A stretch of 64,000 nucleotides of DNA from an uncultured Acidobacteriota bacterium (GTDB lineage Bacteria; Acidobacteriota; Terriglobia; Bryobacterales; Bryobacteraceae). The translations under genes and the position numbers were made by a program. The stretch is taken from contig CADEFM010000013.1 in the NCBI GenBank assembly GCA_902826605.1, positions 1 to 64,000 of the forward strand, in the 5' to 3' direction. Positions within the stretch are counted from its first letter, which is position 1; every line of letters begins with the position of its first letter. Below are positions 1 to 64,000 of the stretch, in pieces. Below the pieces are notes generated by a model. It searched no databases, was not told where the DNA came from, and saw nothing but the letters and a program-made list of their open reading frames with translations.

Positions 1-75
<75 letters not shown>

Positions 76-106
76 TGAGCAGGTGCCGATGAAAAGGGCT
101 ACCTCA

Positions 107-136
107 CAGATACCGTGTCGCGGGCTGTAAAGTCAA
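107..136 (-). promoter_or_regulatory. Possible promoter of tRNA-Cys
   Basis: On the minus strand TTGACT (136-131), an 18-base spacer and TATCTG (112-107) lie about 31 bases before the tRNA 5' end. The -35 is close to consensus and the -10 is weak. The position fits, but this is only a motif match. Confidence 0.4.
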
Positions 137-147
137 CTTCGGCCGGG

Positions 148-660
148 TTACTTCGCGAATCCAGTGGGAGGACCGCCCCCAAATGGGCCGCGGCGTCCCG
201 GTCCAAAGCGTCCTTCGCCCCGCCGAGGCTGGCGGCGCTGCAGCTCTTGCCACTGCTCGGCCGTGAGAATGGTCCGAAGTTTCAGACTCATGAGCGAGAA
301 GGTGCGCGTCAGATCGCCGCGCGCCGAGGAAAGACGGTCAATAGCGTCGCTCGCTTTACGCTGGTCCACGGGATTTTCGGAGAAGGCGCTTTCCACGTCC
401 GCATCCGCCTTTTGCATCGCGGAACGCAGGTCGACGATCTTGTCGCGATACTCGCGCACTGCGGCGCGGATGTCGCTCTGCTGGGAGTCGGTGAGGTTCA
501 GATCCTGCACTAGCCGGCTGTTCCACCACGGCCGTTCCCACCAGGGGCCACCGCCAGGGCCAACAGGGCCGGCTCCGGGACCGCCCCCCGGACCTTGGGC
601 CAGACACAGAGCGGGCGCCACTGCACCGATCAACACGGCCATGAACACCCGTCTCAGCAT
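148..660 (-). CDS. Secreted LTxxQ-motif (Spy/CpxP-like) protein
   Basis: A 170-residue exported protein. A signal peptide (about residues 1-21, cut near ALCLAQ) precedes a Gly/Pro-rich stretch, then a helical core carrying two LTxxQ-type motifs (LTDSQQ near 56 and LTAEQW near 130), the hallmark of the Spy/CpxP/CnrX-like periplasmic helical-hairpin family, and a Gly/Arg/Pro-rich tail. The ATG at 660 is preferred over an upstream in-frame start because it overlaps the anti-sigma stop as ATGA and begins a clean signal peptide. It is third in the sigma / anti-sigma operon, which suggests a periplasmic stress or metal sensor or chaperone for that circuit. The family call rests on motifs and helical character; the role is inferred. 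Confidence 0.75.
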   Translation of the reverse strand: MLRRVFMAVLIGAVAPALCLAQGPGGGPGAGPVGPGGGPWWERPWWNSRLVQDLNLTDSQQSDIRAAVREYRDKIVDLRSAMQKADADVESAFSENPVDQRKASDAIDRLSSARGDLTRTFSLMSLKLRTILTAEQWQELQRRQPRRGEGRFGPGRRGPFGGGPPTGFAK

Positions 661-1103
661 CAGTTTTCTTCCTCGAATAACGCATGAATCGGGGCCGCCG
701 CCGCCGGTTCGAACGACTGCTCCAGCGAATAGATTTCGGACACGTCGGCGAACAACTGGGCGTCGCTCAGTTCGGTAGTTGCAGCAGGCGGCGCGGTGGG
801 CTGTTGAGCCCGGAACCAGAACACACCGAGCGTCAGCAAGCACGCAATCGCCAATGCCTGCGCCCAGCGCGGCGCCCACACGCTGGCTTCGGGCGCGCTC
901 AAACGCGCATAAATTTCGCGGCGTTGCGCCGCCAGCAAGTCATTCGAAACATCCGGCGATTCCGCGAATCTTGCGCGCTGTTGCTTCATCTCCGCCCACT
1001 GCGCCGCGCAGTAAGGGCATTCCTCGATCTCCGTGCCGATTTCCGTCAACCCGTATAGGGCGTCGAGCAGAACGTCTTGACTTACATGTTCATGTCCGCT
1101 CAT
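660..1103 (-). CDS. Membrane anti-sigma factor, degenerate zinc-finger type
   Basis: A 147-residue protein with a cytoplasmic N-terminal part carrying CPYC (C29-x2-C32), one transmembrane helix (about 80-98, WAQALAIACLLTLGVFWF) and a C-terminal periplasmic tail rich in Ala and Glu. This is the layout of zf-HC2 anti-sigma factors, although the usual His three residues before the CxxC is missing, so zinc binding may be lost or altered. It overlaps both the upstream sigma gene and the downstream LTxxQ gene by ATGA, so the three should be translationally coupled. By family knowledge it should hold the ECF sigma factor at the membrane until an envelope signal arrives. Confidence 0.75.
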   Translation of the reverse strand: MSGHEHVSQDVLLDALYGLTEIGTEIEECPYCAAQWAEMKQQRARFAESPDVSNDLLAAQRREIYARLSAPEASVWAPRWAQALAIACLLTLGVFWFRAQQPTAPPAATTELSDAQLFADVSEIYSLEQSFEPAAAAPIHALFEEEN

Positions 1104-1717
1104 GACTGCTGCCTTTCCCCTGCCAGGTTCTTGCCATACAAATCCTTGAGTTCCTCGCGCAACTTGCCGATCGCGCGGAACATATGCGCCTTGACCGTTC
1201 CTACGTCCAAGCCCAGAACCTGGCCGATTTCCTCCAGGCTCATTTCATCATAATGCCGCAACGTAAACACCGCCCGTTGACGGGGCGACAGGCGGCCGAG
1301 GGCCGCACTTAAACGCGCTCCGATTTCACCGGCGAGCACCTGCTCTTCCGCCTCCGGCCGAGGAGAAGCCGTTTTTGCCAGGATGTGGATTTCGTCCTCT
1401 GGAGCCGGCCTGCGCCGCCAGATGCGCCACTTTTTCGAGCGGAGCCGGTCCATGCAGGTATTCACCGCAATCCGTGACAACCACCGCCCCGGATCGCCGA
1501 TCACCGCGGCGTCCTGCCGTTGCAAGGCACGGTAAGCCTTTAAAAACACGTCCTGTACGGCTGATCCGGCATCGTCCGGGTCCTGCAGCATGCGCTGGCA
1601 CAGCACATAGATCCGCCGTTGTTCGGAGGTCATCCATGCGCCGAAGTCCCGCATAACGCTGTCCGCGTGCACGCCGGTCTCTGCTGGCACAATCACCAGA
1701 GGCATCAGCCTCGTCAT
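1100..1717 (-). CDS. ECF-type RNA polymerase sigma factor
   Basis: A 205-residue sigma-70 family protein. Region 2 spans about residues 25-95 (core DPDDAGSAVQDVFLKAYRAL, then WLSRIAVNTCMDRLR) and region 4 about 135-185 (LSPRQRAVFTLRHYDEMS, then an HTH ending VKAHMFRAIGKLRE). There is no region 1.1 or 3, as in ECF factors. First gene of a three-gene operon with a membrane anti-sigma factor and a periplasmic LTxxQ protein, so its activity probably follows an envelope signal. The first ATG is used; an ATG four codons on is also possible. Confidence 0.93.
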   Translation of the reverse strand: MTRLMPLVIVPAETGVHADSVMRDFGAWMTSEQRRIYVLCQRMLQDPDDAGSAVQDVFLKAYRALQRQDAAVIGDPGRWLSRIAVNTCMDRLRSKKWRIWRRRPAPEDEIHILAKTASPRPEAEEQVLAGEIGARLSAALGRLSPRQRAVFTLRHYDEMSLEEIGQVLGLDVGTVKAHMFRAIGKLREELKDLYGKNLAGERQQS

Positions 1718-1811
1718 ATCATTCTAGACGAGCCAGCCGTACCAGGGTTTACACGGTAAGATATTGAAAATACTAAATTTGAAACTGCTGCCACTGCCGG
1801 TTGGAGGGGGG

Positions 1812-2702
1812 TTAGTGCAACTCCTCCACGGGCACATCAAAGTGCGCCGTATTAATTACGCCTTTGCGCTGGAATTGTACCCATACGCGATACACACGTG
1901 TGCGGGGAAAGATCATATTGAACTGAATTTGCGGGCCGCCGTCAGCTAGAAAGGGATGCGAGTGAATCAGATCGACTAAATCGTCGCTCGCGGTCAAGGC
2001 ATGGCCCCATGCACCCAGCAGTTTTTCGAGGCCCTCGGCAGGTGTGACTTTGAAGAACATCATCGTCTTGGTGTGCGCGATGGGCTGAGGCGGATCGGTG
2101 ACCAGCTCGACGTGCATATTCTCTGTGTCTTTCGGAGAATAGTCCTTTTCGAGCTTGACCGGATCGGGCGCTTTACCCGGTACGAACACCGTTTTCGCGA
2201 TCAACTGCGGCGTCGACCCATCCGGATAAAAATCGCCCAGGATTCGAAACATCCCCGGCTGAGGGAACGAGTACTCGTAGCGGAACGTGCCGTCGGGCTG
2301 TTGCACCGGGTGGTTGTGCAGAAAGACCTTCAGATCTTGGCTGACCACGAACATGTGGAACAGCTTTTCATGCACGATCTGAAATTTTGAAACCGGCATG
2401 CTCTTCCATGGATCGCGCACGGTAAAATCGAGTGCCGCGGGCTGCAAAGGCTTAGGTGCGGCGGGCGTCACTTTCAAGTCCATGGTGTATTCGGCCACTT
2501 CGGGAATACCCGAAACCAGCTTCATCCCGCAGCGTGGACAGGTGCCTGGATCGTGGCCGCGCACGTCTGGGTCCATGGGGCAGACGTAGACATCGTCCGT
2601 AGGCGGTGCGGATGGGAAATTCGCTGGATTCTGGCCTAGAAATACGCTTGCTAGTGTGATGAGGAGAACGCCGACAAGGAGAAAACGAAACTGTGCAGGC
2701 AT
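1812..2702 (-). CDS. Secreted protein with N-terminal heavy-metal-binding domain
   Basis: About 296 residues with a hydrophobic signal sequence (FRFLLVGVLLITLASVFLGQ). Just after it is a short Cys-rich module, VYVCPMDPDVRGHDPGTCPRC, with spacing typical of the heavy-metal-binding domain (HMBD) seen at the N-termini of Cu/Ag efflux proteins. The remaining ~220 residues look like beta-sandwich repeats with several His (LHNHP, LIHSHPF) and match no family I can name. The ATG at 2702 is chosen over an upstream GTG because GGTGGG precedes it. It lies upstream of the sigma operon in the same direction, which loosely suggests a metal-responsive neighbourhood. Confidence 0.7.
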   Translation of the reverse strand: MPAQFRFLLVGVLLITLASVFLGQNPANFPSAPPTDDVYVCPMDPDVRGHDPGTCPRCGMKLVSGIPEVAEYTMDLKVTPAAPKPLQPAALDFTVRDPWKSMPVSKFQIVHEKLFHMFVVSQDLKVFLHNHPVQQPDGTFRYEYSFPQPGMFRILGDFYPDGSTPQLIAKTVFVPGKAPDPVKLEKDYSPKDTENMHVELVTDPPQPIAHTKTMMFFKVTPAEGLEKLLGAWGHALTASDDLVDLIHSHPFLADGGPQIQFNMIFPRTRVYRVWVQFQRKGVINTAHFDVPVEELH

Positions 2703-2813
2703 GGGAAACCCACCCACCAGCAGTATACTAAAGGCAATACGAAGATGCGCAAAACCTGCCTGACGACAACTGCCGCTTCGGTTGCCGGTCAGTGGCCGGT
2801 CGTAGAACGTTCC

Positions 2814-3050
2814 TTATTCGCGCGAGGTCTCGGGGCGCAGCGTTTTTAGCAGGTCCGCCGCGTATGCGTCGTCGCCCCTAGATTCGTTCGCACTCCGTGG
2901 CGCCGCCGCGAAAGTATGCCCCCGCTTGAGCAATTCCTTGATCTCCGCGAGGTCACTCGCCACCCCAAATAGTTTGTACACTGCGATGAGAATCATCCCA
3001 TAGCAGCCTATATTTATGGTTTCACGAACAAAAGTCCCGAAGAGTTCCAT
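2814..3050 (-). CDS. Small single-pass membrane protein, unknown
   Basis: A 78-residue protein of no family I recognise. The N-terminal third holds one hydrophobic helix (INIGCYGMILIAVYKLFGV); the rest is charged and probably cytoplasmic (LAEIKELLKRGH...). A good Shine-Dalgarno (GGGAGG) sits just before the ATG, and it lies 60 bases downstream of glnA in the same direction, which supports it being a real gene. Its function is unknown; a membrane-anchored accessory peptide is only a guess. Confidence 0.6.
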   Translation of the reverse strand: MELFGTFVRETINIGCYGMILIAVYKLFGVASDLAEIKELLKRGHTFAAAPRSANESRGDDAYAADLLKTLRPETSRE

Positions 3051-3110
3051 GGAGACGTCCTCCCTGGAGATAATCGTCGGGACCTTGTTCGATCTTTAAT
3101 TCTTCGGTTT

Positions 3111-4544
3111 CTAGAACTGATTCCAGAGGTACTGGTTGTAAACCTCATGGTGGAACTGGACTTCCTGCGGCTTCACGATGGTGCCCAAGAGCCGGGGGCA
3201 GCGGTCCGCGGATGCCTTCTTCAACTCGGCATAACGAGCCTTCACGTCCGAGCCGAGAATTTTCGTCGTCCAGTCGGACTTATTGAAATTTTCCAGCGCG
3301 TCATAAATATTGTCCGGCAGGTAGCGCTTGGCCGTGCGAAGATCCTTGATCTTGGAGATGGGTCCATCGATTCCAGTCTTGAAAATCGAATACATCACCA
3401 TGTAAGGGTTGGCGTCCGGACCCACCGAGCGCACTTCCACGCGGATACTGCGGTGGTTGCCGATGGGGATCCGCACCATGGAGCCGCGATCCACCGCCGA
3501 TGCGATGATCTGATTGGGCGCTTCGAAGTGCGGATCCAGACGGCGGTAGGCGTTGACGCTGGCGTTTAACATCAGGCAAATGTCATTGCCGGCAGTCAGG
3601 ATGCGATCTGTGAAATCCCACCCGAGTTTGCTGAGTTTTTCCTGACCCTTCGGATCCCAGAACTGGTTGGCGCCATCTTTGCTGATAGACACATTGGTAT
3701 GCATGCCGCTGCCGTTTACGCCGACCACCGGTTTGGGCAGGAAGCTGGCGGTCAGGCCCATCTTATTGGCTACCTGGCGGCAGATGAACTTATAGAGCTG
3801 GATGTGATCGGCCGCCGCTACCACTTCGGCATAGCTGTAGTTGATTTCGAACTGCGACGGCGCTACTTCCGGGTGATCCTTTTCGTTCTGAAAACCCATG
3901 GCGCGCTGAACTTCGGCGACGCGATCAATGAAGGTCCGCAAGGGGTCACCGGGAAGAGAATGGTAATAACCGCCCGAGTTGACGTATTCAAATTTGCCCG
4001 TGGAATTGTAGGAACGCTCGGCTTCGGAGCCCGCGAACAGGAAACCCTCGATTTCATTGGCCGCGTTCAGCGTGTAGCCGTTCTTTTTGAATTGCTGATT
4101 CGCGAAAGACTTTAAGACGCCCCGCAGATCGGCTGCATAAGGACTGCCGTCTTTGTCGATGACTTCGCCAAACACCAGCACTTTACCTGCGCCAAAGTAA
4201 TCGGAAGGGGCCCAATAAAACGCGGCCCAGTCGATCCCCAACCGCAAATCGCTCTCCTTCTGTGCCGTGAATCCGCGGATGGAGGACCCGTCAAACGTGA
4301 GGTTATCCCAACTTCCGATCAGGAATTTTTTGTCGTAATCGAGCATGTGCAGGCGGCCTTCCAGGTCGCTGAACATGACCGTGACCGCCTTGATGCGCTT
4401 TTCTTCGGTCAAATATTTGAGGCGCTCTTCGCGAATCTGCTCGATGGGAACGCGGCTCAAGCGCTGCGCTTTGGCTTTCAGATTCAATTCTTCGAGCTCG
4501 ATATAAGAGAGCTCCAGAAAATCGTGCAAGTTATTGTTGCTCAT
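3111..4544 (-). CDS. glnA: Glutamine synthetase, GSI-alpha type
   Basis: A 477-residue glutamine synthetase, making glutamine from glutamate, ammonia and ATP in the cytoplasm. Beta-grasp motif FDGSSIRGF, catalytic NEIEGFLF, NGSGMHTNVS and RVEVRSVGPDANPY are present. The Asn after GMHT and the RVEVRSV..ANPY form match GSI-alpha enzymes (Bacillus type) rather than the MHxHxS and adenylylated NLYDLPPE form of GSI-beta, and I see no adenylylation-site Tyr motif. Regulation is therefore probably by feedback or a repressor. The ATG at 4544 (MSNNNLHDF) is used: AAGGAG lies six bases upstream, while the longer frame has no signal. Confidence 0.95.
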   Translation of the reverse strand: MSNNNLHDFLELSYIELEELNLKAKAQRLSRVPIEQIREERLKYLTEEKRIKAVTVMFSDLEGRLHMLDYDKKFLIGSWDNLTFDGSSIRGFTAQKESDLRLGIDWAAFYWAPSDYFGAGKVLVFGEVIDKDGSPYAADLRGVLKSFANQQFKKNGYTLNAANEIEGFLFAGSEAERSYNSTGKFEYVNSGGYYHSLPGDPLRTFIDRVAEVQRAMGFQNEKDHPEVAPSQFEINYSYAEVVAAADHIQLYKFICRQVANKMGLTASFLPKPVVGVNGSGMHTNVSISKDGANQFWDPKGQEKLSKLGWDFTDRILTAGNDICLMLNASVNAYRRLDPHFEAPNQIIASAVDRGSMVRIPIGNHRSIRVEVRSVGPDANPYMVMYSIFKTGIDGPISKIKDLRTAKRYLPDNIYDALENFNKSDWTTKILGSDVKARYAELKKASADRCPRLLGTIVKPQEVQFHHEVYNQYLWNQF

Positions 4545-4578
4545 TCTTCTCCTTCGAAGGGTTGGGCCGTCACTCCGC

Positions 4579-4607
4579 CTAAAATTGGGGATAAGGTCCA
4601 TTGTCAA
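4579..4607 (-). promoter_or_regulatory. Possible glnA promoter
   Basis: On the minus strand a perfect TTGACA (4607-4602) is followed after 17 bases by TTTTAG (4584-4579), placing transcription start about 28 bases before the glnA ATG. The -35 is strong; the -10 matches at only three positions, so an activator may be needed. Confidence 0.4.
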
Positions 4608-4779
4608 CGAGAGCACGGGGGTTTGGCAACGGCTTGGTCCATAGATTGTGTTTATGGGTTCAATTAGTTGTTCCGGTGCGTTGCCGCTGTCTGGGCTTCC
4701 CCTGCATTCCCAAACGCTATATACTTGCGAACCTGGGCAAAGGGTCTTTTGCCCCTAATCTTGCAAGAAGGGGATCAGC

Positions 4780-5352
4780 ATGAAAAAGAAAATGATGGTG
4801 ATGGGGGGCGCGCTTCTAATGAGCGCCATGTTGGTGCAACTTGCGGTCGCCGAGCGGGGTTCTACCGTTATGCGCGCGCGACTGAGTGGATTCCAGGAGG
4901 CTCCGGCTGTTTCGACCGAGGCCACTGGTAATTTTTGGATGAAAATCGATCGGGACGATACAGAATTCGAGTATGAACTTTCATACTCCGATTTGGAAGG
5001 AACCGTGACACAGGCACACATTCACTTGGGCCAGCCCGGCGTTTCCGGCGGCATCATGATCTGGCTGTGCGGCACCTCCACCAACCCCGGTCCCGCCGGC
5101 ACGCCGGTTTGCCCCGCTTCAGGGGGCAGCCCGGTGTCAGTGAGTGGAACCGTGACGGCAGCGAATGTCGTTGGTCCAGCCGGGCAGGGAATCGCAGCGG
5201 GCGAATTCGCCGAAGCGCTACATGCGGCGCGCCGCGGATTTGGTTACGCCAACGTGCATAGCTCGAAGGTCGGCACTGGCGAGATTCGCGGCCAGATCCA
5301 CCAGACCGACGATCTGGATCGCGGCCGTGGCCGCAGCGGCTGGAGGAAGTAA
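4780..5352 (+). CDS. Secreted CHRD-domain protein
   Basis: A 190-residue exported protein: signal peptide 1-24 (ending QLAVA), then one CHRD domain (about 28-172). Landmarks are RARLSGFQEAPAVSTEATG at the start, the His pair in QAHIHLGQPGVSG, and the closing YANVHSSKVGTGEIRGQI. CHRD was first described in chordin and is common in bacterial secreted proteins, where its function is unsettled. The C-terminal tail is Arg/Asp-rich. An AAGAAGGGG ribosome-binding site precedes the ATG. It is divergent from glnA with about 235 bases between. Confidence 0.88.
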   Translation: MKKKMMVMGGALLMSAMLVQLAVAERGSTVMRARLSGFQEAPAVSTEATGNFWMKIDRDDTEFEYELSYSDLEGTVTQAHIHLGQPGVSGGIMIWLCGTSTNPGPAGTPVCPASGGSPVSVSGTVTAANVVGPAGQGIAAGEFAEALHAARRGFGYANVHSSKVGTGEIRGQIHQTDDLDRGRGRSGWRK

Positions 5353-5360
5353 CGTGGGAA

Positions 5361-5393
5361 GGGCGGCTGCGGGGAAAACGTCCGCCCCGCCCC
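5361..5393 (+). terminator. GC-rich stem-loop after the CHRD gene
   Basis: GCGGGG (5369-5374) can pair with CCCCGC (5385-5390), with alternative pairing of GGGCGG (5361-5366) to the CCGCCC copies. It starts nine bases after the CHRD stop. There is no T-run, so it may be a weak or Rho-assisted terminator or just an RNA stabilising hairpin. Confidence 0.3.
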
Positions 5394-5463
5394 TCATCAA
5401 GATTCCCAAAAACGTGCGGATCAACTTTCGGCCGTGCTATTCTGGATTCGCTGACGCAATTGC

Positions 5464-5542
<79 letters not shown>

Positions 5543-5758
5543 TCTAACCCTTAGTTTGCTAGCAGATATGGGTGCCTTCCTGCAAACATTTGCTAACACC
5601 CTGGGGATGTCGACCATTGCGTCGCTCTGCGGCTGCCCGTTTGACCGCTGGCAACGTGAGAGTAGCTTAGCAGCGTGACGTTCTGATCCGCATGTCCCCA
5701 ACTGACTCACCACCCTGGGGTCCGTGATAAGATTATGTGGCCCAGAAAGGGGCCTTCC

Positions 5759-6142
5759 ATGAAGCGACTAATCCTAGGAACTCTGCTCTTGACCTTTGCG
5801 AGCCCCGGATTCGCCAAGACCCACAAGGATATGTTCGAGGTACCTTGTGAGAAGCTATGGGCCGCATTTAAGGATACACTTCGGAACTCAGGCAAGTACG
5901 GCATCATCGGCATTGACAACAGCGAAATGACGGCATCGTACAACATCGGCGGCTTCTTGACCGGAAAACGCATTAACTCCGTCGTACTGAATGCCAAAGG
6001 GAATAGCTGCGAAATGCAGACCCAAACATCCTTCAGTGGGTTAATCAATCACGACTATGACGATATGAAGAAGCGAGTACAGCAATCACTCGATAACCTC
6101 AAATCATCCCCACCGGAAACGGCGGCGACTCCGGGAAAGTAG
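5759..6142 (+). CDS. Small secreted protein, unknown, within tRNA-Asp att scar
   Basis: A 127-residue protein with a clear signal peptide (MKRLILGTLLLTFASPGFA). The mature part has two Cys and reads as a small alpha/beta fold (FEVPCEKLWAAFKDTL ... MTASYNIGGFLTGKRINSVVLN), somewhat like short lipoprotein-type domains, with a Pro/Thr-rich tail. I do not recognise the family. The ATG at 5759 is preferred to one at 5735 because it starts the signal peptide. It is the only gene between tRNA-Asp and the second copy of the tRNA 3' end, so it may be cargo of a former integrative element; its bases look less GC-rich than the flanks. Confidence 0.65.
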   Translation: MKRLILGTLLLTFASPGFAKTHKDMFEVPCEKLWAAFKDTLRNSGKYGIIGIDNSEMTASYNIGGFLTGKRINSVVLNAKGNSCEMQTQTSFSGLINHDYDDMKKRVQQSLDNLKSSPPETAATPGK

Positions 6143-6144
6143 CA

Positions 6145-6174
6145 GCGGTTTCGAACCCCGTCATCCCCGCCATT
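6145..6174 (+). repeat. att-like repeat, copy 2 (tRNA-Asp 3' fragment)
   Basis: Direct copy of 5513-5542 with two mismatches, beginning two bases after the stop codon of the small secreted protein gene. No tRNA body precedes it, so it is a fragment and not a second tRNA. Read as the distal attachment site of a tRNA-targeted insertion. Confidence 0.75.
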
Positions 6175-6393
6175 CTTTCACTTCTTCGCGGCGGGTCCGA
6201 ATTGGCGGACTTGATGATCTCCCGATCCCTCTGCATGATCGGCAACATACGGGAATAGTCAGTACGTACCCATTAGCCGGTGATATTCGTGCGCCCGAAC
6301 ACCTGCAGCGCGCTCAAGGCTGAAGCCCATCTAGTACAATGGATTTCCTGCCGACCATTAGTCGCGCATCAAACCCCGGACAGATCGACACCC

Positions 6394-7758
6394 ATGCCTA
6401 TCGCTAGCATTAACCCAACCACGGGTGAGGTAATAAAAACCTTCGACGCGCTTACGGCGGCGCAGGTTGAAATGAAGCTGCAACTCGCGGTCCGAGCGTT
6501 CGCCGCCTTCCGCAAACTGTCATACAACGAACGCGCCCAAATGATGACCCGTGCCGCTGACATTCTGGAAGCGGAAAAGGACGAGCTCGCGGCATTGGCG
6601 ACGCTCGAAATGGGCAAGACGCTGGACGCTGCCAAGGCCGAAGTGTTGAAGTCCGCAATTGGTTGCCGCTACTACGCTGACAATACTCAAAAGTTTCTGG
6701 CCGACGAAGAGGTTTTCACCGGTGCCAAGCGCAGTTACATCCATTACCAGCCGCTCGGCGTGATATTGGCGGTAATGCCGTGGAATTTCCCGTTCTGGCA
6801 GGTGTTCCGGTTTATCGCCCCGGGGCTGATGGCGGGAAATGTGGGTCTGCTGAAGCACGCCTCGAATGTGCCCCAATGCGCACTCAAAATCGAGGAAATC
6901 ATGCTGCGCGCCGGTTTTCCCGTAGGTGCGTTTCAAACCCTGCTAATTGGAGCTTCGCAAGTGGATGGGCTGATCAATGACCCCCGCTTGGCTGCTGCGA
7001 CCCTCACGGGGAGCGAAGGAGCGGGCGTACAAGTGGGCGTGTCGGCGGCGCGCAATATTAAAAAAGTAGTACTGGAATTGGGAGGCAGCGATCCATTCAT
7101 CGTTATGCCGAGCGCGAATCTGGATGAGGCGGTAGCCTGGGCCGTGAAATCCCGCATCGTGAATAACGGCCAATCTTGCGTAGCGGCCAAACGGTTTATC
7201 CTGGCTGAATCCATTGCGGACCAGTTCGAGAAAGAGTTCGTGGAGAAGATGGCCACACTTAAGGTGGGCGATCCTATGGATGCGTCGACCGACGTCGGGC
7301 CGCTTGCCACCGCCGATGCAGTCACCACTCTGCAGGCCGATATCGATTCGAGCGTGGCGGCTGGCGCCAAGGTCCTGACCGGCGGTAAACCAGTGGGAAG
7401 CAGGGGCAATTTCTATCCGCCCACGGTGTTGACGGACATCCCCAAGAATTCGCCCGCCTATCGTGAAGAATTTTTCGGTCCGGTGGCGCTGCTCTTCCGC
7501 GTCAAAACTGTGGAAGAAGCTATTCATCTCGCCAACGACACCCGCTTTGGATTGGGTGCGAGCATATGGACCAACGATCCGGCCGAGCGCGATACGTTAG
7601 TGCATGAACTGGAAGCGGGAATGGTCTTTGTCAATAAAATGGTCGCCTCCGACGTGCGCATACCTTTTGGCGGGGTGAAGGCATCGGGGCACGGACGAGA
7701 ATTGGGGATAAACGGGGTGCGGGAGTTTACGAACATCAAGACGGTGTGGGAAGAGTAG
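6394..7758 (+). CDS. NAD(P)-dependent aldehyde dehydrogenase, succinate-semialdehyde dehydrogenase-like
   Basis: A 454-residue ALDH-superfamily enzyme. Visible landmarks are INPTTGEVI at the N-terminus, VMPWNFPFWQVFRFIAP in the cofactor domain, catalytic Glu228 in VLELGGSDPF, nucleophile Cys262 in NNGQSCVAAKRF, and EEFFGPVA. The short form starting with INPTTGE and the PFWQ motif resemble the Sad/YneI succinate-semialdehyde dehydrogenase branch; the true substrate may be another semialdehyde. The ATG at 6394 is used because the 38-residue upstream extension has no family counterpart. First gene of a six-gene operon; the next gene begins 6 bases after its stop. Confidence 0.88.
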   Translation: MPIASINPTTGEVIKTFDALTAAQVEMKLQLAVRAFAAFRKLSYNERAQMMTRAADILEAEKDELAALATLEMGKTLDAAKAEVLKSAIGCRYYADNTQKFLADEEVFTGAKRSYIHYQPLGVILAVMPWNFPFWQVFRFIAPGLMAGNVGLLKHASNVPQCALKIEEIMLRAGFPVGAFQTLLIGASQVDGLINDPRLAAATLTGSEGAGVQVGVSAARNIKKVVLELGGSDPFIVMPSANLDEAVAWAVKSRIVNNGQSCVAAKRFILAESIADQFEKEFVEKMATLKVGDPMDASTDVGPLATADAVTTLQADIDSSVAAGAKVLTGGKPVGSRGNFYPPTVLTDIPKNSPAYREEFFGPVALLFRVKTVEEAIHLANDTRFGLGASIWTNDPAERDTLVHELEAGMVFVNKMVASDVRIPFGGVKASGHGRELGINGVREFTNIKTVWEE

Positions 7759-7764
7759 GGACAA

Positions 7765-8643
7765 ATGGCGAAAGTCGGTTATGTCGGCCTGGGTGTGATG
7801 GGCGGCAACATGGCGGAGCGTCTGCTCGCGGCGGGCCATTCCGTGACGGGCTTCAATCGCACGAAATCGAAAGCGCATTGGCTGATCGCCAAGGGCATGC
7901 AGTGGGCCGATTCCCCGAGCGATGTTGCGGAGGCGTCCGACTTCACGATTTCCATGGTGACGAATTCAGCCGCGCTCAACGAGATCGCCGAAGGCGCAAA
8001 CGGCGTGATCGCAGGAATGAAGGCGGGAAAAATCTGGATCGACATGAGCACGGTAGCTCCGGCGGTGAGCCGCGGCATCGCTGAAAAAGTTCGGGCGAAA
8101 GGCGCGGACATGGTGGATGCCCCGGTATCCGGAAGCGTGATCACGCTGACGCAGGGTAAGCTTTCGGTCATGGTGGGCGGCCGGGCGGAGACGTTTGAAG
8201 AAGTGAAACCCCTGCTGCTCGATATAGGCCCGAAAGTGACGCACGTAGGCGCCAATGGACTGGCGCTCGTGATGAAGATCGCCAGTAACTTGAGCCTCGC
8301 TGTGCAGATGCTGGCCTTTTCCGAAGGCGTGCTGCTGGCGGAAAAGAGCGGTATTTCACGGGCGGTAGCGGTGGATGTGTTAACGAACAGCGTGATCGGC
8401 TCGCCGATGGTGCAGTATCGCGGACCGATGGTGCTGAAGATGCCGGATGAGGCGTGGTTCAACGTCAACATGATGCAGAAGGACATACTGCTGGCGCTGG
8501 AACTCGGCCGCCAGTTGGACGTTCCGATGCCCACGACGGCGGTGACGAATGAATTTCTGACGGCGGCGCGCGGCATGGGCTTGCAGGAACAGGATTTTGC
8601 GATTCTGTTTGAAGTGCTGGCCCGCATGTCGGGCATGAAGTAG
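7765..8643 (+). CDS. 3-hydroxyisobutyrate dehydrogenase-family oxidoreductase
   Basis: A 292-residue beta-hydroxyacid dehydrogenase. The N-terminal Rossmann motif GLGVMGGNMAERLLAAGH followed by FNRTKSK suggests an Arg-bearing loop that would favour NADP. The substrate loop DAPVSGSVITLTQGKLSVMV and the catalytic-lysine segment GLALVMKIASNLSLA are present. Family members oxidise 3-hydroxyisobutyrate, tartronate semialdehyde, gamma-hydroxybutyrate or related acids; the sequence alone does not choose. Paired with the upstream aldehyde dehydrogenase, it could convert between a hydroxy acid and a semialdehyde that the dehydrogenase then oxidises. Confidence 0.87.
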   Translation: MAKVGYVGLGVMGGNMAERLLAAGHSVTGFNRTKSKAHWLIAKGMQWADSPSDVAEASDFTISMVTNSAALNEIAEGANGVIAGMKAGKIWIDMSTVAPAVSRGIAEKVRAKGADMVDAPVSGSVITLTQGKLSVMVGGRAETFEEVKPLLLDIGPKVTHVGANGLALVMKIASNLSLAVQMLAFSEGVLLAEKSGISRAVAVDVLTNSVIGSPMVQYRGPMVLKMPDEAWFNVNMMQKDILLALELGRQLDVPMPTTAVTNEFLTAARGMGLQEQDFAILFEVLARMSGMK

Positions 8644-8659
8644 AACGGGAGATTTGCCA

Positions 8660-10009
8660 ATGGCCATCAAGACCTTCGGCTCCATGGCGGTGGATTGGGA
8701 GCAGCGCATTAACTTCGACCGTCTGCGCACGGAACGCCTGGGGCGCGCGAAGTCACTGCTGCAGAAGTCCGAGATGGGCGCGCTGTTGTGTTTCGACATG
8801 AACAACGTGCGGTACCTCACGTCGACGCATATCGGCACCTGGGCGCAAGACAAGATCAGCCGCTTCACACTTTTGCCGCAGAATGACGAGCCGATTCTGT
8901 GGGACTTCGGATCAGCCGCTCGCCACCATGCATTGAATTGCGATTGGCTGGGCGACCGCTCTCGAGCAGGTATTCCGCTGCTGCGCGGAGCGATGTCTCC
9001 AGAGATGGGCCGTGCCGAAGAGGTGGCCAGGAAAATCAAAGTCGAGCTCGAAATGCGCGGCTTGCAGGGAGAGCCCGTCGGGATTGATATTGTGGAGCCG
9101 CCCATCTTATTTGCTCTGCAAAAGCTCGGGATCACGGTGGTGGACGGACAGCAGTTGATGTCGGACGCGCGTGCGATCAAGACGCAGGATGAAATTTCGC
9201 TGCTGAACCATTCCGCGGCGCTCGTGGACGGCGCGTATCATGAGCTGTATCACTTCATGCGCCCGGGCATGAAAGAGAATGAAGCAGTCGGGTTGGTGAG
9301 CAAGTATTTGTATGACAACGGCTCGGAATATGTCGAAGGCGTGAATGCGATCGGCGGCGAGCGCTGCAGTCCGCACCCGCATGTATTTTCCGACAGAGCC
9401 GTGCGGCCCGGCGATCCCATCTACTACGACATTCTGCATTCCTACATGGGTTACCGGACCTGCTACTACCGGACGTTCACCATCGGCTACGCCCCGCAAG
9501 GCATGGTCGATGCGTACACGCGGTGCCGCGAGTACTTGGACGCGGCCATTACACTGGTGAAGCCGGGCCGCACTACGGCGGAGATTGCTTCCGTTTGGCC
9601 CAAAGCGCAGGAATTCGGATTCCCCAATGAAGAAGCGGCATTCGCGCTGCAATTTGGCCACGGCATCGGACTGGCCATTTGGGAAAAGCCGGTGATCAGC
9701 CGTCTGGTGTCGCTGGAACATTCGCATGAAATCAAGCCCGGCATGGTGTTCGCGCTGGAAACATTCTGGCCGTCGAAAGACGGATGGCGTGCCGCCCGAA
9801 TTGAGGAAGAAATCGTTGTTACCGAGACGGGCGCGGAAGTGATTACGCGCTTTCCTGCCGAGAAATTGCTGGTGGCCGGCCGCCAATATTTCACCGTCGA
9901 AGGGCCTCTGACGACGGTTCGCGAAGATCAGCCCGATCCCAGCGAGCGTGTTCTCGAGATGATCGACGCCGGCGCTCGCGAACTTGCCGCGCCCGCGAGC
10001 GGCGACTAG
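8660..10009 (+). CDS. M24-fold (creatinase/aminopeptidase P-like) enzyme with altered metal site
   Basis: A 449-residue pita-bread-fold protein: N-terminal creatinase-like domain (to about 170), then the M24 domain. Aligning to aminopeptidase P motifs, the ligands are Asp257 (IYYD), His334 (FGHGIG), Glu367 (FALETFWP) and Glu382 (ARIEEEIV), but the second metal Asp is Cys268 (GYRTCYYRTF instead of GYxxDxTRTF). M24 folds also include creatinase and the DMSP lyase DddP, so the reaction may be hydrolysis or lysis of a small molecule rather than peptide cleavage. The ATG at 8660 follows GGGAGA at a good distance. Fourteen bases before the LigM-like gene. Confidence 0.82.
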   Translation: MAIKTFGSMAVDWEQRINFDRLRTERLGRAKSLLQKSEMGALLCFDMNNVRYLTSTHIGTWAQDKISRFTLLPQNDEPILWDFGSAARHHALNCDWLGDRSRAGIPLLRGAMSPEMGRAEEVARKIKVELEMRGLQGEPVGIDIVEPPILFALQKLGITVVDGQQLMSDARAIKTQDEISLLNHSAALVDGAYHELYHFMRPGMKENEAVGLVSKYLYDNGSEYVEGVNAIGGERCSPHPHVFSDRAVRPGDPIYYDILHSYMGYRTCYYRTFTIGYAPQGMVDAYTRCREYLDAAITLVKPGRTTAEIASVWPKAQEFGFPNEEAAFALQFGHGIGLAIWEKPVISRLVSLEHSHEIKPGMVFALETFWPSKDGWRAARIEEEIVVTETGAEVITRFPAEKLLVAGRQYFTVEGPLTTVREDQPDPSERVLEMIDAGARELAAPASGD

Positions 10010-10023
10010 AGCGCCGAAGCAGC

Positions 10024-11397
10024 ATGGAGTTCAGCACACTTGAAGAGAAGCTGCAGTCCGTTGGCAACGCGGTTGAGATGCTGCGAAATTCGCAGATCGG
10101 GCCGTATGCGTTCCCGGTGGTACGGCATGAGTTCACCAACTGGCGGGACGAACAGCGTGCCTGGAAGGAATCCTGCGCGTTGTTCGATCAATCCCACCAC
10201 ATGTCCGATCTGTATGTGGAAGGTCCCGATGCGCTCAAAGTATTTTCGGACCTCGGAGTGAACAGCTTTGCCAAGTTCAAGGTCAATCAGGCCAAGCAAT
10301 TCGTTGCGTGCAATTCCGACGGGTTCGTCATTGGCGACGCGATCCTGTTTTACTTGACTGAAGATCGATTCAATCTAGTGGGCCGGCCTCCGGCCATCAA
10401 TTGGGTGCGGTATCACGTGGAGAACGGTGGCTACGACGCGAAGGCGGAACAGGACGAGCGTTCTTTCGTAAATCAAGGGCGGCGCAAGACGTTCCGCTAC
10501 CAAGTGCAGGGTCCGCACGCACTCAAGGCGATAGAAAAGGCGACTGGGAAGCCTACCTCAGACATCAAGTTCTTCAACATGGACAGCATCACCGTTGCAG
10601 GGCGGCCGGTACGCGCCCTGCGCCACGGGATGGTGGGACAGCCGGGCTGGGAACTATTCGGCGCATGGGCGGACGGCGACGCTGTCCGCGACGCCATTAT
10701 GGCTGCCGGTGAGGAGTATGGCATCCGCCAGGTAGGCGCCAGAACCTATCCCACAACCTGCCTGGAATCGGGCTGGATTCCATCTCCCCTGCCTGCCGTT
10801 TATACGGGCGATGAAATGAGGAAGTACCGGCAATGGCTGACGGGCAAGAGCTATGAAGCCACCGCTTCGCTGGGCGGCAGCTTCAATTCCACGGACATCG
10901 CCGATTATTATCTGACTCCTCACGACTTGGGTTACGCGCCTTTCGTCAAGTTCGACCACGATTTCGTCGGCCGCGCCGCGCTCGAAAGAATCACTAGCCC
11001 CCGCCGCAAGAAAGTCACATTGGTGTGGGATGGCAGCGATGTGGAGCGCGCCTTCGGTTCCTTGTTTCATGGCGGGGGAGCGGACATCGCAAAATATATC
11101 GATCTGCCTTTGGCCAACTATTCCACGTTGCCTTACGACAAGGTTCTGAAAGCTGGGAAAACCGTTGGTTTGTCCACGTACACCGGCTACACGTACAACG
11201 AACGTGCCATGGTCTCACTAGCCGTCGTGGATGTCGAGCACAGCACGCCAGGCACGGACGTAGCCGTACTGTGGGGGGAGGACGGACGAGGATCGACCAA
11301 GCCAACGGTGGAGCGCCACGCGCAAGTGGAGATCCGCGCGACGGTCGCGCCCGCTCCCTATTCGGAGATTGCACGTGTCGCATACCGTCCGAAATAA
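10024..11397 (+). CDS. ligM: LigM-like tetrahydrofolate-dependent O-demethylase (GcvT fold)
   Basis: A 457-residue aminomethyltransferase-fold protein. Recalled similarity to Sphingobium LigM (vanillate / 3-O-methylgallate O-demethylase) is strong over long stretches: VEMLRNSQIG, LFDQ.HHM.DLY, LRHGM.G.PG.E, LESGWIPSPLPA.YTG, DYY..P.. .GY.PFVKFDHDF and YTYNE.. By family knowledge it moves a methyl group from a methoxylated aromatic acid to tetrahydrofolate, giving a phenol and 5-methyl-THF. DesA (syringate) is the close alternative. DmdA (DMSP demethylase) shares the fold, but these signature stretches fit LigM better. No ligH or metF is in the window, so the C1 unit would be handled by genes elsewhere. 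Confidence 0.85.
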   Translation: MEFSTLEEKLQSVGNAVEMLRNSQIGPYAFPVVRHEFTNWRDEQRAWKESCALFDQSHHMSDLYVEGPDALKVFSDLGVNSFAKFKVNQAKQFVACNSDGFVIGDAILFYLTEDRFNLVGRPPAINWVRYHVENGGYDAKAEQDERSFVNQGRRKTFRYQVQGPHALKAIEKATGKPTSDIKFFNMDSITVAGRPVRALRHGMVGQPGWELFGAWADGDAVRDAIMAAGEEYGIRQVGARTYPTTCLESGWIPSPLPAVYTGDEMRKYRQWLTGKSYEATASLGGSFNSTDIADYYLTPHDLGYAPFVKFDHDFVGRAALERITSPRRKKVTLVWDGSDVERAFGSLFHGGGADIAKYIDLPLANYSTLPYDKVLKAGKTVGLSTYTGYTYNERAMVSLAVVDVEHSTPGTDVAVLWGEDGRGSTKPTVERHAQVEIRATVAPAPYSEIARVAYRPK

Positions 11398-11424
11398 GGA
11401 TTCAGCAACGCGAAGGAGCGCCAG

Positions 11425-11841
11425 ATGGCATACATTTTCCACGAGAACGATCTGCCAAGGCTAGTATCCATTGTGCCGGGCCGCGAGCGGACGTTTTTTG
11501 TAAATAAGGAACTCACGAATATCGACGACATGCTCGCAGGCATCATGCGCTACACACACGGCGCGTCTTCGCCTTACCATTTTCACGAAAATTGCGAGCA
11601 TTTCTACTTCATCATGGAAGGCAGCGGGACGGTGGAAACCGAAGAAGGTGTGCGTAAAGTGGGCCCTGGCGATATGGTCTTCATTCCGGCGGAAGACAAA
11701 CATCGCCTGCGCGCTACCGAGTCGCCGCTGTTTTACTTTGAGTTCCAGGCGCCTAACCGCTTTGTCACCACTATTCTGGATGGCACTCCGGATGACCTGC
11801 GTTGGGAGCGCGTCGACGGCCGCGTCTGGGTGCAAACGTAG
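11425..11841 (+). CDS. Cupin-domain protein, metal-binding type
   Basis: A 138-residue single cupin. Cupin motif 1 is intact (PYHFHENCEHFYFIMEGSG, with HxH and further Glu/His) and motif 2 reads GDMVFIPAEDKHRL with the last metal His, so a bound metal is expected. GAAGGAG precedes the ATG. It is fifth in the catabolic operon; small cupins in such clusters act as isomerases, lyases, dioxygenases or ligand sensors, and nothing in the sequence selects one. Confidence 0.85.
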   Translation: MAYIFHENDLPRLVSIVPGRERTFFVNKELTNIDDMLAGIMRYTHGASSPYHFHENCEHFYFIMEGSGTVETEEGVRKVGPGDMVFIPAEDKHRLRATESPLFYFEFQAPNRFVTTILDGTPDDLRWERVDGRVWVQT

Positions 11842-11857
11842 AGATAGAGGAAATCCC

Positions 11858-12199
11858 ATGGCACTGACATTTATCAAGACAAGTGAACTGCCGCGCGTGA
11901 AGACTCCGCAGGGTGAAGTGACAGAAGTCCTGAATCAGCCGTTGGTGGGCGCGAAAAGCGTGCTCGGCGAACTAAGATGGTTGGAGGCGGGCCAATCCTA
12001 CAAGGCCGAGGCGAGCGACAAACACCAGCTGGTGTACCTGATGGACGGCAAGGGCAGCATCCGTCTGGACGGCAAAGATTACGAAGTGGGCAAGGGCAAC
12101 GGCGTTTATCTGGGTCCGTCGGAATCGGCAATAATCAGCGCAGGCGCGGGCTCACCGTTGAAGTTATTTCAGGTCGTGGTTCCGCAAATTCCGAAGTAG
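11858..12199 (+). CDS. Small cupin-like protein lacking the metal triad
   Basis: A 113-residue beta-barrel protein following the first cupin by 16 bases. It has the cupin rhythm (KHQLVYLMDGKGSIRLDGKDYEVGKGNGVYLGPSES), but motif 1 keeps only one His (ASDKHQL) and motif 2 has none, so it probably does not hold the usual metal. It may be a binding or structural partner of the preceding cupin. A longer in-frame start at 11648 is rejected because it would overlap the first cupin by most of its length. Confidence 0.78.
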   Translation: MALTFIKTSELPRVKTPQGEVTEVLNQPLVGAKSVLGELRWLEAGQSYKAEASDKHQLVYLMDGKGSIRLDGKDYEVGKGNGVYLGPSESAIISAGAGSPLKLFQVVVPQIPK

Positions 12200-12220
12200 C
12201 GAGGATTCCGGCGCTAGGGC

Positions 12221-12994
12221 CTATCGGACAACTCCAGCCAGCGGGCTGCTTGCCGACGCGTAGAGTTTCTTGGGCATGCGACCCGCCAGAAATGCGTAGC
12301 GGCCGGCTTGGACTGCCAGCTTCATCGCCGTGGCCATGGAGACGGCGTCTTCAGCTTCGGCGATCGCGGTATTCATCAGCACGCCATCATAGCCCAATTC
12401 CATCGCAATGGCGGCATCGGATGCAGTGCCCACACCAGCGTCTACGATCAACGGCACTTCGGTGATCATTTCCCGCATGATTCGCAGGTTGGTTAGATTC
12501 TGTATGCCTAGGCCGCTCCCAATAGGCGCACCCAGCGGCATCACCGCCGCGGCTCCCGCGTCGATCAGGCGGCGAGCGTTGACCAAGTCGTCATTGGTAT
12601 ACGGCAGCACCACAAAACCTTCCTTGGCAAGAACGCGCGTGGCTTCAATCAGGCCCTGATTGTCGGGAAAAAGTGTTTTTTGGTCGCCGATCACTTCGAG
12701 CTTCACCCAATGGGACAGTCCAACTTCACGCCCCAGCCGGGCGGTGCGGATAGCTTCGTCGGCACTGTAGCACGCGGCAGTATTGGGAAGCAGGAAGAAT
12801 TTGTCGCGGTTCACATAGTCGAGAAGCGATTCCTTGGAGCGGTCCGTTAAATTCACGCGGCGCACCGCTACCGTGACCACTTCAGCGCCGGATGCTTCAT
12901 GGCATCGAGCCATCTCCGGAAAACTGCGATACTTTCCGGTTCCGACAAATAAGCGGGAATGAAATTCGCGCCCGGCGATGGTCAACGTGTCCAT
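12221..12994 (-). CDS. thiG: Thiazole synthase ThiG
   Basis: A 257-residue TIM-barrel enzyme that condenses 1-deoxy-D-xylulose 5-phosphate, dehydroglycine or iminoglycine and ThiS thiocarboxylate into the thiamine thiazole. N-terminal [12 protein letters not shown], Schiff-base Lys98 in [10 protein letters not shown], and the phosphate-binding [11 protein letters not shown] and [12 protein letters not shown] loops are all present, and the length is normal. No thiS, thiF, thiH or thiO is adjacent, and the 46-base gap upstream is too short for a TPP riboswitch. Confidence 0.96.
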
Positions 12995-13040
12995 GCCTCT
13001 ATTTTATGCCCCTCCGGTTGCGGATTGGCAGCGAACGAAG

Positions 13041-14003
13041 TTAGCGAAAGAACGGAGACATCGCATCGAACTCGGTCTTAAATTCGGCGAGCAGCGCCGC
13101 CTGCGCGGTCTCGTCCAGTCCAAGAGCTTCGAGCGGCGCGGGATCACCGCATGGGCTCCCGGGTTCCGGAGAAATGGACACGCCCCTAGAGTTCACAAAT
13201 TGATCCGCCGCCGCCACCACGCCAGCCAGCGGCAGCACCCCGCCGCCCGCCAGGCTGTGCCGTAACGCTGCCAGGTCCGCATTTAGGCCGGCGGCGTCAG
13301 GTGCGGGGGCCGGATGATGGCCGGCCGCCGCCGCTTGAATGGGCTGGGGCAAGTTCCAGAAGCTCAATGCGAGCGCCGTCAAGTCCGGGTGCCCGAACCC
13401 CAGAACGCGAACCTCGCACTCGATCAGGGGCACCATCTCGAGATCATGCAGAGCCGAGATCTGATCATGTTCGGACGGCAGCCCCATCGCGATCAACAAG
13501 CGGCCGGTATCGTGCAGCAATCCCGCGACGAAGGCACCCTCCGGGTAGTCCACGGAGACGCGCTGGACTAACAGATCGCTGAGAATAGCCACTGCGGCGG
13601 AGTGCTTATTGAACCGTGCCATGGACCAAGCTAGCGGAATTCTCGTGTGTGTCCACATCCGCGCGACGGACATGCCTAGCACGGCGTTGCGCACCTTATT
13701 GGTGCCCAGCACGGAAAGCGCATGCCGCACGGAATTTACCGTGCCCCGCCGCGCGCACGCGGATGAATTGACCAAATGCAGGAGATTGGCGGCCACCACG
13801 GCATCTTTTTCGACCAGACTGGCCAGTTTCGCGAAGGAGACATGTTCCTCCGCTAAAGAGGCAAGCAGCTGGTTAAGCACTGGCGAAAAGGGAGGCAGAA
13901 AATCCAAGGCGCGGAGGGCCGTTTGTCGCAGGACATCGGCACGGCCACTCGTCTCGGCGTCGGCGCCTGGTTGCTGCCGCATGATAGTGCTCACGCCGAA
14001 CAT
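13041..14003 (-). CDS. HDOD-domain protein
   Basis: A 320-residue protein whose core (about 35-235) is an HDOD domain: LASLVEKDAVVAANLLHLVNS, the RHALSVLGTNKVRNAVL segment, and AGLLHDTGRLLIAMGLP, which contains the HD pair. HDOD proteins are signalling or scaffold relatives of HD phosphohydrolases, often tied to cyclic-di-GMP or motility control; most lack full catalytic residues. The C-terminal ~80 residues have no recognised domain. Thirty bases downstream of cinA, probably co-transcribed. Confidence 0.88.
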   Translation of the reverse strand: MFGVSTIMRQQPGADAETSGRADVLRQTALRALDFLPPFSPVLNQLLASLAEEHVSFAKLASLVEKDAVVAANLLHLVNSSACARRGTVNSVRHALSVLGTNKVRNAVLGMSVARMWTHTRIPLAWSMARFNKHSAAVAILSDLLVQRVSVDYPEGAFVAGLLHDTGRLLIAMGLPSEHDQISALHDLEMVPLIECEVRVLGFGHPDLTALALSFWNLPQPIQAAAAGHHPAPAPDAAGLNADLAALRHSLAGGGVLPLAGVVAAADQFVNSRGVSISPEPGSPCGDPAPLEALGLDETAQAALLAEFKTEFDAMSPFFR

Positions 14004-14033
14004 ATCGGCTCAATCGCCTCTTTTGAGTAGGAT

Positions 14034-15263
14034 TTAAATCCGCCGCCGGAAGTAGTCCAATGCCCACTGGGCAGCGCGGGCGCGGATGCCGTTGCGGTCT
14101 CCAAAAAGCGTATAGCGCTCGGCGTGAGGGTCCCCTTCCGGCCCCGCCATACCCACGATTACAGTTCCTACCGGAACGCCAGTCGCGCTTTCCGGCCCCG
14201 CTTCGCCCGTCACCGATATGGCATACGTGGAACCTGTGCGTGCGCGAGCGCCGGCTGCCATCGCCTTAGCCGCTTCCTCGCTAACCGACGTGTGCAAAGC
14301 AAGAATTCCCGCCTCTACGCCAAGCAAGTTCACTTTCAGCCGATCCGTGTAGGCTAGGAAGCCGCCCACAAAGTAGGCCGAACTGCCGGCGACATTGGTG
14401 ATGCGCTGCCCCAGTAGCCCTCCCGTGCAGCTTTCCGCTACGCTGACCGTCGCCCCGCGCTTGCGCAGCATGTGCCCTACCACGGTTTCCAGCGAAGAGC
14501 CGTCGCGCGAATAAATGCGATCCCCTAGCCGCTCCTCGATGCGCGGAGCGATTTCTTCCAACAACGCCTCGGCCTCCGCTGTAGTGCCGCCACGGGCGCG
14601 CAGATGAACCTGGATGTCGCCTGCACCCGCGAGGATGGTTGTCACAGGATTCGTGTAGGGTTTGTAGATCGGCGAGATCAGCTGGTCCAGATCCGATTCG
14701 CCCATGCCCGCCACGCGCAGAAAACGTGTGCGAATTACTTGTGGCGGAAGCATTCGGGTCAGGCGCGGCAGACAATCTTCCTCGAATATGGCTTTCATCT
14801 CATGCGGCGGCCCAGGCAGCAGCATGACGGCTCGGCCATTGGCATTCAGCCATTGTCCGGGCGCGGTCCCTCGCGCATTCGGTAAAGCCTCGGCGCCTTC
14901 AACCAGATACGTCTGCCGCCTGTTGTTTTCCGCCATTTTTCGGTTCAGTTTGGCGAAACGGCCTGTCAGGGCGTCAAGCAATGCTGGACTAAACACCAGC
15001 GCTCGGCCCAGCGCATCGGCGACGGCGTCGCGTGTTACATCGTCTTCGGTAGGGCCCAGGCCGCCGCTCAGAACCAAGATTTCCGAGCGCTGCAACGCAA
15101 ACTTTACCTCCTCGGCCAGAAGTTCACGATCATCCCCCACCACGGACTTGCGCCGGACCTCTACCCCCAGCGTATTGAGTTGCTGGGTTAGATATAGCGA
15201 ATTCGTGTCCACGCGGTCTGGCGTGAGCAGTTCGGAACCGACGGCGATGATTTCGGCATTCAT
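14034..15263 (-). CDS. cinA: CinA-family nicotinamide-nucleotide amidase
   Basis: A 409-residue two-domain CinA. The N-terminal MoaB/MogA-like (COG1058, ADP-ribose pyrophosphatase) domain shows AEIIAVGSELL, DTNS, SGGLGPTEDDVTRDA and LLPGPPHEM. The C-terminal PncC amidase domain carries VSVAESCTGGLLGQRIT and ISVTGEAGP. Together they recycle damaged pyridine nucleotides by NMN deamidation. Full length for the family. Lies 27 bases downstream of the FAH-family gene. Confidence 0.95.
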   Translation of the reverse strand: MNAEIIAVGSELLTPDRVDTNSLYLTQQLNTLGVEVRRKSVVGDDRELLAEEVKFALQRSEILVLSGGLGPTEDDVTRDAVADALGRALVFSPALLDALTGRFAKLNRKMAENNRRQTYLVEGAEALPNARGTAPGQWLNANGRAVMLLPGPPHEMKAIFEEDCLPRLTRMLPPQVIRTRFLRVAGMGESDLDQLISPIYKPYTNPVTTILAGAGDIQVHLRARGGTTAEAEALLEEIAPRIEERLGDRIYSRDGSSLETVVGHMLRKRGATVSVAESCTGGLLGQRITNVAGSSAYFVGGFLAYTDRLKVNLLGVEAGILALHTSVSEEAAKAMAAGARARTGSTYAISVTGEAGPESATGVPVGTVIVGMAGPEGDPHAERYTLFGDRNGIRARAAQWALDYFRRRI

Positions 15264-15290
15264 AATCTACTACTAAATTGTGCTACCACC

Positions 15291-16136
15291 TTAGCGCGGT
15301 TCGTCGATGATTGTGTTGCGCAGCAAGCCAATACCTTCAATCTCCACTTCGCACACGTCGCCAGGCTGCATAAATAGCTTTGGCTTGCGGAAGAACCCGG
15401 CGCCAGCCGGAGTTCCGCTTACAATCACGTCGCCCGCTTCCAGTCGGACGGCTTCGGTCAGGCATGCGATCAAGGTGGCAACATCGAAGATAAGGTCTGC
15501 CGTAGTCGCGGACTGCATGGTTTGCCCGTTCAGCCGTGTGGTCAACCGTAAGCCTTTCCCGCCCGGCGGCAATTCATCGGCGGTGACAAAGTCCGGGCCG
15601 AATGCACCCGTGTTGTCGAAATTCTTGCCCAGAGTCCACTGCTGGCCTTTTTCCATCTGATAGGCGCGGACGGACGCGTCATTGAACACCGAATAACCGG
15701 CGACGTGCTCCAGCGCGTTCGCTATGGAAATGTGGCGGCCGGCCTTCCCGATGATCACCGCCATCTCGCCTTCGTAGTCGAGCGTGTCGGAAAGAAAGGG
15801 CCTGGGAATCGGCTGCTGGTGCCCGACAAGGGTGCTGTTAAAGCGGCCAAAAAATGTCGGGAATTCCTGCTTGTTTAGCTTGTTCTCCTCGGCGTGATCC
15901 TGGTAATTCAATCCGACGCACACGATCTTGGGAGGGTCCGGAATCACCGGCAGGTACTGGAGACCGGCCGGATCCATCGCGGAGCTTCCCGCAGTCAGCT
16001 TCGCGGCGTTCGCCATTCCATCCTTTCCGGCTCGCAGGAGGCTCAACATACTTACTCCTGGGAGGTCCATCAGATCCGCGCCGCGCCGCAGGGCGACGCC
16101 CTGAGCTGCGCCCTTGCGCCAAGATACAAATCTCAT
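15291..16136 (-). CDS. Fumarylacetoacetate hydrolase-family protein
   Basis: A 281-residue FAH-fold enzyme. KIVCVGLNYQDHAEE, the metal-site Glu pair in DYEGEMAVIIGK, FNDASVRAYQ, and IVSGTPAGAGFF are the standard family signatures. Members hydrolyse C-C bonds of 3-oxo acids in aromatic catabolism or decarboxylate oxaloacetate; the sequence does not settle the substrate. The ATG at 16136 (MRFVSWRKG) is used because the N-terminal FAH subdomain begins there and the longer frame runs into the DinB gene. Confidence 0.9.
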   Translation of the reverse strand: MRFVSWRKGAAQGVALRRGADLMDLPGVSMLSLLRAGKDGMANAAKLTAGSSAMDPAGLQYLPVIPDPPKIVCVGLNYQDHAEENKLNKQEFPTFFGRFNSTLVGHQQPIPRPFLSDTLDYEGEMAVIIGKAGRHISIANALEHVAGYSVFNDASVRAYQMEKGQQWTLGKNFDNTGAFGPDFVTADELPPGGKGLRLTTRLNGQTMQSATTADLIFDVATLIACLTEAVRLEAGDVIVSGTPAGAGFFRKPKLFMQPGDVCEVEIEGIGLLRNTIIDEPR

Positions 16137-16258
16137 TCTATTTATTCCAAAGGGAGAGAGAACTAAGTCTTCATTGTAGACGGCGTGGATGCATGCTTCA
16201 TCCTGGCGGGATCGTCGAACGGCCGGGCGGACCTGAGCATGTGGACTGCGCCGACGCC

Positions 16259-16735
16259 TTAGGCCCAAGCGCCTAGCAGGCGACGTATCTGAACCAGCGC
16301 ACCAATGTGATACGCATTGTGATCGGCAACCAACAATATCTCACGAAGAACGGTCTGCCCATCACCTTGCGGGATACGGGCATATAAATCGATCGCCGGA
16401 TTGGCAGCCAACTCGCACATGGCCTCCAGATCCGCGCTGAACGCCCGGACGCTCTTGGCCCACGCACCCGCGTTCGGCGGGGCTGGCGAGGCCGGCCAAT
16501 ATCCGGCAGGCCATGCCGGGGACACGTGTTTCGCATCGCGACTGAATTCCAGGATGTCCGATTGGGCGATGCGCAGGTGTTCCAAAATCTCCCAAGGGGA
16601 ATGTCCGGCGCCTTTGGGCCGCTTGCCGCGCAAGGCTACTGGCAGGCCCTTGACGGCATCCTCGAATTTCAAGTGGGCGCTACCGCCGCGCAATAGCGCA
16701 ACCAAGTGGTCTCTCAAGGATTTATCGCTCGACAT
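16259..16735 (-). CDS. DinB-like four-helix metalloprotein
   Basis: A 158-residue protein with the three-His pattern of the DinB/YfiT family: His in WEILEHLRIAQ, and the pair in ADHNAYHIGALV. The family binds a divalent metal in a four-helix bundle; some members are thiol transferases (bacillithiol or mycothiol), but for most the reaction is unknown. Its ATG overlaps the stop of the DUF192 gene by one base (TAATG), so the two are coupled. Confidence 0.85.
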   Translation of the reverse strand: MSSDKSLRDHLVALLRGGSAHLKFEDAVKGLPVALRGKRPKGAGHSPWEILEHLRIAQSDILEFSRDAKHVSPAWPAGYWPASPAPPNAGAWAKSVRAFSADLEAMCELAANPAIDLYARIPQGDGQTVLREILLVADHNAYHIGALVQIRRLLGAWA

Positions 16736-17103
16736 TAGGCTTCGTATTTTTCCAGTTCCAGCTGATCCCCTGGAGACGTCTTTGATTTTTCGATCATGCC
16801 CACGGGCAGCTCGATGGTTGAATGCGCGCGGACACTAAAGGCGATGCGGCTGCTAACCATGTTGGGGCGGATTTTCGTCACCACGCGCTTCTTGTTGATG
16901 AATACTACATCGATCGCGAACTTCATAAAGAAACTGTGAACGCCCTCACAGGGGACGATCCACAGTCCTTCGCCGTCGGCCAGGCCGGTATGCTTCAGCA
17001 GCCCCTGATTGCGGGAGGCGCTGGTATCGGCGATGTCGGCACGGTCGGCTAAGTCGGTGCCTTTGGTCTGATTCCGGATGCGGAGCTTCGTCAAATTGGC
17101 CAT
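16735..17103 (-). CDS. DUF192-family protein
   Basis: A 122-residue protein matching DUF192: GLLKHTGLADGEGLWIVPC, HSFFMKFAIDVVFINKK, then RAHSTIELPVG. The usual WMRNT..PLDMLFID pattern is recognisable as FFMKFAIDVVFIN. No signal peptide is seen. The ATG at 17103 is chosen; the upstream frame runs across the divergent msrA gene. Function of the family is not firmly known. Confidence 0.82.
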   Translation of the reverse strand: MANLTKLRIRNQTKGTDLADRADIADTSASRNQGLLKHTGLADGEGLWIVPCEGVHSFFMKFAIDVVFINKKRVVTKIRPNMVSSRIAFSVRAHSTIELPVGMIEKSKTSPGDQLELEKYEA

Positions 17104-17143
17104 TGTACCTGATTGGGGATCGGCTCCCGCTACAATAGAGTTT

Positions 17144-17629
17144 ATGGAGCAGGCAAATCCTGGAATCGAGAAAGCGACATTCGGCGCTGGCTGTTTCTGG
17201 GGCGTTGAAGAGACGTTCCGGCGGTTGGCGGGGGCGAAGTCCACGGCGGTCGGATATATGGGCGGTACGCTCGATCACCCCACCTATCAAGACGTCTGCA
17301 CGGATCGCACTGGACACGCCGAAGTGGTAGAGGTGACGTTCGACCCCCAAGTGATCTCCTATCATGATCTGCTGGAAGTATTTTGGGAGAATCACAATCC
17401 CATGACGCTGAACCGCCAGGGTCCGGACGTGGGCGCGCAGTACCGCTCGGTCATCTTCGTTCACTCGGAAGCGCAGGCAGCCGAAGCGCGCGCATCCCGC
17501 GAGGCCGCCCAGGCGCGGTTTCCCAGGCCGATCGTTACGGAGATTACGCCGGCCACGGCATTCTGGCGTGCCGAAGAATATCATCAGCAATATTTGGAAA
17601 AGCGGGGATTGAGCCACTGCCACACGTAG
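17144..17629 (+). CDS. msrA: Peptide methionine sulfoxide reductase A
   Basis: A 161-residue MsrA reducing methionine-S-sulfoxide in proteins. The catalytic motif FGAGCFWGVE has nucleophile Cys17; VGYMGG and GHAEVVEVTFDP follow. A C-terminal Cys in LSHCHT is a likely resolving Cys. The ATG at 17144 leaves only 40 bases to the divergent DUF192 gene, so the promoters overlap. Full length. Confidence 0.96.
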   Translation: MEQANPGIEKATFGAGCFWGVEETFRRLAGAKSTAVGYMGGTLDHPTYQDVCTDRTGHAEVVEVTFDPQVISYHDLLEVFWENHNPMTLNRQGPDVGAQYRSVIFVHSEAQAAEARASREAAQARFPRPIVTEITPATAFWRAEEYHQQYLEKRGLSHCHT

Positions 17630-17678
17630 GCGCAGTTTCTTGCCTTCGCGCCGCTCGCGCCGGGAAGTTTATTCAAGC

Positions 17679-19046
17679 ATGAAAATCGGTTTCGTCAGTT
17701 TGGGGTGCCCCAAGAACCTCGTGGATACCGAGGTGATGATGGGGCAGCTCACCCAAGACGGTCATGAGTTGACGCCCCACCCATCGGACGCCGACGTGAT
17801 TGTGGTGAACACGTGCAGCTTCATCGATCCGGCCAAGCAGGAATCCGTCGACACCATTCTCGAAATGGCCGAGTACAAGAAAACCGGTCGCGCGCAAAAG
17901 TTGATCGTCGCTGGGTGCCTGGTGGAGCGCTATCGCGACGACATCCGCAAGAACATGCCGGAAGTGGATGGCGTCATCGGCACCAATGAACTGGAACGCA
18001 TCACCGCGTTGTGCGAAGGCGTGGAGCCTCTGGCCAATCCGCTGGACGCGTATCTTTACCACGATCTGACGCCGCGGGTGCTCACCACACCCAAGCATTA
18101 CGCCTACGTCAAGATCGCCGAAGGCTGCGATCACCCATGTACCTTCTGCGTGATCCCGCAGTATCGCGGAAAATTTCGGAGCCGGCGGTTTGAATCGGTC
18201 ATTTCCGAAGCAACGCGCCTGTTCGCGCAAGGCGTGCGCGAGATCAATCTGATCGGGCAGGACACAACCTGCTACGGTGAAGACTTCGGTCTGAAGGACG
18301 GCCTGGCGATGCTGCTGGAGCGCTTGGCCAACATCGAAACCGCCCAACCTAAGTGGGTGCGATTCCTCTATGCCTATCCCAACAAAGTCACCCAGAAGCT
18401 GCTGGATACCATCGCGGCGAACGAAGCTCTGGTGAAGTACATCGATATGCCGTTGCAGCACGCCAGCGCGCCAGTGCTCAAGCGCATGAAGCGCGGCGCG
18501 CACGGTGATATCTTCTTAAAGCTGTTGGAACGCATTCGGCGCACCATCCCGGGCGTGGCCATAAGAACCAGCATGATCGTTGGTTTCCCCGGCGAGACGG
18601 ACAAGGATTTTGAGGAGCTATGCCAGTTCGTCGAAGTTGCCAGGTTCGACAGATTGGGTGTTTTCTCATACTCCGATGAGGACTCCAGCAAGAGCTTCGA
18701 ACTGGACGGCAAAGTGGACGCGCGCACTATCTATAACCGCAAGCGCCATCTCATGAGCCTTCAGCGCAAGATTTCTCGGGCGCAAAACCGCAAACTGGTT
18801 GGTCACGAGCTGCAAGTGCTGGTTGAGGGTCCGACAGAAGATTCCGAGCTGGTTTGGGAAGCTCGTCTTTCCACGCAAGCACCGGGCATTGATGGCGTAT
18901 GTTACATCTCTCATCCCGGCGAGCAGCCGCTGCGCGCGGGCGATATTCGAACCATGAGAATTGTCAAAGCCCACGACTATGAACTGACCGGTGATCTGGT
19001 GGACGAGCCGGCACTTGCCTCCCACACTCTGTTTCAGATCGTATGA
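17679..19046 (+). CDS. rimO: Ribosomal protein S12 methylthiotransferase RimO
   Basis: A 455-residue radical-SAM methylthiotransferase that modifies the conserved Asp of ribosomal protein S12. UPF0004 domain: FVSLGCPKNLVDTEVM (Cys10), NTCSFIDPAKQESVD and a third Cys in VAGCLVERY. The radical-SAM motif is CDHPCTFC, followed by a C-terminal TRAM domain. The CPKNLVD form and length mark RimO rather than MiaB. Its stop overlaps the yacG start as ATGA. Confidence 0.96.
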   Translation: MKIGFVSLGCPKNLVDTEVMMGQLTQDGHELTPHPSDADVIVVNTCSFIDPAKQESVDTILEMAEYKKTGRAQKLIVAGCLVERYRDDIRKNMPEVDGVIGTNELERITALCEGVEPLANPLDAYLYHDLTPRVLTTPKHYAYVKIAEGCDHPCTFCVIPQYRGKFRSRRFESVISEATRLFAQGVREINLIGQDTTCYGEDFGLKDGLAMLLERLANIETAQPKWVRFLYAYPNKVTQKLLDTIAANEALVKYIDMPLQHASAPVLKRMKRGAHGDIFLKLLERIRRTIPGVAIRTSMIVGFPGETDKDFEELCQFVEVARFDRLGVFSYSDEDSSKSFELDGKVDARTIYNRKRHLMSLQRKISRAQNRKLVGHELQVLVEGPTEDSELVWEARLSTQAPGIDGVCYISHPGEQPLRAGDIRTMRIVKAHDYELTGDLVDEPALASHTLFQIV

Positions 19047-19213
19047 AATGTCCGATTTGCGGAAAAGCAGTTCAGTTTGAGGATCCAGAGATGCCGTTTT
19101 GCAGCGAGCGCTGCCGCCTGATCGATTTGGGCAATTGGGCGTCTGAAAAATATGTAATTCCGGCTCCTCTGGAACCCGAGGACGATCCATTGAGAGCAGA
19201 GGACGACGAGTGA
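19043..19213 (+). CDS. yacG: DNA gyrase inhibitor YacG (zinc finger)
   Basis: A 56-residue gene. It encodes MKCPICGKAV at the start and CSERCRLIDLGNW in the middle: four Cys (C3, C6, C20, C24) in the YacG zinc-ribbon spacing, then an acidic tail. In E. coli YacG binds gyrase GyrB and blocks its DNA binding. The ATG overlaps the rimO stop (ATGA) and its stop overlaps the pgpA GTG start (GTGA), so all three are probably translated in tandem. Confidence 0.9.
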   Translation: MKCPICGKAVQFEDPEMPFCSERCRLIDLGNWASEKYVIPAPLEPEDDPLRAEDDE

Positions 19214-19674
19214 ACACGGTGGCTCGTGCCATTGCCACATGGTTCGGCTGCGGATATGCGCCCAAGGCGCCCGGCACCGTAGGATCGCTTGCCGCCCTGG
19301 CAATCGCATGGGTGTTATATCGCTTTGCCGGGTTTCCCTCCACCTGGCTGGTTTGGCTGTGCATTCCACTGTTGCCGGTTGCAGTGTGGGCAGCCGATGT
19401 GGTCGCGCGGGAAGGCGGCCGCAAAGACCCGCAGATCGTCGTAGTGGATGAGGTTCTGGGTCAATGGATGACCCTGGGCGGCGCTCTCACTCTGAATTGG
19501 AAGAGCTGGCTGCTGGGTTTCTTATTGTTCCGCGCCTTCGATATTTGGAAACCTCCGCCGGTGCGTCAATTGGAACGGTTGCCGGGCGGAGCGGGCATCG
19601 TGGCCGACGACATGATGGCAGGCGTGTATGGCGCGCTTGTGTTGTTCGCCGCTGGATGGTTCAATCTTTATTAG
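19210..19674 (+). CDS. pgpA: Phosphatidylglycerophosphatase A
   Basis: A 154-residue integral membrane phosphatase that converts phosphatidylglycerol phosphate to phosphatidylglycerol. Motifs TWFGCGYAPKAPGTVGSLAA, VVDEVLGQWMTL and DIWKPPPVRQLERLPGG.. ..VADDMMAG are typical PgpA, with 3-4 membrane helices. A GTG start overlaps the yacG stop. Confidence 0.93.
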   Translation: MNTVARAIATWFGCGYAPKAPGTVGSLAALAIAWVLYRFAGFPSTWLVWLCIPLLPVAVWAADVVAREGGRKDPQIVVVDEVLGQWMTLGGALTLNWKSWLLGFLLFRAFDIWKPPPVRQLERLPGGAGIVADDMMAGVYGALVLFAAGWFNLY

Positions 19675-19697
19675 CTCTCCGTTTCTAACTCCTGGCC

Positions 19698-20726
19698 ATG
19701 GCATTCCGTAAATCATCCGACTCGCGTCCGCAGATTCTCTCCGTCGCCCCCGCCGCCGCCATTCCAGGCGGCGAATTTCAGGTGCGCGGGAAAGGTTTCG
19801 GTTCCGCGGACCGGCCGCACGTGCGTTTTGGAGACCGCCCTGCATCTCTGGTGGCCGGCTCGGATTCCTTCTTGATCGTGCGTGTTCCAGACGGCGTGCT
19901 GAGCGCCGATCTTGTGGTGGGAAGAAATGGCGAGGCCAGCGTCCCGCGTTCTTGTGCGGTGGGGATGCAGATTTCCGATAACATGCACCCCGTGGCCAAC
20001 CCGGCCGTGGATCGCGCCGGAAATATTTACACCACATTTAGCGGAGCCCGTGGACAGAAAACTCCTGTGTCCATTTATAAAGCCGAACCGCGTGGTGAAC
20101 TCGCGCCTTTCGTTAGCGACGTGACGAATGCCACTGGTCTGGCGTTTGATTCCGAAGACGGGCTCTGTGTCTCCAGCCGCCACGAAGGAACCGTGTACAA
20201 GATTTCCGCGACGGGTGGTATTTCCGTATTCGTAGAAGGCATGGGGGTAGCTACCGGCATCACATTCGATCACGACGACAACCTGTTTGTGGGGGATCGC
20301 AGTGGCACCATTTTCAAGGTAAGTCCACAACGGCAGATCTATGTTTTTGCCACGCTCGAACCCTCAATCGCGGCCTATCATATCGCTATCGGCCCGGACG
20401 ATTGCCTGTACGTCACCGGTCCCACCACGTCCAGCTACGACGCCGTGCACCGCGTGAAACCGTCTGGTCACGTGGAGCTATTTTTTCGAGGTCTGGGACG
20501 TCCGCAAGGGCTGGCCTTCGACGCAAAGGGCAATTTGTACGTGGCCGCTTCGTACGGAGGACGGCGTGGGATTGTTTCCATCGACCCCAATGCAAAAGCG
20601 GAGCTATTTCTGTCCGGTCCTTCCATCGTCGGATTGGCGTTTTCCCCGACGCGTGAACTCATCGTCGCCACCAATAACGCCTTGTTCCGCGTGGATGTGG
20701 GGATCGACGGCCTGCGGAGTTCATGA
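19698..20726 (+). CDS. IPT/TIG plus NHL/SMP-30-like beta-propeller protein
   Basis: A 342-residue protein with a short IPT/TIG domain (about 10-90: PQILSVAPAAAIPGGEFQVRG, SADLVVGRNGEAS) and then NHL/SMP-30-like propeller blades (GLAFDSEDGLCVSSRHEGTV, GITFDHDDNLFVGDRSGTIF, GLAFDAKGNLYVAASYG). No signal peptide is evident, which is unusual for this fold. It follows pgpA by 23 bases and may belong to the rimO operon. Function unknown; a binding or lactonase-like role cannot be told apart. Confidence 0.8.
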   Translation: MAFRKSSDSRPQILSVAPAAAIPGGEFQVRGKGFGSADRPHVRFGDRPASLVAGSDSFLIVRVPDGVLSADLVVGRNGEASVPRSCAVGMQISDNMHPVANPAVDRAGNIYTTFSGARGQKTPVSIYKAEPRGELAPFVSDVTNATGLAFDSEDGLCVSSRHEGTVYKISATGGISVFVEGMGVATGITFDHDDNLFVGDRSGTIFKVSPQRQIYVFATLEPSIAAYHIAIGPDDCLYVTGPTTSSYDAVHRVKPSGHVELFFRGLGRPQGLAFDAKGNLYVAASYGGRRGIVSIDPNAKAELFLSGPSIVGLAFSPTRELIVATNNALFRVDVGIDGLRSS

Positions 20727-20792
20727 TGCAGGCGGGTCAGAATCGCGCAATCACTCCCTGCCTGAACCGTTCGGGTAGCATTGGGACGTCTC

Positions 20793-23141
20793 CTAGAAGC
20801 GCATCGTAAGGCCGATACGCAGCGCACGCGAAAAGCCTGGCGTAATGTTGTTATTGCTGTGAGCGCTGACGAAGTATTTGTTATCCGTTAGATTCTCGAC
20901 ATTCGCTTGCAGCCGCACCTTCTCGGTAAGCGAATAGTAAAGGGCTGCGTCAGTACGTGTGAAGCTTGGAATCACGACCGTATTGTCTATACCTGCCCAC
21001 ATATCGGCTTGGTGAATGATTCCCAGTCCTCCGCTGAGCCGTGACATGATACGGTAGTTGTTCCAAAGGGAGAAGTTGTGGTGCGGGACCATTGCTATTT
21101 GTGCGCCCAGCCGAGCCGCCGAGGTTGCGCTGCTGATAAATGCATTCTGGTAGGAGTAGCCACCCGCAACCGTCCAAGCCCGGGTGATGCTGCCGCTGAT
21201 ACCCAACTCATATCCGTTGGTGCGCTGGCTTCCTGTCTGAAAGATAACGGCGGGATTATTAGGATCGACAGATCGCGTATTCGTGCGATTCAACCGATAC
21301 AAAGCTGCGGTTATGGAAAGATAGCGGCGTACGTCCCACTTAATTCCCCCCTCATAGTTCGTAAATTTCTCGGGTTTGAGGGTTTCAGTAGTTGCGTCGA
21401 GCGACCCGAACTGATCCCCCGAACTTGGTAAATAAGCGATGCTGTAGTTGAAGTAGAGAGACAGCGGAGCAATCGGCTTCACCACGATCCCGGCGCGAGG
21501 CGAAATTAGATTGTCTTTGCGCCGCCGATCCTCATTATTTCGGTTGTTGTGGAACCTAAGATCGAAACGATCGAAGCGCACGCCGCCCACGACTTGAACG
21601 AAACGGGACAGATTTACCTGATCCTGAATGTAGGTGGCAGCAACGGTGTTCACGGGCCGGTTGTCGGCGTCGGTGGCCGCTTGACGCCACGTGACCGGAG
21701 TAAAATCCGTGGGATTTCGGAACGCAACATCAATCGAGGCGGCCGTGTTATTAAAGAAGGCTGTTTGACGAAAATTCGCCGTGGATTGGCGTCCGAATTC
21801 CGCTCCCCAAAGTAAAGTATGCTCGATTGGCCCCGTCGATTTGCGGTATGTCACGTCGGTTTGATTGAAGGCGTTATCGCGTTGAGTCGCCGTATTGTAG
21901 CCCGACAGATTCACCAATGTCGCCGTGGGATCGACAGCCCCTGGGAACACATTTTGATAGAACTTGTCGTAGGTCCCAAAGAGCGTACTGTTACGGACGT
22001 TCAGCCCCGGACCAAGCTGGCGCTCGACGATGGCCGATCCCAGGTGCACGCCGGCGCGCGCCTGGCTCGCGTTAGGGTTGCCAAAAAAGGTGGATCGATG
22101 GGTAACGGCAGGCTGCCCTTGAAAGGAAGGTATCCCGCGATCTGTCACGCGGCCATCGTGAAAATATTCGTATCCGAGCCGGATCTTGGTTTTTTCGTCC
22201 GGAGTAACCGTAACGGTTGGTGCGATGCCGTACCGCTCCAGATTGAAGTAATTCCGAAAGCTGTCGGAATTCTCGTACATGCTATTCAGCCTAAAAGCGA
22301 ATTTACCGCCCAGCGGCTGATCGAGGTCACCGGAAACCCGCTTATTCCCAAACGATCCGCCTTGCAAGGAAATCTCACGAAGGGGAATAAATCCGGCCTC
22401 CTTCGTGACGCGATTGATCACTCCCCCGCCACCGCCACGGCCGAAAATCATGGCATTGGGTCCCTTGACGGCCTCCACGCGCTCCAAGTTATAAAGATCC
22501 CGGTAGTACTGAACATCGTCCCGCACGCCGTTGACGTAAAAATCCGAAGTCGTTGAGTTGCCGCGGATCACTGGCGCGTCCCGATGGCCTTCGCCCTGGG
22601 CCATCGTAACGCCAGGAACATACCGAACGACATCCGCCATGGTCATCATCAGCTGATCTTTGATTAACTCACGGCTCACGATTGTAATGGATTGCGGGAT
22701 GTCGAGGAGTGGAGTAGTAGTCTTTGTGGCAACGCTGGTCGCGATCACCTGATATCCAGCGGCTTCCGTCACCGTAACGGAGGTGCGCTGCTCGGATACT
22801 GGCAGCAGGATCTCAATTGGCGCGCTTGCCGCTTCGGCCACCGTCACCGGCTGTGAGACGTCCTGAAAGCCGTCTGCGGAAACCATCAACCGGTACTTAC
22901 CGATATTGAGAGGAAGAGAGAACTCACCGGTTGGGCCTGATACACTGGTCGCTCCTGGCGTCCGGCCTTCCGGCGTAGCGGCGATCCGGGCGCCTGCGAT
23001 TGGCGCATGCGTTTGATCGAAGATCTTGCCCTGGACAACTGATCCTGGCTGTTGAGCGTGCAAGAGACCCCACCACGTGCTCAGAAGCCATACCGCGCCC
23101 AGTGCCCGAAACGGCAAATGGGTTCGACCAACGAACTTCAT
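20793..23141 (-). CDS. TonB-dependent siderophore receptor with carboxypeptidase-like N-domain
   Basis: A 782-residue outer-membrane receptor: signal peptide 1-29, a carboxypeptidase-regulatory-like domain (about 32-115, GKIFDQTHAPIAGARI...), a plug (LLDIPQSITIVSRELIKDQ, ADVVRYVPGVTMAQGEG, VEAVKGPNAMIFGRGGGGGVIN) and a 22-strand barrel ending in LRIGLTMRF with a terminal Phe. The DIPQSI and RGPNAMLFGRG-like motifs are those of the FhuA/Fiu/FoxA siderophore group. It should import a ferric siderophore; the N-domain is typical of Acidobacteriota and Bacteroidota. A dyad lies 47 bases upstream. Confidence 0.93.
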   Translation of the reverse strand: MKFVGRTHLPFRALGAVWLLSTWWGLLHAQQPGSVVQGKIFDQTHAPIAGARIAATPEGRTPGATSVSGPTGEFSLPLNIGKYRLMVSADGFQDVSQPVTVAEAASAPIEILLPVSEQRTSVTVTEAAGYQVIATSVATKTTTPLLDIPQSITIVSRELIKDQLMMTMADVVRYVPGVTMAQGEGHRDAPVIRGNSTTSDFYVNGVRDDVQYYRDLYNLERVEAVKGPNAMIFGRGGGGGVINRVTKEAGFIPLREISLQGGSFGNKRVSGDLDQPLGGKFAFRLNSMYENSDSFRNYFNLERYGIAPTVTVTPDEKTKIRLGYEYFHDGRVTDRGIPSFQGQPAVTHRSTFFGNPNASQARAGVHLGSAIVERQLGPGLNVRNSTLFGTYDKFYQNVFPGAVDPTATLVNLSGYNTATQRDNAFNQTDVTYRKSTGPIEHTLLWGAEFGRQSTANFRQTAFFNNTAASIDVAFRNPTDFTPVTWRQAATDADNRPVNTVAATYIQDQVNLSRFVQVVGGVRFDRFDLRFHNNRNNEDRRRKDNLISPRAGIVVKPIAPLSLYFNYSIAYLPSSGDQFGSLDATTETLKPEKFTNYEGGIKWDVRRYLSITAALYRLNRTNTRSVDPNNPAVIFQTGSQRTNGYELGISGSITRAWTVAGGYSYQNAFISSATSAARLGAQIAMVPHHNFSLWNNYRIMSRLSGGLGIIHQADMWAGIDNTVVIPSFTRTDAALYYSLTEKVRLQANVENLTDNKYFVSAHSNNNITPGFSRALRIGLTMRF

Positions 23142-23555
23142 GCCAATGATCTCTTATCGGAGGGATGAGCGGCTAAGAGATTATATTTGCAACTCAATTG
23201 CATATTAAATAGTAGTTTACGAATTCAAAGTTGCGCTGTCAACAACATCGGCAAGCGGTTTGCATCTTGATTGCTGAAAGGGCACCCGCCCGCTGAAATC
23301 AACCACTTACAGGAGCGCTGCCCGAGCACGTTGCCCGTCTGTACCGGGAACTCGCTCGAGCCGAGGAGATTCGCGATTGTCGTCGAGGGCCATGTGGGTA
23401 GGAACGGGTCCAAGCTAGCAATCCGCAACAAACCACCCCGGGCGATGGCTGGAAAGTGTCCAGCGACGCGACCGGTAATGGCGGCCCCCAGAACAATTGT
23501 CGCGTACCGACCCTAGCTGATGATGTAAATCGCTGCCCGTTCCCGCCGGCAAGAT
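23142..23555. other. Gene-free stretch between TonB receptor and cytochrome gene
   Basis: About 414 bases with no ORF I can support. The part next to the receptor (23161-23220) is AT-rich and holds the dyad described separately, so it is probably the receptor promoter. The rest shows no terminator, RNA fold or repeat that I could see. Confidence 0.5.
23188..23202. promoter_or_regulatory. Dyad TGCAA-N5-TTGCA upstream of siderophore receptor
   Basis: A perfect 5-base inverted repeat, TGCAA CTCAA TTGCA, in an AT-rich block 47 bases before the receptor ATG. Outer bases extend the symmetry (AATATGCAA / TTGCAAATAT on the minus strand). Many Fur-family sites are AT-rich dyads with TTGCAA ends, so an iron-responsive operator is plausible but unproven. 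Confidence 0.4.
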
Positions 23556-24707
23556 TCAAGGCTTGCCGAATATTGCTGCGTCAATCGGGATATTTAGTTT
23601 TACGTCCGTCAACTGGAAGGAATCCCTTCCGTCTAGCCACGTGAGATTGTATTTAAAGGGAAATTTGATCCCCTCCACGTCGCGGTAGTCCGAATAGTCG
23701 ATCTGTGTGGGAATACGGCCAATCGGGGAAGCGCTATAACGAACCAGGCGCACCAACAGCCCAGACTCCTTATCGAAGTAGAGCGTTGCAAGGAACCCAC
23801 GGGGACCGCTGCCTTGAACTACTTGCACCTCTTTGTCCCCGATCGAGTCCAAGGCGCCGGCCCGCCAGTTGCTGAGCGCCTGCTTGATCTGGCCGGGGAA
23901 CGACAGCTGCGCATCCAGCCGGGCCCCGTCTAGTTCACTTCCCATCAGCTCGTATGCCGGGAACAGTCCGCGCGGGGATTTGATCCAACCCGCGCTGCCG
24001 TTGTAGGCCCGGGTGCTATCTCCGCGCTCCGGGTGCTCCTTAAAAGCGATGAGCGTCGTGCGCTGATCGGGAGCTTTCGCAAAGATTTGGACGGAACCAC
24101 CGCCCCCAAGCCCTTCGTAGCCTATACTCGTCCCGGTAGCGATGTAGCTCCTGAGTCCGGCGAGACGCTGGGTTCCGCCGAGCGCCTCGATATACTTGTC
24201 CAGGATTTGGGTGGCGGGAGGCTGTCCCTCGCCGGGGACGACAATGTCGTTCCTCTCGTCGTTCGGAGTGCCGTACAGGGTATCCAAAGCGATTGTCGTG
24301 GAGGGTAAGAATCGGCCATGATGGCAAGTCCAACAGGTCACCATCTGTGCGCCCCCAAAGTTCGTACGATTAATCACGGCGACCATTTCCACCATCCTGC
24401 GCGCCGTCTTCTTCTTGGGAGTGTCGAATTCCCAGTTCACCTTGTCGGTTCCGGCAGCGATATGACAATCCGCGCAGTCATAGCCGAGCGCGGCCGACAT
24501 GACGCCCATGCTCCCCAGGAAATCGCTCACCGGAAGTCCTTTGAGAGTGCTGGTGGTAACGTTCTTAAACGCCTCTCCGGCGGTTTGCGCTCTTGCCCCC
24601 GCAGCCGGGCCTTGCGCGGTGGCCTGGCCGACAAATGTGAGCCCGATCAGACACGCGCCAGTGCCCCCAGCAATAGCAAGCATGAGTTGGTTCGACCACC
24701 GTTTCAT
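23556..24707 (-). CDS. Secreted two-heme c-type cytochrome, reaction-centre-cytochrome-like
   Basis: A 383-residue exported protein. After a signal peptide (about 1-31) comes a ~110-residue domain with two heme sites, CADCH (78-82) and CWTCH (125-129), in a layout like half of the photosynthetic reaction-centre cytochrome c family: a Met-containing helix (ARRMVEMVAVIN) before the second CxxCH. The C-terminal ~240 residues (ILDKYIEALGGTQRLAGLRS... VRYSASPIGRIPTQIDYSDYRDV) look like an outer-membrane-lipoprotein-sorting type beta domain. The ATG at 24707 is chosen for the AAGGAGACAGG site before it. Likely a periplasmic electron carrier. Confidence 0.82.
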   Translation of the reverse strand: MKRWSNQLMLAIAGGTGACLIGLTFVGQATAQGPAAGARAQTAGEAFKNVTTSTLKGLPVSDFLGSMGVMSAALGYDCADCHIAAGTDKVNWEFDTPKKKTARRMVEMVAVINRTNFGGAQMVTCWTCHHGRFLPSTTIALDTLYGTPNDERNDIVVPGEGQPPATQILDKYIEALGGTQRLAGLRSYIATGTSIGYEGLGGGGSVQIFAKAPDQRTTLIAFKEHPERGDSTRAYNGSAGWIKSPRGLFPAYELMGSELDGARLDAQLSFPGQIKQALSNWRAGALDSIGDKEVQVVQGSGPRGFLATLYFDKESGLLVRLVRYSASPIGRIPTQIDYSDYRDVEGIKFPFKYNLTWLDGRDSFQLTDVKLNIPIDAAIFGKP

Positions 24708-24936
24708 ATCCTGTCTCCTTGGCGAAACCGCATTGCGGGAGAATGCCGAGAATTTGATTCGGGCATTTGCCGACATTCAGTATACATTCAATCACCCTTC
24801 CCGATTCCACCCTCGGTGCTGCCTGAGAGACAGGTAGAGGGTTCATTTGAGCTCTCATGCTATCCTGTGAGGCTCGGTCGAGAAAGGAGAGTTTCAAAAT
24901 GTCAGCCACATAGCAGCCCCGAGGAGGGGCGACAAT

Positions 24937-25647
24937 TTGAAACCATATTTTGGCAAGCAGGTGATTGAAGCGCCGCGCCGTGGATCGCGTAGTGCCACAA
25001 GTGCGAAGGCGCGTTTTTACGGGCGATTGGAATGCGATCCGGAGGATGGCTGGGATTACGACGGTTTTACGCGTCTGCCGGTGAGCAGGCGACAGGAAGG
25101 CTACCACAACAAGAAGATCGGCTCTAAGAGCTTTTCCGACGTGCTCGGCCCGATTCGCAACTACCTTCAGAGCAGCATCGGACGCCCATGGAATGACGTG
25201 TATTCTGAATTGCGCCGCGAGTTGGGAAGCGGTGCATGGCCAATCCGTCACATTCTTGAACAGCACGTCGATGTTTCGACGCATACCTACAGGGGCGTGG
25301 ACGGTAACGTCTGGGTCACGGGCACATTGGGGCGGCGCGGCTGGGCTCCCCATGCCGTCGAATCCCGGTCTGGTGAGTTTTATGTGGACCCAGAAACCGG
25401 CATCCTGCGTTACAGCGGACAGCGCAAACGGTGGCGCTGGACGAGAGAGAAGAAAGCTGACCGAATGGAGATTGATGGCATTCGGTATGGGCTAGTCAAC
25501 GGACTATGGTTCGTTGTTGCTGAGGTAGAGTACGTGCAAAGGGGGAAAACGATTACTGAAACCCGTACGATCAAGTCCTGTTCGAAGCGCGAAATCCGCA
25601 TGATTCGCCAACGGCTTGCAACTGGATCAGCGCAGCCACGTTACTAG
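24937..25647 (+). CDS. Conserved hypothetical protein
   Basis: A 236-residue, basic, probably cytoplasmic protein with no signal peptide and no membrane segment. Notable segments are RRQEGYHNKKIGSKSFSDVL, SSIGRPWNDVYSELRRELG and a Trp/Arg-rich stretch (SGQRKRWRWTREKKADRM). I have a weak memory of RPWNxVYSE-type hypothetical proteins in Planctomycetes and Acidobacteria, but no function. It opens leftward of nothing obvious and is divergent from the cytochrome gene. Confidence 0.7.
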   Translation: MKPYFGKQVIEAPRRGSRSATSAKARFYGRLECDPEDGWDYDGFTRLPVSRRQEGYHNKKIGSKSFSDVLGPIRNYLQSSIGRPWNDVYSELRRELGSGAWPIRHILEQHVDVSTHTYRGVDGNVWVTGTLGRRGWAPHAVESRSGEFYVDPETGILRYSGQRKRWRWTREKKADRMEIDGIRYGLVNGLWFVVAEVEYVQRGKTITETRTIKSCSKREIRMIRQRLATGSAQPRY

Positions 25648-25737
25648 CGTAGAAGCGCTTTGATCCCGATTCCCACCCCTGCCTCCCCACGCCTACTCGG
25701 CGTCATTCTTGGATTGAAAAATGCCGGCCGCCCATGC

Positions 25738-25766
25738 TTGACGGGCGTATCAAATGAGAATAGACT
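25738..25766 (+). promoter_or_regulatory. Possible promoter of the DUF6152 gene at 25844
   Basis: TTGACG (25738-25743), 17 bases, then TAGACT (25761-25766): five of six at -35 and four of six at -10 with ideal spacing, about 78 bases before the ATG. Confidence 0.45.
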
Positions 25767-25843
25767 TAAACGCTAGAAAGCATGTGTCGCCTGGCATGGA
25801 TTGATGCCCGGCGAAAGATCTGGACAGGAGCTTGGGGGAACTT

Positions 25844-26245
25844 ATGAAAAGAATCGCATTAGTGTTGATGACCGGAATCCTGCTAGCCCTCGCCGTTCCG
25901 CTACTCGCGCATCATTCCTTTGCGGCGGAATATGATTCAAGCAAGCCCGTGACATTGAAAGGCACGGTCACTAAATTGGAGTGGATGAATCCCCACGCCC
26001 GCTTCTATGTGGATGTGAAGGACGATAAAGGTGCATCGATCAATTGGGAACTGGAGCTAGGCAGTCCCAACGGTTTGATGCGGAAGGGCTGGACCCGGAA
26101 CTCGCTCAAGCCGGGAGATGAGATCGTCGTCGAAGGCTATCTGGCTAAGGACGGTTCCAAGCTGGCCAATGCGCGGCAAGTCACGCTGGGCGATGGCCGC
26201 AAAGTGTTCGCCGGCGCGGCCGACGACGGCGGCCCGACCAAATAA
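25844..26245 (+). CDS. Secreted DUF6152 protein (copy 1)
   Basis: A 133-residue protein: signal peptide 1-22 ending in PLLA, then a mature part starting His-His-Ser (H23, H24) and forming a small OB-like beta-barrel. A conserved PH (NPH, H51) sits 28 residues after H23; LKPGDEIVVEGYLAKDGS is the usual final strand pair. The same N-terminal HH and PH recur in the copies at 49678 and 62745. The family (DUF6152) has no known role. The ATG at 25844 (MKRIAL) starts the signal peptide; an upstream in-frame start adds four residues only. Confidence 0.82.
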   Translation: MKRIALVLMTGILLALAVPLLAHHSFAAEYDSSKPVTLKGTVTKLEWMNPHARFYVDVKDDKGASINWELELGSPNGLMRKGWTRNSLKPGDEIVVEGYLAKDGSKLANARQVTLGDGRKVFAGAADDGGPTK

Positions 26246-26359
26246 ATAGCGTCAATCCGCTCTTTGCCGTTCAGCCGAATCGCTCTAACGCCGCTGGAGA
26301 GGTTAGCATTGGGGTTTATCCCGCCTAGCTTCCGGAGCCAGTCAGGCCCTGGCCCCCCG

Positions 26360-27757
26360 TTAGAGACTCCTGTATAGCTTTTGATACTCCACTGCAGCGG
26401 CCGTCCATGAAAAGTCCTTCGCCATTCCGCGTCGCATGCGCTCTCGCCACGCTTTCTTATCCTTCCATGCCGTGAGTGCCTGGCGAATTGCATCTAGCAG
26501 AGCCGTCGGCGTGTATTCGCTAAACTTAAAGCCGGTGGTTTCATCCACGGTATCTTCAAGGCCGCCGGTGGCGCGTACGATGGGGACGGTTCCGTATCGC
26601 AGACTGTATATCTGGCTCAGCCCGCACGGCTCATAGCGGCTGGGCATCAGAAACATGTCGGCGCCCGCTTCAATCTGGTGCGCCATTGCGTTGTTGTAAC
26701 CCACGTGCACGGCGAACGTATCAGGGAAATCGCGCGCCATCTCCTGGAACATTTCTTCGAAGCGTGCCTCGCCTTCGCCAAGAATCACGAGCGCAGCGTC
26801 TTCCTCTACCAGGTCTTTAGCGATGGCGGCGATTAGGTCCAGACCTTTCTGATGCGCGAAACGCGAAATTACTGCGAGCAATGGCCGGTCCGGATTCGCG
26901 GGTAACCCAAAGTTGGTAAGCAGGGTCATTTTCGCGGCACGCTTACCAGTGAGGTTTTTGGCGGAGTAGCGGCGAGCCACAAAGGCGTCGGTCTCCGGTT
27001 TCCATTCGTCGTAGTCCGCGCCATTCAAGATGCCGTGAACTCGAGAAGCTCTCGCGCGGAGCAATCCGTCCAGACCGAAACCGTGTTCCGGAGTCTGAAT
27101 CTCACGCGCGTAGGTGGGACTGACCGTCGTAATGGCGTCCGACCAGACTATGCCCGCTTTCAGGAAACTCACGTCTCCCCAGAATTCAAGACCTTCGGGG
27201 TGAAAGGACGCGGGACTCAGACCGAGGTCGCTAATAACGCTGGCCGGAAAATTGCCCTGGTAGCCCAGGTTATGAATCGTCGTCACGCATTTCGTCCCGA
27301 AAAAAGAGGGATCTCCATGCAGGTTCTCGCGAAGATACGCCGGCAGCAGACCGGCCGGCCAGTCATGGCCGTGAAAAATGTCCGCCCGAAACATATGTCG
27401 AGCGATGCCAATGGCCGCTATGTTGAGAGCCCCGAAACGAAGGTGATCGTCGGCGAAATTTCCATAAACCTGGCCCCGGGCGTACAGTGGAGGGCAATCT
27501 ACAAACCAGTAACGAGCGCCGCCCATCACCACCTGATCGATCGCGGCGGTGTATCGGTGCGGACCCACCACCAGAGGCAGCGCGTTCCACACACGTTCTG
27601 CCCCCGGAATGTGTGCGATATCGTAGCGCGGCATCACCACCGCTACTTCTTCGCCCAAACGCGCTAGTGCAGGCGGCAACGCGCCTAGTACGTCGGCGAG
27701 ACCACCCGTTTTTGCGAACGGCGCGGCCTCCGCCGTCACCATCAGGACGCGCGACAT
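26360..27757 (-). CDS. glgA: Glycogen synthase (ADP-glucose type)
   Basis: A 465-residue GT5 glycosyltransferase extending alpha-1,4-glucan from ADP-glucose. N-terminal VTAEAAPFAKTGGLADVLGALP holds the KTGGL nucleotide-sugar loop; HDWPAGLLPAYL, ISRFAHQKGLDLI and MPSRYEPCGLSQIYSLRYGT.. are the other family blocks. Complete. It overlaps the end of the upstream acyl-CoA synthetase gene by 16 bases, so the two are on one transcript, though no pathway link is apparent. Confidence 0.96.
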   Translation of the reverse strand: MSRVLMVTAEAAPFAKTGGLADVLGALPPALARLGEEVAVVMPRYDIAHIPGAERVWNALPLVVGPHRYTAAIDQVVMGGARYWFVDCPPLYARGQVYGNFADDHLRFGALNIAAIGIARHMFRADIFHGHDWPAGLLPAYLRENLHGDPSFFGTKCVTTIHNLGYQGNFPASVISDLGLSPASFHPEGLEFWGDVSFLKAGIVWSDAITTVSPTYAREIQTPEHGFGLDGLLRARASRVHGILNGADYDEWKPETDAFVARRYSAKNLTGKRAAKMTLLTNFGLPANPDRPLLAVISRFAHQKGLDLIAAIAKDLVEEDAALVILGEGEARFEEMFQEMARDFPDTFAVHVGYNNAMAHQIEAGADMFLMPSRYEPCGLSQIYSLRYGTVPIVRATGGLEDTVDETTGFKFSEYTPTALLDAIRQALTAWKDKKAWRERMRRGMAKDFSWTAAAVEYQKLYRSL

Positions 27758-29166
27758 AATAGATGTTTCTGCACCTTGCCCAGGGCATTGCGTGGAAGCT
27801 TGTCAATCGCTTCGAAGCGCCGAGGGATTTTGAAAGATGCCAACTTTTCGCGACAGCGCGCTTCCACGGCAGCCGCATCGCCCGGGCCTTCACGCCACAC
27901 GATATATGCCACCGGCACCTCGCCGCGCACGCGGTCTTGCTCGGCCACCACCGCGGCTTCGGCGACTTCAGGTTGTTCCATCAGAAATTCCTCGATTTCG
28001 CGCGGATAGATGTTGAAACCTCCGGAGATGATCAGATCGCTCTTGCGTCCGCTCAAAGTGATGTATCCATCGGCCGCGAGCGAACCGATATCACCGGTCT
28101 TAAACCAGCCGTCCACGAAGGCGTTCCTCGTCGCGGCTTCATTTTGCCAATAGCCCGCGAAGACGTTGGGTCCTTTTAGCCACAGTTCACCCGTTTCGTC
28201 CACGCCCGCCTCATTTCCATCTGGCTTCATGATCTTCACCGCGACCCCCGGCAGCGGCAACCCCACGCTTCCTAGTCGGCGCTCGCCATCGTAGGGATTC
28301 GAAATGTTCATGAGTGTTTCTGTCATGCCGTAGCGCTCGAGAATGGTATGGCCAAACAGGGTACGGAAATCTTCCAGCGTCTGCGGGGGCAACGGAGCGG
28401 AACCGCACACGAACAGCCGCATGTCCTGGCCGATGGCTCGCGCTTGTTCCGGCGCGGTGTCCAGCAGGCGCACATACATTGCAGGGACGCCAAAAAATAA
28501 CGTGGACTGAAAATCGCGGAAATGTTCTATCGCGGTGGTGTGATCGAAGCGCTCCAGCAGCCGCATCCGGCATCCGGAGAACAGCCAGCAGTGCAGTCCA
28601 TTGCCCAGCGCATGCACGTGAAACAGGGGCGGCGCCAGCAGCAGCCTATCTTCCGCGGTGATCCTCCAGGTTGCGATGAGATTCGACGCATTTACCGCGA
28701 AGTTATTGTGCGTGAGCATCGCGCCTTTGGAGACACCTGTCGTTCCCGAGGTGTAGACCAGCGCCGCCACATCGTCCGCTCCCAATCCTGAATCCGGCAA
28801 GCTGTGGCCGGGTAAAGCAGCGGCTTCAACCAACAGCGCGGGAACCTCCCTCGCCGTGATCAACAACTTCGGCGCTGCATCGTTCAAAATATGTGTCATC
28901 TCGCGATCGCGATACAGAATATTTACCGGCACGAAGATGACACCCAACTTGATACACGCCAGATAGAGATCGATCATCTCGATCGAATTGGCAAGGTATA
29001 CACAAAGGCGATCGGCTTTGGCAATGCCGCGCGCAAGCAGCGCCCGCGCCATGCGATTGCTGCGCGCGTCGATTTCTCCGAATGTGTAAACGTCTCCCGC
29101 CCACTCCAGCGCTTCTTCATTGGCGCGAGGGGCAAGGGTCAGATCAAACCACTGGCGAAGATTCAT
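27742..29166 (-). CDS. AMP-forming acyl-CoA synthetase, malonyl-CoA synthetase-like
   Basis: A 474-residue ANL-superfamily ligase. P-loop-like VYTSGTTGVSKGAMLTHNN, ERYGMTETLMN, WFKTGDIGSLAADGYITLSGRKSD and PRNALGKVQKHLL with the catalytic Lys are all present. Its short length and the start MNLRQWFDLTLAPRANEEAL resemble malonyl-CoA synthetase (MatB), but a general short or medium acyl-CoA ligase is equally possible. The ATG at 29166 fits the family N-terminus. Confidence 0.87.
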   Translation of the reverse strand: MNLRQWFDLTLAPRANEEALEWAGDVYTFGEIDARSNRMARALLARGIAKADRLCVYLANSIEMIDLYLACIKLGVIFVPVNILYRDREMTHILNDAAPKLLITAREVPALLVEAAALPGHSLPDSGLGADDVAALVYTSGTTGVSKGAMLTHNNFAVNASNLIATWRITAEDRLLLAPPLFHVHALGNGLHCWLFSGCRMRLLERFDHTTAIEHFRDFQSTLFFGVPAMYVRLLDTAPEQARAIGQDMRLFVCGSAPLPPQTLEDFRTLFGHTILERYGMTETLMNISNPYDGERRLGSVGLPLPGVAVKIMKPDGNEAGVDETGELWLKGPNVFAGYWQNEAATRNAFVDGWFKTGDIGSLAADGYITLSGRKSDLIISGGFNIYPREIEEFLMEQPEVAEAAVVAEQDRVRGEVPVAYIVWREGPGDAAAVEARCREKLASFKIPRRFEAIDKLPRNALGKVQKHLLCRAS

Positions 29167-29239
29167 GAAAATGAATTCAGAAAAACTCCTCGGTGCGAGT
29201 GGGGAGCGGTTGAGTGTTCGGCCGCGGTCTTGGAGCGCA

Positions 29240-30463
29240 TCAACTCGCGTACACCGCTTTTTCAAAATCGCTGAGCAATCCCACAGCCTCGCGATCCACG
29301 AAAGGCAGGTACTGCATCATGAGCACGGCGCATAAGCTTCGTTTCGGATCGATCCAATAAAAGGTGTTTAAAATCCCCGCCCATGCCAGGCTTTGAGCCG
29401 ACCGGCCGCCGTCATACGCGGTCCGGTTGATCAGGAAACCCAACCCCCAGCCATCGCGCGCCCCAGGGTGCACATCGACATCACTCGATCGGTCTGGCTC
29501 AAACGTCTTTAGTTTTCCGGCGCTCAAGTCGCCGATTTGATTCGCGGACATTCTGTCGACCGTGGCGGCCTGCAAAATCTGTTTGCCATCGGCGGCACGC
29601 CCGTGCTGCAAAATCATTTGCATGAAGCGAACGTAATCGCCGGCAGTCGAAAACAGACCGCCGCCGCCGTTCAATGCGGTGGGAACCGGAGGCATTTCGC
29701 GCGCCCGTTCCTTCAATATTCCATTGGGCTGGCGATCATACGTATTTACCAGGCGATCGAATTTCGCTGCGGGAAAAATGAACGTGGTGTCTTTCATGCC
29801 CAGCGGCCCGAAGATATTCCGCTGGAAATACTGTTCCAGGGTCATTCCGCTGAGGGTCTCCACAAGTTTTCCGGCCCAATCAACACCGTAGCCGTATTGC
29901 CAGCGCGTGCCCGGCTCGAAGACCAGCGGCGCTAGCGGAGCCACACCGGCCGGCGCAGCACCCCCGGCCTTCTCAAACTTTTGCATGTCTTCGCTCCACA
30001 CGTCATAGGCGAATCCCGAAGTGTGGGTCAGCAGATGTTTCAGAGTGATCGGCGTGCGCACAGGCCGGAGCTTGGGCTTGCCCTGTGCATCAACGCCTTC
30101 GAAGACTTGCGCTTTGCCCAGATCGGGCAGATACTTCGACAGCGGCTCATCGAGTGTGACCTTCCCCTGCTCCACCAACTGCATCGCCGCCGCGGACGTG
30201 ATCGCCTTGGTCATCGATGCGATCCAAAAAATCGAATCGATCTTTACCGCCATCCCCGAAACGGAATCGCGAGTGCCGAACGCGCCCTGGTATGTGATTT
30301 TGTCCGGGGTTGCCACCATTCCCACCGCGCAGGGGATTTTCCGGCGCGCGATTCCCGACCGTAAAACCTCGTCAATCCAGCCGGTTGCGCTCCAAAGAAC
30401 CGGCGCGCCGGTACCAAATGCAAGTGCCATGCCGCCGAATTCACGGCGTGTAAGTTGAGGCAT
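29240..30463 (-). CDS. Serine hydrolase of the beta-lactamase/esterase family, exported
   Basis: A 407-residue penicillin-binding-protein-like hydrolase. TRREFGGMALAFG at the N-terminus looks like a Tat signal. The SxxK active site is SMTK (in FWIASMTKAITSAAAM), with the second-motif Tyr in WQYGYGVDWAGKL. Conserved HLLTHTSGF follows the first motif. Such enzymes act as esterases, D-aminopeptidases or weak beta-lactamases; the substrate cannot be read. The ATG at 30463 is used, and the MFS gene ends just upstream at 30468. Confidence 0.87.
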   Translation of the reverse strand: MPQLTRREFGGMALAFGTGAPVLWSATGWIDEVLRSGIARRKIPCAVGMVATPDKITYQGAFGTRDSVSGMAVKIDSIFWIASMTKAITSAAAMQLVEQGKVTLDEPLSKYLPDLGKAQVFEGVDAQGKPKLRPVRTPITLKHLLTHTSGFAYDVWSEDMQKFEKAGGAAPAGVAPLAPLVFEPGTRWQYGYGVDWAGKLVETLSGMTLEQYFQRNIFGPLGMKDTTFIFPAAKFDRLVNTYDRQPNGILKERAREMPPVPTALNGGGGLFSTAGDYVRFMQMILQHGRAADGKQILQAATVDRMSANQIGDLSAGKLKTFEPDRSSDVDVHPGARDGWGLGFLINRTAYDGGRSAQSLAWAGILNTFYWIDPKRSLCAVLMMQYLPFVDREAVGLLSDFEKAVYAS

Positions 30464-30467
30464 AATT

Positions 30468-31757
30468 TTACTCTGGAAGCCTTTGACCTTTGGTTTCCAC
30501 TCCCCAGGGTAGCAGGGCCAACCCAACTAGAAACGCGATCGACGTGAGCGCCACAGGCGTGCCAATGGTGCCCATGCTGGAAACGCCCGCCCCGACCAGA
30601 AACGTGATGCCCGCGCCCACGAATCTGCCAGCCGAAGTCGCGAAACCGAACGCGCTGGCACGGCACTCCGTCCGGTATTGCTCCGGCAGCCATAGCGAGT
30701 ACATTGCGAAGTTCCCTCCCGCGAAGCCCTGGAAGAATAGCACCAGCATGAACCAGAACAAAGCGTCCTGCGCGAGGTAAAACGTGTAGCCGAAGCCGAT
30801 GGAGATGGTCAGGAACATCAGTCCGAAATACATCGCCAGCGTTTTACGGCGTCCAAAACGTTCCGCGAGCAGAGGGAGCGCCGCGCAGCCTAAAATCGTT
30901 CCGACGGCGACAAGTACTGTCGCCAGCGAAGCCGTTCTCGCCGCCTGCGCCGTTGTTTGCCCCGCCTTCACCGCCAGGAATGTAGTGCCGGAGGGCACGT
31001 ACACCGTGCTGGCCCACAAGCCCGTGATCGAAACCAGCAAAAATATGGAGTTGAGAATGGTACGGCCGCGGTACTCAGGCGAAAAAATTTTCGCCCACGA
31101 ATTCAATAACGATTCACTGGGTTTCCATCGTTTAGGTTCTTTGACTCCGTATTGAATGAAGACGACCAGGAACGCGGGCAGGCCGCCGATGGCGAACATG
31201 GCGCGCCACCCATATTCGGCGCCCACCGTCGCATTGAGGGCCGCTGCCATAAGGAAGCCGAAATAATAGCCGGTCTGCAGCAGGCCAGCGCCCATCTTGC
31301 GCCGGTCTTCCGGCCATTCTTCAGCGACGAAAGTGCCGCCCAGCGTCCATTCTCCGCCGATGCCCACACCGGCCAGCAAGCGGAAGATCGCCAGCTGCCA
31401 GATACTGGTTGCGAACGCCCCTGTGAATGTGAAGACGGAATAACACAAAATCGTCAACATCAGCGCGCGGATGCGGCCGATGCGGTCGCCGATAGGTCCC
31501 CATATCATCGACATGCCCCAACCCAGCAGAAACAGCGCGAACAATAATCCGCCGTAGTAGCCTATGTTGGCCGTGGTGGCTTGGACGCCGGACCGTGGCA
31601 GCAATTCCCGCATGGCCGGCACCAGCACCAGCGCGTAGATGAATGAGTCCATCCCATCCAGCGCCCAGCCCGCCCACGCAGCCCAGAATCCACGGATTTG
31701 GTTCTTGTCGAGTGGAGTCCGTTGCTTTCCCGTAGCGATCTTTTCCGTGGAGGGCAC
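30468..31757 (-). CDS. MFS transporter
   Basis: A 429-residue major facilitator with about 12 membrane helices. The loop between helices 2 and 3 reads WGPIGDRIGRIRAL, and a second copy in the C-half is LAERFGRRKTLA. WALDGMDSFIYALVLVPAM in helix 1 and GIGGEWTLGGTFVAEEWPEDRR resemble the sialate / aromatic-acid symporter group (SHS/AAHS), so an organic acid is a likely substrate. Four bases separate it from the serine hydrolase gene, which suggests the two work together on an imported or exported ester or acid. Confidence 0.88.
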   Translation of the reverse strand: MPSTEKIATGKQRTPLDKNQIRGFWAAWAGWALDGMDSFIYALVLVPAMRELLPRSGVQATTANIGYYGGLLFALFLLGWGMSMIWGPIGDRIGRIRALMLTILCYSVFTFTGAFATSIWQLAIFRLLAGVGIGGEWTLGGTFVAEEWPEDRRKMGAGLLQTGYYFGFLMAAALNATVGAEYGWRAMFAIGGLPAFLVVFIQYGVKEPKRWKPSESLLNSWAKIFSPEYRGRTILNSIFLLVSITGLWASTVYVPSGTTFLAVKAGQTTAQAARTASLATVLVAVGTILGCAALPLLAERFGRRKTLAMYFGLMFLTISIGFGYTFYLAQDALFWFMLVLFFQGFAGGNFAMYSLWLPEQYRTECRASAFGFATSAGRFVGAGITFLVGAGVSSMGTIGTPVALTSIAFLVGLALLPWGVETKGQRLPE

Positions 31758-31846
31758 CGAGGGGAATCACAACATAGTGGAAGGAGGGGTGTCAAATGAT
31801 GGCGCCCATAAATTTCTCGTGCGCCCGCTATGCTCTCGACAATCGC

Positions 31847-33082
31847 TTAATACAGAATGCGCGTGCGGATTGTCCCCTCGACCTGCTCCAGGCGCTTCTT
31901 CAGGCGCAGCGAGACGGCCTTTTCCTCGGCCTCAATATCGATCACTACGTACCCGATTTTTGGATTGGTTTGCAGGTATTGGCCCGCGATGTTGATGTGC
32001 GCCGCGGAAAAAATCGCATTGATGCGCGACATTACGCCTGGTTGATTGCAGTGGATGTGCAGCAGCCGGTGTTGTCCGGGGTGCTCCGGCAGCGATACCT
32101 CCGGGAAATTCACCGCGCCCAAGGTGGACCCGTTATTGCTGTATTTGATCAGTTTGCTCGATACCTCAGTGCCAATGTCGCGCTGGGCTTCCTGCGTGCT
32201 TCCCCCCACATGCGGAGTCAGAATCACGTTGTCGCGGCCGCGTAGCGGAGAAACGAATTCGTCGCTGTTGCCCTTAGGTTCTTTGGGAAACACATCGATT
32301 GCCGCGCCGCTCAGGTGTCCTGAATCCAGAGCTTCCACAAGCGCGTCGATATCGACGACGGTGCCGCGCGCTGCGTTAATCAGGGCGGAGCCATTTTTCA
32401 TGCGTCTGAGCGCCGTGGCGTCAATCATTTTTGCCGTGCGCGGCGTCTGCGGAACATGCAGCGTGATTACGTCGGAGGCTTCGAGCAAGGCTTCGAGCGA
32501 GGGCATGGCACGGGCGTTGCCTAAAGACAGCTTCATTTCGATGTCATAGAAGACCACATTCATGCCCAGCGATTCGGCCAGCACGCCCACCTGCGTCCCA
32601 ATGTGCCCATAGCCAACGATGCCAAGCGTCTTGCCACGAGCTTCGCGCGACCCTGCCGCTGTCTTCCGCCACTCGCCGCGATGCGCTGCCGCGTTGCGCG
32701 CCGGTATGCCGCGCATCAACAGAATGATTTCCGCCAGCACCAGCTCGGCAACGCTGCGAGTGTTCGAAAATGGCGCGTTGAAAACCGCCACTCCGTGATC
32801 TTGCGCGGCGGCCAAATCTACTTGGTTGGTGCCGATGCAGAAACAGCCCACGCCGATGAGGTGTGGCGCGGCCTCGAAAACCTTCTTGGTCAGGTGCGTG
32901 GAGGAACGGATGCCCAGCAGGTATGCATCCCGCACCACTTCGATCAATTCCCGCTCGGGCAGCGATTTTTCGTGATAGGTAACCGCCGAATACCCGTCGT
33001 TCTGAAATGCCTCGACCGCGCCTGCGTGGATGCCTTCCAGCAGGACGATCTTCATCTTGTCTTTGGCAAACGAGGTTTCCAT
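31847..33082 (-). CDS. serA: D-3-phosphoglycerate dehydrogenase with ACT domain
   Basis: A 411-residue enzyme that begins serine biosynthesis by oxidising 3-phosphoglycerate with NAD. It matches E. coli SerA almost end to end: KDK.K..L.EG.H at the N-terminus, CFCIGTNQVDL, FNAPFSNTRSVAEL, GYGHIGTQ.G.LAESLGM, RGTVVDI, and the short C-terminal ACT domain (HCNQPGVMSRINAIF... NIAGQYLQT) that binds serine for feedback inhibition. The start at 33082 is supported by that alignment. Confidence 0.96.
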   Translation of the reverse strand: METSFAKDKMKIVLLEGIHAGAVEAFQNDGYSAVTYHEKSLPERELIEVVRDAYLLGIRSSTHLTKKVFEAAPHLIGVGCFCIGTNQVDLAAAQDHGVAVFNAPFSNTRSVAELVLAEIILLMRGIPARNAAAHRGEWRKTAAGSREARGKTLGIVGYGHIGTQVGVLAESLGMNVVFYDIEMKLSLGNARAMPSLEALLEASDVITLHVPQTPRTAKMIDATALRRMKNGSALINAARGTVVDIDALVEALDSGHLSGAAIDVFPKEPKGNSDEFVSPLRGRDNVILTPHVGGSTQEAQRDIGTEVSSKLIKYSNNGSTLGAVNFPEVSLPEHPGQHRLLHIHCNQPGVMSRINAIFSAAHINIAGQYLQTNPKIGYVVIDIEAEEKAVSLRLKKRLEQVEGTIRTRILY

Positions 33083-33179
33083 CGCGTGACGGCGTTCAGC
33101 CTATAGGGTGACACATTCACGAGTTGAGACCCTCAGAAAGGATTACTTGCGGATTTCGCCGGCGCGGCGCGGGTGCAAG

Positions 33180-33911
33180 CTATTCGATGCGCAGGCCAAA
33201 TTCCCGGACTAGTTCCGGCGGAGATGGGGAGGCATGATACAGCCGGACCCAATAAACGCCAGGGTTGAATCCCTTGGACACATGTGCTTCCAGTTGAGTA
33301 ACTTTCTCCTCAGAAAGCGCGCTTCGCCAGACTTCCTTGCCGCTCGCATCCACGATCTGGAGCAGGTAACTGGTGCCCGCGCGGGGCAAACGGGTGGTAT
33401 CAATCGTCAGGTCGAGAGGTGTCTCCGCAGGGGCCAACGACACTCCGTCACTCGCAGCGCCGCGGAATGCCGAAAGCACCACGGTCGCAGGGGGGCCGAG
33501 TGGCGGTTTCCTTGTGACAATGAGCGCAACACATGCTACGAGGGCGACTCCGGCCGCAACCAGAGATAGGCGACGCGTCCCCGGCCAGCGTAAGATCTTT
33601 CGCCGCTGCTGGGGCCATCGCGGAGCGGCTGGACGGATGATTATCCACGTTAACCAGCGCTGCCAATAGGTTGGCCGGCGATGTCGCGCCTCGATGGCGG
33701 CCAACTCCGGCTTGAGCCACGACCCGAATTGAGAAGCCGAATCCAATACGTCCTGGCATTGATGACAATAAAGGACATGTTCTTCTAGGGCGTGGCAGGC
33801 GGGTTCCCGGATATGGCCGAATAGATACTCTTCGAGCATGTCATCCGTAGGATGAACACGGACAGCTTGCAGAACTCGCACAGGCATAGGCTCTCCGAAC
33901 TCAGACTCCAA
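33180..33911 (-). CDS. Membrane zinc-finger anti-sigma-like protein of the CHAT-sigma operon
   Basis: A 243-residue protein: N-terminal zf-HC2-type finger with H45-x3-C49-x2-C52 (LEEHVLYCHQC), a basic linker, one membrane helix (about 112-132, LSLVAAGVALVACVALIV) and a ~110-residue C-terminal domain that would be periplasmic (PLDLTIDTTRLPRAGTSYLLQIVD... GVYWVRLYH), a beta-sandwich by look. This is the classic anti-sigma topology. It is last in the operon, 46 bases after the sigma gene. The periplasmic domain would be reachable by the exported CHAT protein encoded first in the operon. Confidence 0.78.
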   Translation of the reverse strand: MESEFGEPMPVRVLQAVRVHPTDDMLEEYLFGHIREPACHALEEHVLYCHQCQDVLDSASQFGSWLKPELAAIEARHRRPTYWQRWLTWIIIRPAAPRWPQQRRKILRWPGTRRLSLVAAGVALVACVALIVTRKPPLGPPATVVLSAFRGAASDGVSLAPAETPLDLTIDTTRLPRAGTSYLLQIVDASGKEVWRSALSEEKVTQLEAHVSKGFNPGVYWVRLYHASPSPPELVREFGLRIE

Positions 33912-33957
33912 CGCCCGTACCGATTTGACATTACTACCGAATCGGGACGCTTTGTTA

Positions 33958-34719
33958 TTAGTGGGAAACGCCGGCGGAAGTTCTCACAAAAACTGCGTGC
34001 AAAGCTCGCGCGGCCAGCTTTTTTTTACCCAGCTCCCCAAATCGCGATTTGGCCCGGGATTTCAGCAGCCGGAATTGAGTTTCGGAAAGGCTCATCTGCG
34101 TGCAGATCTGCTCCTGACTTTGCTCGTGCAGATAAAAGCGGGTGAGGATTTCGCGATCGCGTTCGCTCAGTTCTCCTAATACTCGTCGTATCAATTCGGT
34201 GCGCTGACGGAACATGATGGCTTCCTCCGGATCGCCGCGGGGATCCACCACGCGGGCCCCCGATTTGTCCTGGTGTTCCTTGCGCGCTTGAACGGCCTTT
34301 TCAATGTGTGTTGCCACCAGACGGCGAACCACGGTTCGGACAAAACCCATCAGGCGTTCAGGTTCGCGGAGTTCCCCCCTCCGGATTGCCTGTACTACCA
34401 TCACAAACGTGTCATGAACCCGGTCGTCGAGATCCTGGGTGCCTAAGTGCCGGCATAGATGAAACCGGATGCCGCGGGAAAAGAGCTCATACAGTTCGGC
34501 CATGCCTTCGATTTTCCCCGAGTGAATTCTCTCCACCAAATCCACCCAAACGGCATAAATCTCAAGGTCGGGCGGTTCAAAACCGGAACGCGATTCCGGA
34601 CCCTCGGCGGAGCCCATTGAGTTCGCGGGGATGGAGCCCAGGTCCAGGGCGGAGTCCGCGTCGAACGCTTCAGCCGGCGCGCCGGCCGACGGTGGATCAT
34701 TTGCATGCGATTCGAACAT
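33958..34719 (-). CDS. Sigma-70 family factor of the CHAT-sigma operon
   Basis: A 253-residue sigma factor. An acidic ~55-residue N-terminal extension precedes region 2 (AELYELFSRGIRFHLCRHL.. DLDDRVHDTFVMVVQAI.. ERLMGFVRTVVRRLV) and region 4 (LSERDREILTRFYLHEQS, then an HTH ending FRLLKSRAKSRF). Its ATG abuts the TAA of the CHAT gene with no gap, so translation of the two is probably coupled. Paired with the downstream membrane zinc-finger protein as its presumed anti-sigma factor. Confidence 0.88.
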   Translation of the reverse strand: MFESHANDPPSAGAPAEAFDADSALDLGSIPANSMGSAEGPESRSGFEPPDLEIYAVWVDLVERIHSGKIEGMAELYELFSRGIRFHLCRHLGTQDLDDRVHDTFVMVVQAIRRGELREPERLMGFVRTVVRRLVATHIEKAVQARKEHQDKSGARVVDPRGDPEEAIMFRQRTELIRRVLGELSERDREILTRFYLHEQSQEQICTQMSLSETQFRLLKSRAKSRFGELGKKKLAARALHAVFVRTSAGVSH

Positions 34720-37194
34720 TTAACGGGTCCTTCCGGTAAACTGATACGACGCCCAATAAGCAGGAGCGCGACGCCACGTTCCCGAGTGAATCATGCCGAG
34801 CTGACTGAGGCGTAGCGCCTCCGCCGGCGGATTACTGCTTAGATACCGATAGAAGAGCGAAAAAATCTCGCCCGGCGAGTCCTCGACGGGCCAGGCGGTC
34901 GAGATCACCCCCCGCGCTCCCGCCATCAACCACGCGCGCGTAAGGCCCAGCAATCCGGCTCCGGACCGGGCATCGCCCGTACCCGTCGCGCACCCTGTCA
35001 TGACCACCAGCGCTTCAGGAACGTGGAGTGTGGCAATCTCAGATGTCGCCAGATATCCCGGCCGGGGACTCGCTTCCCCTGGCAGTCCCGACAAGCCGAA
35101 AGCGATAAATCCTTGCTCGGCCCGTGTGACTGGTGTCAATACGTGGGTAGCCAGGTGAATTACCGCCGGAGCTGGGCGGCCAGCGCCGGCTATCGCTTGC
35201 ACGAAGGCGGCCCGATTCGCTTGCGTTCCGGTCAATAGATTGGCCGTCCCACCGCTGGCGCGCCAGCGAGCCGCGCTTACGGACACTTCGGCCGCGCTTG
35301 CCACCAAGCGATCGAGTTGGCCTTGCCCGTCATGTCTCTTAACCCCGCTCCACCGCAAGTCTGCGGTGTTGTACACCGGATCTCCTACCGCCAGCATCAC
35401 ACCCGCGTAGGCGCCGGTGCGATCTGCGCGGGCGGCACTTTCCTGAGCCGCGGACGCGCCTGACAGCAACGCCCCCGGCACCACCTGTAGATTATGTTGT
35501 TCCACCAAATAAGCTGTGCTGCCATCCCGCCGCTCGGTCACCAACGCGGCAAACGGCGCTTCAAAAAGCACGCCCTCCAATGAAAGAAGCCATACCCGCT
35601 TTGCGATGTCCTCCGCCGTGAGTTCACCGAACAAAGTCCGGTACAGCAACTTCCCCAACCCCTCTGCCTCGGAATTACCCGTCCTGACGGCCTCGCGGAA
35701 AGCATGAACCTGCGCCGCGATGTGAGTCTCTGGCGGCAAGCGATGCATCCGAATGACTGCGCGGCTCACCGTCCACATGTAGGACTCCGTCTTACCTAAA
35801 TAGAAGCTTAAAATCAGCTCGCAGTCTCTTAACCCTTGTTGAAAATGAGTAAGTGAAGATCGCCCCCTAAAGTTCTCCATTTTCTTATGAGAAATTCCGC
35901 CACCTGCCTGAGTTTCCATTTCGGAAAGTTTCAAACGGAGACGATCCGCTTCTCCATTATTCTGGCTAGATTGCATTCGCTGGGCGTCTAATTTCCCGAG
36001 ATCTGCCGACACCCTCCAATACTCTTGAGGCAACCGCGATCGCCAAGCGTCCGCGAGTCCGAGACTGCTTCGCAAACTGGCGGCGCGGCTCGTCTCCACC
36101 GCTTGGAACGCTTGGCCGGCCAAGGCGGTATCGCCTGTTTCGGCTGCCTGCCTGGCTGCGAGTTGAATGTAGGATCGAAAGATCCGTTCCTCCATGGCGA
36201 CATTGTTCGCTACCAGCGCCGCGCGGGTGGGCAGCACTTGCAGACTGGCCCGTGCTGCGGCATCGGTGGCGATTGAAAAGTCTTCGAGCGCCGCGCGCGT
36301 TTGACCCAGCGCCTGGCGGATCAGGCCGCGCTGATGTTTCAGCATGTATTCGGGCCAAGTGAAGGCGCGTGCGGATGAGCCATTGTTCGCAGCGGGAGTA
36401 GCGAGCGCGTTCAATCGTGCGGCGCTCCACGGATCGTGATGCGCCAGCCGCAAGGCGGCGAGCCGGAAGTAGGACAATCCAAGTTCGCTTCGGTTTCCAA
36501 ATACCCGCGCACGAAAAGCTTCGCCAAACGCGAATTCCGCGTCCTCAAGACGTTCGTCGCGCAAGGCTTGATCGCCGAGCAGATCCCATCCTTGCGATTC
36601 CAATGCGAAGAGTCCCGACGCGCGCGCAGCTTCAATTCCGTCCGCAAAAAAAGCCCCCGCTTTGCCATCGTTTAAGAGCGCATGAATTCGGCCGGCTTGC
36701 ACCATGAGAAACGGCCTGGAATAACCCGCGGGTTTAGTTTCTGCGAGTCCATCTTCGACCGCGCGCAAAGCTGAAGAGACATCCCAGACCTGGAGATACA
36801 AACTGGAAAGGTTTACAGCGATGGCGCCCAAATCGGGGTTTGTGTTCTTCACGCCGCCGGCGCTTGCTAGCGCGCGTGCTTCGACAAACGTCGACAATGC
36901 AGCGGTGTATTGGAATCGCGCTAGTTGGCAACCACCGACACTAATCAAATACTTCACGGAGGCGATGGGATCGCCGTGTCGCACGCCGTCCTCATAGCCC
37001 TGGCGGTAAAGCTTTTCAGCAGACGCAAAATCGCCGACTTTGCGGTAGTTCGCGGCGTCGGATTGATAATGATGTGCGTCCTGATTCCATAGAACACTAG
37101 AGTCAGGCGATCTAGGCGGTGAGCCGGCCGCCCAGCGGGAACCGGTAGTCGAGAGAATGAGAATCAGGCAAAGGCACCAGGAAAAGGTTGCCAT
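34720..37194 (-). CDS. Exported TPR-CHAT (caspase-like) protein
   Basis: An 824-residue protein. A signal-peptide-like start (MATFSWCLCLILILSTTG) is followed by TPR-like helical repeats (about 45-400), a helical linker, and a C-terminal CHAT domain (about 530-820). The caspase-type dyad is intact: His684 in IHLATHVL and Cys735 in VVMTGCATGTG; the closing FYRYLSSNPPAEALRLSQ and AYWASYQFTG are typical CHAT ends. CHAT proteins are peptidases related to caspases and separase. It is first in an operon with a sigma factor and a membrane anti-sigma protein, so a role in releasing that sigma factor is inferred. A lipoprotein or cytosolic location is possible if the N-terminus is not cleaved. Confidence 0.88.
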   Translation of the reverse strand: MATFSWCLCLILILSTTGSRWAAGSPPRSPDSSVLWNQDAHHYQSDAANYRKVGDFASAEKLYRQGYEDGVRHGDPIASVKYLISVGGCQLARFQYTAALSTFVEARALASAGGVKNTNPDLGAIAVNLSSLYLQVWDVSSALRAVEDGLAETKPAGYSRPFLMVQAGRIHALLNDGKAGAFFADGIEAARASGLFALESQGWDLLGDQALRDERLEDAEFAFGEAFRARVFGNRSELGLSYFRLAALRLAHHDPWSAARLNALATPAANNGSSARAFTWPEYMLKHQRGLIRQALGQTRAALEDFSIATDAAARASLQVLPTRAALVANNVAMEERIFRSYIQLAARQAAETGDTALAGQAFQAVETSRAASLRSSLGLADAWRSRLPQEYWRVSADLGKLDAQRMQSSQNNGEADRLRLKLSEMETQAGGGISHKKMENFRGRSSLTHFQQGLRDCELILSFYLGKTESYMWTVSRAVIRMHRLPPETHIAAQVHAFREAVRTGNSEAEGLGKLLYRTLFGELTAEDIAKRVWLLSLEGVLFEAPFAALVTERRDGSTAYLVEQHNLQVVPGALLSGASAAQESAARADRTGAYAGVMLAVGDPVYNTADLRWSGVKRHDGQGQLDRLVASAAEVSVSAARWRASGGTANLLTGTQANRAAFVQAIAGAGRPAPAVIHLATHVLTPVTRAEQGFIAFGLSGLPGEASPRPGYLATSEIATLHVPEALVVMTGCATGTGDARSGAGLLGLTRAWLMAGARGVISTAWPVEDSPGEIFSLFYRYLSSNPPAEALRLSQLGMIHSGTWRRAPAYWASYQFTGRTR

Positions 37195-37626
37195 TGCTCG
37201 GTTTTCTTGTTCGAATACTCCACGTAATACTACCAGAGAACCAAATCATTTGCCAGATCTATACGTAGTAGTACTCTACATCGGGCGCGCCGCTTTGCGT
37301 TGGTTCGACTAGCTGTTCCTCCGGGTCTCTGGCAGGCCCGCCGTCTGTGACGGTCGGCGGTCAGGTGACGTAATTCCAAGTCTGTATGGAAGGCAAGAAG
37401 CGAGCCTTTCAGCTTGAATTCATGCTCCGACCTTTTTCGGTGATGTGCCACGTTCTCAACACTCTTGGCCTGGGTTTTCAAGTACGGCTTCCGCCGTCAC
37501 CCTCTTGCCGGCCATGTGGATATCTATGTGCCTATAGGGGGTAATCGAAGTAGCGAATATCGAGATTCTCCCACAATGAGTAGTGCACGAGTAACCCTCA
37601 TTGCAGCGAAGAACGAAAGGAACGAA
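37195..37626. other. Divergent intergenic region, CHAT operon / histidine kinase
   Basis: About 430 bases between the CHAT ATG and the likely kinase start. Near the CHAT gene a loose minus-strand promoter (CTGGCA, then TAGTAT after 18 bases) can be drawn. At 37341-37353 CCGTC-TGT-GACGG is a perfect small hairpin. An in-frame extension of the kinase gene back to 37465 exists but has no good ribosome-binding site. Nothing else is clear. Confidence 0.45.
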
Positions 37627-39249
37627 ATGGCCCACGCGCAGCTGTCACCGCCGCAGCCTGTAGTCCCCCTAGCGTCAATTCTCTGTACTGAGGAGTTACA
37701 GCGCCGCCCCTCCCGATTGCCCAATTCCGGCGCGGTTACCGATGCTTTGTTGAAGCTGGCGCGAACCATGGCGGATTCGCCCGAGAGTATCATGCAGCAG
37801 TTGGTCGATTCCGCGATGAACCTGTGTCAGGCACATTCGGCCGGGATCAGCCTGCTGGAAGAAGAAAATGGCCGGAAGATCTTCCGCTGGCACGGCGTCG
37901 CCGGTCAATACGCCCCGCATCTGGGAGGCACAACTCCCAGAGACTTCAGTCCATGTGGAACGGTTTTGGATACCGATGCCGTGCAATTGATGTCGCAGCT
38001 CGATCGTCATTTCGTATATTTCGCGGACGTTGAGCCCCGCATCGCGGAAGCGCTGCTGATTCCGCTTCGCGTTGCCGGCACGGCGGTCGGCACCATCTGG
38101 GTCATAGCCCACGATCTAACCCGCAAGTTTGACGCGGAAGACGCACGCGTGCTGGCCACTCTTGGGGAGTTCGCCGCAGCCGCTTACCAGGCGTTGGCCA
38201 AGGCCGTGGATTTGAATGGTATTGTCGCTACCATCCGTGAACCGCTTCTGCTGCTGGACGCCGACCTTCGCGTCAAGATCGCAAACCGATCCTTCTATCA
38301 GACCTTTCAAGTCACTCCCGAGGAGACTGCGGGACGCCTTTTCTTCGAGATTGGAAACGGGCAATGGGATATTCCGGCCCTGCGTGCGTCTTTGGAAGCA
38401 CTGCTGCCCAAGGAAAGCATGATCGAGAATTTTGAAGTCACGCAGGATTTTCCTGCGCTTGGGCAGAGAGTGATGGTGCTAAATGCCCGCCTGCTCCGTA
38501 ACGAGAACAGGCCTTCCAGTCTGATCCTGCTAGCCATCGATGACATCACCACGCGCAGACGCAAAGAAGACGAACTTCGCCGCTCCCAGGAAGACTCGCA
38601 GCGCTTTGCTTCCGTAGCGGCTCATGATCTCCGCGCCCCTCTAAATTCGTCCATGACGTTGCTGGAACTGCTCGACCGCAGGATCGGGAAAACGCTGGGG
38701 GGAAGCGACCGGCATTTATTGTCGCTCGCCAGAAATAACCTTAAGCGGCTGCAGGAATTGATGGGTGGGATCCTCGCCTACACTCGAGTGGGCGGTGCGC
38801 AACATCGGACGCTGATAGATTTACATGGGCCGCTGCAGGCGGCTCTGGATGGCTTCCAAAGTGAAATCGAAAGCGGGGAAATGTGTGTAGAGAACAGTCT
38901 TATGCCTTCCCTAAAAGCGGATGGCATTTTGATGACGCAGGTATTCCAGAACCTGATCAGCAATGCGTTCAAATTTCGTGCCGCCCGCCCGCTCGCGGTT
39001 AAGATACGGGCTGTCAGGGAGCTTGGGAAATGGGTCATGTCCATCGCCGATAACGGTGAAGGCTTCGATCCTCGCTACGCCGAACAGATTTTCCAGCCGT
39101 TCGCACGGCTGCACGGTTCCGAAGTCGACGGCAGCGGGATCGGTTTAGCCACATGTAAACGCATTATCCAGCGTCTCGGCGGCTGCATCTGGGCGGAAAG
39201 TGTGCCCGGACAAGGCGCGACGTTCTTTTTCACCCTGCCCGACGAGTAA
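37627..39249 (+). CDS. GAF-PAS sensor histidine kinase, phytochrome-like
   Basis: A 540-residue soluble kinase. GAF domain about 45-195 (ICRQ-like LCQAHSAGISLLEEENG, FSPCGTVLD, IPLRVAGTAVGTIWV), PAS domain about 200-310 (EPLLLLDADLRVKIANRSFYQTF), HisKA with His333 in AAHDLRAPLNS, and an HATPase domain (FQNLISNAFKFR, DNGEGFDP, SGIGLATCKRI). The GAF type is that seen in bacteriophytochrome-like kinases, but no chromophore Cys/His motif stands out. ATG 37627 is chosen for the AAAGGA site before it; a longer frame from 37465 is possible. Convergent with a lone receiver gene, a possible partner. Confidence 0.9.
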   Translation: MAHAQLSPPQPVVPLASILCTEELQRRPSRLPNSGAVTDALLKLARTMADSPESIMQQLVDSAMNLCQAHSAGISLLEEENGRKIFRWHGVAGQYAPHLGGTTPRDFSPCGTVLDTDAVQLMSQLDRHFVYFADVEPRIAEALLIPLRVAGTAVGTIWVIAHDLTRKFDAEDARVLATLGEFAAAAYQALAKAVDLNGIVATIREPLLLLDADLRVKIANRSFYQTFQVTPEETAGRLFFEIGNGQWDIPALRASLEALLPKESMIENFEVTQDFPALGQRVMVLNARLLRNENRPSSLILLAIDDITTRRRKEDELRRSQEDSQRFASVAAHDLRAPLNSSMTLLELLDRRIGKTLGGSDRHLLSLARNNLKRLQELMGGILAYTRVGGAQHRTLIDLHGPLQAALDGFQSEIESGEMCVENSLMPSLKADGILMTQVFQNLISNAFKFRAARPLAVKIRAVRELGKWVMSIADNGEGFDPRYAEQIFQPFARLHGSEVDGSGIGLATCKRIIQRLGGCIWAESVPGQGATFFFTLPDE

Positions 39250-39256
39250 TCGTCCT

Positions 39257-39673
39257 TCATCCCGTCGTGGACATCAGGAGTTCGGAATCGATGTCCAGCG
39301 GCAAGATGTTTGCCACCAGCGCCCGCAGTTGCTCCGGGATAAACGCCTTAGGGAGGAACTGCCAGCTTTCATTCAGAATGAGCATCCCGCCCGTGAATCC
39401 CGACATCAGCAGGATCTTAATGTTCGGAAGTTGACGAGTGATTTCCTTGGCCAACTCCATTCCAGTCATCCCCGCCATCTGGAAATCAGCCAAGAGAAGA
39501 TGAATCTCCTGCTGGCAGTCTCTCACTTGCTGAAGCGCCTCGTGACCGCTGATGGCAGTCAGCACATTGTAGTCGCCGATGAGCAGGTCGGCGATGAAGT
39601 TCAAATTCCGTGTTTGATCGTCAACCACCAGAATGGTTCTCGCACGGTGCGTGAATTCGGGGATTTGTAGCAT
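39257..39673 (-). CDS. Single-domain response regulator
   Basis: A 138-residue receiver domain without output domain. ILVVDDQ carries the acidic pair, phospho-acceptor Asp63 is in LLLADFQMAGMTG, the Thr/Ser position is LLMSGF, and the conserved Lys is in FLPKAF. It ends 7 bases from the convergent histidine kinase gene, so the two may form a pair despite opposite strands. Output must be through a protein partner. Confidence 0.9.
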   Translation of the reverse strand: MLQIPEFTHRARTILVVDDQTRNLNFIADLLIGDYNVLTAISGHEALQQVRDCQQEIHLLLADFQMAGMTGMELAKEITRQLPNIKILLMSGFTGGMLILNESWQFLPKAFIPEQLRALVANILPLDIDSELLMSTTG

Positions 39674-39935
39674 TCGGTGTTTGTCTATTCTCGGCGTGGA
39701 GCGATACGGCGATTCACTGCAAAAATCCGCTTGGCAGGGGAGAACCTCACCATCATCTCACAGTCACCCTCCGGAAGCGCTGCCCGAGCCATCCTGCCCT
39801 AGCCAATCGAGGAGGATGGCGTGTGCTGTCGTGGATGCTGTTCACGGTCTAAAATATTGTGAAACCTTCTTGATGGAAGCACCTCTAGTCCTCTTACCGG
39901 AACTTAAGCTAGATCCATAGGGGGCAACAGAACGA

Positions 39936-41993
39936 ATGCGTATTCTCGGGTGGAAAGCATTCCCACTATCGCTAGGCCAAATATCGCTATGCCAAGCAGG
40001 GAAGAGGCTACTCGCGCCTGCCTGTATCTGGCTGGCCGTTGCTATGCCCGCCGTGGCACAGCAGACCGCCAGTTCCTCCGATTCCGACGCTCTTAAGCAA
40101 CTAAGCCTGGAACAGTTGTCGGCGATTCAGATCACATCTGTCAACAAAGAACCCGTTACAGCTTTTCGCACTCCCGCGGCGATCACTGTGATGACCAGCG
40201 CTGATATCCGCCGGTCCGGCGCTCGAAATCTTCCCGACTTGTTGCGTCTCGCTCCAGGAGTGAACGTCGCGCAAAGCAATTCCAGCGAATGGGCCATTGG
40301 TATTCGGGGCTTCCAGAACGAGCTTTCGAAATCAGTACTAGTACTGATCGATGGACGTTCCGTGTATACTCCGTTGTTTGCCGGCGTGTACTGGGATATG
40401 CAGGACGTGCTGATCGAAGATATCGACCGGATCGAAGTCATCCGCGGACCGGGCGGGACGATCTGGGGTTCTAATGCGGTGAACGGGGTGATTAATATCA
40501 TCACCAAAAGCGCCCGGGACACCCACGGTTCCATGATTTCCTCCGGTGGGGGAAACGTGGAGCAAGGATTTCTGAATTGGCGCTATGGCGGCGGCAAGGG
40601 CGAACTGAATTACCGGATTTATGGGAAAGGCTTCACGCGCGCTCCTCAGTTGCATGCGGACGCCCGCAACTGGGATGACTGGCGCCGCACGCAAGCCGGT
40701 TTTCGGATCGATTGGCGTACTAGCGAACGGGATGAGTTGACAATACAAGGAGACGCGTACGGCGGCGAGGCTGGACAGAAACTCCAACTCAGCACCTTCT
40801 CGCCGCCCACGATCACGGTAGCCGAGGCCGATAAGAACTTCAACGGGCAAAATCTCATGCTCGCGTGGCGGCACCTCTTTGCCTCGGGTTCGGATCTTCA
40901 GATCCGCACGTTTTTCGACCGCACCGGCCGCCAGGAATTGAATTATCGGGAGAACCGGAACACATTTGACTTCGATTTGATCCACCATATCCCTTGGAAA
41001 CGCCACAACGTGAGTTGGGGACTGGGCGCGCGTGTGAGTCCGAGCCATTTTTTCCAGACTCTCCCAACGGTGAATTTCATTCCGCACACGCAAACCTACA
41101 ACATTTTCAGCGCATTTGTTCAGGACGACCTTGCGCTAGTCCGCGATCGCTTGTCGCTTACCATCGGAAGCAAGTTCGAGCATACGACCTTCAGCGGATT
41201 CAACGCCCAACCTAGCGTTCGGCTCAATTGGACGCCCACGAGGCGTTACACCGTGTGGGCGGCCGTAACGCGCGCGGTTCGGACTGCATCGAGGATTGAG
41301 GACGGATTCAATTTCAGCTTCCTCGCGCAACCCACTCTGCCCCTATATCTGCGGTTGATCGGCGATGGAAAATTCACTCCTGAGCAAATGATGGGGTACG
41401 AATTCGGCCACCGCAACTACATTGGCTCGCACGGCATCCTCTCCGTGTCGGTATTCCATAACCGCTACGACGACTTGCTCAGCGTGGAAAGCGGGCCCCC
41501 GACGGTTGAAACCGAGCCAGCGGCGACTCGACTGGTGCTGCCGCTGTTTCTAAGGAACGGGGTGCTGGCTAACGGCACCGGCGGCGAGGTGGCGATGTTG
41601 TGGGACCTCACCAAGTGGCTACGCGTGCGCCCTTCTTATTCACTGATCTTCTTGGACGCCAAGAGGGCCGCGTTTAGTAACGATGCCTCCACAGTTGGGC
41701 AACTGGAAGGCGATACGGCCCAACATAAAGCGGTCGTCCAGGCCTCCTTCACGCTTCCAAAACGCTTCGATCTGGATATGTTTTACCGGTACGTCAGTTC
41801 CGTGCCGAATCAGAGAGTTCCTTCCTATTCTACAGGCGATGTCCGCTTGAGCAGGCGTTTAGGCGAACATCTGGAGATCGAAGTGGTTGGGAGGAACCTC
41901 CTCCAACCCTCGCATGTGGAATACGGTGGATCCCCGGGACCGTTGGTGGGGATCCGGCGAAGCGGATATCTGTCCCTGACATGGAACCAGTGA
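39936..41993 (+). CDS. TonB-dependent outer-membrane receptor of a sensory operon
   Basis: A 685-residue receptor: signal peptide (about 1-40, ending PAVAQQ), a plug (LKQLSLEQLSAIQITSVNKEPV, then ADIRRSGARNLPDLLRLAPGVNV, IEVIRGPGGTIWGSNAVNGVINI) and a barrel ending in YLSLTWNQ. The LSLEQL..I.ITSV..EP start is characteristic of a receptor subgroup found beside signalling proteins rather than uptake genes. It lacks the carboxypeptidase-like N-domain of the receptor at 20793. The YfiR gene overlaps its end by 13 bases. Confidence 0.9.
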   Translation: MRILGWKAFPLSLGQISLCQAGKRLLAPACIWLAVAMPAVAQQTASSSDSDALKQLSLEQLSAIQITSVNKEPVTAFRTPAAITVMTSADIRRSGARNLPDLLRLAPGVNVAQSNSSEWAIGIRGFQNELSKSVLVLIDGRSVYTPLFAGVYWDMQDVLIEDIDRIEVIRGPGGTIWGSNAVNGVINIITKSARDTHGSMISSGGGNVEQGFLNWRYGGGKGELNYRIYGKGFTRAPQLHADARNWDDWRRTQAGFRIDWRTSERDELTIQGDAYGGEAGQKLQLSTFSPPTITVAEADKNFNGQNLMLAWRHLFASGSDLQIRTFFDRTGRQELNYRENRNTFDFDLIHHIPWKRHNVSWGLGARVSPSHFFQTLPTVNFIPHTQTYNIFSAFVQDDLALVRDRLSLTIGSKFEHTTFSGFNAQPSVRLNWTPTRRYTVWAAVTRAVRTASRIEDGFNFSFLAQPTLPLYLRLIGDGKFTPEQMMGYEFGHRNYIGSHGILSVSVFHNRYDDLLSVESGPPTVETEPAATRLVLPLFLRNGVLANGTGGEVAMLWDLTKWLRVRPSYSLIFLDAKRAAFSNDASTVGQLEGDTAQHKAVVQASFTLPKRFDLDMFYRYVSSVPNQRVPSYSTGDVRLSRRLGEHLEIEVVGRNLLQPSHVEYGGSPGPLVGIRRSGYLSLTWNQ

Positions 41994-42613
41994 AAGGCCA
42001 CCCGCCAGTTCCTATCCATTTCCCTTACTTGTGGCGCTGGTATTCGCGGCGGGGGCAGGGCCGGTGCGGACTGCTCCGAGGAATGCTAGCTGTCCTGCTT
42101 CTCTGGGACCAAACGTTGGCAGCTCAAGAAGATTCGAGGCGGACGGCCGCGCGCGAACTCCCGGAATACCAGGTCAAGGCCGCTTTTCTCCTGAATTTTG
42201 CGCGCTTTGTTGAATGGCCGGCTACGCAGACCGTGGGAGTGGCAGGCAATAGTCCGCTAACCATATGCATAGCGGGAGACGATCCTTTCGGAGGAACACT
42301 AGATCGCTTGGCGCGCGGGGAAGCCGTCAACGGCCGCCCCGTCGTGATCCGGCGTTTTTGGCAACGGGAAAGTACTTGCCAGATTCTGTTTGTCAGCGGG
42401 TCGGAGCGCGATCTTTTCCGCGCGCTTGGCAGGGCGGAACCCGGCGTCCTAACTGTTGGTGAAGACGCCGCGTTTCTGACCGAAGGCGGCATGATCAATT
42501 TCGTCGTTGAAGACCGGCGAGTTCGTTTCGACGTGAACTTGAAGGCAGCGGAACGCGCTTCGGTGCGAATCAGCTCACGGCTCTTGAGCGTAGCGAGGTC
42601 CGTGTTGCGATGA
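41981..42613 (+). CDS. YfiR-family (DUF4154) periplasmic protein
   Basis: A 210-residue protein. After a basic N-terminus and hydrophobic segment (LLRGMLAVLLLWDQTLAAQ) comes the YfiR domain: YQVKAAFLLNFARFVEWPA, SPLTICIAGDDPFG, CQILFVSGSERD, VLTVGEDAAFLTEGGMINF and VRFDVNLKAAERASVRISSRLLS. In Pseudomonas, YfiR is a periplasmic repressor that binds the periplasmic domain of the cyclase YfiN. Here the next gene is a kinase with a similar periplasmic domain, so it should repress that kinase. The exact start is uncertain (41981 or an internal ATG at 42083). Confidence 0.87.
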   Translation: MEPVKGHPPVPIHFPYLWRWYSRRGQGRCGLLRGMLAVLLLWDQTLAAQEDSRRTAARELPEYQVKAAFLLNFARFVEWPATQTVGVAGNSPLTICIAGDDPFGGTLDRLARGEAVNGRPVVIRRFWQRESTCQILFVSGSERDLFRALGRAEPGVLTVGEDAAFLTEGGMINFVVEDRRVRFDVNLKAAERASVRISSRLLSVARSVLR

Positions 42614-44073
42614 CCTGGTCGACCCGCATCGCCGCCCGCGTTCGCCGGATGCCGATCCGGCAGAAACTGAGAGTCACGTTTTTTCTCACCACTGCGCTCG
42701 CGCTGCTGCTGGCAGGTTTCGGAATCATCGCGGCGGATGTGCTGATTTCCTACAGGGGCCTCCAGACCGACCTTTCGACGTTCGCTCAAATCATCGGCGA
42801 CAACAGCACCGGAGCGCTGGCATTTAACGATGCACGCGCGGCCACGGAGACGCTTGCCGCCTTACGGTCCAGAAAGCATGTGCAGGCCGCGTGTATCTAT
42901 CAAAGCGATGGCACGCGGCTGGCGGTATACATGCGGCCGGGATATCGCGGTGACTGTCCCCGGCCGGAGGGCGAACAGATCCTTCGCATGAGGGAGATTT
43001 TGGTGATCTCGCACCAGATTTCCCGCGGCAGCCGACCCTTGGGCACGCTCGTGCTGCAGTACGATCTGTACGAACTCTCAGAACGGATTCAGCTTTACGG
43101 TGGAACGGTGCTCATTGCATTGCTCCTCTCGAGCGTTGCCGCCGGGATCTTTTCATCAAAGCTACGCGCGCTGATTGCGGACCCCATCCTGGAGTTGGCC
43201 AGCACCGCGCATGTGGTGGCGCAATCCAGGGATTACGGTGTCCGGGCAAAGAAGCTCTCGGAAGATGAAGTGGGGCTGCTGGCGGAGGCGCTGAATGAAA
43301 TGCTGAACGCCATTCAATCGCGCGACAGCGACTTGCGAGTCGCGCTCAAGGCGGAGCAGGACGCTGGAAGGCGCTTAGAACGGCTTAATGCGGATCTGAA
43401 GCGGTCCAATCAGGATCTGGAGCGCGTTGCTTTTGTCGCGAGTCATGATCTGCAGGAACCGCTGCGGATGATTACCTCATATTCTCAGCTGCTCGTGGAA
43501 CAGCATTCCGGGGACGGTGGTCCCTTTGTTAAATACATTGTTGATGGCACCCACCGCATGCGCGATCTATTGGCGGACCTATTGGCATACACTGAAGTTT
43601 CGGGTTCCGCGGAACAGCCGTTTGATCTGGTGGATCTGAACTTGGTCGTGCAGAACGTGAGAGAGACCCTGAGCGGTCAAATTTCCGAAACGCAAGCGGA
43701 AATCGTCGCCGATCCACTGCCCGTCCTCAAAGGCCACACAGGACGCATCACCTCGGTTTTCCTGAACCTAACCGGCAACGCCATCAAGTATCGCAACAAC
43801 CGGCCGCCGCGAATCCATATATCGGTCCAAGACTCGGGCGACGAGTTCACATTTTCCTTCCAGGATAACGGCATCGGCATCGCACCCGAGTATCATCAGA
43901 AAATCTTTGTGGCGTTCAAACGCCTGCACGGACGGGAAATTCCCGGCACCGGCATAGGACTGGCCATATGCCAACGAATCGTCGAAAACTATGGAGGACG
44001 GATCTGGGTGCAGTCCGAAATCGGCAAGGGGACCACGTTTCTGTTTACCTTGCCTAAGATCATGGCCCCCTAG
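42610..44073 (+). CDS. CHASE8-like/HAMP sensor histidine kinase
   Basis: A 487-residue membrane kinase. Helix 1 about 20-48, a periplasmic domain of ~110 residues (FAQIIGDNSTGALAFNDARAAT, ALRSRKHVQAACIYQSDGT) resembling CHASE8 of YfiN-type proteins, helix 2 about 160-180, HAMP (DPILELASTAHVVAQSRDY), a coiled coil, HisKA with His279 in ASHDLQEPLRM, and HATPase (LNLTGNAIKYR, DNGIGIAPEY, GTGIGLAICQRI). The ATG overlaps the yfiR stop (ATGA). It should pass phosphate to the receiver encoded 9 bases downstream. Confidence 0.9.
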   Translation: MTWSTRIAARVRRMPIRQKLRVTFFLTTALALLLAGFGIIAADVLISYRGLQTDLSTFAQIIGDNSTGALAFNDARAATETLAALRSRKHVQAACIYQSDGTRLAVYMRPGYRGDCPRPEGEQILRMREILVISHQISRGSRPLGTLVLQYDLYELSERIQLYGGTVLIALLLSSVAAGIFSSKLRALIADPILELASTAHVVAQSRDYGVRAKKLSEDEVGLLAEALNEMLNAIQSRDSDLRVALKAEQDAGRRLERLNADLKRSNQDLERVAFVASHDLQEPLRMITSYSQLLVEQHSGDGGPFVKYIVDGTHRMRDLLADLLAYTEVSGSAEQPFDLVDLNLVVQNVRETLSGQISETQAEIVADPLPVLKGHTGRITSVFLNLTGNAIKYRNNRPPRIHISVQDSGDEFTFSFQDNGIGIAPEYHQKIFVAFKRLHGREIPGTGIGLAICQRIVENYGGRIWVQSEIGKGTTFLFTLPKIMAP

Positions 44074-44082
44074 GATGACTTG

Positions 44083-44529
44083 ATGGAAACCGGCCGAAAA
44101 ATTCGAATTCTGCTGATCGAAGACAATCTCGGAGACGTCGATCTCATCCGGTTTGCGCTGCAACGGGCGAAACTGGATTGCGAATTGACCGTCATTAACG
44201 ACGGAGGCGAGGCATTGGCGCTCGTGCGGAGGGCAAATGCGCTGCCAAACCCTGTCGTTCCGGATTTGATTCTCCTGGACTTGAACCTTCCTAAAGCTGA
44301 CGGACGGGAAATTCTGACGGAAATGCGCTCCACGTCGACTTTTGCGGACGTACCCGTTGTCATTCTTACTTCTTCGTCATGGCTGCGCGAGCGTGAACAG
44401 TTGGAATCGCTTCGGATCGCCCGCCATATTACGAAGCCGCCGGATCTGGATGCCTTTTTGAAGCTGGGTTTTGTTGTCAGAGAAGTGCTGGACGACTACG
44501 CGGCAGGGGGCGGCCAAGCCATAAGCTAG
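44083..44529 (+). CDS. Response regulator, Rcp1-like single receiver
   Basis: A 148-residue receiver protein. Acidic pair in LLIEDNLGDVDLI, phospho-acceptor Asp66 in LILLDLNLPKADG, Thr/Ser site VVILTSSS and Lys in ITKPPDLD. The EDNxGDxxLI form is that of Rcp1, the partner of phytochrome-like kinases, which suits the upstream kinase. No output domain. The ATG at 44083 is preferred to a TTG just before it. Confidence 0.92.
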   Translation: METGRKIRILLIEDNLGDVDLIRFALQRAKLDCELTVINDGGEALALVRRANALPNPVVPDLILLDLNLPKADGREILTEMRSTSTFADVPVVILTSSSWLREREQLESLRIARHITKPPDLDAFLKLGFVVREVLDDYAAGGGQAIS

Positions 44530-44542
44530 ACGCGAGCCGTGC

Positions 44543-44583
44543 TTGTAACATGATTGTAACAATACATTCATCCTATTGTAATT
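44543..44583 (+). promoter_or_regulatory. 11-base-phased TTGTAA repeats upstream of the TPR/retropepsin gene
   Basis: TTGTAACA at 44543-44550 and again at 44554-44561, and TTGTAATT at 44576-44583: starts are 11 and 22 bases apart. Direct repeats on one helix face at 11-base steps are the arrangement bound by OmpR/PhoB-type regulators. It lies 40-80 bases before the GTG start of the next gene. Confidence 0.5.
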
Positions 44584-44622
44584 CTACTGCCTGTCGGGTA
44601 AGCTGTCGATGGGGAGATTGCC

Positions 44623-46065
44623 GTGCGTCGCTTCACTGCTTTCACCGTGGCGCGATGGGGAGTTGCCGTAACTCTCCTGCTTGTGGTGCAGGCAGCTTGG
44701 GCGCGTAAAAGCGTGATCGCGGAAACCACCGCTCAAACCGCGCTCACACTGTTGCAGAGCGGACAAACAGAGGCTGCCCTTGCACAGGTTCATGCGGCGC
44801 TTGCGGCGAATCCGAAAGACTCCACTCTCCTATGTGTGCTGGGCGATATCCTGTTTCGCAAATCGGAGTTCGAATCCGCTGAGACTGCCTATCGCCTCGC
44901 TTTGAAGAGCGACACGGCCTCGGCGCGGGCACACTGGGGGCTGGGTCGGCTTAGCCGGCTTCGTTTTTCGCGAAAGACCGCGCGCGAGCATTTTTCGGCG
45001 GCCTATCACCTGGATCCTTCCGATCCCGACATCATTCTTGCCCATGCGGATTCAGTTCCAGACGCGGACTCTCGCAAGGCGTTGCTGCAGCGCTTCCTGG
45101 CCCTAGCCGAGCTTGAGGACAGCGGTCGAGTGGACGATGTGGCCGCGCGCCTTCAAATGGAGGAGCGCATCGGCGAGCGCCAGATGGGAGCGTTGGCCAG
45201 TCCCTACCGTGGTTATCGTTTCAAGCTATCGTCCTTTTTCCCGGTGAACTCCGCGCCTAATGGATGGCTGCTGAACGTAAGCATCGACGGAGGCAAACCC
45301 CTGCGGTTGGTGCTGGACACGGGCGGGAATGGAATTGTCTTGAACGCCAAGGCAGCGCGAGGGGCTGCACGCGAAGTGCTCGCCCGCTCCGAGGTTAAGG
45401 GTTTGGGTTCCGGCAATGCCGCGCAAGCCCACGTATCGCTCGCACGTACCGTATCCATTGACGACTTCATTCTGGTAAATGTTCCGATTGAAGTGGTGGA
45501 GGCGAGCGTGGTGCCAGGAGCCGACGGAATTATCGGAGCCGATGTTTTTCAGCAATTCTTGGTGAAACTGGACGCGCGCCGGCGCACTTTGGAGCTAACG
45601 CCCTTCGCGGGACAGCCGGAGCCGCACAATTACTCGCGAGATGCGTGGATCGCTTACGATCCGGCTCCGTGCACGGATTGCGAACACTTCACACCGGTCT
45701 ATTCCGTCTCGCACTTTTTGTTGATACGCGCCACCCTGGACGGCGTGCACGACGGCTATTTTTTGTTGGACACCGGCTCGGCCCGAACCGTGATCTCAAA
45801 GGCCGTGGCGAGTCCGGCCGCGGCTGAGCGTGAATCCCTGAGTGGGGCGCAAGGGGAAATTCACGGTGCGCATCGTCTGAACCCCGTAAGTGTGAAACTT
45901 GCGGGCGAACAATTTTTCGACCCCGCTCCGATCGCCGCCGATCTCAAACAGATGAGCCTTCGGCAGGGCGTCGAAATTTCCGGGACCATCGGCTATTCGC
46001 TGCTTTCACGGTCGGTTCTCACCATCAACTACAGAGATGGCCTGGTTCAACTGAACGCGAAGTAA
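44623..46065 (+). CDS. Secreted TPR protein with two retropepsin-like aspartyl protease domains
   Basis: A 480-residue protein: signal peptide about 1-27 (VAVTLLLVVQAAWA), two or three TPR repeats (about 35-150: LLQSGQTEAALAQVHAALAANP, GDILFRKSEFESAETAYRLAL), then two aspartyl-protease-like halves. The first has LRLVLDTGGNGIVL (Asp232), the second YFLLDTGSARTVIS (Asp383), with ADGIIGADVFQQF and GTIGYSLLSRSV as the matching hydrophobic motifs. Two DTG motifs in one chain could fold as an internal dimer. The GTG start at 44623 follows GGGGAG; no ATG is in frame. Confidence 0.83.
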   Translation: MRRFTAFTVARWGVAVTLLLVVQAAWARKSVIAETTAQTALTLLQSGQTEAALAQVHAALAANPKDSTLLCVLGDILFRKSEFESAETAYRLALKSDTASARAHWGLGRLSRLRFSRKTAREHFSAAYHLDPSDPDIILAHADSVPDADSRKALLQRFLALAELEDSGRVDDVAARLQMEERIGERQMGALASPYRGYRFKLSSFFPVNSAPNGWLLNVSIDGGKPLRLVLDTGGNGIVLNAKAARGAAREVLARSEVKGLGSGNAAQAHVSLARTVSIDDFILVNVPIEVVEASVVPGADGIIGADVFQQFLVKLDARRRTLELTPFAGQPEPHNYSRDAWIAYDPAPCTDCEHFTPVYSVSHFLLIRATLDGVHDGYFLLDTGSARTVISKAVASPAAAERESLSGAQGEIHGAHRLNPVSVKLAGEQFFDPAPIAADLKQMSLRQGVEISGTIGYSLLSRSVLTINYRDGLVQLNAK

Positions 46066-46115
46066 CCCACCTGCTCGATACAGAGATACACTCTGAGGAG
46101 GAGGCAGGCAGGCTT

Positions 46116-47006
46116 ATGAGCGCAGATCCACACGATGCAAGAGACAACGGCGCATTGGGCGAGGTGGGCCGCCGCGACTTTGTGGCGTTATCGGTAGCGG
46201 CGGGCGTTGCCGCGGCCACGGGCACTGTATCGGCGGCGATGCCAGTGGTGGAAACCAACGTTTCGGTCAAAACTCCGGACGGAAGCTGCGACGCTGTGTT
46301 CATTCGCCCCACAACGGGTTCCCATCCGGCGGTCCTAGTGTGGCCCGACGCGCTGGGCTTGCGGCCCGCGTTCCGCGACATGGGCAAGCGGTTGGCCGCG
46401 GAAGGATACTCCGTCCTCGTGCCGAACCCTTTCTATCGTTCAGCCAAAGCGCCGGTATTCGATTCGTCCTTTAGCTTCCAGAACCAGGACGACATGGCGA
46501 AACTGCGTCAATTGATGGGAAGTCTAGGCGTCGCGGGAGTTGCGGAGAAAGACGCGATAGCGTACGTAGCGTTCCTGGACGCGCAAAAAGAGGTGAACAA
46601 GGCCAAGAAGATCGGCACGCAGGGCTACTGCATGGGCGGACCGCTGGTCGTAAGAACGGCGGCCGCGTTGCCCAATAGAATTGGCGCGGGGGCGTCTTTC
46701 CACGGTGGTGGTTTGGTGACGGACAAGCCCGACAGCCCGCACTTGCTGGCTCCGAAAATCAAGGCGCGGATGTATTTCGGTGTCGCCTCGAATGACGACA
46801 AGACCCAGCCGGACGCAAAAGACAAATTGAAAGCCGCGTTCGCGGCCGCCAAAGTGCCCGCCGAGATCGAGGTTTATTCGGAATCTTTGCATGGCTGGTG
46901 CGTGCCCGATATGCCGGTCCAGAACGGCAAGCCGATCTACAACAAGCCGGATGCCGAGCGGGCTTGGGCGAAGCTGATGGCTCTGTACAAGAGCGCGCTG
47001 GCGTAA
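46116..47006 (+). CDS. Dienelactone hydrolase-family protein with Tat signal
   Basis: A 296-residue alpha/beta hydrolase. N-terminal GRRDFVALSVAAGVAAATG is a Tat-type signal. The nucleophile elbow GYCMGG has Cys172 rather than Ser, as in true dienelactone hydrolases; the His lies in SLHGWCVPD. Substrates in the family are lactones and esters from aromatic breakdown, so it might serve the same trade as the LigM cluster, though 34 kb away. GAGGAGG lies somewhat far upstream of the ATG. Confidence 0.88.
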   Translation: MSADPHDARDNGALGEVGRRDFVALSVAAGVAAATGTVSAAMPVVETNVSVKTPDGSCDAVFIRPTTGSHPAVLVWPDALGLRPAFRDMGKRLAAEGYSVLVPNPFYRSAKAPVFDSSFSFQNQDDMAKLRQLMGSLGVAGVAEKDAIAYVAFLDAQKEVNKAKKIGTQGYCMGGPLVVRTAAALPNRIGAGASFHGGGLVTDKPDSPHLLAPKIKARMYFGVASNDDKTQPDAKDKLKAAFAAAKVPAEIEVYSESLHGWCVPDMPVQNGKPIYNKPDAERAWAKLMALYKSALA

Positions 47007-47061
47007 CGCAAGTTTCACGAAACGGCGACATGGGCAGCGCCCTCTTTACTGCGGAGGGCGT

Positions 47062-47430
47062 ATGCCAAGACCGGTACATTTCGAAATTCCCGCAACGAAT
47101 CTGCAAAAAACGATGGACTTCTATAGTCACGTCTTCGGCTGGAAGTTCAAAAAATGGGATGGCCCCATGGAGTATTGGCTGATCACGACAGGTGAATCGC
47201 CTGAACCGGGAATCAATGGGGGAATGCTGGCGCGCCGCGATCCACAACAGCCATGCGTCAATACGATCGGAGTGGAAAACCTGGACAAAACCATCGCGGC
47301 GGTGCTGGCGAACGGCGGTTCCATCGCAGTACCGAAGATGCCGATTCCGACGATGGGCTGGCTGGCTTATTGTAAGGACAACGAAGGCAATATGTTCGGT
47401 ATGATGCAGCCCGATCCCAACGCGAAGTAA
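47062..47430 (+). CDS. VOC-family (glyoxalase-like) protein
   Basis: A 122-residue single-domain VOC protein with two beta-alpha-beta-beta-beta units: FEIPATNLQKTMDFYSHVFGW and NTIGVENLDKTIAAVLANGG. Metal-ligand positions could be His6 (VHFEIP) and Glu in the final EGNMFGMMQ strand. Such small proteins usually work as dimers and cover glyoxalases, dioxygenases and resistance proteins; the role here is not clear. GGAGGGCGT precedes the ATG. Confidence 0.85.
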   Translation: MPRPVHFEIPATNLQKTMDFYSHVFGWKFKKWDGPMEYWLITTGESPEPGINGGMLARRDPQQPCVNTIGVENLDKTIAAVLANGGSIAVPKMPIPTMGWLAYCKDNEGNMFGMMQPDPNAK

Positions 47431-47452
47431 AAATCGATGGAGTTCGAGCGGG

Positions 47453-47989
47453 CTATTTGGCTTCGACCACGGTAGTCTGATTTGCTTGGACTTTAATCAT
47501 TTCCTTAAATTCCGAGCCTCCGCTGACGGGAACGATCTTCACTTCGTAATCGCCAGCCGGAATCTTGATGCGCTGCGCGAAATTGCTGAACTCATCCACG
47601 TGCCCGTAATACTTCCCGTTGATGTAGACCGCGGCGAATTTTTCCGGATGCATGGTGCGGATGGAACCGAACGGACCTTGAGCCGGCGGGAGCTTTTCCA
47701 AATTCTCCGTGAGCGTTGTGGTCTTGCCTGCGGTGACGCTCACCGTGCGCGTGAGGTCCTTATATCGCGGCTCAGTGAGCAGGATGGTATGTTCGCCCGC
47801 GGGGAGCGTATACGTCCGCGCCATCGCGAAATTTCCGGCGGGACCCACATACTTGCCGTCGACGAAAACCCCTGCCCGCGAAGGGCCCACGCTGGTTTTC
47901 AATTTGCCCGCGCCCTGCGCGAATGAGAGTCCGGCTGAGAGCAATAAACCGGTTGCGAATACCAAGCATGTGACAAAGCGTTGTATCAC
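47453..47989 (-). CDS. Secreted PEGA-like domain protein
   Basis: A 178-residue exported protein (signal 1-25, ending LSFAQG). Two PEGA-like units are visible: AGVFVDGKYVGPAGNFA...YTLPAGEHTILL and AAVYINGKYYGHVDEFS...IKIPAGDYEVKIVP, each with the V.VDGK..G...L.AG.H pattern. PEGA domains are small beta-domains of surface or envelope proteins. Convergent with the VOC gene. Confidence 0.82.
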   Translation of the reverse strand: MIQRFVTCLVFATGLLLSAGLSFAQGAGKLKTSVGPSRAGVFVDGKYVGPAGNFAMARTYTLPAGEHTILLTEPRYKDLTRTVSVTAGKTTTLTENLEKLPPAQGPFGSIRTMHPEKFAAVYINGKYYGHVDEFSNFAQRIKIPAGDYEVKIVPVSGGSEFKEMIKVQANQTTVVEAK

Positions 47990-48137
47990 GAAATGCCTCC
48001 GTTTCAGATTTCTATTCTAAAGGAATGGACTGGCTGTTGGTAGCGCGCTGCATCGGCCACACTCCAGGGACACCGAACTCTTCAGTACTATATGTACGGA
48101 AACGAGAACGAGCTTCAGCATCCGGCAGGTAAATAAA

Positions 48138-49556
48138 ATGCGCAGACGCGGTTTCTTGCAATGTCTCTTGCAATGGGCAGGTGCGGCGGCTTCGGCAGGC
48201 GAGCTGAAGGCGCAGCGTCCCGCGGGAAGATTACCGGCGCGCGGAGAATTCGTCATCCGAGGCGCTCATGTGATGACTATGGACGGCGGCGCGGGCGACG
48301 TGACCGGCGGCAGCGTGCATGTTCGCAACGGCGTGATCGAAGCCGTGGGAAAGAATGTCACGGCGCGCGGCGCAGCGGAGATCGACGGACGGCGCACCAT
48401 CGTGCTGCCGGGTCTTGTGGACACGCACTGGCACATGTGGACCACGTACCTGCGATCCATGGCTGGCGATAAACCCGAAGACGGCTACTTCCCCATCACT
48501 ACACGCTACGGCCAGGCGATGGAGCCGATCGATATGTATCGCGGCACGAAGCTGGCTGCCGCGGAAGCCATCAACTCCGGGATTACCACAGTCGGCGACA
48601 ATTGCCACAATGTGCGCAGCCACGATCACGCGGTGGAGGACCTCCGCGCGATTCAGGAATCCGGCTTGCGCTGCCGTTGGTCTTACGGACCGTATCGAGG
48701 CATGCCCGCGGACCGGCGCATCGATTTCGCGGACCTGGAAGGCTTTCATCGCGCGTGGGACAAGTATTCGAATGAGGGCTTGATTTCGCTGGGTTTCATG
48801 TGGGGCGGCATTCCGCTCGGCGCGGACGCGGTGAAATCGCCCGAAAGCATGAAGGCCGCGCGCAAGGAGATCGAAGCCGCGCGCCGCTTGGGCATCCCCA
48901 TGTGCACTCACTGGGCCTCACGCGAAAACACTCCTGCAGGGCAAGTGGAAGCGCTGGCGCAAGGCAAGTTCCTCGGCAAAGATCTGCTGCTGATTCACAT
49001 GCTGGCGGCGTCGCCGACGGAGATGAAGATGGTGGCGGCCGCGGGCTCGCCCATCAGCGTTTCGCCGGGGTCCGAGCTGCGCATCGGCTATGGCTCAACC
49101 AAGGCCGTCGATTTCATGCAGGCGGGAATTACGGTGGGCGTATCGGTGGACAGCGTGCCACTCACCGGTAACGCCAATTTTTTCGGCATCCTAAAACTGC
49201 TGCGCAACGCCGAAAACGCGAAGGGGTTCGATGAGTTTAGGCTTACCGCGCGGCGCGCGCTGGAGATGGGCACCATTGATGGCGCGCGGGCATTGGGACT
49301 GGATGGCCAAATCGGCTCGCTCACGCCCGGCAAACGTGCGGACCTGATTATGGTGCGCACCGACAGCCTGACCATGGGCGTGTTCACCGACCCGGCGCAC
49401 ATGCTGGTGGAGGCCACCGAAGAGGCTGATGTGGATACCGTAGTGGTGGACGGACGCATCCTGAAGCGGCGTGGGCGGCTGACCGCAATGGTGCCGGAGC
49501 ATGTGATTGGAGACGCGGCGGCTACACTGGAGGCGGTGGGGAAGCGGGTGAGGTAG
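48138..49556 (+). CDS. Metal-dependent amidohydrolase, exported
   Basis: A 472-residue amidohydrolase of the ATZ/TRZ-type branch. N-terminal RRRGFLQCLLQWAGAAAS suggests a Tat or Sec signal. Metal ligands: HxH in LVDTHWHMW, His in PMCTHWAS, His in LLLIHMLAA and Asp in VGVSVDSVP; GSLTPGKRADLIMV is the usual C-terminal block. The family deaminates or dechlorinates ring compounds or hydrolyses amides; the substrate is unknown. Confidence 0.9.
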   Translation: MRRRGFLQCLLQWAGAAASAGELKAQRPAGRLPARGEFVIRGAHVMTMDGGAGDVTGGSVHVRNGVIEAVGKNVTARGAAEIDGRRTIVLPGLVDTHWHMWTTYLRSMAGDKPEDGYFPITTRYGQAMEPIDMYRGTKLAAAEAINSGITTVGDNCHNVRSHDHAVEDLRAIQESGLRCRWSYGPYRGMPADRRIDFADLEGFHRAWDKYSNEGLISLGFMWGGIPLGADAVKSPESMKAARKEIEAARRLGIPMCTHWASRENTPAGQVEALAQGKFLGKDLLLIHMLAASPTEMKMVAAAGSPISVSPGSELRIGYGSTKAVDFMQAGITVGVSVDSVPLTGNANFFGILKLLRNAENAKGFDEFRLTARRALEMGTIDGARALGLDGQIGSLTPGKRADLIMVRTDSLTMGVFTDPAHMLVEATEEADVDTVVVDGRILKRRGRLTAMVPEHVIGDAAATLEAVGKRVR

Positions 49557-49677
49557 AGAGCTTGGACTGGCTTTGATCCGCGCGCGAATGAGGGCTTTCA
49601 GGCTGCGAGGTGAAACAGCGGTCCGCGCGGCTTTGCCCACAGCGGTAGTATCATGCAATCAGAAGGAGAGGTGAGCC

Positions 49678-50055
49678 ATGTTTTCAAGACTCTCATTTCT
49701 TGCGGCGCTTGGTATTCTCGGATTTTCGCTTTCCGCGCTGCCCGCGTTGGCCCATCACGGCTGGTCTGGAAACGCAGGTGAGGAATTCGAACTCACGGGT
49801 ACAGTCCAAACGGGCGTAAGCCTGGCCGGACCTCACGCGACCATGAAAGTTCTCGCCGATGGCAAGGTATGGGATATCACCATGGCCCCGCCGGCCCGAA
49901 CCGAAAGAGCAGGCCTGAAGGAAGGCGTGATTCCCGTGGGCGCCACGGTTACTATCCACGGTCATCGCAACAAGGACGCGAAACGCCTGGAGATCAAGAC
50001 CGAGCGCGTGACCTGGAACGGCCGCACGTTCAACGTCTATCCCGACCGCACATAG
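49678..50055 (+). CDS. Secreted DUF6152 protein (copy 2)
   Basis: A 125-residue protein: signal peptide 1-25 with a textbook ALA cleavage site, mature N-terminus His-His-Gly (H26, H27), PH motif at H53, then VIPVGATVTIHGHRNKD. Same design as the copies at 25844 and 62745 but more diverged. It is followed 19 bases later by a DUF6644 membrane protein gene, and the pair is probably an operon. AGAAGGAG precedes the ATG. Confidence 0.82.
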   Translation: MFSRLSFLAALGILGFSLSALPALAHHGWSGNAGEEFELTGTVQTGVSLAGPHATMKVLADGKVWDITMAPPARTERAGLKEGVIPVGATVTIHGHRNKDAKRLEIKTERVTWNGRTFNVYPDRT

Positions 50056-50074
50056 CGCACACCGGGGGAATCGT

Positions 50075-50560
50075 TTGTACCCATTCATGGCGTGGCTGGA
50101 AAGTTCGCCTCTCGGTCACGCCATGCGCGAAACCGGTGTGTGGACTTACGGTTGCGTGAACCTTCTCCACATCCTCGGCGTGGCCGCCCTGTTCGGAGCG
50201 ATTCTGGTGCTGGACTTGCGGCTTCTGGGACTCTGGCGAAGGGTTGCGCTTCCGGCGATCAGCGAGCCGGTGGTTCCCGTCGCCACGGTGGGTTTCATCA
50301 TTGCCGCGCTCAGCGGAATATGTCTGATTGCAACCAAGGCGACTGAATACGTCGGCAATCCGTTCATCTACATCAAATTTCCTGCCATCGGACTAGGCAT
50401 GATCAATGTCGCCTTGCTCAATTCCATGCAGGCATGGAAGCAGCATAGGCTGCGGGATCTTTCCCCGCCTGAACAGACACAGCTGGCCATCGCGGGTGGA
50501 ATATCTCTCTTCTGCTGGGTTACCGCGATCGCTGCAGGCCGCATGATCGGATATTGGTGA
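50075..50560 (+). CDS. DUF6644-type four-helix membrane protein
   Basis: A 161-residue protein with four membrane helices (about 24-46, 66-88, 97-117 and 137-157). LESSPLGHAMRE at the start and NLLHILGVAALFGAILVLDLRLLGL resemble DUF6644 proteins, a b-type-cytochrome-like fold with His in the helices (His31 here). A TTG start at 50075 has a GGGGGA five bases before it; an ATG at 50087 is the alternative. Pairs with the DUF6152 gene upstream. Confidence 0.78.
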   Translation: MYPFMAWLESSPLGHAMRETGVWTYGCVNLLHILGVAALFGAILVLDLRLLGLWRRVALPAISEPVVPVATVGFIIAALSGICLIATKATEYVGNPFIYIKFPAIGLGMINVALLNSMQAWKQHRLRDLSPPEQTQLAIAGGISLFCWVTAIAAGRMIGYW

Positions 50561-50563
50561 GCG

Positions 50564-50950
50564 TCACCACAAGATGCGCACGCCGTACCGTTCAATTTCT
50601 GGGTCGGGCGTAAGAACAGTCATCCCGTGCACGATGGCCTGTGCGACCAACATGCGGTCAAACGGATCCGCATGGAGCCCTGGCAGCTTTCCGGCGTGCA
50701 GTGCGGATTCCTCATCGATTGCGAGCGCCACGATGCCGCTTGCCTCACGGACTCTTGGAACGAAAATATCCGGCCTTACCGGTAGCGGAAGGCGTCCCAT
50801 CGCGTGTTTGACGCTGATTTCCCAAGCGGAGGCGGCGCTGAGGTAACGTTCGTTGTTCTGATCCAGAAAAGCCGCTGCGGCGGTCTTGCTCAGATGCGGC
50901 GAATCTGAAGCGATCCACAGAAACGTGCAGGTATCCACCAGCAGCTTCAT
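50564..50950 (-). CDS. VapC-like PIN-domain toxin
   Basis: A 128-residue PIN-domain ribonuclease. Acidic site residues are Asp6 in KLLVDTCTF, Glu in SAASAWEISVK, and the Asp pair in HADPFDRMLVAQA. By family knowledge it cuts RNA and is held inactive by its partner. Its ATG overlaps the antitoxin stop (ATGA). The AWEISVK..GRLPLP form is that of the type II VapC group with Phd-like partners. Confidence 0.93.
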   Translation of the reverse strand: MKLLVDTCTFLWIASDSPHLSKTAAAAFLDQNNERYLSAASAWEISVKHAMGRLPLPVRPDIFVPRVREASGIVALAIDEESALHAGKLPGLHADPFDRMLVAQAIVHGMTVLTPDPEIERYGVRILW

Positions 50951-51204
50951 TCGGGAAAAGACCCGCTCTTGCCGCTGAATCCTCTTAAGATCGCGTCCGG
51001 CAGGGATTCGAAAAACGAATCTGAAATCGTAAATTCACCCTTCGCCACGCCGATCCGCGGCTTGCGTGTCTTTTCCTTGCGAAGGGAGCGAAGTTCCGCC
51101 ACCGGCTGATTGCGATTGCAGAGCACCAGCGTATCACCCGCGGCGAGCTCCGCCAGATAACGCGACAAGTGGGTTTTTGCATCGTGGATATTGACCTTTT
51201 TCAC
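50947..51204 (-). CDS. Phd/YefM-type antitoxin
   Basis: An 85-residue antitoxin. The N-terminal DNA-binding part reads VNIHDAKTHLSRYLAELAAGDTLVLCNRNQPVAEL, the Phd/YefM signature, and the C-terminal part would wrap the toxin. The GTG at 51204 is used since the family starts just before KVNIHDAK; the longer frame runs through the operator. Coupled to the PIN toxin gene by ATGA. Confidence 0.9.
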   Translation of the reverse strand: MKKVNIHDAKTHLSRYLAELAAGDTLVLCNRNQPVAELRSLRKEKTRKPRIGVAKGEFTISDSFFESLPDAILRGFSGKSGSFPE

Positions 51205-51230
51205 AACTATATTGTGAACTATATAGTGAA
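51200..51230. promoter_or_regulatory. Operator of the toxin-antitoxin pair
   Basis: TTCACAA-CTATA-TTGTGAA (51200-51218) is a perfect 7-base inverted repeat across the antitoxin start. It continues into a tandem repeat of AACTATAT(T/A)GTG (51205-51216 and 51217-51228). Such repeats are where Phd-type antitoxins bind to repress their own operon. Confidence 0.65.
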
Positions 51231-51355
51231 CTAAGTCAATCGACTGCCCCGCACGATGGCTCGAACGCTGCAGCCGCTCGCCGCCCGTGTGAACCAAGAG
51301 GCGTTCGAGCGTCCGTTTTGCACAGCCATGTTATGCTGAATTCATAACCCTGGAA

Positions 51356-51431
51356 GGGCGGCTAGCTCAGTTGGGAGAGCACCACGTTCGCATCGTGGGG
51401 GTCATGGGTTCGAGTCCCATGCCGTCCACCA
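51356..51431 (+). tRNA. tRNA-Ala (CGC)
   Basis: Cloverleaf with acceptor GGGCGGC / GCCGTCC (one G-U), D-arm GCTCAGTTGGGAGAGC, anticodon arm CCACG-TTCGCAT-CGTGG giving anticodon CGC, T-arm ATGGGTTCGAGTCCCAT, discriminator A and encoded CCA. CGC reads the Ala codon GCG. Confidence 0.96.
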
Positions 51432-51478
51432 AATTTCCCCGCGAGATTCCTGGAGTGGCGCTCCTAAGGCCTGTTCAT

Positions 51479-54115
51479 TCACTTCTTCAGCCCGGCCTGC
51501 CAGTTCAACAACACAGTCCACGGAGGCGCCACCGCGGCGGGGCCTCCCGCTGGAACGCTCACCATGAATCGCTGCCCATCCCGGCTTGACGCTAGGCTCT
51601 GTATGCCGGCAGCGGTGAATAAAGATTGCGGTGTGCCCGCTTCAAAAGAGGTGGCGGTGGTCTTCACGCCGGCTGCCATCACCTGCTGCTCCAGGCCCAC
51701 GTAATAGAGCTCCTTCCCATCGGCGCGCCATTGCGGATCATCTCCTCCCGAGGACGATATCTGCCACTTCGCGCCATTGGTCGGCACCGGTTGCACATAG
51801 ATCTGCGGTTGTCCCGATTCGTCCGACATGTATGCTATCCAGCGTCCATCCGGTGAAAAACGCCCTCTGATTTCATTTGCCGCCGTTTGCAGATACACCG
51901 TCGCCTTCCGCTGCCCATCTAGCGGCATTAGCCACAAATCCTCGCCGGATTGCGCACGCGTTTCCGAAAACAGGATGTTTCGTCCATCCGGCGACCAACT
52001 CCATGGCGCCGCGTTCGTACCGGCTTTGAATACTTCCTCGGTTCCCGCGCGTCTTACCGGCTTCCGAATCAGAGCCTCCGAAGCCAAGCCCGGCGGACGA
52101 CTCGAGTAGAGAATGCTTTGGCCATCCGGCGACCAAATGGGATAGTCGTTAATTCCTTGCGAAAAAGTAAGGCGGGACATTGCGCCGCTGGCCACGTCGA
52201 GCAGCCAGATGTTCGATAGCGTTCCGTCTCCAACACCCAGCGCGACTGTCGTCTCATCCGGCGAAAGATTCCACAAACTCACTTCACTTGGTTTGCCGAC
52301 AGCGTTCAAGCGTGTCCCCTTGCGGTCCATCCAAACCAATTCGCGGCTTGCCCACCCGCCTTGCCGAAGCACCAGCACGCCGTCGCCCCCCACTGCAAAT
52401 GCGCCGTAACCGGTATTGCCCGCCAAGCCCACCTTCTCAATCACGGGAAAAACGTCCCCGGCAGCCTTCATTCGGCCAGCATCGAAAGGCAGAGCCATCA
52501 ATGTGTCCGCTCGGCGGAACAACATCAGTCCGCCGCCCGCAAAACCTGGCGCCGCAGCGTAGATCGCGCTGGAAAACTCCGGCAGAATGCGAACCGGCTC
52601 GCCGCCATCCAAAGCTGCGGCGAAAACCCCAGTGGTCTCCAGATTGTTAGTGGACGCCAGGTATACGAAATGGCGTCCGTCCGGCAAGAACTCGGGAAAC
52701 CGGTGTCCCGCGACAGAGGATGCATCGAGTTTCGTTACTTCCATCGGTGTGCCGCCGCTGGCCGGGACGCGATACAACGGGCTGGTAGGCCCCGCCGAAA
52801 ACAGGATCACTCCATCGCGGTTCCAGGTTCCTCCGCGGGGCACCGCCGCGTCGCACAGCGTTTGCGACGGACCACCCGAAGTGGCGACTCTTTTCAATTT
52901 TCCCTGTGAGAAGTAACCGACGCTGGCGCTATCCGGCGACCAGAACGGATAGATGGCGCCTTCGGTGCCGGCGATGCGCGTCGCTTCCAGGGAATCGAGC
53001 GATTGCACCCACAAATAACTTTGTCCCCTCAGCAGAGCGCTGAATGCTAGATAACGCCCATCCGGAGACAAGCGAAACCCGACTTGCTCGACTGCCACTG
53101 AAGCGTCCGCAGGAAGTGGAATCTGGTACCGCACACTCTGTTGTACGGGCGGTGTTTCGCGAAAGTGAACGATGGCAATCGCGGCCGCCGCGATCAGAAA
53201 TAATGCAGCGGCCGCGGGCCACATCCAGCGCGCCGCAGAGTGTGCGACCGGTGCAGGAATGGCCTGCAGGGCATCCGGTGTTTCCAGCAGCTTCCATACG
53301 TCGCCGATGTCGCGCAGCCGGTCCTGTGCGTTCTTGGCCAGGCACGCCTTCAGTAGCCTGCGCAGCCTGATAGGTATGGGTTCCCATGCGGGCTCGTCGC
53401 GAATGACGGCGGCCATCACTTCGCCCAAGTCCGGCCCGGGGAATGGGCGCGCGCCGGCCAGCATTTCATACAACACCACGCCGAAAGACCACACGTCGGC
53501 GCGCTTGTCCACCTCTCGTCCCTTGGCCTGTTCCGGACTCATGTAATGAACCGTACCGACCACCATGCCGGCCTCGGTAATGCCCATCGTTAGCGTGGGC
53601 GAATCCTCGCTAAGCGCTGGGAACGAGCGCGATGTCTTTCCAACTTTCGCCAATCCAAAATCCAGCACCTTGACCACGCCGCCGGGCTTCACTTTGATAT
53701 TGGCGGGCTTCAAATCCCGATGAACCACCGGCATTTCATGTGCGTCATGCGCGTGTTCCAGCGCGGCGCCGATCTGGCGCGCGATGTTGAGAGCTTCCTC
53801 TTCCGGGATTGGGCCCTTTTGGATTACCTCGGCAAGCGTCAGACCCTCCACGTACTCCATCACCAGGTAATTTGGCCCCACGTCATAGAGCTGGCAGATG
53901 TTCGGATGATTGAGCGAAGCAATCACTTTCGCTTCCCGCGCGAAGCGTTCGCTGAATTCGGCGTGGCAGACTTTAATGGCGACGATGCGGCCCACGCGCG
54001 GGTCGCGTGCTTTGTACACCTCACCCATCCCGCCCTTGCCGATTTGCTCCACGATTTCGTAGGCGCCGAGTTTGGTTCCAGATGCCAGATTAACCGGTGT
54101 GTCGGACGTGGACAT
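51479..54115 (-). CDS. Ser/Thr protein kinase fused to a TolB-like propeller
   Basis: An 878-residue protein. The Hanks-type kinase (about 18-285) has IGKGGMGEVYKA, AIKV, HRDLKPANIKV, DFGLAK and an APE-like SPEQ after VGTVHYM. One membrane helix follows (about 300-318, WMWPAAAALFLIAAAAIAIV), then a ~550-residue beta-propeller of TolB/WD40-like blades (RLSPDGRYLAFSA, FWSPDSASVGYFS, FSPDGRWIAYMSDESGQPQIYV). This cytoplasmic kinase with a periplasmic propeller sensor is expanded in Acidobacteriota. It starts 47 bases after tRNA-Ala on the opposite strand. Confidence 0.95.
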   Translation of the reverse strand: MSTSDTPVNLASGTKLGAYEIVEQIGKGGMGEVYKARDPRVGRIVAIKVCHAEFSERFAREAKVIASLNHPNICQLYDVGPNYLVMEYVEGLTLAEVIQKGPIPEEEALNIARQIGAALEHAHDAHEMPVVHRDLKPANIKVKPGGVVKVLDFGLAKVGKTSRSFPALSEDSPTLTMGITEAGMVVGTVHYMSPEQAKGREVDKRADVWSFGVVLYEMLAGARPFPGPDLGEVMAAVIRDEPAWEPIPIRLRRLLKACLAKNAQDRLRDIGDVWKLLETPDALQAIPAPVAHSAARWMWPAAAALFLIAAAAIAIVHFRETPPVQQSVRYQIPLPADASVAVEQVGFRLSPDGRYLAFSALLRGQSYLWVQSLDSLEATRIAGTEGAIYPFWSPDSASVGYFSQGKLKRVATSGGPSQTLCDAAVPRGGTWNRDGVILFSAGPTSPLYRVPASGGTPMEVTKLDASSVAGHRFPEFLPDGRHFVYLASTNNLETTGVFAAALDGGEPVRILPEFSSAIYAAAPGFAGGGLMLFRRADTLMALPFDAGRMKAAGDVFPVIEKVGLAGNTGYGAFAVGGDGVLVLRQGGWASRELVWMDRKGTRLNAVGKPSEVSLWNLSPDETTVALGVGDGTLSNIWLLDVASGAMSRLTFSQGINDYPIWSPDGQSILYSSRPPGLASEALIRKPVRRAGTEEVFKAGTNAAPWSWSPDGRNILFSETRAQSGEDLWLMPLDGQRKATVYLQTAANEIRGRFSPDGRWIAYMSDESGQPQIYVQPVPTNGAKWQISSSGGDDPQWRADGKELYYVGLEQQVMAAGVKTTATSFEAGTPQSLFTAAGIQSLASSRDGQRFMVSVPAGGPAAVAPPWTVLLNWQAGLKK

Positions 54116-54208
54116 CTTAGAAATGATTCTAACTTGGTCGCGCCCAGTGTGGCTAGCTTTTACACTCGCCGTACCTTTGGGTCTGCTGGGGCGGCGCGGG
54201 GGGAACCG

Positions 54209-54845
54209 CTATGGTCCCGTCTTGGTCACAGCCCAACTGATTTCCGAGGCGTCCCAAGAATACCCGCCGTCGCGAGCCACGCCAAAGTAGATGTACTGCC
54301 CGGCGGTGAGCTGACCCAGGGAGTATGTACTTGGATCCGACACCCACGCCTGGTTGCTGGTAGCTTGCAGATTCGCGATCTGGACCTTCTGCGGGTTGAA
54401 TACGCGGTACCGGACCGTCTGGTTCGGGTTCCCGTCCACGCGTCTCACCGCCAGGTTGCTCACCTCATACGTTCCGTTTTCCGGCACCAGGTAGGCTGCC
54501 ACTACCAAGTGATCGTTGTTGGGTGGATGGAGTTGCAAATCGAAAACTCCGGCTGGCGCCGCCGCATTCGTTTCGCCCGTATCCAGTCCCCGTCCCACCG
54601 TGCTCTTGCCGCCGTAAGGATAGGTCTGCCCCCCAGCCGCCGACCAGTAGGCTTGGGCGCGATTAAATACCGCCGGATGCAGCCCGGACGTAAACGTCGC
54701 GAACAGGCTCCCCTTGTTGACGCCGCCGTTGTTGGTCGATTCGTACAGCTCAACAGTGGCGGTCTTCAGTCCGGACGTATCCGTCACTATCGCCTGGGGC
54801 GTTCCGGTCTGCGTCACGACATTGTAGGAATTCCACACGGTGGAT
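54209..54845 (-). repeat. WNSY module, third copy (C-terminal)
   Basis: DNA and protein repeat with 55165-55790 and 56410-57025. Shared landmarks are ATVELYESTNNGGVNKGS, YPYGGKSTVGRG, LAVRRVDGNPNQTVRYRVFN and QYIYFGVARDG. Copies look about 80-85% alike by eye in bases. Confidence 0.85.
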
Positions 54846-57800
54846 TGCCCCGGAACCGCAACCGTAAGACTCACTGCCGCGGTGTGCGTGAGTCCTCCGC
54901 TGGTGGCCGTGATCGTCAGTGGATACGTCCCCGGAGCCGTGCCAATTCCGGTTGGGATCGTCAGGGTTGAGGTTCCGCTCCCAGTCACCGTGGAAGGACT
55001 GAATCCCCCGGTGACGCCGGCGGGCAAGCCCGTGACACTGAACCCGATGCCGCCCGCGAACCCGTTCTGCGCCGTAGCACTCACCGTATAGGTGGCAATC
55101 TCGCCCGCCATCACAGAGTTTGTCGGCGGCGCGGCATTCAGCGTAAAGTCTGGAACAGGTGCGATCTCTTGGACGGTCCAACTGATTTCGGTGGCATCCC
55201 AAGAATACGTGCCGTCGCGAGCCACGCCAAAGTAAATGTACTGTCCGGTGGTAAGCTGGCCCAATGTATACGTATTGGGATCCGTCACCCACGCCTGGTT
55301 GCTGGTCGCCTGGAGGTTTGCGATCTGGACTTTTTGCGGATTGAACACGCGGTAACGGACCGTCTGGTTGGGGTTTCCATCCACCCGCCTCACCGCCAGG
55401 TTATTCACCTGGTAGTTTCCGTCCGCGGGAACCATAAACGCCGCTACCACTAGATGGTCGTTGTTGGGCGGATGGAGTTGTAAATCGAAAACACTGGCTG
55501 GCGCAGCCGCATTGGTTTCGCCGGTGTCCGATCCCCGTCCCACCGTGCTCTTGCCGCCATAGGGATAAAGCGTCCCGGCGGCTGGCGACCAATAGTTCTG
55601 CGCCCGATTAAAGGCAACCGAATGCGCTCCTGCCGTGAACGCCGCCAACAGACTTCCCTTATTGACCCCGCCATTATTTGTGGATTCGAAGATCTCCACA
55701 GTGGCGGACTGCAACCCGGACGTATCCATCACGGTTGCCTGCGGCGTTCCGGCTTGGGTGACAACGTCGTAGGAGTTCCAGGTTTTTGATTGCCCGCCAA
55801 TCGTGATCGTCAAGCTCACCGCCGCGGTGTGCGTGAGCGCTCCGCTGGTAGCCGTGATCGTCAGCGGATAGGTCCCCGGCACCGTACCCCCGCCGGTGGT
55901 GATTGTCAGCGTTGACCCTCCGCTCCCCGTCACCGTGGAAGGACTGAAGCCTTCCCCTGCCCCGACCGGCAGGCCCGTGACACTGAACCCGATGATGCCC
56001 GCGAAGCCGTTCTGAGCCGTCGTGGTTACGGTGTAGGTGGTGACCGCACCCGCCGTCACCGAGCGCGACGCCGGCGTGGCGTTCACGGTGAAATCTGGCG
56101 GCCCACTGATAACTAGAGTGACGTTGGCGGTTTTAGTAATCGAATTTCCGCTTGCCGTAATGGTCAGTGGGTAGCTTCCCGCCGCCGCGCCGTTGGTGGC
56201 GATGGTTAGCGTCGCCGTTCCGCTATTGGCGACCGTAGCAGGGGCAAAATCGCCCGTGGCTCCGGCCGGCAATCCGTTCACGGTGAAGCCGATCGAACCG
56301 GTGAACCCATTCTGCGCCGTGGCGGTCGCCGCGAAACTAGTGTTGGCGCCCTGCGCCACCGTTTGCGACGCCGGCGTGGCGTTCAGCGTGAAGTCCGGCA
56401 AGGGCGTGATTTCGCGGACGGTCCAACTGATTTCAGTCGCGTCATAGGAATACGCCCCATCGCGAGCCACTCCGAAGTAGATGTATTGTCCGGCGGTGAG
56501 CTGGCCTAGGGGATAGGTATTCGGATCCGTCACCCACGCCTGGTTGCTGGTCGCCAGGAGGTTCGTGATCTGGACCTGCTGCGGGTTGAATACCCGGTAC
56601 CGCACCGTCTGGTTCGGATTTCCATCCACCCGCCTCACCGCTAGGTTGCTGACTTCGTAGTTTCCGTTCTCGGGAACCTGAAATGCCGTCACCACCAGAT
56701 GGTCGTTGTTGGGCGTGTGGACTTGTAAATCGTAAACTCCGCTTGGTGCCGGAGCATTGGTCTCATTGCTATCCAGCCCCCGTTCCACCGTGCTCTTGCC
56801 GCCGTACGGATACGGCGTCGCAGAGGCCGGCGACCAATAGTTCTGCGCATGATTGAAGGTGGCTGAATGCGCTCCCGCCGTAAATGCCGCAAACAGGCTT
56901 CCCTTATTGACACCGCCATTGTTGGTCGATTCATACAGCTCCACCGTGGCCGTCCTTTGCCAGGAGGTGTCGGCCACGGTGGCTTGCGGCGTTCCGCTCC
57001 GCGTGATCACGTCGTAGGAATTCCAGATCGTCTGTCCAAGGATCACCGGGTTGACAGTCAGGACGACCGTGTTGGGGCTGCCGTTCAACGTTGCCGTAAT
57101 GTTGACCTGAGTAATGCCGGCCACCGTGGCCGTAGGTATCGAAAATGCCAGTGATTGCGTGGCCCCGGCCGGCACCGTGATTGTGGCCGGAACGGGAGCT
57201 ACCGTGGGGTTGGAACTGGACAGCGCCACAATCGCGTCCCCCGGACCCGCCGGTCCATTTAGCACCACCATATTATTGCCAATGTTCGCCCCGCCAGCGA
57301 CCTGGAACGATCCCAGCACGATCCCGGATACCGCGAGCGGATTCACGGTGAGATTTGCCGTTTTCGTCACGCCACCTAAGGAAGCCGAAATTGTGATCGC
57401 TGTGGACACCGCGACATTGCTTGTGGTTATGGGAACCACAACGGTGGTGACACCTGCCGCGACGTTTGCGGTTGCCGGTACTGTTGCCGCGGGATCGGAG
57501 CTGATCATGGTTACCGCAACTCCGCCTGCAGGCGCCGGGGCCGTCAGCGTTACCGTTGCATTCAGAGTATTGCCACCGAGAATCGAGGCCGGCGAAATGG
57601 TTAGGGAAGAAACCGGGGGAGGATTCACCGTGAACGTCACTGGATTGCTTGTTCCACCCGGTGTGGTCACGCGCAGCTCGTAAGACCCCGGCGTCACGCT
57701 CGGCGCGACTGCCAGCGTGACATTCATTTGTGTAGAACTCACTACAACCACCGAGCTGGTGAGAATATTTGCATTGTTGGACGCGACATCCGCGGGAGCG

Positions 57801-60406
57801 ACAAACTGCGTCCCAGTGAGCGCGACCGCGACATTCGCGCCGTTCTGTGAGGATGCCGGAGTGACCGACGCGAGCGTGGGAGGCAGTGGGCTCACCGTAA
57901 ATGGGATGGGATTGCTGGAGCCACCGGCGACGGTGACGGTGATCGCGGCCGACCCAAGCGCGGCATTCGCGGCGATATTCAATGTCGCGGTGAGTTGAGT
58001 GGAACTGAGAACGTTCAGGTTGGTAATCGTGATGCCCGGATTCGTGGATGTTACCGTCATCCCAGCGGCGAAATTGGAACCCATCAGCGTTACCGCGGCC
58101 GCCGTGCCCGCTCCGCCGGAGGCAGGCGAAATTGCGGTCAGAGAGGCTGCGGTTCCTGCCTCATCAATCGTAATGGTCTGCCCACCCACCGTTATGGACC
58201 CCGAGGTCGCCGCCAATGCGGTATTGGGAGCAACCGAAAAATCCACCGATCCATTGCCTGTGCCGAAACTCGGCGAAGTGAAACTGATCCAGGGCGCGTT
58301 CGTGGCGGCAGTCCACGAGCATTCGGGGGTAGTGATGATGTGAACCGTTCCGTTGCCGCCGGTGGATTGGAAAATTTGATTCGCGGAGGAAACTTCGTAA
58401 CTGCACGTGTCGATTCTCGCTAAGAACGCATCGCGCAGGCCTCCCGAAGCGGGTTGCGAAGGCAGGACGGTCGGAAAATTTATTGAAAGAGTATCCCCTG
58501 CTACCCAGATCTTCCCTTCCGCTTCCAATTGCGCGTCGAGAATGGTGTCGACGTTCGATCCCCCGAAATAGCTGGAAAAGAGCAGATTCGTTCCCGTCGG
58601 ATCGAGCTTCAGGATCACCCCATCCTGTGCGCCCGAGAGCGACGGCTGCAATGATCCAGCCTTTGGCAAATTAGTCGACGTGGTGGTCCCGACGACGTAT
58701 ACATTCTCGGTGGCGTCCAAAATGAGTCCGATCGGATGCTCGTCGCCGGAGCCTCCGAAATAGCTGGAGTATGTTAGTGCGGTTCCGGTCGCGTTGATCC
58801 GCTGCAACAGAAAGTCGTCTCCGCCCGAATTCAGGGGCCAATACGGATTGATCAGCGGGGCATTGGTGGAACTCGTTCCACTCACAACCCAAGCTTCCCC
58901 CGAGGCCGTCAACTTAATATCGCGTGTTGCGTCCGAGGCGCTTCCGCCCAGGTAAGTCCAGTAGCGCAACGATCCGGTGGGACTGATGCGCGCCACGAAG
59001 CCGTCAACTGCACCGGCGTTCTGCGGTTGCAGCGCTTGATATACCGGGAGGTTGGTGGAAGCGGTGTCGCCGACGGTGAAGGTCTCGCCATCGGCAAGCA
59101 CGGTTACCTTGTTCACGTAATCTTGACCGCTCCCGCCCATGTAGCTGGAGTAGATCAACCCGTTCCCGGAAACGTTCAATTTCGTAACGAATCCATCGTT
59201 CGCGCCACGCCATGTCGACTGGAACGCATTCACGGTGGGGAAATTGGAGGAACTTGTTGCGCCTGCCACTACCGCGCTGCCAGAGGCATCCACCCCAATC
59301 GTTAGTCCGTATTCGTCCGCTGAACCTCCCAAATATGTGGAGTAGACTAATGCGCCATTACTGTCTAGCTTCGTTACGAAAGCGTCGCTTGCCCCGTTCC
59401 TGACTGACTGGAAGGCGCTCGCCAACGGGAAATCCGTAGAAACAGTTCGCCCTTCCACATATACATTTCCCGCCGGATCTACAGCGATTCCGAGTGGGGT
59501 GTCAGACGCGCTGCCGCCAAGGTAGGTGCACCATACCAAGCCGCCGCTAGCATTAAACTTCACGACGTAAGCGTCTTGGGTGCCCTGCCTGGTAGTCCCA
59601 TTCGTGACCGGGAGGTTGGTGGAAGTCGTCGAGCCGGTCATGTAAAGGTTCCCGGAGGTGTCACGCGCGAAGCCTAGGGCATAATCCGCGCCGTTGCCGC
59701 CAAAGTAGCTGGAGTAAAGAATGGGGTCGATGATCAGCGGCTTGCTGCGATCATAACTAGAAACTTCAAACCGGACATGCTTGTTGGCGGGGTCCAGTCT
59801 GTACCGCCCGGTTACGGCTGATCTTTTCGAGCCAATGTCCTGATAGAACACCGGCTTGCGCTGGCGAAGCTCGCCAGTTCCGGCGCCTAATATCAGGTCT
59901 CCCGTTTCGTCGATACGCACCTTCGTCGTACCCGCGAATTGCAATTCGATGAGGTTCGGGTCCGCGCCCGGTTGCACCACCAGGTCGTACTCAAGCCGGC
60001 TTTCGCTGCCGTAGTAAACGGCGTCGATCCCCGGATAGAGATTGTGGTACACCAAACGCGCATACCGGCTTATGCCGGCCCGCCACTGCCTGGAGTGGTT
60101 TCCAAGATAGTAGTTGCTCTTGGACATTTCCGGTTCGATGGCTTCCATGCTGGGGTGCTTTTTCGCTCCCACGAAGCGCATTTGTATCGGCGCTGCCTGT
60201 TCGGAGGCTAGCGTAACCGTCACCTGTGTTTCCGTGAACCGAACGCTGTAACCCGCGCCGCGCGCGACAAAACGCGATCCATGCCCATCAGCGGGGGTCG
60301 CTTCGAACGCAACCGGCAGGCTATGCGTTGGCAGAGGGGCAGCACAGGTAGACGCTGTAGCGAAACAAAGTATGGCAGTGAACTTCGATCCAAAACGTAG
60401 ATTCAT
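54209..60406 (-). CDS. Giant secreted SBBP/BACON/TIG protein with three repeat modules
   Basis: A 2065-residue exported protein. Signal peptide 1-23; a DUF7948-like domain (about 25-230, KSNYYLGNHSRQW, YPGIDAVYYG); seven or so SBBP propeller repeats (about 230-665, each YSSY.GGS..D....I..D..GN.YV.G.T.S..FP); a BACON domain (667-755, CSWTAATNAPWISF); two TIG domains (755-930); Ig-like repeats; then three ~205-residue modules beginning WNSYDVVT separated by ASQTV..G-type Ig-like domains. Likely surface adhesion or glycan contact; unproven. The ATG at 60406 is used since it starts the signal peptide, although no clear ribosome-binding site is seen; a TTG at 60472 is the alternative. Confidence 0.87.
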   Translation of the reverse strand: MNLRFGSKFTAILCFATASTCAAPLPTHSLPVAFEATPADGHGSRFVARGAGYSVRFTETQVTVTLASEQAAPIQMRFVGAKKHPSMEAIEPEMSKSNYYLGNHSRQWRAGISRYARLVYHNLYPGIDAVYYGSESRLEYDLVVQPGADPNLIELQFAGTTKVRIDETGDLILGAGTGELRQRKPVFYQDIGSKRSAVTGRYRLDPANKHVRFEVSSYDRSKPLIIDPILYSSYFGGNGADYALGFARDTSGNLYMTGSTTSTNLPVTNGTTRQGTQDAYVVKFNASGGLVWCTYLGGSASDTPLGIAVDPAGNVYVEGRTVSTDFPLASAFQSVRNGASDAFVTKLDSNGALVYSTYLGGSADEYGLTIGVDASGSAVVAGATSSSNFPTVNAFQSTWRGANDGFVTKLNVSGNGLIYSSYMGGSGQDYVNKVTVLADGETFTVGDTASTNLPVYQALQPQNAGAVDGFVARISPTGSLRYWTYLGGSASDATRDIKLTASGEAWVVSGTSSTNAPLINPYWPLNSGGDDFLLQRINATGTALTYSSYFGGSGDEHPIGLILDATENVYVVGTTTSTNLPKAGSLQPSLSGAQDGVILKLDPTGTNLLFSSYFGGSNVDTILDAQLEAEGKIWVAGDTLSINFPTVLPSQPASGGLRDAFLARIDTCSYEVSSANQIFQSTGGNGTVHIITTPECSWTAATNAPWISFTSPSFGTGNGSVDFSVAPNTALAATSGSITVGGQTITIDEAGTAASLTAISPASGGAGTAAAVTLMGSNFAAGMTVTSTNPGITITNLNVLSSTQLTATLNIAANAALGSAAITVTVAGGSSNPIPFTVSPLPPTLASVTPASSQNGANVAVALTGTQFVAPADVASNNANILTSSVVVVSSTQMNVTLAVAPSVTPGSYELRVTTPGGTSNPVTFTVNPPPVSSLTISPASILGGNTLNATVTLTAPAPAGGVAVTMISSDPAATVPATANVAAGVTTVVVPITTSNVAVSTAITISASLGGVTKTANLTVNPLAVSGIVLGSFQVAGGANIGNNMVVLNGPAGPGDAIVALSSSNPTVAPVPATITVPAGATQSLAFSIPTATVAGITQVNITATLNGSPNTVVLTVNPVILGQTIWNSYDVITRSGTPQATVADTSWQRTATVELYESTNNGGVNKGSLFAAFTAGAHSATFNHAQNYWSPASATPYPYGGKSTVERGLDSNETNAPAPSGVYDLQVHTPNNDHLVVTAFQVPENGNYEVSNLAVRRVDGNPNQTVRYRVFNPQQVQITNLLATSNQAWVTDPNTYPLGQLTAGQYIYFGVARDGAYSYDATEISWTVREITPLPDFTLNATPASQTVAQGANTSFAATATAQNGFTGSIGFTVNGLPAGATGDFAPATVANSGTATLTIATNGAAAGSYPLTITASGNSITKTANVTLVISGPPDFTVNATPASRSVTAGAVTTYTVTTTAQNGFAGIIGFSVTGLPVGAGEGFSPSTVTGSGGSTLTITTGGGTVPGTYPLTITATSGALTHTAAVSLTITIGGQSKTWNSYDVVTQAGTPQATVMDTSGLQSATVEIFESTNNGGVNKGSLLAAFTAGAHSVAFNRAQNYWSPAAGTLYPYGGKSTVGRGSDTGETNAAAPASVFDLQLHPPNNDHLVVAAFMVPADGNYQVNNLAVRRVDGNPNQTVRYRVFNPQKVQIANLQATSNQAWVTDPNTYTLGQLTTGQYIYFGVARDGTYSWDATEISWTVQEIAPVPDFTLNAAPPTNSVMAGEIATYTVSATAQNGFAGGIGFSVTGLPAGVTGGFSPSTVTGSGTSTLTIPTGIGTAPGTYPLTITATSGGLTHTAAVSLTVAVPGQSTVWNSYNVVTQTGTPQAIVTDTSGLKTATVELYESTNNGGVNKGSLFATFTSGLHPAVFNRAQAYWSAAGGQTYPYGGKSTVGRGLDTGETNAAAPAGVFDLQLHPPNNDHLVVAAYLVPENGTYEVSNLAVRRVDGNPNQTVRYRVFNPQKVQIANLQATSNQAWVSDPSTYSLGQLTAGQYIYFGVARDGGYSWDASEISWAVTKTGP
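55165..55790 (-). repeat. WNSY module, second copy
   Basis: Middle copy of the ~205-residue module. It differs from the third copy mainly in the FMVPADGNYQVNNL strand. Flanked on both sides by Ig-like domains. Confidence 0.85.
56410..57025 (-). repeat. WNSY module, first copy (N-terminal)
   Basis: First copy in protein order; the most diverged (DTSWQRTATVELY, HTPNNDHLVVTAF). Two Ig-like domains in tandem (55800-56390) separate it from the second copy, while only one separates the second and third. Confidence 0.85.
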
Positions 60407-60698
60407 TTGAAGGAGTCTAAGAAAATGCAATTCATCTACCCATGCGTCCACCGATAGGCCATTATTAATCAATCACTTCTGTCTGGCGGGAAGTGAAGGC
60501 GGAAGCGAATAATTAGGGTGAAAGCCGGATTCTTTTCCTGGGATTGCCTCATATTCCGAGATTTTCTGATCCGGGGAACCTTAGTTAAGATTCCTCCATC
60601 TCAGGGCCTTGACCTTGGTGCCTCTATTCCTTAGAATTCAACCGATAGCAGGTTTGGACGCGCAGGACGGATCTGCTGCGCACCTTAGGGAGTGTACG

Positions 60699-61175
60699 AT
60701 GCGCGTGTATGCATTTGGGATCGCGACACTGTGTGCCTCCGCCTGCACTTTAAGCGGGCCAGATCCGCAGATTCCCGCAAATCCGGTAGCGCCGGTGAAG
60801 AATCGCGCCCGTGCTACACAACTCACGGAACAGTTTGGTCCATCCGGCGCCGCGCAACCCGCTGCGCGCCCGCCGCGTGAGAACCTGAGGGAAGGGTTCC
60901 TCTTTTTTGACAGGACGGGTGAATTTGGACGCACGCCCGGTGATGTCAGCGAGCTGCGCGGCCGCGATCATCATCAGTACGGCTATACCGGCCTGGGCGT
61001 CAAACGCAATATATATATGGAAGACGTCATGCTGTATTCGCCGATGGGCATCGATTGGAAGGAAAGCATCAAAGAAACGCCCTCTAGACGGTCTTTCTGC
61101 TGTGCGGAGCCTTTCGCGGCGAAGGCGATGATCGGCGCGCCGCGAGATCACTCCGCTTTTGGTGTGAATGCTTAA
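60699..61175 (+). CDS. Putative lipoprotein, unknown
   Basis: A 158-residue protein with an N-terminal hydrophobic segment ending CASAC, a possible lipobox, though without the usual Leu at -3. The middle is Pro/Arg-rich; the later part (GRDHHQYGYTGLGVKRNIYMED) holds a His pair. No family recognised. The ATG at 60699 starts the signal; its stop overlaps the cytochrome start by 8 bases, which supports co-expression with the periplasmic redox genes that follow. Confidence 0.55.
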   Translation: MRVYAFGIATLCASACTLSGPDPQIPANPVAPVKNRARATQLTEQFGPSGAAQPAARPPRENLREGFLFFDRTGEFGRTPGDVSELRGRDHHQYGYTGLGVKRNIYMEDVMLYSPMGIDWKESIKETPSRRSFCCAEPFAAKAMIGAPRDHSAFGVNA

Positions 61176-61692
61176 AATCGTTGTCGCTGTGTCGGTCCTT
61201 GTGCTCGCCCTTGTGTGGGCTCTCCTGCAAGTCCGGGCGCACGGGTTCAGCGCCCGCGAAAAGCCAACTGGAATGGAAGCCTTCGTTGCAACGCGCCTCC
61301 GCTGGTTCGCCAGCGAGTCCGACGCCAGAAGTCTGAAAAATCCGGTGGAAGCCACGCCGCTGGCAGTGGCGGAAGCGCGGGATCACTACGCCGATCACTG
61401 CGCCACATGCCATGGCAATCGCGGCGATGGGAAGACCCAAATCAACGCCGGCCTCTATCCGCCAGCCCCCGATATGCGGGAATCGCACACCCAGGACCTA
61501 TCGGACGGCGAGCTCTTCTATATCATCAAGAACGGAGTCCGCTTTACCGGAATGCCTGGCTGGGGCGGAAGCGACGAAGATAACTGGAAGCTGGTATTAT
61601 TCATTCGTCATCTGCCGCGCATCACTTCCAAGGAATTGGAGTTCATGCGTGAGGTAAATCATATGCCGGTTGAAGCAGAACCGGGACCGTGA
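61168..61692 (+). CDS. Membrane-anchored mono-heme cytochrome c
   Basis: A 174-residue class I cytochrome c. An uncleaved or signal helix (3-24) is followed by the heme site CATCH (C78, C81, H82) in HYADHCATCHGNRGDGKT and the axial Met129 in RFTGMPGWGG. NGVRFTGMPG is typical of cytochrome subunits that feed oxidases. Overlaps the lipoprotein gene by 8 bases and the following frame by a few; a redox role for the cluster follows from it. Confidence 0.92.
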   Translation: MLKIVVAVSVLVLALVWALLQVRAHGFSAREKPTGMEAFVATRLRWFASESDARSLKNPVEATPLAVAEARDHYADHCATCHGNRGDGKTQINAGLYPPAPDMRESHTQDLSDGELFYIIKNGVRFTGMPGWGGSDEDNWKLVLFIRHLPRITSKELEFMREVNHMPVEAEPGP

Positions 61693-61706
61693 GGAAAGGA
61701 AACTCT

Positions 61707-62063
61707 ATGTTCAACCGTGTATTGCAGGCCGTGCTCGCAACTGGCTTGACGACAGCATCTCTTATCAACGCGCACGACGCGAAGCTGCATAAAGGTAATG
61801 CCACACAGGGAGAAATTGTCTCCATCGCGGGCGACACCGTTGTGCTCAAGATGGCCACCGGTAACTTGACGGTCACACTCAATAAGGACACGAAGATGGA
61901 AATGGGTGACCTGGCCGTGGACATCAATCATTTCAAGAAGGGCGATAAAGTCAGCGTGATCGGCACTAAGCTGGCTACCGGCGAACTGGTGGCCAAGGAA
62001 CTTCTCATGGCGCCTGCGAAAACGAAAGCGGCGGCCCACACCGAAGGCGATCACCACAAATAG
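61707..62063 (+). CDS. Small secreted DUF5666-like protein with His-rich tail
   Basis: A 118-residue exported protein: signal 1-22 (ending SLINA), mature start HDAKLHKGN, then a small OB-like barrel (GEIVSIAGDTVVLKMATGNLTVTLNKDT... FKKGDKVSVIGT) like DUF5666 proteins, and a tail HTEGDHHK. The His at both ends suggests metal binding. GGAAAGGA precedes the ATG at 61707. Confidence 0.72.
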   Translation: MFNRVLQAVLATGLTTASLINAHDAKLHKGNATQGEIVSIAGDTVVLKMATGNLTVTLNKDTKMEMGDLAVDINHFKKGDKVSVIGTKLATGELVAKELLMAPAKTKAAAHTEGDHHK

Positions 62064-62075
62064 AAGAGTTCAGTT

Positions 62076-62528
62076 ATGAATCGCAAACGTTTTCTCCAAT
62101 CGATTCTGGCCGCCCCTTTCGCCGCGGCGGCCTTCCGGTTAAGCGCAGCCACGCCTCATGTGCAGGCTTACAAAACGCCAACGTGCGGCTGCTGTGGCAT
62201 GTGGGTGCGGCATCTGAAAGAAAACGGCTTTCAAGTGACAGTGCAAGACGTGGAGAGCACAGCCGAGTATCGCCGCAAATACGGCGTGCCGGAAGCCCTT
62301 CAGTCCTGTCATACAGGCGTCGTGGAGGGCTACGCGCTAGAGGGTCACGTTCCGGCGAGCGAGATCCGGCGTCTTCTAAGGGAGCGGCCGAAAATGAAAG
62401 GCTTGGCGGTGCCCGGGATGCCCATTGGATCTCCGGGTATGGAGTCCGTGCGCAGCGAACCCTACTCGGTGATGTTATTCGACGCTCAAGGCCACTCTTC
62501 CGTATACCAACGTTATCCGGCGCGATAA
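62076..62528 (+). CDS. DUF411 metal-binding protein, exported
   Basis: A 150-residue protein of the DUF411 family. N-terminal NRKRFLQSILAAPFAAAAF looks like a Tat signal; the family motif KTPTCGCCGMWVRHL carries Cys37, Cys39 and Cys40, followed by GVPEALQSCHTGVVEGYALEGHVP and GLAVPGMPIGSPGME. DUF411 proteins are encoded beside copper and other metal-resistance genes and are thought to bind metal in the periplasm. Twelve bases after the previous gene. Confidence 0.92.
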   Translation: MNRKRFLQSILAAPFAAAAFRLSAATPHVQAYKTPTCGCCGMWVRHLKENGFQVTVQDVESTAEYRRKYGVPEALQSCHTGVVEGYALEGHVPASEIRRLLRERPKMKGLAVPGMPIGSPGMESVRSEPYSVMLFDAQGHSSVYQRYPAR

Positions 62529-62744
62529 AAGGGCGTAAATTCAAGGAATATAAAGGACAAAACGGTCACTGACCGGTCACTGACGCTCAGCTGACCCTCG
62601 CATTCTGTCGCTTGCGTGCCGGGCGTGATAAGGTCCCAATAGCGAGCCAGACGTAATATTGACGCTGCCTTACGGCCTATGATACGTTACTACGGCTGGG
62701 CCTCATCGAAAGCTGATTTTGTTTGCGAGGAGAGAGTTGAGAAC

Positions 62745-63134
62745 ATGAAGCGCATACTGTTTGCACTCGTGATCACCGTTGGCGCCCTTGTCACTGGCGG
62801 TCGGATGTTCGCCCATCATTCCTTTGCCGCGACTTATTTTGAAGATAAGACTCAGAAGATTGAGGGCAATCTGGTTCAGTTTCTATATCGAAACCCGCAC
62901 TCGTTTGTGCACGTGGAAGCGCCGGATGAAAAAGGCGCTACGCAGCGCTGGTTTATCGAGTGGGGCGGCGGCGGCCAGCTGGGCCGTCAGGGCGTCACCC
63001 GCGAAACACTGAAGCCTGGCGACAAGGTGGTTGTCGTCGGCAACCCGGGACGTAACCCCGAAGACCACCGCCTCCGGATGATCAACATTACCCGCCTTTC
63101 GGACGGTTGGAAGTGGGGCGGGACATTCGAGTAA
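62745..63134 (+). CDS. Secreted DUF6152 protein (copy 3)
   Basis: A 129-residue protein: signal 1-23 (ending RMFA), mature start His-His-Ser (H24, H25), NPH at H52, and LKPGDKVVVVGNPGRNPEDHRL. Closest in pattern to the copy at 25844 (HHSFAA.Y). The ATG at 62745 begins the signal peptide; the in-frame extension to 62679 lacks sense. Part of the redox/metal cluster by position, though 216 bases separate it from DUF411. Confidence 0.82.
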   Translation: MKRILFALVITVGALVTGGRMFAHHSFAATYFEDKTQKIEGNLVQFLYRNPHSFVHVEAPDEKGATQRWFIEWGGGGQLGRQGVTRETLKPGDKVVVVGNPGRNPEDHRLRMINITRLSDGWKWGGTFE

Positions 63135-63455
63135 TTGTCCTCATTCAGTCTTGATGAACCTGCGGCTGCAGCGCTCCTCCTGTATGGGGGTGGCTCCGCA
63201 CCGATGTGCATAAAATGTGCGCGTAAGATGATAAGGATGAACTGGATCGAGCCGGGGAGCACGATCCTCGTATTTGAATCAGAATTTCATCAACAGCACC
63301 CACTTCTAACATGCAGGCCGGCAACTCGGGCTGGAGCCCCGCTCCGTGTTAAGGGCTCTAACGTCGGCCGAGTTTCGCGAAGGAGATTTCCGGATGGAGG
63401 GGCCGCCCTGGGCTCAGCTGTCTCTTAAGGGAAGGTGGGGCATTGGGAAATCGGT
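63135..63455. other. Gene-free stretch before the last gene
   Basis: About 320 bases with no ORF that I would support; small frames here have no signal or family. It probably holds the promoter of the membrane protein that follows. No repeat or strong terminator was seen. Confidence 0.45.
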
Positions 63456-64000
63456 ATGGATTTGACTCATCTACATCTGCTGCTGAATCATGTGCCTACG
63501 GTCGGCATGGGGATCGGATTGGGAATCTTCCTGGTCGCCTTGATCGGGAAGAGCGGAGAACTAAAGCGTGCGAGCCTAGTGATTTTCGTCGGTATCGCTT
63601 TGCTGACCATTCCGACGTATGTCAGCGGAAACGGCGCCCAGGCTGCGCTGAGCAAGGTTCCCGAAGTATCGAAAACGCTCATCGCCACCCATGAGGGAGC
63701 AGCGCTGATTGCGTTTTCGGTGATACAGCTTACCGGCGCGGTCGCTTGGCTCGGGTTGTGGCAATTCCGGCGAATGTCCACGCCGCCGCGCGCGACAATC
63801 GGGGCCGTCTTGGTGCTTGCGTTGATCGCCATGGTCTTGGTGGCCAGAGCCGCCAATATCGGAGGCGAGATCCGCCACCCTGAAATCCGCGGGGCACAGG
63901 AAACCGTCACCCTGGAAGGACCGCTTGGCCGAACCATCGGTCTCTTTATAACTTCCCAGCCATGGGCATGGCCTGCCTGTGAAGCTCTCCATTTCATTGG
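63456..64000 (+). CDS. Multi-pass membrane protein, cut by window end
   Basis: An open frame from ATG 63456 running off the edge (181 codons visible). It starts MDLTHLHLLLNHVPTVGMG and has at least four hydrophobic helices (about 13-31, 40-55, 83-100, 113-131). The THLHLLLNH..T start and overall pattern recall DUF2231-like four-helix membrane proteins with His in the helices that could bind heme, but I cannot fix the family. Same strand as the cytochrome/DUF411 cluster. No stop was seen, so the C-terminus is unknown. Confidence 0.7.
   Translation, partial: MDLTHLHLLLNHVPTVGMGIGLGIFLVALIGKSGELKRASLVIFVGIALLTIPTYVSGNGAQAALSKVPEVSKTLIATHEGAALIAFSVIQLTGAVAWLGLWQFRRMSTPPRATIGAVLVLALIAMVLVARAANIGGEIRHPEIRGAQETVTLEGPLGRTIGLFITSQPWAWPACEALHFI

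Follow-up and report, generated by a model that had tools for sequence, protein, structure and literature searches.

A TPR-CHAT protein, an ECF sigma factor and a membrane anti-sigma factor encoded together in an Acidobacteriota genome: a candidate case of regulated anti-sigma proteolysis without CRISPR

We analyzed a window of 64,000 nucleotides from the genome of an uncultured Acidobacteriota bacterium of the family Bryobacteraceae, a soil bacterium. The minus strand of the window carries at 37194-33180 three consecutive genes, which encode a TPR-CHAT protein (34720..37194, 824 aa with the stop included; recognized by PF12770, an AlphaFold2 model and Foldseek), an ECF sigma factor (33958..34719, 253 aa) and a single-pass membrane anti-sigma factor (33180..33911). 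A sequence-only reading of this DNA had placed the three genes here and described the sigma ATG as abutting the stop codon of the CHAT gene. Both points agree with the coordinates, the sigma ATG (34719-34717) directly adjoining the CHAT TAA (34722-34720), and the three genes appear to form one transcription unit as judged by spacing. The true start of the anti-sigma gene is probably the ATG at 33887, downstream of the listed TTG at 33911, judging from the closest relative (L033).

The TPR-CHAT protein consists of a TPR region (residues 39-431, 35902..37080, minus strand), seen both as helix pairs in the model and as TPR matches, followed by a CHAT protease domain (residues 513-821, 34732..35658, minus strand) that scores 142.9 bits against a PF12770 cut-off of 24. 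The catalytic His684 (codon 35143..35145, minus strand) and Cys735 (codon 34990..34992, minus strand), both of which the sequence-only reading had named as intact, are invariant in every complete CHAT partner across three phyla. The AlphaFold2 model has a pLDDT of 83, falling below 50 in the loop 737-746 that follows Cys735, and its best Foldseek matches are the Craspase TPR-CHAT protein, DdvA and separase. Solved structures were searched with the CHAT part alone because the profile of the full TPR-CHAT protein was swamped by TPRs; this search gave a separase match at E 1.3e-7. An argument from the S1 pocket, which compared Asp772 with the P1-binding Asp of separase, was rejected since counting from the catalytic Cys shows the residues to be misaligned. 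The PADLOC defence models gave no match.

The N-terminus of the TPR-CHAT protein (approximately residues 1-24, 37123..37194, minus strand) is a hydrophobic segment of the export type, with a KD11 value of 2.75. The leader is modeled with low confidence as a helix at 8-18, and the first TPR helix starts at residue 39. The leader has no Lys or Arg before the hydrophobic core and an Arg after it, which makes it an atypical signal peptide. Among the CHAT partners, 43 of 46 possess an N-terminal hydrophobic segment of the export type and 38 of 46 have Lys or Arg ahead of it, and sister TPR-CHAT proteins carry lipobox-type leaders, that is, signal sequences of the lipoprotein type. The sequence-only reading had taken the protein to be exported and a cytoplasmic location to be fatal to its argument; the hydrophobic segments of the partners and the lipoprotein-type leaders of the sisters speak for export.

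The sigma factor is 50-80% identical among relatives and exceeds the cut-offs of TIGR02937 (53.6 versus 42.9 bits) and Sigma70_r4_2 (34.6 versus 25.7 bits), whereas region 2, at 18.2 bits, stays under the Pfam cut-off of 24. It has sigma-70 regions 2 and 4 only, which places it among ECF sigma factors; no solved sigma factor matched it at E 0.001. Upstream of the CHAT gene lies a conserved CTGGTAGTAT element (37227..37236, minus strand), scoring at least 7 of 10 in 22/30 upstream regions compared to 6.6% for shuffled sequences. This element is probably an extended -10 promoter of vegetative-like type, CTGGTAnnAT. We also looked for an autoregulatory ECF promoter upstream of the CHAT gene and saw none, nor any conserved ECF-type -35 element. 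A palindrome found ahead of the operon in other genera was tested as a genome-wide operator and discarded, as it occurs almost only at this operon.

The anti-sigma factor combines a cytoplasmic domain bearing an HxxxCxxC zinc motif (H45, C49 and C52 in the alignment; 33756..33779), a transmembrane helix (residues 113-133, 33513..33575; KD19 of 2.65 at 115-133 and a helix in the model) and an outer beta-sandwich domain (residues 139-243, 33183..33497), all on the minus strand. The model of the outer domain is all beta at 142-242 and gives Ig-like matches with Z up to 9.4. The label zf-HC2 given earlier to this protein holds in part: 13 of 25 family members match that Pfam model, and the protein in the window itself scores below it. 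In comparison with solved anti-sigma domains the family profile matched ChrR (E 8.5e-4) and RsiW (E 0.031), and it matched the N-terminus of DdvA weakly (E 0.3). The protein is probably the membrane protein that restrains the sigma factor.

What is new in the outer domain is an invariant Arg150 followed by a small residue. Arg150 (codon 33462..33464, minus strand) is the sole invariant residue of the domain, present in 49/49 aligned sequences whose mean identity is 23%, and the next residue is Gly, Ser or Ala in 48/49. It is located in the model at the end of a beta-strand, before the low-confidence loop 152-154, and the 49-sequence alignment contains no invariant acidic column able to pair with it. 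The pattern suggests a candidate cleavage site of the Arg|Gly type and makes cleavage of the anti-sigma factor more likely, although Arg150 could alternatively be structural. Two anti-sigma factors (L141, L175) have a different, TPR-like outer domain without Arg150, so the residue is not needed by all CHAT partners.

The arrangement of CHAT, sigma and anti-sigma genes is conserved far beyond chance. In all 31 testable relatives from the same family the gene right after CHAT is that of the sigma factor, mostly at a spacing of -4 to +35 nt, and the anti-sigma gene comes next in 28 of 30; the two loci without a downstream anti-sigma gene (L057, L061) have an intact orthologue elsewhere in the same genome. 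Flanking genes are common to at most 8 of the loci. A search for related loci with the CHAT protein of the window found none, and the sigma alignment was used as the query in its place. In 20 loci from Acidobacteriota, Myxococcaceae and Gammaproteobacteria, chosen by sigma similarity alone, a TPR-CHAT gene occurs within ~2.2 kb in 17 (the exceptions, without a full CHAT nearby, being L123, L134 and L138) and all three genes occur in 16. Sigma and anti-sigma genes are also found at 10 of 20 loci of TPR-CHAT paralogues in the same family. Within the family, 4/4 genomes with CHAT have the outer domain itself at E<1e-20, whereas nothing better than E 0.004 was found in 12 relatives lacking CHAT. 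The expectation of the sequence-only reading that CHAT and the sigma pair stay together in relatives is borne out by the family and by the loci selected on sigma. Its description of the locus as CRISPR-free is supported as well: the genome, which is 100% complete, has no Cas1, and no direct-repeat array is present in 23000-48000.

The best reading of these data is that an extracytoplasmic protease of the caspase fold makes the first cut in regulated anti-sigma proteolysis, without CRISPR. The zinc domain of the anti-sigma factor would keep the ECF sigma factor at the cytoplasmic face of the inner membrane, with the exported TPR-CHAT protein facing the outer domain. A signal, probably sensed via the TPR region, would activate the CHAT protease, which would cut the outer domain, most likely after Arg150 at Arg|Gly, and leave a short stub on the outer side of the membrane; a site-2 protease of the RseP/M50 type and cytoplasmic proteases would then release the sigma factor. 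M50 (RseP-type) proteases are found in the genome. Our data show the gene linkage, the intact dyad, the topology signals, the invariant Arg and the joint presence of CHAT and the outer domain; the binding, the cleavage and its position, the signal, the release of sigma and the genes that it would control are inferred. We assign this three-gene module a probability of about one half. The proposed order of cuts and the release of an ECF sigma factor are those of DegS-RseA-RseP and PrsW-RsiW, where a cut outside the membrane is followed by a second one inside it. The difference is that the first protease would here be a caspase-fold cysteine protease from the same operon rather than a serine (HtrA) or PrsW-type enzyme.

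Other roles of the CHAT protein have to be weighed. It could be an output of the system, with the sigma/anti-sigma pair sensing envelope stress via another protease and determining how much is made of an exported CHAT protease whose substrates are other proteins of the envelope. ECF sigma factors often turn on the operon encoding them and the spacing suggests a single transcription unit of the three genes, but we consider this account unlikely in view of the position of CHAT upstream of sigma behind a vegetative-like extended -10 without a conserved ECF-type -35, the way the outer domain tracks the presence of CHAT, and the fact that the TPR-CHAT part of DdvA belongs to the anti-sigma factor itself. 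Somewhat less probable still is a CHAT protein that does not cut and instead attaches to the outer domain, serving as a sensor or as a clamp, and so changes the recognition of the anti-sigma factor by another protease or by the sigma factor. TPRs do bind proteins, the loop after Cys735 is modeled at low pLDDT, and some TPR-CHAT members may not cut, since the active site of DdvA, its His-Cys dyad, is reportedly incomplete; a mere binder would, however, need neither His684 nor Cys735, which every complete partner retains.

The location of the protease and of the cut offers two further alternatives. The sigma inhibitor targeted by Csx29 is met in the cytoplasm, and the atypical signal peptide in the window would suit a CHAT protein acting there on sigma or anti-sigma in the same manner, but the hydrophobic segments and preceding Lys or Arg in most partners, together with the lipobox-type leaders of the sisters, make this very hard to credit. 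An exported CHAT might also cut the membrane-near linker, Arg150 being a structural residue of the beta-sandwich. Strand ends are a common place for structural residues, and Craspase relatives cut at a non-conserved site (PMC11106740). Such a role fits poorly with Arg150 as the sole invariant residue, with no invariant acidic partner and a small residue almost always next to it, and we regard it as improbable.

The closest known system to the module that we favor is DdvA-DdvS of Myxococcus xanthus, where an ECF sigma factor is likewise encoded alongside a transmembrane anti-sigma factor with a cytoplasmic zinc domain. The TPR-CHAT part of DdvA is said to be on the outer (periplasmic) side of the membrane, and a caspase-like step ahead of RseP has reportedly been proposed; its dyad, as mentioned, is described as incomplete while that of the present protein is intact. 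Among the structures of the system (PDB 8rot, 8rw5, 8rlz), DdvA is seen as a single membrane protein joining anti-sigma and TPR-CHAT (8rot, 8rw5) and lacks a beta-sandwich, in contrast to the separate genes and the beta-sandwich with invariant Arg-Gly found here. The regulatory target of DdvS is a CBASS/type III-B CRISPR island (PMC12288465), whereas the present genome has no Cas1. In type III-E CRISPR, Csx29 cuts a sigma inhibitor (PMC10028731), and the Craspase set of Csx29, Csx30 and sigma shares with our locus the TPR-CHAT fold, the His-Cys dyad and the association with a sigma factor and the protein that inhibits it. It differs in that no CRISPR array or Cas1 was found here, the CHAT protein carries an export-type segment and the sigma factor is inhibited by a membrane protein with a zinc domain. 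A myxobacterial metacaspase and a sigma-70 factor have been predicted in one operon (Asplund-Samuelsson 2012, PMC3501461), again a caspase-like gene with sigma-70, but the peptidase is C14 and not CHAT, and the passages on this operon name no anti-sigma partner or mechanism. Separase resembles our protein in joining a TPR-like helical part to a caspase-fold domain; it is eukaryotic, is not exported and cuts cohesin. As for the earlier interpretation of the locus, its linkage and export signals stand but its novelty was overstated and the precedent of DdvA missed: with anti-sigma and TPR-CHAT parts already united in DdvA, the idea has more of a precedent than first claimed.

To our knowledge, the substrates of most bacterial CHAT proteases are unknown, and under the proposed module many of them would gain a specific candidate substrate and, within it, one candidate residue, a prediction that three proteins and a pair of point mutants would suffice to test. 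We tentatively suggest that the locus may belong to a widespread type of ECF sigma system, activated when a dedicated, exported protease of the caspase/separase fold cuts a beta-sandwich bait domain of the anti-sigma factor behind the invariant Arg, at Arg|Gly; this enzyme would be a CRISPR-independent third type of site-1 protease beside DegS and PrsW. The CRISPR (Csx29-Csx30) and defence (DdvA) cases would then join a broader pattern of caspase-fold proteases as sigma switches, within which the CRISPR version would, if this is true, form a single specialised branch.

The module consists of three genes on the minus strand, encoding a TPR-CHAT protein of 824 residues (37194-34720), a sigma factor of 253 residues (34719-33958) whose ATG comes directly after the CHAT stop codon, and a membrane anti-sigma protein (33911-33180). 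Residues 513-821 of the CHAT protein are matched by PF12770 with 142.9 bits and the sigma factor scores above the threshold of TIGR02937, which confirms the trio that the sequence-only reading had placed at 37194-33180. The anti-sigma protein contains an HxxxCxxC motif (residues 45-52), a transmembrane helix (113-133) and an all-beta outer part (142-242); its profile matches the ChrR anti-sigma domain (E 8.5e-4) and gives weak matches to RsiW and DdvA, and zf-HC2 is matched in 13 of 25 family members. Judging from a close relative's sequence, its true start is probably the ATG at 33887 rather than the TTG at 33911. The trio is flanked downstream by a gene for a 2-hydroxyacid dehydrogenase that carries an ACT domain, and upstream by a divergently oriented gene for a GAF-PAS histidine kinase. 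Positions 37465-44073, on the adjoining upstream side, hold two sensor kinases, a lone response regulator, a TonB-type receptor plug protein and a YfiR-like protein. The module had been described as CRISPR-free, and indeed Cas1 is absent from the genome and a repeat array from 23000-48000.

The link between CHAT, sigma and anti-sigma is strong and wide. The window's CHAT is matched in 40 of 61 related genomes (its own counted); the sigma gene comes next in all 31 relatives with sequence past the CHAT stop, mostly at a spacing of -4 to +35 nt, and the anti-sigma gene then follows at 28 of 30 testable loci, as expected if the gene order is kept in relatives. The two exceptions, loci L057 and L061, have an anti-sigma orthologue with zinc domain, transmembrane helix and outer domain elsewhere in the same genome. 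The CHAT-sigma pair of L061 (10627-12537, plus strand) is followed by genes resembling an ImuA/ImuB mutagenesis cassette, and the anti-sigma gene lies ~460 kb away. Because any flanking gene is common to at most 8 of the family loci, we regard the three genes as the unit.

A phylum-level search with A2, a sigma alignment profile, gave five genomes above threshold, three of them outside the family, where the loci all carry the same trio even though CHAT was not part of the query; these tallies are lower limits, since few candidates were scored per genome. Scanning species genomes with four of these sigmas gave 20 good loci (the four query loci included). A TPR-CHAT gene lies within ~2.2 kb at 17 of them and the whole trio is present at 16, the hosts being Acidobacteriota, Myxococcaceae, several Gammaproteobacteria and a single MAG labelled Cyanobacteria. 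Sigma and anti-sigma also occur at 10 of 20 TPR-CHAT paralogue loci of the family, mostly in a different order with a gap ahead of CHAT. This second module type (L167, L169-L172, L177, L178, L181, L096) runs sigma, anti-sigma, a gap of ~500-860 bases (with a frame of 250-280 aa in some) and a TPR-CHAT often bearing a lipoprotein-type leader. At L162 (3904-4986, minus strand) sigma region 2 and zf-HC2 share a single open frame adjoining TPR-CHAT, which would be either a fusion of sigma with anti-sigma or an error of assembly. Ahead of the second TPR-CHAT of another genome (L067, 9649-10939, minus strand) lie two small frames, by eye sigma-like and zinc/membrane-like, neither with a Pfam match.

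His684 and Cys735, previously read as intact, do not vary in any of the 33 family members, nor in any wider partner whose sequence is complete. Foldseek places the CHAT model closest to the Craspase TPR-CHAT, DdvA and separase; by Z the closest is Csx29 (Z 25.7, with an rmsd of 9.6 across 564 residues). The CHAT profile also hits separase (E 1.3e-7) and Craspase proteases, the latter with E values of about 1e-4 to 1e-6.

The proposed export of CHAT is supported across the partners, 43 of 46 of which have an N-terminal hydrophobic segment, preceded by Lys/Arg in 38 of 46, but less clearly for the window's own copy, whose segment, MATFSWCLCLILILSTTGSR, is weaker than usual and has no basic residue ahead. 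The remaining partners mostly have uncertain starts, several sister-module CHATs carry lipoprotein-type leaders (e.g. MRCWFVLLVVFGAVSC-SRR), and the AlphaFold model of the CHAT protein has a low-confidence leader with TPRs from residue 39. The predicted topology is probable, and we consider a cytoplasmic CHAT very improbable.

Among 49 outer domains (alignment A6; mean pairwise identity 23%) the sole invariant column is Arg150. The residue after it is Gly (36 domains), Ser (7), Ala (5) or Asp (1). In the model Arg150 stands directly past the first strand, ahead of a low-confidence loop. This pattern is compatible with a candidate Arg|Gly cut site; alternatively, Arg150 may be a structural residue, for which the 49 domains offer no invariant acidic column and therefore no evident fixed salt-bridge partner. 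Cleavage of the anti-sigma at another place is improbable in our estimation. Three anti-sigmas (L131, L135, L136) have lost the zinc ligands and kept the outer-domain Arg. Each of the four CHAT-bearing genomes examined has the outer domain at E < 1e-20, and the best match in 12 CHAT-less relatives is only E 0.004, to a much larger protein. Two anti-sigmas adjoining TPR-CHAT (L141, 6597-7340; L175, 3093-3839) have a TPR-like outer part without the beta-sandwich or Arg-Gly motif.

We rank as most likely, at a probability of about 0.5, that exported CHAT would cut the anti-sigma outer domain, after which an M50 site-2 protease would act and the sigma factor would be freed with the help of cytoplasmic proteases. 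From the sequences, cleavage of the anti-sigma by CHAT is a well-founded prediction. An M50 protease is present in the genome; to our knowledge such proteases are near universal, and its presence is consequently weak support for this model. It is rather unlikely that CHAT is instead the output of the pathway: the conserved element upstream of CHAT is a vegetative-like extended -10 (CTGGTAnnAT) with no conserved -35 alongside, which mildly disfavours CHAT as a target of the sigma factor. Slightly less likely again is that CHAT acts as a partner that does not cut. In other genera (L051, L055, L058, L059, L061, L062) a near-perfect hairpin of about -23 to -30 kcal/mol (CCTAGGAGTAC..GTACTCCTAGG) directly follows CTGGTAnnAT, at the predicted mRNA 5' end; both arms have changed together in L055, and the hairpin is absent from the window's genus.

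Related designs are known. Csx30, an inhibitor of an ECF-like sigma factor, is cut by Csx29 (PMC10028731), and DdvS controls an island of CBASS and type III-B in Myxococcus xanthus (PMC12288465). Operons of metacaspase and sigma-70 in myxobacteria, Ralstonia and Fibrobacter are noted by Asplund-Samuelsson 2012 (PMC3501461). We found no description of the split CHAT, sigma and anti-sigma arrangement in the literature searched, whose coverage leaves out many journals. The M. xanthus pair DdvA-DdvS is nearest in design to the window's module, which is a variation on the DdvA/Craspase theme rather than the founder of a separate kind.

Follow-up and report, generated by a model that had tools for sequence, protein, structure and literature searches.

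Background

The closest described relatives of the locus reported here are the Yfi systems of Pseudomonas and Escherichia coli. In Pseudomonas YfiBNR, YfiR represses a CHASE8-HAMP-GGDEF cyclase. The AAVVF motif of YfiN is the YfiR-binding motif (PMC3375315) and YfiR is captured by YfiB (PMC3375315, PMC4655355); the second disulfide of P. aeruginosa YfiR is required for folding, and a likeness of YfiR to an ABC protein has been reported (PMC4655355). Divergent Yfi systems that lack YfiB and in which the cyclase is replaced by kinases were described by Malone et al. 2012, where the in silico outputs include kinase, GGDEF-EAL, HPT and chemoreceptor and where the aligned species include Acidobacteria bacterium Ellin345 (PMC3375315). 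The trigger of YfiR-type systems without YfiB has been a standing question since 2012. The main text of PMC3375315 contains no occurrence of "tonb", and no description of a TonB receptor's role in such cassettes was found in the literature searched.

We report a four-gene cassette in a 64,000-nucleotide stretch of DNA from an uncultured Acidobacteriota bacterium (this whole stretch is referred to as the window), and that its TonB-dependent receptor (TBDR) belongs to a unit with YfiR and the CHASE8 sensor, which occurs in many phyla while the output end has been exchanged freely.

Methods

Domain labels in the survey were assigned with profiles built from the window and the surveyed loci, and 16 proteins were checked against Pfam. 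The "named" set of loci was picked by receptor similarity, which makes receptor adjacency, but not YfiR adjacency, a matter of construction. The 40 Gammaproteobacteria loci were picked from approximately 100 CHASE8 matches and are mostly the better-scoring ones. Kinase cores were classed by H-box type, since a distance-based split into two clusters failed (92 to 1).

Results

Layout of the cassette and its linkage in the host genome

The genes encode, in this order, a TonB receptor, YfiR/DUF4154, a CHASE8-HAMP histidine kinase and an Rcp1-like receiver (Table 1). The receptor and YfiR genes share 13 bases at the receptor stop, the YfiR and kinase genes share 4 bases (ATGA), and the gap between kinase and receiver is 9 bases provided that the receiver starts at ATG 44083. 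This spacing, noted previously in a sequence-only reading of the window, agrees with the positions and the Pfam matches, and the receiver acceptor proposed there, Asp66, holds with the same start. Where YfiR starts is uncertain: its first ATG lies within the receptor gene, and a later start, which is possible, would give a gap instead. A second kinase and receiver are located directly upstream of the cassette (37465-39673).

Table 1. Features of the cassette and their positions in the window
Feature	Position	Strand	Basis
TonB-dependent receptor, TOL_0244-like, no STN	39936..41993	+	Pfam Plug, NF053590, AlphaFold model
Lead motif LKQLSLEQLSAIQITSVNK, receptor residues 53-71, proposed YfiR-capture segment	40092..40148	+	Located between signal peptide and plug
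YfiR/DUF4154 periplasmic protein, TOL_0243-type	41981..42613	+	PF13689, NF053591, fold; exact start uncertain
YfiR cysteine pair aligned with P. aeruginosa Cys71 and Cys110 (span)	42266..42379	+	Alignment
CHASE8-HAMP-HisKA-HATPase histidine kinase	42610..44073	+	Pfam, NF053592
CHASE8 periplasmic domain	42757..43056	+	PF17152, 57.8 bits
GALAF, aligned with AAVVF of YfiN/DgcN, Phe (F72) kept	42811..42825	+	Alignment
His279, phospho-acceptor of the SHDLQEPL H-box	43444..43446	+	HisKA match, H-box class
Stand-alone Rcp1/RcpA-like receiver, no output domain	44083..44529	+	PF00072, 1k68
Receiver acceptor Asp66	44278-44280	+	Numbering from ATG 44083

In the host genome, CHASE8 proteins and YfiRs number just two each, as do strong TOL_0244-type TBDRs (574 and 481 bits; the third-best match scores 105), and since all six are confined to the same two loci the linkage is beyond chance. 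The gene order is repeated across many phyla, and culturable environmental relatives such as Occallatibacter savannae (L169) and Methylobacter marinus (L275) carry the cassette too; no YfiR was found in the only other genome of the same genus that was sampled (G187).

Identity of the four proteins

The receptor matches Pfam Plug with 83.6 bits (cut-off 23.9), and its AlphaFold model consists of a barrel and a plug (mean pLDDT 85.7). With 574.1 bits against NF053590 it falls under the cut-off of 645, i.e. it is a relative rather than a member by that cut-off. YfiR, for which the sequence-only identification was borne out by both profile and fold, scores 142.4 bits with PF13689 (cut-off 24.9) and 157.1 bits with NF053591 (above its cut-off of 125), compared to 32.7 with NF053586, "sequestration protein YfiR" (below its cut-off of 85); its model gives TM values of 0.66-0.72 (query-normalised) with P. 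aeruginosa YfiR structures. It has two of the four YfiR cysteines and the second disulfide is absent; among 178 YfiRs the Cys145 and Cys152 columns hold Cys in only 7 and 3, respectively.

The predicted CHASE8-HAMP front end of the kinase was confirmed by profile search, with 57.8 bits for CHASE8 (PF17152; cut-off 27), 30.5 for HAMP, 29.3 for HisKA and 95.7 for HATPase_c, such that the sensor and the kinase are fused in one protein. It scores 201.5 bits with NF053592 (above the cut-off of 194), a model on which E. coli DgcN reaches 81 bits and the sensor protein of a TBDR-YfiR-GGDEF-EAL locus (L272) 211 bits. The nearest solved relatives of the kinase core are 8f71 and bacteriophytochromes, and those of the receiver (PF00072, 54.5 bits) are RcpA (1k68, E 1e-21), a bacteriophytochrome regulator and Rcp1 (1jlk/1i3c). 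The acceptor His, the ATPase domain and the receiver Asp, which are features of a two-component system, are all present in adjoining genes. With YfiR adjoining a CHASE8-HAMP protein whose output is not GGDEF, the window holds a divergent Yfi module.

The Phe of the AAVVF site is present in 161/165 sensors with YfiR within 5 kb versus 10/20 of those without YfiR.

The lead motif of the receptor

The interval between signal peptide and plug carries a DLTxLSLEELMNIEVTSVSK-like consensus that is kept in 100 YfiR-linked TBDRs; in the receptor model a short helix (residues 58-62) is predicted within it, with low confidence. Among the best 150 NF053590 TBDR matches in 297 genomes of the phylum, and with a profile match start ≤5 as proxy for presence of the lead, YfiR lies within 5 kb of 43/57 TBDRs whose match reaches the N-terminal lead versus 3/93 whose match does not, and two of these three are cut pieces. 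In 80 loci picked by TBDR similarity alone, YfiR follows 67 of the 88 TBDRs (63 by rule, another 4 from overlapping ORFs); of the remaining 21, 7 stop at most 700 bases from the end of the available sequence stretch.

Four lead-bearing TBDRs (L135-L138) have no YfiR within 5 kb, none was hidden among the 10 flanking proteins scanned beside them, and the L138 genome gave zero YfiR matches; hence, the lead is not confined to YfiR systems. In three other loci (L217, L220 and L185) the TBDR adjoins YfiR yet carries a different lead. The lead may instead mark the receptor family, or belong to the TonB box.

Co-divergence of receptor, YfiR and sensor

Over 93 loci the co-divergence (rho) is 0.50 for TBDR and YfiR, 0.54 for TBDR and sensor, and 0.71 for YfiR and sensor, while the values with the kinase core are 0.11 (sensor), 0.02 (YfiR) and 0.11 (TBDR), although the kinase core does contain internal signal (split-half 0.785). 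Close neighbours still have their kinase cores partly in common (nearest-neighbour agreement 33-40%), and the decoupling of sensor and kinase core is therefore a deep-time effect. Together with the 43/57 versus 3/93 linkage, these data uphold the earlier assignment of the TonB receptor to the system, in which it is conserved as a partner. The suggestion that it stands in place of YfiB fits as well: within 4 kb, the window sensor has no YfiB-like ORF and 147/149 TBDR loci have no YfiB-like gene, but the mutual exclusivity of receptor and YfiB is weakly tested by a sample in which E. coli has the only complete YfiBNR operon.

Outputs of CHASE8 sensors

The output is a kinase in 168/204 CHASE8 sensors, GGDEF(-EAL) in 19/204 and "other" in 17/204, counted with overlapping loci included (e.g. 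L079/L152, L051/L166 and L108/L165). The 17 "other" sensors, 8 of which run off the sequence end, were all dropped before the trees, which drew on 185 distinct rows. The unrooted 185-row FastTree has 11 changes between GGDEF and kinase, and an unrooted 51-row tree has 8 output changes versus 12-19 in 50 shuffles; three mixed-output groups have SH-aLRT values of 95-98 and one has 85. Repeated switching between GGDEF and kinase is supported, while a direction is not, because the tree is unrooted and its deep branches are poorly resolved. The proposal that the sensor was rewired from cyclase to kinase was consequently abandoned: kinases are the majority and the switches repeated. The receptor is also found with GGDEF(-EAL) and chemoreceptor outputs.

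Discussion

We consider it somewhat probable that the four genes constitute one trans-envelope relay, from the outer-membrane receptor via a small periplasmic protein to the inner-membrane kinase, and we lean towards the following model. YfiR would bind the CHASE8 domain of the kinase at GALAF, the counterpart of the AAVVF site, and hold the kinase in one state. Occupation of the TonB receptor by its putative ligand, or energisation of the receptor, would expose the short periplasmic lead peptide, which might capture YfiR in the way known for YfiB in Pseudomonas, thereby releasing the kinase. The released kinase would phosphorylate the receiver at Asp66. Having no effector domain, the receiver would then act by protein contact or hand the phosphate on to a presumed final target. 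Capture by the lead and the sign of the regulation, as well as the steps beyond them, are what we infer.

Alternatively, YfiR might be a small solute-binding protein that takes a ligand imported by the receptor, docks on CHASE8 loaded or empty and sets the kinase, with the lead simply being part of the energy-coupling region; LuxP-LuxQ is an analogue for docking of a solute-binding protein on a kinase sensor. We regard this as unlikely. The YfiR model does match, after 15 YfiR chains, a substrate-binding protein of Rhodothermus marinus (6k1y, E 9.6e-4), but matches to such proteins are weak (TM 0.44-0.53). The co-divergence of receptor, YfiR and sensor fits equally well, but the strongest conserved contact tested, the Phe at the AAVVF site, is a protein-protein one. 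The reported resemblance to an ABC protein (PMC4655355) has to be set against capture by YfiB, the known Pseudomonas mode (PMC3375315, PMC4655355).

Less probable still is that the receptor is the output, such that YfiR senses redox or the state of the envelope and expression or use of the receptor is under the control of the kinase-regulator pair. The receptor is the first gene of the operon, but the receiver has no DNA-binding domain, and the receptor tracks YfiR and the sensor, not the kinase core, and accompanies GGDEF(-EAL) and chemoreceptor outputs as well. The redox-sensitive cysteine pair of Pseudomonas YfiR is retained in the window YfiR, but both cysteines are present in only 81/178 YfiRs. 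Finally, an ordinary transporter beside an ordinary two-component system by chance, conceivable where TBDR matches and two-component genes are numerous and a further kinase and receiver lie immediately upstream (37465-39673), is highly improbable and was rejected on the linkage counts (2/2 in the host genome; 43/57 versus 3/93 among the best 150 TBDR matches) and the same gene order in many phyla.

Returning to capture of YfiR by the receptor lead, a broader reading, held with a little less than even confidence, is that it represents a new mode of TonB-receptor signalling in a large group spanning about ten phyla. The LSLEEL-like lead would replace STN, capture YfiR and drive the CHASE8 sensor; the outputs (several kinase classes, diguanylate cyclase and chemoreceptor) would be interchangeable; and receptor, YfiR and sensor would be inherited as one unit, of which YfiBNR with its lipoprotein would be a minority variant. 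If the receptor is the input, many uncharacterised CHASE8 kinases and cyclases acquire a testable upstream partner and a route for the ligand, and the STN/anti-sigma route is no longer the only signalling mode of TonB receptors. Two simple single-site test points are the lead motif and the Phe at the AAVVF site.

Comparison with known systems

FecA-type TonB transducers are outer-membrane receptors that signal to an inner-membrane protein. They use an STN domain and an anti-sigma factor, whereas the window cassette has neither and carries the short lead motif instead; the receptor gave no STN match in Pfam, which ruled it out as a FecA-type transducer. Cph1-Rcp1 and bacteriophytochrome pairs are close PDB relatives of the kinase core and the stand-alone receiver, but their input is a photosensor while that of the window kinase is CHASE8. 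With YfiBNR (YfiR-DgcN-YfiB) the cassette has in common YfiR (DUF4154), the CHASE8-HAMP inner-membrane sensor, the conserved Phe of the YfiR-binding motif and, as in E. coli, a YfiR gene just upstream of the sensor gene. It differs in having HisKA and HATPase_c plus a receiver in place of GGDEF, a TonB receptor instead of the OmpA-like lipoprotein YfiB, and two rather than four conserved YfiR cysteines. The output swap is of the same kind as in the divergent Yfi systems (PMC3375315). Moreover, the NCBIfam models NF053590 (TOL_0244 receptor), NF053591 (TOL_0243 YfiR-like) and NF053592 (sensor kinase "YfiR-like protein-associated", HK_near_YfiR_like), which are annotation models only, give the best match, or one above the cut-off, for three window proteins. 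Our interpretation is only partly new, because the output swap and the absence of YfiB were reported in 2012 and these models exist; what we add is the receptor as a member of the YfiR-sensor unit.

Samples and comparisons

The survey sampled 297 genomes of the phylum, 67 of which carried YfiR, and the loci comprised 96 around sensor matches (CHASE8-HAMP proteins) and 20 further ones. A titled set of 80 loci, mostly from metagenome-assembled records, was selected by receptor similarity alone, and 40 Gammaproteobacteria loci were added with E. coli K-12 as a yardstick. Correlations between pairwise distances were calculated for the 93 loci holding all pieces, with 200 permutations. The receptor lead, i.e. 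the segment between signal peptide and plug, was studied in the best 150 receptor matches in the 297 genomes, split by whether the match reached the lead.

Genes of the cassette and their linkage

The sequence-only reading had placed a TonB receptor, YfiR, a histidine kinase and an Rcp1-like receiver in a row. All four were borne out, YfiR as a DUF4154 protein and the receiver as a single-domain one, and so was the CHASE8 domain of the kinase, where CHASE8, HAMP, HisKA and HATPase_c profiles all matched. The tight spacing also holds: the reading frames of receptor and YfiR overlap by 13 bases (the YfiR start codon position is uncertain), the kinase frame shares 4 bases with that of YfiR, and a 9-base gap runs from the kinase stop to the receiver ATG at 44083. 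With this start the acceptor is numbered Asp66, as previously assigned. The nearest PDB relatives are RcpA, a bacteriophytochrome regulator and Rcp1 for the receiver, and 8f71 and bacteriophytochromes for the kinase core. Names for all three envelope proteins exist already in NCBIfam.

Features of the window and of one other surveyed locus (L072)
Feature	Coordinates	Strand	Remarks
CHAT-domain protein	34720-37194	-	142.9 bits; extended N-terminal region
GAF-PAS histidine kinase	37465-39249	+	immediately 5' of receptor region
Single-domain receiver	39257-39673	-	convergent with GAF-PAS kinase; adjoins receptor
TonB-dependent receptor	39936-41993	+	NF053590, 574 bits (cut-off 645; below threshold)
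Receptor lead			NF053590 match starts at residue 53, in LKQLSLEQLSAIQITSVNK; after signal peptide, before plug
YfiR	41981-42613	+	NF053591, 157 bits (cut-off 125; passes)
Cassette kinase	42610-44073	+	NF053592 'sensor histidine kinase, YfiR-like protein-associated', 201.5 bits (cut-off 194; passes)
Cassette receiver	44083-44529	+
TPR/retropepsin-like protein	44623-46065		immediately downstream of cassette; one protein, TPR and two retropepsin-like aspartyl protease stretches
Kinase in L072	13784-19561		beside Yfi-type cassette; 1926 residues, nine or ten HAMP repeats, GAF, three receivers

In the source genome (4.49 Mb, 30 contigs) two YfiR matches, two CHASE8 matches and two strong receptors of the NF053590 type (574 and 481 bits; next best 105) were found, and all six are confined to the window and one place on contig C5 (locus L025), in which the receptor is followed by YfiR and then by a hybrid kinase carrying two receivers. 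Receptor, YfiR, a stand-alone kinase and a stand-alone receiver follow one another in exactly this order in 31 places, counting one with the receiver 2.3 kb off (L203) and two that share gene coordinates and lengths and look like a single locus counted twice (L051 and L166). In the titled set YfiR follows the receptor in 67/88 cases (63 by rule and 4 via overlapping ORFs); by record titles these belong to Acidobacteria, Verrucomicrobia, Planctomycetota, Nitrospira, Nitrospinaceae, Bacteroidota, Gemmatimonadetes, Alphaproteobacteria, Deltaproteobacteria, Candidatus Thiodiazotropha and Deferribacteres. Six other loci (L146-L151) have YfiR and receptor pairs with no CHASE8 sensor detected within the stretch examined.

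Co-divergence of receptor, YfiR and sensor

The correlation of distances is 0.50 for receptor vs YfiR, 0.54 for receptor vs sensor and 0.71 for YfiR vs sensor, each exceeding all 200 permutations (maxima 0.24-0.30). Judged by this shared sequence divergence, the receptor is part of a unit with YfiR and the sensor. The sensor and kinase core correlate at 0.11, though they form one polypeptide, and this value, like those for YfiR-kinase (0.02) and receptor-kinase (0.11), falls within the permutation range. Because the split-half correlation of kinase-core distances is 0.785, these distances carry real signal and not noise; the decoupling is a deep one, with kinases still in common for 33-40% of nearest neighbours. 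Among the surveyed loci, the front end most like that of the window is in L160 (receptor 48% and YfiR 55% identical); L160 also has a separate kinase gene, whose product matches the window kinase core at 50% identity over 242 residues. The type of H-box tracks domain architecture: all 34 cores with an 'HD' H-box are stand-alone, 23 of them with a solo receiver, and 95 of 110 'HE' cores are hybrids, with 24 cores unclassified; the window kinase is of the HD type (SHDLQEPL).

Proposed contacts of YfiR with receptor and sensor

Among the best 150 matches, YfiR lies within 5 kb of 43/57 lead-reaching receptors vs 3/93 others. The 14 lead-reaching exceptions include three at contig ends (L133, L134, L145), one with YfiR 5.4 kb away within a CHASE8 cluster (genome G185, L058), six lacking a genuine lead motif (L139-L144) and four true orphans with the lead and no YfiR within 5 kb (L135-L138). 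Scanning ten flanking proteins of these orphans gave no YfiR, nor did the whole genome of L138. The consensus of 100 YfiR-linked receptors is D-L-T/K-x-L-S-L-E-E/D/Q-L-M-N-I/V-E-V-T-S-V-S-K, with the final Leu of LEEL conserved in 94, the Glu following LSL in 79 and the Val/Ile of E-V-T in 98; the motif is not universal, and the lead differs in the YfiR-linked receptors of L185, L217 and L220. In the structure model the lead contains a short helix (58-62) of low confidence, with barrel and plug of high confidence.

On the sensor side, GALAF in the window kinase aligns, via E. coli DgcN, with AAVVF on the PAS surface of YfiN, for which the text of PMC3375315 gives genetic evidence as the YfiR-binding site. 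The motif Phe is found in 161/165 sensors with YfiR within 5 kb vs 10/20 without (9/19 with one contig-end case dropped; Fisher p 8e-9, kinship of sequences ignored), and two of the four Phe-lacking exceptions are a second sensor within the locus. YfiR probably contacts CHASE8 at GALAF.

The window YfiR model (mean pLDDT 92) has YfiR entries as its 15 best PDB matches (TM 0.66-0.72), followed by substrate-binding proteins; a solute-binding role for YfiR is the main rival to YfiR as a signalling shuttle. The Cys71/Cys110 pair is present, as in 81/178 YfiRs, and Cys145/Cys152 is absent, these columns being Cys in 7 and 3 of 178.

As a shuttle, YfiR would move between sensor and TonB receptor, the latter serving as outer-membrane input. 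That the cassette genes act in a single pathway is very likely; the whole chain we consider slightly favoured, and for capture of YfiR by the receptor lead the chances appear about even.

Sensor outputs

Among 204 sensors pooled from all surveyed loci, duplicates kept, the output is a kinase in 59, a hybrid kinase in 104, a hybrid kinase with GGDEF in 5, GGDEF or GGDEF-EAL in 19 and other in 17 (8 of which run past the end of the available stretch). Among the kinases are members of the HisKA, HisKA_2/HWE (L041) and HisKA_3 (L209) classes, and L289 and L214 have HATPase_c without a recognised HisKA. Among the outputs counted as other, SpoIIE phosphatase is fused to CHASE8-HAMP in L043 and L048, with YfiR absent nearby in both. 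A chemoreceptor (MCP) output on a YfiR-associated front end, likewise counted as other, was seen in L117, L119 and L197; in the last two the sensor adjoins a TonB receptor, which might possibly feed chemotaxis.

The 185-row sensor tree requires 11 kinase-GGDEF changes, and the 51-row tree 8 output changes vs 12-19 across 50 shuffles, with mixed-output groups at SH-aLRT 98 (hybrid L225 with GGDEF-EAL L065/L067), 97, 95 and 85. Kinase outputs dominate and both trees are unrooted, so the proposed direction of rewiring, from cyclase to kinase, is not supported.

A receiver-GGDEF gene lies within 5.5 kb downstream of 22/168 kinase sensors, 11 of them among the 32 gammaproteobacterial ones (e.g. L276, L282, L289, L296-L298, L303, L304, L309 and L311), and in such loci the signal may in the end run through c-di-GMP again. 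The window cassette has no neighbouring gene of this kind, and four GGDEF matches lie elsewhere in the source genome. Of 32 loci with stand-alone kinase and solo receiver, 13 have a further kinase gene in the 2.5 kb that follow and 4 a GGDEF gene; the remaining 15, which include the window, have neither.

Relation to known Yfi systems

The word TonB is absent from the main text of Malone et al. 2012 (PMC3375315), and co-mentions of YfiR and 'TonB-dependent' in the open-access literature searched concern other matters as judged by titles and abstract openings. According to the text of Malone et al., divergent Yfi operons nearly always lack YfiB and often have GGDEF exchanged for GGDEF-EAL, HPT or kinases; the core formed by YfiR and YfiN is described there as modular and possibly ancient (PMC3375315).
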